Source of the DNA: Nitrospinota bacterium
Lineage (GTDB): Bacteria > 2-12-FULL-45-22 > JACOWJ01
Length of the DNA stretch: 7,861 nucleotides
Direction of reading: 5' to 3'
NCBI GenBank assembly: GCA_016176845.1
Contig: JACOWJ010000047.1
Location: 1 to 7,861 of the forward strand
A program made the translations under genes and the position numbers. Positions 1 to 7,861 of the stretch are shown one piece after another; positions within the stretch are counted from its first letter, which is position 1, and every line of letters begins with the position of its first letter. The notes below the pieces were generated by a model. That model saw only the letters and a program-made list of their open reading frames with translations. It was not told the DNA's origin and ran no database searches.

Positions 1-182
1 ATGGCGCGAGGCTGGCCCAGGCCATCCTCTCCCTGATGGGCGATCCTTCCCGGTTACAGGAGATGGGAGAACAGGCCAGGGAGCTCGGTCGGATGGATGC
101 GGCCGAACAGCTGGTCAATCTGGGGTACGAGTTGGTGGAGTGCAAAGATGCTGCCACAGGAGCATTCTCATTGGGGAATTGA
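1..182 (+). CDS. murG: MurG C-terminal fragment (UDP-GlcNAc:lipid I GlcNAc transferase), 5' truncated
   Basis: This is the 3' end of an open frame that enters from the left edge; the first whole codon is at base 3 and the TGA stop is at 180-182. The roughly 59 visible residues include LAQAILSLMGDPSRLQEMGE and then LGRMDAAEQLVNLGYELVE. These match the closing helices of MurG, where 'DP.RL..M...A...GR.DAAE.I...' is the usual ending. MurG is a peripheral inner-membrane GT28-type glycosyltransferase that adds GlcNAc to lipid I to make lipid II. The catalytic part lies outside the window. Its position just before murC is the standard dcw order. The last codons (FSLGN) and the stop fall in the first copy of a 21-bp tandem duplication, so the final residues of this protein are probably recent and not conserved. 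The identification rests on a short tail plus context. Confidence 0.85.
   Translation, partial: GARLAQAILSLMGDPSRLQEMGEQARELGRMDAAEQLVNLGYELVECKDAATGAFSLGN
134..140 (+). promoter_or_regulatory. Shine-Dalgarno site supporting the murC start at 148
   Basis: GGTGGAG lies 7 nt before ATG 148, inside the murG coding sequence. The rival starts are less well supported. ATG 97 has no comparable purine box and would add 17 residues unlike MurC. ATG 199 begins right at the conserved core (MENIHFVGIGG), but its only G-rich stretch (GGGG, 194-197) is one base away, too close to act as a ribosome binding site. Confidence 0.6.
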
Positions 183-1560
183 AAATTCTCATTGGGGAAT
201 GGAAAATATCCATTTCGTGGGCATCGGCGGCATCGGCATGAGCGGGATCGCGGAAATCCTCCTGAACCTGGGGTTCAAGGTAAGCGGCTCCGACCTGGTC
301 TCCTCGGAGACCACCGAGCGGCTGACCCACCTGGGGGCTGATATCTCCTTGGGACATCGGCCGGAAAATATCCGGCGGGCCGACGTCGTGGTGGTCTCCT
401 CCGCCGTACGTCCCGACAATGTCGAGGTACAGGCTGCCCGACAGAGAGCCACTCCGGTGATCCCGCGCGCGGAGATGCTGGCGGAGTTGATGCGGATGAA
501 GTATGGGATCGCCATCGCCGGCGCCCATGGGAAGACCACCACCAGCTCCATGATCGCCGCTGTCCTGGCCCGGGGCGGGCTGGACCCCACGGTCATCATC
601 GGGGGGAAGGTCAAGAGCCTGGGGAGCAACTCCCAGCTCGGAAAAGGGGACTTCCTGGTGGCGGAGGCCGATGAGAGCGACCGCTCCTTCCTGAAGCTGT
701 CGCCCACGATCGCCGTGGTGACCACGCTGGACGAGGAGCACCTGGACCATTACCGGGACCTGGAAGATATCCAAGGGGCCTTTTTGCAGTTCCTCAATAA
801 GGTGCCCTTTTATGGCCTGACGGTACTGTGCAGCGACGAGGTCCATCTTCGGGAGTTACTGCCGCGGGTGGAGAAGCGCATCCTGACTTACGGCTTGAGG
901 CCTCCCGCCCGCTACCTGGCCGGGGATTTCGACTTCCACCAGCAGGCCACCGGCTTCACCGCCTACCGGGGCGAGGAGGCGTTGGGGCGGATCGTGCTCC
1001 AGGTGCCGGGCCGTCACAACATCGCCAACGCCATGGGTGCCATCGCCGTGGGGATGGAGCTCGATATCCCCTTCCCCATCATTCGGGAGGCCCTGGAGGC
1101 CTTCACGGGGATCCAACGCAGGTTTGAGGTAAAGGCAGAGAACGAGGAGATCCTCCTGGTGGATGACTACGGCCATCACCCCACAGAGATCCAGGCCACC
1201 CTGGGGGCGGCCAAGGCCGGATGGGGAAACCGGAGGCTGGTGGTCGCCTTCCAGCCTCACCGTTACACCCGGACGCAGTCCCTGCTGAATCGATTCGTCT
1301 CCGCCTTCGATGCGGCCGACCTGCTGATCCTCACCCGGATCTATCCGGCCGGAGAGCTCCCCATCCCAGGCGTGGATGCCCGTATCCTTTGCCAAAAGAT
1401 TCGGGAGCGCGGATATCCGCCGATCGTCTACCTGGAGGAGAAAGAGGCGATCGTGAGCTACCTCTTGGAGGCCAGGCGACCGGGAGACCTGATCCTAACC
1501 CTGGGAGCGGGAGATATCTGGAAGGTCGGCGAGGCCTTTTGGGAACAAGTTAGGGGATAG
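148..1560 (+). CDS. murC: UDP-N-acetylmuramate--L-alanine ligase MurC
   Basis: MurC is the cytoplasmic ATP-dependent ligase that joins L-Ala to UDP-MurNAc, the first amino-acid addition of peptidoglycan precursor synthesis. From ATG 148 the protein has 470 residues, normal for the family. All three Mur ligase domains are visible. The N-terminal UDP-substrate domain opens with VGIGGIGMSG (24-33). The central ATPase has the P-loop GAHGKTTT (125-132, Lys129), EADESD (173-178), DEEHLDHY (195-202) and GRHNIANA (288-295). The C-terminal domain has RRFE (324-327), DDYGHHPTEI (339-348), PHRYTRT (370-376) and GAGD (453-456). The start at 148 is favoured by its ribosome binding site and overlaps murG by 35 nt. 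It adds about 17 residues ahead of the core, including SHWGIEN/SHWGMEN, the translated tandem repeat; ATG 199 is the alternative. The last codons (V-R-G-stop) lie in a heptamer array. Confidence 0.97.
   Translation: MLPQEHSHWGIENSHWGMENIHFVGIGGIGMSGIAEILLNLGFKVSGSDLVSSETTERLTHLGADISLGHRPENIRRADVVVVSSAVRPDNVEVQAARQRATPVIPRAEMLAELMRMKYGIAIAGAHGKTTTSSMIAAVLARGGLDPTVIIGGKVKSLGSNSQLGKGDFLVAEADESDRSFLKLSPTIAVVTTLDEEHLDHYRDLEDIQGAFLQFLNKVPFYGLTVLCSDEVHLRELLPRVEKRILTYGLRPPARYLAGDFDFHQQATGFTAYRGEEALGRIVLQVPGRHNIANAMGAIAVGMELDIPFPIIREALEAFTGIQRRFEVKAENEEILLVDDYGHHPTEIQATLGAAKAGWGNRRLVVAFQPHRYTRTQSLLNRFVSAFDAADLLILTRIYPAGELPIPGVDARILCQKIRERGYPPIVYLEEKEAIVSYLLEARRPGDLILTLGAGDIWKVGEAFWEQVRG
164..205 (+). 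repeat. 21-bp tandem duplication across the murG/murC junction
   Basis: Two adjacent 21-bp copies, 164-184 and 185-205, differ only at one base: T180 in the first and G201 in the second. In the murG frame, T180 starts the TGA stop. In the murC frame the same place in copy 2 reads ATG (199-201), and the repeat is translated as SHWGIEN then SHWGMEN. The unit is a multiple of three, so the duplication keeps the murC frame. Confidence 0.9.
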
Positions 1561-1577
1561 GGAACAGGGGATAGTCA
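1550..1577 (+). repeat. Degenerate heptamer array, + orientation, at the murC stop
   Basis: Four units with a 7-base period and a loose form NNAGGGR follow one another: TTAGGGG, ATAGGGA, ACAGGGG, ATAGTCA. The array starts inside murC and provides its TAG stop, so the last residues of MurC are encoded by repeat sequence. GGGAACA also occurs just upstream at 1541-1547 and again at 1560-1566. The same type of heptamer recurs after ftsZ (6109-6167). Confidence 0.65.
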
Positions 1578-1631
1578 CTGCCTCACCTTATCTCTTGTCT
1601 ATTGTTTGGCGTTCATCGGGATTCGAAAGGA

Positions 1632-1796
1632 AATTTCTATAGCTTAGGAATGAGGTTTTAATAACAATCCCATTCCGTCATTCCGGCGAAAGCCGGAATC
1701 CAGCCACACAGCTCATTTCCTGGATTCCGGGTCAAGCCCGGAATGACGAGAAATGAGTAAGTTGTTTAATCCCCGTTCCTTGAATTTCTATACCTT
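1632..1796 (+). repeat. Pair of 14-bp direct repeats flanking the palindrome upstream of murB
   Basis: AATTTCTATAGCTT (1632-1645) and AATTTCTATACCTT (1783-1796) match at 13 of 14 positions and lie on either side of the 73-bp palindrome. They may be remnants of a local duplication or insertion. Each contains a TATA-type box, but neither has a well-placed -35 partner, so I do not call promoters here. The rest of the 1561-1812 gap outside the listed repeats shows nothing recognisable. Confidence 0.45.
1676..1748. repeat. 73-bp nested palindromic repeat element upstream of murB
   Basis: Two inverted half-copies make up the element. The outer arm CGTCATTCCGG (1676-1686) pairs perfectly with 1738-1748, and the inner arm CCGGAATCCAG (1693-1703) pairs perfectly with 1720-1730. 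Each half is also a hairpin by itself: ATTCCGGC-GAAA-GCCGGAAT (1680-1699, with a GNRA-type tetraloop) and ATTCCGGG-TCAAG-CCCGGAAT (1724-1744). An extra 8-bp pairing, CTCATTTC (1712-1719) with GAAATGAG (1750-1757), extends the right hairpin. The 'GTCATTCCGGCGAAAGCCGG' type of repeat is, from memory, widespread between genes in proteobacteria. No T-run follows it, so it is not a typical intrinsic terminator. Confidence 0.85.
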
Positions 1797-1812
1797 CTGA
1801 AGAGGAATTCCG

Positions 1813-2736
1813 ATGCTCGACTGGCACGCACCCGCTGCCTGGCAAGAGATCCGGGGAGAAGTAAGGTTCCATGAGCCCCTGAGGGCTCATACCTCCTTCC
1901 GCCTGGGCGGGCCGGCCGATGTCCTGGCCTTGCCCCGGGATACCGGCGACCTGCAGAATGTTTTGGCCCTGGTTCGGCAGGAGCAAATCCCCCTCTACGT
2001 CTTAGGCCGGGGGACCAACCTGTTGGTGGGTGACAGCGGCTTTCGAGGGTTGGTCGTCTCCTTGAAAGAGGGTTTTCGGGAGGTCGAGATCCTCCAAGAA
2101 GAGGGCGACCATTGCCAACTTCGATGCGGCGCAGGGGTCAGGCTGGCCAGTTTGATCGGCTATAGCCTGAGGGAGGGACTCTCTGGGTTGGAGTTCGCGG
2201 TCGGGATTCCCGGCTCCGTCGGAGGGGCGGTGGTGATGAACGCCGGCCTCAAGAAACAAACTATCGGACAGCTGGTGGACTGGGTGCTGCTGATGGACCG
2301 TCAGGGACGGGTATCCCGCATCGAGAGGGCTAAGCTTTGCTTTGCATATCGCTGTTGCCACTTGCCCCCGGGCTCGATCGTTTTGAGCGTTGCCCTGGCT
2401 TTACGGCGCTGTACTCCTCCAGATGTCCAGCGAAAGACGCGCGCCTTCTTCCTCCAGAAGCGGTCCGTTCAGCCTGTCACCGCCTGGAGCGCCGGCTGTA
2501 TTTTCAAAAATCCCAGCCAGGATACTGCAGGTCGCCTCATCGAGTCCGTGGGGCTCAAGGGATATCGGTTGGGAGGGAGTCGAGTCAGCGAGATGCATGC
2601 GAATTTTATCGTGAACGAGGGTCAGGCGACCGCCAGGGATGTGCTGGAACTGATCTCCCTGATCCAGAAAAAGGTCTATCTTGTCAAGGGGATTTGGCTT
2701 GAAAGGGAGGTCGAAACCCTGCTGGAAGAAGGGTAG
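1813..2736 (+). CDS. murB: UDP-N-acetylenolpyruvoylglucosamine reductase MurB
   Basis: MurB is the cytoplasmic FAD enzyme that reduces UDP-GlcNAc-enolpyruvate to UDP-MurNAc with NADPH. The 307-residue length fits the shorter (type II-like) MurB group. The FAD-binding domain shows HTSFRLGGPAD (26-36), LGRGTNLLVGDSGFRG (64-79) and LEFAVGIPGSVGGAVVMNAG (126-145). The substrate domain has FAYR (177-180), SAGCIFKNP (226-234), HANFIVNEGQAT (262-273) and LEREVE (296-301), which probably holds the catalytic Glu (Glu299). The proton-donor position, Ser229 in the E. coli enzyme, is Cys229 here, and the usual Ser two places after YR is Cys182. Start: GAAGAGGA (1799-1806) lies 6 nt before ATG 1813. The gene follows a repeat-filled gap after murC, so it may depend on read-through or on a promoter I cannot identify. 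Its end overlaps ftsQ. Confidence 0.97.
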   Translation: MLDWHAPAAWQEIRGEVRFHEPLRAHTSFRLGGPADVLALPRDTGDLQNVLALVRQEQIPLYVLGRGTNLLVGDSGFRGLVVSLKEGFREVEILQEEGDHCQLRCGAGVRLASLIGYSLREGLSGLEFAVGIPGSVGGAVVMNAGLKKQTIGQLVDWVLLMDRQGRVSRIERAKLCFAYRCCHLPPGSIVLSVALALRRCTPPDVQRKTRAFFLQKRSVQPVTAWSAGCIFKNPSQDTAGRLIESVGLKGYRLGGSRVSEMHANFIVNEGQATARDVLELISLIQKKVYLVKGIWLEREVETLLEEG

Positions 2737-3724
2737 AAAAAGATCTGCGAAGGTCATCGGTTGGACCCTGATCATCCTCTCGCTGGTAGCGGGAGGGGCT
2801 TGGGGATGGTCCCGGCTCCTCTCACCTCGTTATTCTGGATGGCAGGTTAGACTGAAGAGCATTTCCTTGGGAAAGTTTAAACTAAACCGTCATGGCCAAG
2901 CAGAGTTGGCCGCCCCCGAGAATGAAAATGGACTTCGGAAAGACTCAGGCATTTTCACGTTAAAACAGGTGGTGGTGAAAGGGACCCGGAGACTGACCCC
3001 AGAGCAGATCTTGCAGTGGGCGGCCCTGGAGGATCGTTCTACCCCGGGGGCTCCCGCTCGTCGGGTCAGGGAGCTCGACCTCTGGCAGGTGGATTTGAAG
3101 GAGATGGCTTCCCGCCTCAAGAGCCATCCATGGATCGAGGCGGTCGCCATCGAGAGGAACCCGCCCGATCGATTGACTCTCACCATCCGCGAAAGGGTCG
3201 CGTGGGCCCGCCTGGAAGGGCCTTCCTCTTACCTGGTGAGCGGAGAGGGAATGGTCCTTCAAAGGGTTTCTGAAGGGGATGCTGGCCCTCCTCTCCCCCG
3301 GCTGGTCGGATGGGGCGGGCACCCGTATCTGCCAGGGGAAAGGATCGGAAAGGCCGAGATCCTTAGGGCTTTGGAGATCTTAAAAGAGGCCGGGCATTGT
3401 CCGTGGGCCCTCCATCAGGGGATCCTTCAAGTGGACCTCTCTCAAGGAGAGAGGCCTGTAATCACGCTGGGCAACGGGAGAAAGCTCCGCTTTGGCCCAA
3501 CCGATATTCGAGGAAGCTGGGCCCGCCTGCGGGCAGTCTCTTCCAGGATGGAGGGAGCTCCAGGCATGATAGACCTCTCCTTTAAAGATCTGGTGGTGGT
3601 TGGATCTTTAGCTTCGCTTGCTTCAAGGGGGGTGGTGGAAGGTGGTCAGAGAGAATCTCGTAGTAGGGTTGGATATCGGTACGACGAAGATCTGCGCCAT
3701 CATCGGAGAACTGAAAGGCGATGA
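2681..3724 (+). CDS. ftsQ: Cell division protein FtsQ (DivIB family), with unusual C-terminal extension
   Basis: FtsQ is a bitopic inner-membrane protein that joins FtsB/FtsL and links the Z-ring to septal peptidoglycan synthesis. Visible are a short basic cytoplasmic tail (about residues 1-24, many Lys/Arg) and one membrane segment (about 25-43, VIGWTLIILSLVAGGAWGW). A periplasmic POTRA domain follows (about 91-175, from FTLKQVVVKGTRRLTPEQI through HPWIEAVAIERNPPDRLTL), then the FtsQ beta domain (about 176-307, ending IDLSFKDLVVV). There is no in-frame ATG near the start. TTG 2681 (AAGG 6 nt upstream) and TTG 2699 (AAGGGGA 6 nt upstream) are about equally good; both overlap murB, by 56 or 38 nt. 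The family usually ends near the IDL..KD.VVV strand. Here 40 more Arg- and Ser-rich residues follow, and the frame runs 83 nt into ftsA. Confidence 0.92.
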   Translation: MSRGFGLKGRSKPCWKKGRKRSAKVIGWTLIILSLVAGGAWGWSRLLSPRYSGWQVRLKSISLGKFKLNRHGQAELAAPENENGLRKDSGIFTLKQVVVKGTRRLTPEQILQWAALEDRSTPGAPARRVRELDLWQVDLKEMASRLKSHPWIEAVAIERNPPDRLTLTIRERVAWARLEGPSSYLVSGEGMVLQRVSEGDAGPPLPRLVGWGGHPYLPGERIGKAEILRALEILKEAGHCPWALHQGILQVDLSQGERPVITLGNGRKLRFGPTDIRGSWARLRAVSSRMEGAPGMIDLSFKDLVVVGSLASLASRGVVEGGQRESRSRVGYRYDEDLRHHRRTERR

Positions 3725-4874
3725 CCAGGTGGAGATCATTGGGGTCGGGACCTGTCCTTGCGAAGGCCTGAAGAAAGGGGTTATCGTCGGTATCGAGAGC
3801 ACGGTCGAGGCGGTCAGGAATGCCATCCAAGAGGCGGAGCTGGTCGCGGGTGCAGAGGTCAGCTCGGTCTATGTGGGGATCGCAGGCAGCCATATCAATG
3901 GCGTGAACAGCCACGGCGTGGTCGCCATCAAGAACAAGGAGGTCCGGAGGACGGACATCGAACGGGTTCTCGATGCGGCCAAGGCGATGCCCATGCCCAT
4001 GGACCGGGAAGTGATCCACGTGCTGCCGCAGGAGTTCCTGGTGGACGACCAGGGCGGGATCAAAGAACCCATGGGGATCTCGGGCATTCGGTTAGAGGGC
4101 AAGGTCCATATCGTCACGGGCTCCATCACATCGGCCAACAACATCCGTAAATGCGTCCAGAAAGCCGACCTGGAGGTTGAGAATCTGGTATTAGAGCCCC
4201 TGGCCTCCAGCGAGGCCACCATCACAATGGATGAGAAGGAACTGGGGGTAGCCCTGGCCGACGTGGGAGGAGGAACCTCCGACATCCTGGTTTTTACCCA
4301 GGGAAGCGTGAAACACACGTCAGTGTTAGCGCTGGGAGGAAACAACATCACTCGGGACATCGCCATCGGGCTGCGCACTCCGATCAGCGAGGCCGAGCGG
4401 ATCAAGAAGCGCTACGGGTGCGCCTATGCCTCCATGATCGCTGAGGACGAGATGATCGAGGTGCCTAGCATCGGAGGACGGGATTCCAGGCGGCTCTCCC
4501 GCAAGGTCCTCAGCGAGATCGTGGAATCACGGGCCGAGGAGATCTTTCGGCGGGTAGACTTCGAGATCAAGAACAGCGGCTACAAGGATCTGTTAGCCTC
4601 TGGGGTCGTCATCACGGGGGGCAGCAGCATCATGGAAGGAATGACAGAGATCGCGGAGGAGATCCTGGAGCTGCCGGTACGCCGGGGATTGCCCCTGGGG
4701 ATCAAAGGGCTGATCGACATGGTCAACAGCCCTTTGTATGCCACGGCTGTGGGGCTGGTCCTGTATGGGATGAAGAGGGAAGCCCCGGGCAGCCTGAACA
4801 GCAACCACGGCTTTTTTCAGGGCGTTCAGAAGGTCATCAAAGGATTCGGGAAAGGGTTCGGGAAGTTCTTTTAG
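3642..4874 (+). CDS. ftsA: Cell division protein FtsA
   Basis: FtsA is the actin-like ATPase that tethers FtsZ to the inner membrane and recruits later divisome proteins. With GTG 3642 as start it has 410 residues, typical of the family, and begins MVRENLVVGLDIGTTK. The actin-fold motifs are phosphate-1 GLDIGTTK (9-16), phosphate-2 DVGGGTSD (207-214) and the adenosine motif VVITGGSSIMEG (322-333). The FtsA-specific 1C domain sits roughly at residues 78-157. The C-terminus ends in an amphipathic, Phe- and Lys-rich helix (about 391-410, ending GFGKGFGKFF) that fits the membrane-targeting sequence. The start was chosen because a G-rich ribosome binding region (GGTGG, 3631-3635) lies 6 nt upstream. 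TTG 3618 would add eight residues unlike FtsA. The first 83 nt overlap the end of ftsQ in another frame, which suggests translational coupling. Confidence 0.97.
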   Translation: MVRENLVVGLDIGTTKICAIIGELKGDDQVEIIGVGTCPCEGLKKGVIVGIESTVEAVRNAIQEAELVAGAEVSSVYVGIAGSHINGVNSHGVVAIKNKEVRRTDIERVLDAAKAMPMPMDREVIHVLPQEFLVDDQGGIKEPMGISGIRLEGKVHIVTGSITSANNIRKCVQKADLEVENLVLEPLASSEATITMDEKELGVALADVGGGTSDILVFTQGSVKHTSVLALGGNNITRDIAIGLRTPISEAERIKKRYGCAYASMIAEDEMIEVPSIGGRDSRRLSRKVLSEIVESRAEEIFRRVDFEIKNSGYKDLLASGVVITGGSSIMEGMTEIAEEILELPVRRGLPLGIKGLIDMVNSPLYATAVGLVLYGMKREAPGSLNSNHGFFQGVQKVIKGFGKGFGKFF

Positions 4875-4913
4875 GCCAGGGGGCTTGGGAAGCGAAGGGA
4901 GGTCGCAAGCGAG

Positions 4914-6101
4914 ATGTTTGAACTCTCGGAAGAAAGCAACAGTACCGCCAAGATCAAGGTGGTCGGCGTAGGAGGTGGCGGAGGAAACGCCATCAATAAT
5001 ATGATTTCCTCAGGGTTGACCGAGATGGGTTTCATCGCCGTCAACACCGATGCTCAGGCCCTGACCTCCTCTCTCGCCCCGGTGAAACTGCAGATTGGAA
5101 GGACGGGATTGGGCGCAGGAGGCAACCCCGAATTCGGCAAGAAGGCCGCCATGGAGGATCTGGAAAAGATCAACGACGTCCTGGACGGGGCAGACATGGT
5201 CTTCGTGACGGCCGGCTTAGGGGGCGGCACTGGAACCGGCGGAGCCCCGGTGATCTCAGGCGTCGCCAGGCAGAAAGGGGTCCTGACCGTGGGGGTGGTA
5301 ACCAAGCCCTTTATCTTCGAGGGGAAGACCCGAGGGAAAATCGCCGATGACGGATGGAAAGAACTCAAGGAATGCGTGGATACCCTGATCACCATCCCCA
5401 ATCAGCGGTTGCTCAACGTCGTGGATCGCAAGACTCCCTTGCGGGATGCCTTCAAGATCGCCGATGACATCCTCACGCAGGCCGTTCAGGGCATCTCGGA
5501 CCTGATCACAGTCCCCGGACTGGTCAATCTCGATTTTGCCGATGTCAAGACGGTGATGTCCAATGGCGGCCTGGCCCTGATGGGGACCGCCACGGCCCAA
5601 GGAGAGAACCGGGCGATCGAGGCGGCCCAGAAGGCGATCTCCAGCCCCTTGCTGGAGGAGTCCTCCATCGAGGGGGCCATAGGCGTCCTCATCAACATCA
5701 CGGGTGGGCCCGACCTGACGCTATACGAGATCAACGAGGCGGTCTCCCTCATCCAGGAGAGCGTCCACGAGGAGGCTCAAATCTTTTTTGGCTCCGTCAT
5801 CAACGAGGAGATGGTGGACGAGGTACGGGTGACCGTGATCGCGACGGGCTTCGGCGCTCGCAAGAAGCTGACCGAAGAATCCTCGAAGAAGCATCGGGCC
5901 GCTCAGCAGAAAGCAGAGATGGAATCCCCTTATGGGCGTTTTACCGGCCCAGGCAAGAAGGCACCGGGCTCGCGGCCCAGGAACGGCTTCCCCAGTTACG
6001 ACGACAGCGAGGTGGATATTCCCGCCTACATGCGCAAAGACAAAGACAAAGACGACGGGGAGACGGATACTCCGGCCTTCATGCGGCGCAAAGCAGATTA
6101 A
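4914..6101 (+). CDS. ftsZ: Cell division protein FtsZ with a doubled C-terminal peptide
   Basis: FtsZ is the tubulin-like GTPase that polymerises into the Z-ring at midcell. The 395-residue protein shows [14 protein letters not shown] (17-30), NTDAQAL (44-50), the tubulin signature GGGTGTG (103-109) and the T7 synergy loop NLDFADVK (205-212, with Asp207 and Asp210). The C-terminal GTPase-activating half ends near VIATGF (308-313). A charged linker (about 316-365) follows. The tail holds two copies of the peptide that binds FtsA and other partners: [10 protein letters not shown] (366-375) and [10 protein letters not shown] (383-392), the second ending RRKAD at the stop. Most FtsZ proteins have one such peptide at the extreme C-terminus. 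Start: GGGAGGT (4897-4903) lies 10 nt before ATG 4914. The gene follows ftsA after a 39-bp gap, so co-transcription is likely. Confidence 0.98.
6009..6098 (+). repeat. Tandem duplication encoding two FtsZ C-terminal binding peptides
   Basis: Bases 6009-6047 and 6060-6098 encode 13-residue segments, [13 protein letters not shown] and [13 protein letters not shown], spaced 17 codons apart. Seven of 13 residues are identical, and Y/F and K/R are conservative. Codons are largely shared too (GAG, GAT, GCC and ATG at matching places), which points to an in-frame duplication and not chance similarity. A short run of alternating Lys and Asp residues (374-380) follows the first copy and runs into the acidic spacer. 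Confidence 0.8.
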
Positions 6102-6108
6102 ATAAAGG

Positions 6109-6167
6109 CCAGGGACGAGGGGTTAGGATCCGGCGTTTTTCCCTAATCCCTGGCCCATAGTCCCTAA
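6109..6167. repeat. Inverted heptamer arrays downstream of ftsZ, forming a hairpin
   Basis: Three + strand units (CCAGGGA, CGAGGGG, TTAGGAT; 6109-6129) face four units in the opposite orientation (TCCCTAA at 6140-6146 and 6161-6167, with TCCCTGG and CCCATAG between them). The period is 7 bases throughout. GGCCAGGGA (6107-6115) pairs perfectly with TCCCTGGCC (6147-6155), and TTAGG (6123-6127) can pair with CCTAA (6142-6146) inside it, leaving a 7-nt bulge. A T5 run (6136-6140) sits in the loop and not after the stem, so an intrinsic terminator is not supported. The four C-runs (6141-6164) give a G-quadruplex motif on the - strand. Confidence 0.7.
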
Positions 6168-6172
6168 TTACA

Positions 6173-6274
6173 ACTCCACGTAATAAAGTACCCCTTTACT
6201 GCAGAGGCACAGAGATTTTCCCAAGTTTTCCCTCTGTGTCTCTGCGGTTTATTGGATACTTTATTCTGTGGAGT
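6173..6274. repeat. 102-bp imperfect palindromic element (MITE-like) upstream of the radical SAM gene
   Basis: Terminal arms 6173-6190 (ACTCCACGTAATAAAGTA) and 6257-6274 match as an inverted repeat at 16 of 18 positions. After a poorly matched 10-bp stretch, the inner arms GCAGAGGCACAGAG (6201-6214) and 6232-6245 match at 13 of 14. The loop is about 17 nt. There is no open frame within it and no clear target-site duplication around it. The 'CTCTGTGTCTCTGCGG' core resembles, from memory, a repeat seen between genes in many bacterial genomes. It looks like a non-coding mobile or structural repeat. Its right end supplies the ribosome binding site of the next gene. Confidence 0.85.
6268..6273 (+). 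promoter_or_regulatory. Shine-Dalgarno site of the radical SAM gene, inside the palindrome arm
   Basis: GTGGAG lies 8 nt before ATG 6282 and is the only good ribosome binding site near this start. It is part of the right arm of the palindrome: ACTCCAC (6173-6179) is its perfect complement, so the RNA hairpin would cover it. Confidence 0.6.
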
Positions 6275-6281
6275 GATACGA

Positions 6282-7861
6282 ATGATGTCTTGGAATCTGT
6301 ATCAAAAGGCAAAAGACCGGCTGGCCCGGGAAAGAGGCACGATCTTCAAGGCCTTCGGAGGCAAACTTGCCTTCGCCCTGGTCTACCCGAACACTTACTA
6401 TGTGGGGATGTCCAACCTGGGACTCCAGAAGGTCTATGCCCTCCTCAACCGGGAACCGGCGGTCCTATGTGAGCGGGCCTTTCTCCCGGACCCTCCGGAC
6501 CTGGCGCAACATCAGCAAGGCCGGGTACCCCTCTTTTCCCTGGAATCCCAAACCCCCCTGAGCAAGTTCGATGTGGTGGCCTTCTCGCTCTCCTTCGAGG
6601 CCGATTACCTCCACGTCTTGAAGATCCTGGATCTCGCCCGCATCCCTCTGAAGGCAGAGGAAAGAGGGGACCGCCATCCCCTCGTGGTGTGTGGGGGGGT
6701 GGCCCCCACCTTCAACCCCGAGCCCCTCTCCCCCTTCATCGATGCCTTCCTGATCGGCGAAGGCGAGGCCATCCTGCCCGGGTTCCTCTCCGCATACCGG
6801 GACAGCCAGGGAGGAGGGGAAAGCCGCGAACAGCTTCTGCGGCGGTTGGCCACCTACCCCGGCGTCTACGTACCCGGCGCTTATCGGGTCAGCTACCACT
6901 CCGATGGCCGCCTCAAGGAGATCGCGCCGCAAACGGGATTTCCCGCAACGGTTCGGAAGGGATGGCTGAAGAATCTGTCCACCTCCCCCACCTCCTCCGT
7001 CATCCTGACACCCGATACCGAGTTCAGCGACATCTATCTGATCGAGGTAAGCCGGGGGTGCAGTCGGCGCTGCCATTTCTGCGTGGCCGGCCATTCCTAC
7101 CAACCCCTGAGGTTTTATCGCACAGAGACCCTGCGCTCTCAGATCGCCGAGGGCCTCGCTCTGACCCGAAAGATCGGGCTGGTCGGTGTGGCCCTGACCG
7201 ACATCCCCGACATCCTGTCCCTCTGCCAGGAGATCGTGTCCCAAGGAGGACAGGTCTGTCCGGCCTCCTTGCGGATGGAGGGGATCTCGCCCCCACTGAT
7301 GGAACTGCTGGCGGCCGGAGGACAGAGGAGCGTAGCCCTGGCCCCCGAAGCCGGCACGGAAAGGTTGCGCAAGATGATCCGCAAGGCCTTCTCGGAGGAG
7401 GAGATCGTGGAAAAGATATCGATCTCCCTGCGGGGCGGGATCGCCCACTTCAAACTCTACTTCCTGATTGGCCTGCCCACGGAGGGGCCGGAAGACGTAG
7501 AGGCGATCGTGGAGCTCACCAAAAAGATCCGGCATATCGCCCGGAAGACCTGCCAGAGCAACCGCCTCCCCTGGAACATCCAGCTCAGCATCAACCCCTT
7601 TGTCCCCAAGCCCTTTACCCCCTTTCAATGGGAACCCATGGAGGAAGTGGGCTCCCTCAATGTCAAGCTCAGGACGATCAAGAACGGCCTGGCCAGGGTG
7701 GGTCAGGTCCGGGTCTTCCACGATGGGCCCAAGTGGTCCTTCATCCAGGCCTTGCTCTCCCGAGGGGATCGCCGGGTGGGAGATCTCCTCTACGCCGCCC
7801 ATCTCCTGGGAGGGGATTGGCAGCGGGCCTTCCGCGAAATCAACCTCAACCCCGAATTTTA
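6282..7861 (+). CDS. Radical SAM protein with B12-binding-like N-terminal domain, 3' truncated
   Basis: The frame is open from ATG 6282 to the right edge (526 whole codons, no stop). The N-terminal domain resembles the Rossmann-type B12-binding domain of such enzymes: LVYPNTYYVGMSNLGLQKVY (33-52), VVCGGVAPTFNPEPL (135-149) and FLIGEGE (156-162). The radical SAM domain carries the 4Fe-4S motif Cys260-x3-Cys264-x2-Cys267 in RGCSRRCHFC. It continues with SLRMEG (329-334), LAPEAGTERLR (353-363), KLYFLIGLPTEGPED (391-405) and PFVPKPFTPFQW (439-450). From memory this pattern resembles the uncharacterised TIGR03960-type group; substrate and reaction are unknown. I see no DxHxxG cobalamin-ligand motif, so B12 may not be bound through a His. 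ATG 6285 is an alternative start. Similar genes follow ftsZ in some deltaproteobacteria, as I recall. The gap and the repeats before it make co-transcription with ftsZ uncertain. Confidence 0.9.
   Translation, partial: MMSWNLYQKAKDRLARERGTIFKAFGGKLAFALVYPNTYYVGMSNLGLQKVYALLNREPAVLCERAFLPDPPDLAQHQQGRVPLFSLESQTPLSKFDVVAFSLSFEADYLHVLKILDLARIPLKAEERGDRHPLVVCGGVAPTFNPEPLSPFIDAFLIGEGEAILPGFLSAYRDSQGGGESREQLLRRLATYPGVYVPGAYRVSYHSDGRLKEIAPQTGFPATVRKGWLKNLSTSPTSSVILTPDTEFSDIYLIEVSRGCSRRCHFCVAGHSYQPLRFYRTETLRSQIAEGLALTRKIGLVGVALTDIPDILSLCQEIVSQGGQVCPASLRMEGISPPLMELLAAGGQRSVALAPEAGTERLRKMIRKAFSEEEIVEKISISLRGGIAHFKLYFLIGLPTEGPEDVEAIVELTKKIRHIARKTCQSNRLPWNIQLSINPFVPKPFTPFQWEPMEEVGSLNVKLRTIKNGLARVGQVRVFHDGPKWSFIQALLSRGDRRVGDLLYAAHLLGGDWQRAFREINLNPEF

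Follow-up and report, generated by a model that had tools for sequence, protein, structure and literature searches.

The conserved C-terminal peptide of FtsZ (CTP, also CTC or 'PAFLR' motif) binds FtsA, ZipA, MinC, SepF, SlmA and ZapD. In the usual picture, FtsZ has a polymerising core that is joined through an unconserved linker to a single docking peptide. Reviews give it one conserved peptide, which follows a variable linker (PMC9939409), and work on CTP sequence logos defines a single PAFLR region (PMC8178401). The ftsZ gene in the window (the whole stretch of 7,861 nucleotides analysed here) encodes a tail with two such motifs. Here we ask whether both are genuine CTP-like motifs, how the second one arose and what it could contribute to cell division.

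Gene context

All genes of the window are encoded on the forward strand in the order murC, murB, ftsQ, ftsA, ftsZ and a radical-SAM gene, so that ftsZ adjoins ftsA within a dcw-type cluster (murC, murB, ftsQ, ftsA, ftsZ; Table 1). The FtsZ matches the Pfam models Tubulin (147.7 bits) and FtsZ_C (119 bits) far over their curated cut-offs, and FtsZ structures in the PDB match it at E = 1.7e-113. The FtsA is an ordinary one that solved FtsA structures match at E = 1.9e-105; its C-terminal tail is Gly/Lys/Phe-rich and, judged from its sequence, probably amphipathic. Between ftsZ and the radical-SAM gene (6107-6274) there are three inverted-repeat pairs, the first of which could be a terminator.

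Table 1. Coordinates of the division genes, the repeated units of the FtsZ tail and the adjacent inverted repeats in the window
Feature	Position	Strand	Description
ftsA	3645-4874	+	expected partner and membrane anchor of FtsZ; intact
ftsZ	4914-6101	+	395 aa; core approximately 1-313; disordered tail of 82 aa
Tandem unit 1	6000-6050	+	17 residues; holds the upstream CTP-like motif at 6009-6038
Charged spacer DKDKDDG	6039-6059	+	DNA with a short AAAGAC repeat
Tandem unit 2	6051-6098	+	16 residues; true C-terminal CTP; motif at 6060-6089
Inverted-repeat pair 1	6107-6121/6141-6155		candidate terminator
Inverted-repeat pair 2	6173-6193/6254-6274		with pair 3, resembles a nested palindromic repeat element
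Inverted-repeat pair 3	6198-6214/6232-6248		with pair 2, resembles a nested palindromic repeat element

Two CTP-like motifs in one FtsZ tail

The window FtsZ tail carries two CTP-like motifs, 17 residues apart and separated by a K/D-rich spacer, and the open reading frame bears out the initial annotation in this respect. The offset between the motifs is exactly 51 nt (17 codons). The units that contain them abut directly with a period of 17, and the similarity spans the whole unit, beyond the 10-residue motifs. At the DNA level the units are identical at 34/51 nt. Because the copies differ at 17/51 bases (33% divergence), an assembly artefact from collapsed or duplicated reads is not a credible source of the repeat. 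The spacer DNA also contains a 6-nt tandem repeat, AAAGAC (6036-6056), a possible slippage site.

To assess chance similarity, we compared every linker with 1000 shuffled versions of itself, using for the scores a profile built from terminal CTPs other than that of the window. The upstream motif of the window outscored all 1000 shuffles of its linker (P about 0.001), and a chance motif is ruled out by these shuffles together with reversed-motif and Arg-to-Asp/Glu controls. Its flanks score +11.6. Among terminal CTP scores the upstream copy lies at the 22nd percentile and the terminal copy at the 18th; both thus score as genuine terminal CTPs do, and neither looks decayed. The terminal copy fits the CTP consensus and lies no more than about 15 residues from the C-terminus, with an unusual Thr at -3, and the ending of its unit, RRKAD, matches the single CTP of the relatives L003 and L085. 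The upstream copy is closer to the profile of internal copies in other bacteria (score 22.8) than to the terminal profile (15.1).

Internal CTP-like motifs across bacteria

One large bacterial group commonly has a second, internal CTP-like motif, which also turns up here and there in other groups. We surveyed 208 FtsZ tails from many phyla, with a cut-off of P 0.005 in the linker shuffles for calling an internal motif, and detected a second CTP-like motif upstream of the C-terminus in 79 of them, where about one is expected from shuffled linkers. The assumption that the CTP normally occurs once, with which the initial annotation started, is therefore too narrow. A plain pattern count in three samples gives 41/71, 13/78 and 12/49 tails, with fewer than one expected in each, and the reversed and Arg-to-acid control motifs occur at chance level in the tail samples. 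Flank positions that were not used in picking the motifs also fit a CTP (mean +4.7 vs -14.7 for other linker prolines).

The internal motif is concentrated in the phylum of genome G024, where it occurs in 52/71 tails and 38/47 families; 18 of the 22 multi-member families are internally consistent. We infer that this phylum is Desulfobacterota-like because the FtsZ core of L190 is 93% identical to that of a named Geobacteraceae and the core of L203 is 83% identical to that of a named Desulfobacteraceae. By named group, the motif was identified in 10/11 tails of the Desulfobacterota group, 1/8 of Nitrospirota, 0/25 of Bacillota, 0/8 of Myxococcota and 0/6 of Magnetococcales, and in a sample spread over the whole domain it is present in 13/56 tails. 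The phyla of G041 and G059 contributed few genomes, and the relatives of G032 mostly duplicated the first sample. Presence of the motif tracks the FtsZ tree, on which it needs 28 changes, compared with 63 on average after shuffling.

The distance between the two motifs is also clustered: the median spacing is 33.5 residues, and 77% of the doubles fall within 29-38 residues vs 19% for random placement in the linker (n=78). Internal copies have a profile of their own: position +3 is mixed (Ile, Leu, Met, Gln or Arg), -1 accepts Arg, Glu or Lys, and the KQAD end is missing. A few tails depart from both the single and the double arrangement. L091 (G059) has three CTP-like motifs (LERPTFQRK, EIPAFKRK and the terminal LERPAFLRKQMD), L131 (G015) has an internal SLEIPAFQRR without a recognisable C-terminal CTP, and the two FtsZ genes of genome G011 (L112 and L117) both lack a recognisable CTP.

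Origin of the second copy

The window's family is represented by one genome, and L003, from the same order, is the only other genome of its phylum. This sister and L085 each have one intact motif, and the upstream motif is absent from both. The initial annotation had held that single-copy relatives, with the double tail unique to one assembly, would speak against the finding. The first half of this does describe L003 and L085; the second fails, since the survey rules out that two motifs are unique to the window genome, and the two-motif architecture is no single-assembly quirk.

Within that architecture the window is an outlier. Its spacing of 17 residues is the shortest of the 78 doubles, outside the common 29-38 class, and its internal motif is not conserved in its nearest relatives. 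Its tail has 82 aa vs 63-68 in the three nearest relatives. The two units share 8/13 residues, a value equalled in only 2/66 other doubles. The shortest spacing, the single-motif relatives, the longer tail and the shared residues favour a tandem duplication in the window lineage. Thus, as read from the sequences, a unit of 17 codons was most likely duplicated in tandem and in frame, in an older event specific to this lineage. In-frame duplication had been suggested at the outset, and the exact abutment of the units with period 17 makes it the likeliest origin; its supposed recency, read from the codons, is unsupported, with a similarity at synonymous sites that falls short of significance (P 0.06 and 0.08 against codon-usage nulls) and the DNA as divergent as noted above.

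Alternatively, the upstream motif could be the old internal CTP of the Desulfobacterota-like type, kept by descent in a linker that has since lost length, so that a spacing of about 33 residues became one of 17. The closer match of the upstream copy to the internal profile is in keeping with such descent, as are an internal motif at spacing 34 in L173 and a degenerate one, NLEIPTHVRH, at spacing 31 in L084, which is among the three nearest sequences. We nevertheless regard this route as unlikely: the motif is missing from L003 and L085, all 77 other doubles have a spacing of at least 26, the window tail is longer rather than shorter than those of its relatives, and the two units abut exactly.

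Possible roles of a double tail

FtsA receives the CTP in a pocket of its subdomain 2B, and on the E. coli protein a single FtsZ CTP dwells for only about 90 ms (PMC9098913); with so short a dwell, rebinding could matter. We consider it about an even chance that the window encodes a bivalent FtsZ tail, in which two CTPs, the second from an old in-frame tandem duplication, each probably fit the FtsA pocket. Both motifs sit on one flexible charged tail, and each would probably enter the pocket. This would probably make the tail likelier to rebind FtsA before diffusing off, a benefit in avidity or rebinding, or let it hold FtsA and a second CTP-binding regulator simultaneously. The duplication would have given the window lineage an arrangement that is older elsewhere at a spacing of about 33 residues, above all in the Desulfobacterota-like phylum. 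At that spacing, bridging of two FtsA subunits of a filament is plausible. In the window, a chain-length estimate makes bridging of two neighbouring FtsA subunits marginal because only about 7 residues are free between the motifs. In E. coli, FtsZ exceeds FtsA about 5:1, a ratio cited in PMC4383033; extra sites may therefore stay empty, or serve rebinding or another partner. The lower conservation of the internal motif within families (0.68, vs 0.85 for the terminal motif and 0.54 for the rest of the linker) counts against a bivalent tether.

The two motifs might instead serve different partners, one of them FtsA and the other a second CTP-binding protein or a regulator (MinC, a Zap protein or the ClpX unfoldase). 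The separate profile of internal copies would suit such a division of labour, and in E. coli FtsZ two sites are recognised by ClpXP, of which the linker one lies some 30 residues before the C-terminus (PMC3983244). Both copies nevertheless share the core D-x-D/E-x-P-T/A-F/Y-x-R, and we think different partners improbable, if a serious contender. The Thr of the second copy, which the initial annotation took to indicate a different preference, is not diagnostic at -1: that position, just ahead of the Pro, is Thr in 12% of terminal CTPs, among them CTPs of Polyangiaceae and lactic acid bacteria whose tails have a single copy, and the Thr does not by itself show a new partner. A search of the window's own genome, recovered to 68%, gave no SepF; within that scope this argues against different partners and against SepF as the candidate second partner and, together with the intact adjoining FtsA, counts for an FtsA tether.

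Quite unlikely, in our estimate, is that the second copy in the window adds nothing to a single CTP and is only a repeat that arose neutrally in a disordered, fast-evolving linker. Linkers vary freely, the two copies are separated by the AAAGAC repeat and one motif is enough for close relatives, but both copies still score as CTPs at a DNA divergence at which a neutral copy would be expected to have lost the motif, and double motifs recur across phyla.

Extending the bivalent FtsA tether beyond the window is a more tentative step, to which we give slightly under even chances. Here, a second CTP about 33 residues from the first would be an undescribed, selected bivalent tether that is dominant in the Desulfobacterota-like phylum, present in many others and independently re-evolved in the window lineage by tandem duplication. 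Were a whole phylum to carry two docking peptides at a set distance from each other, models in which weak single contacts attach the Z-ring to the membrane would need a bivalent version, and the question of linker length would become testable.

Comparison with known systems

We found no report of a second CTP in an FtsZ tail in the literature, as covered by open-licence papers. Both window copies resemble the known FtsZ CTP in their D-x-P-A-F/Y-M-R core, and the last one is located at the C-terminus as usual; the difference lies in number, with one CTP per tail in reviews (PMC9939409) and two, 17 residues apart, in the window. The FtsZs with an internal CTP, from the Desulfobacterota-like phylum and others, are similar in having two CTP-like motifs per tail and a charged stretch after the internal copy. 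Their motifs lie 26-63 residues apart, in most cases 29-38, and are largely common to the members of a family, whereas the window has a spacing of 17 and a sister without the upstream motif. The dual ClpXP sites of E. coli FtsZ likewise place two recognition sites on one tail, one of them about 30 residues upstream of the end. Judged from its description (PMC3983244), the linker site in E. coli acts as a signal for degradation and is not a second CTP, which sets it apart from the double motif of the window.
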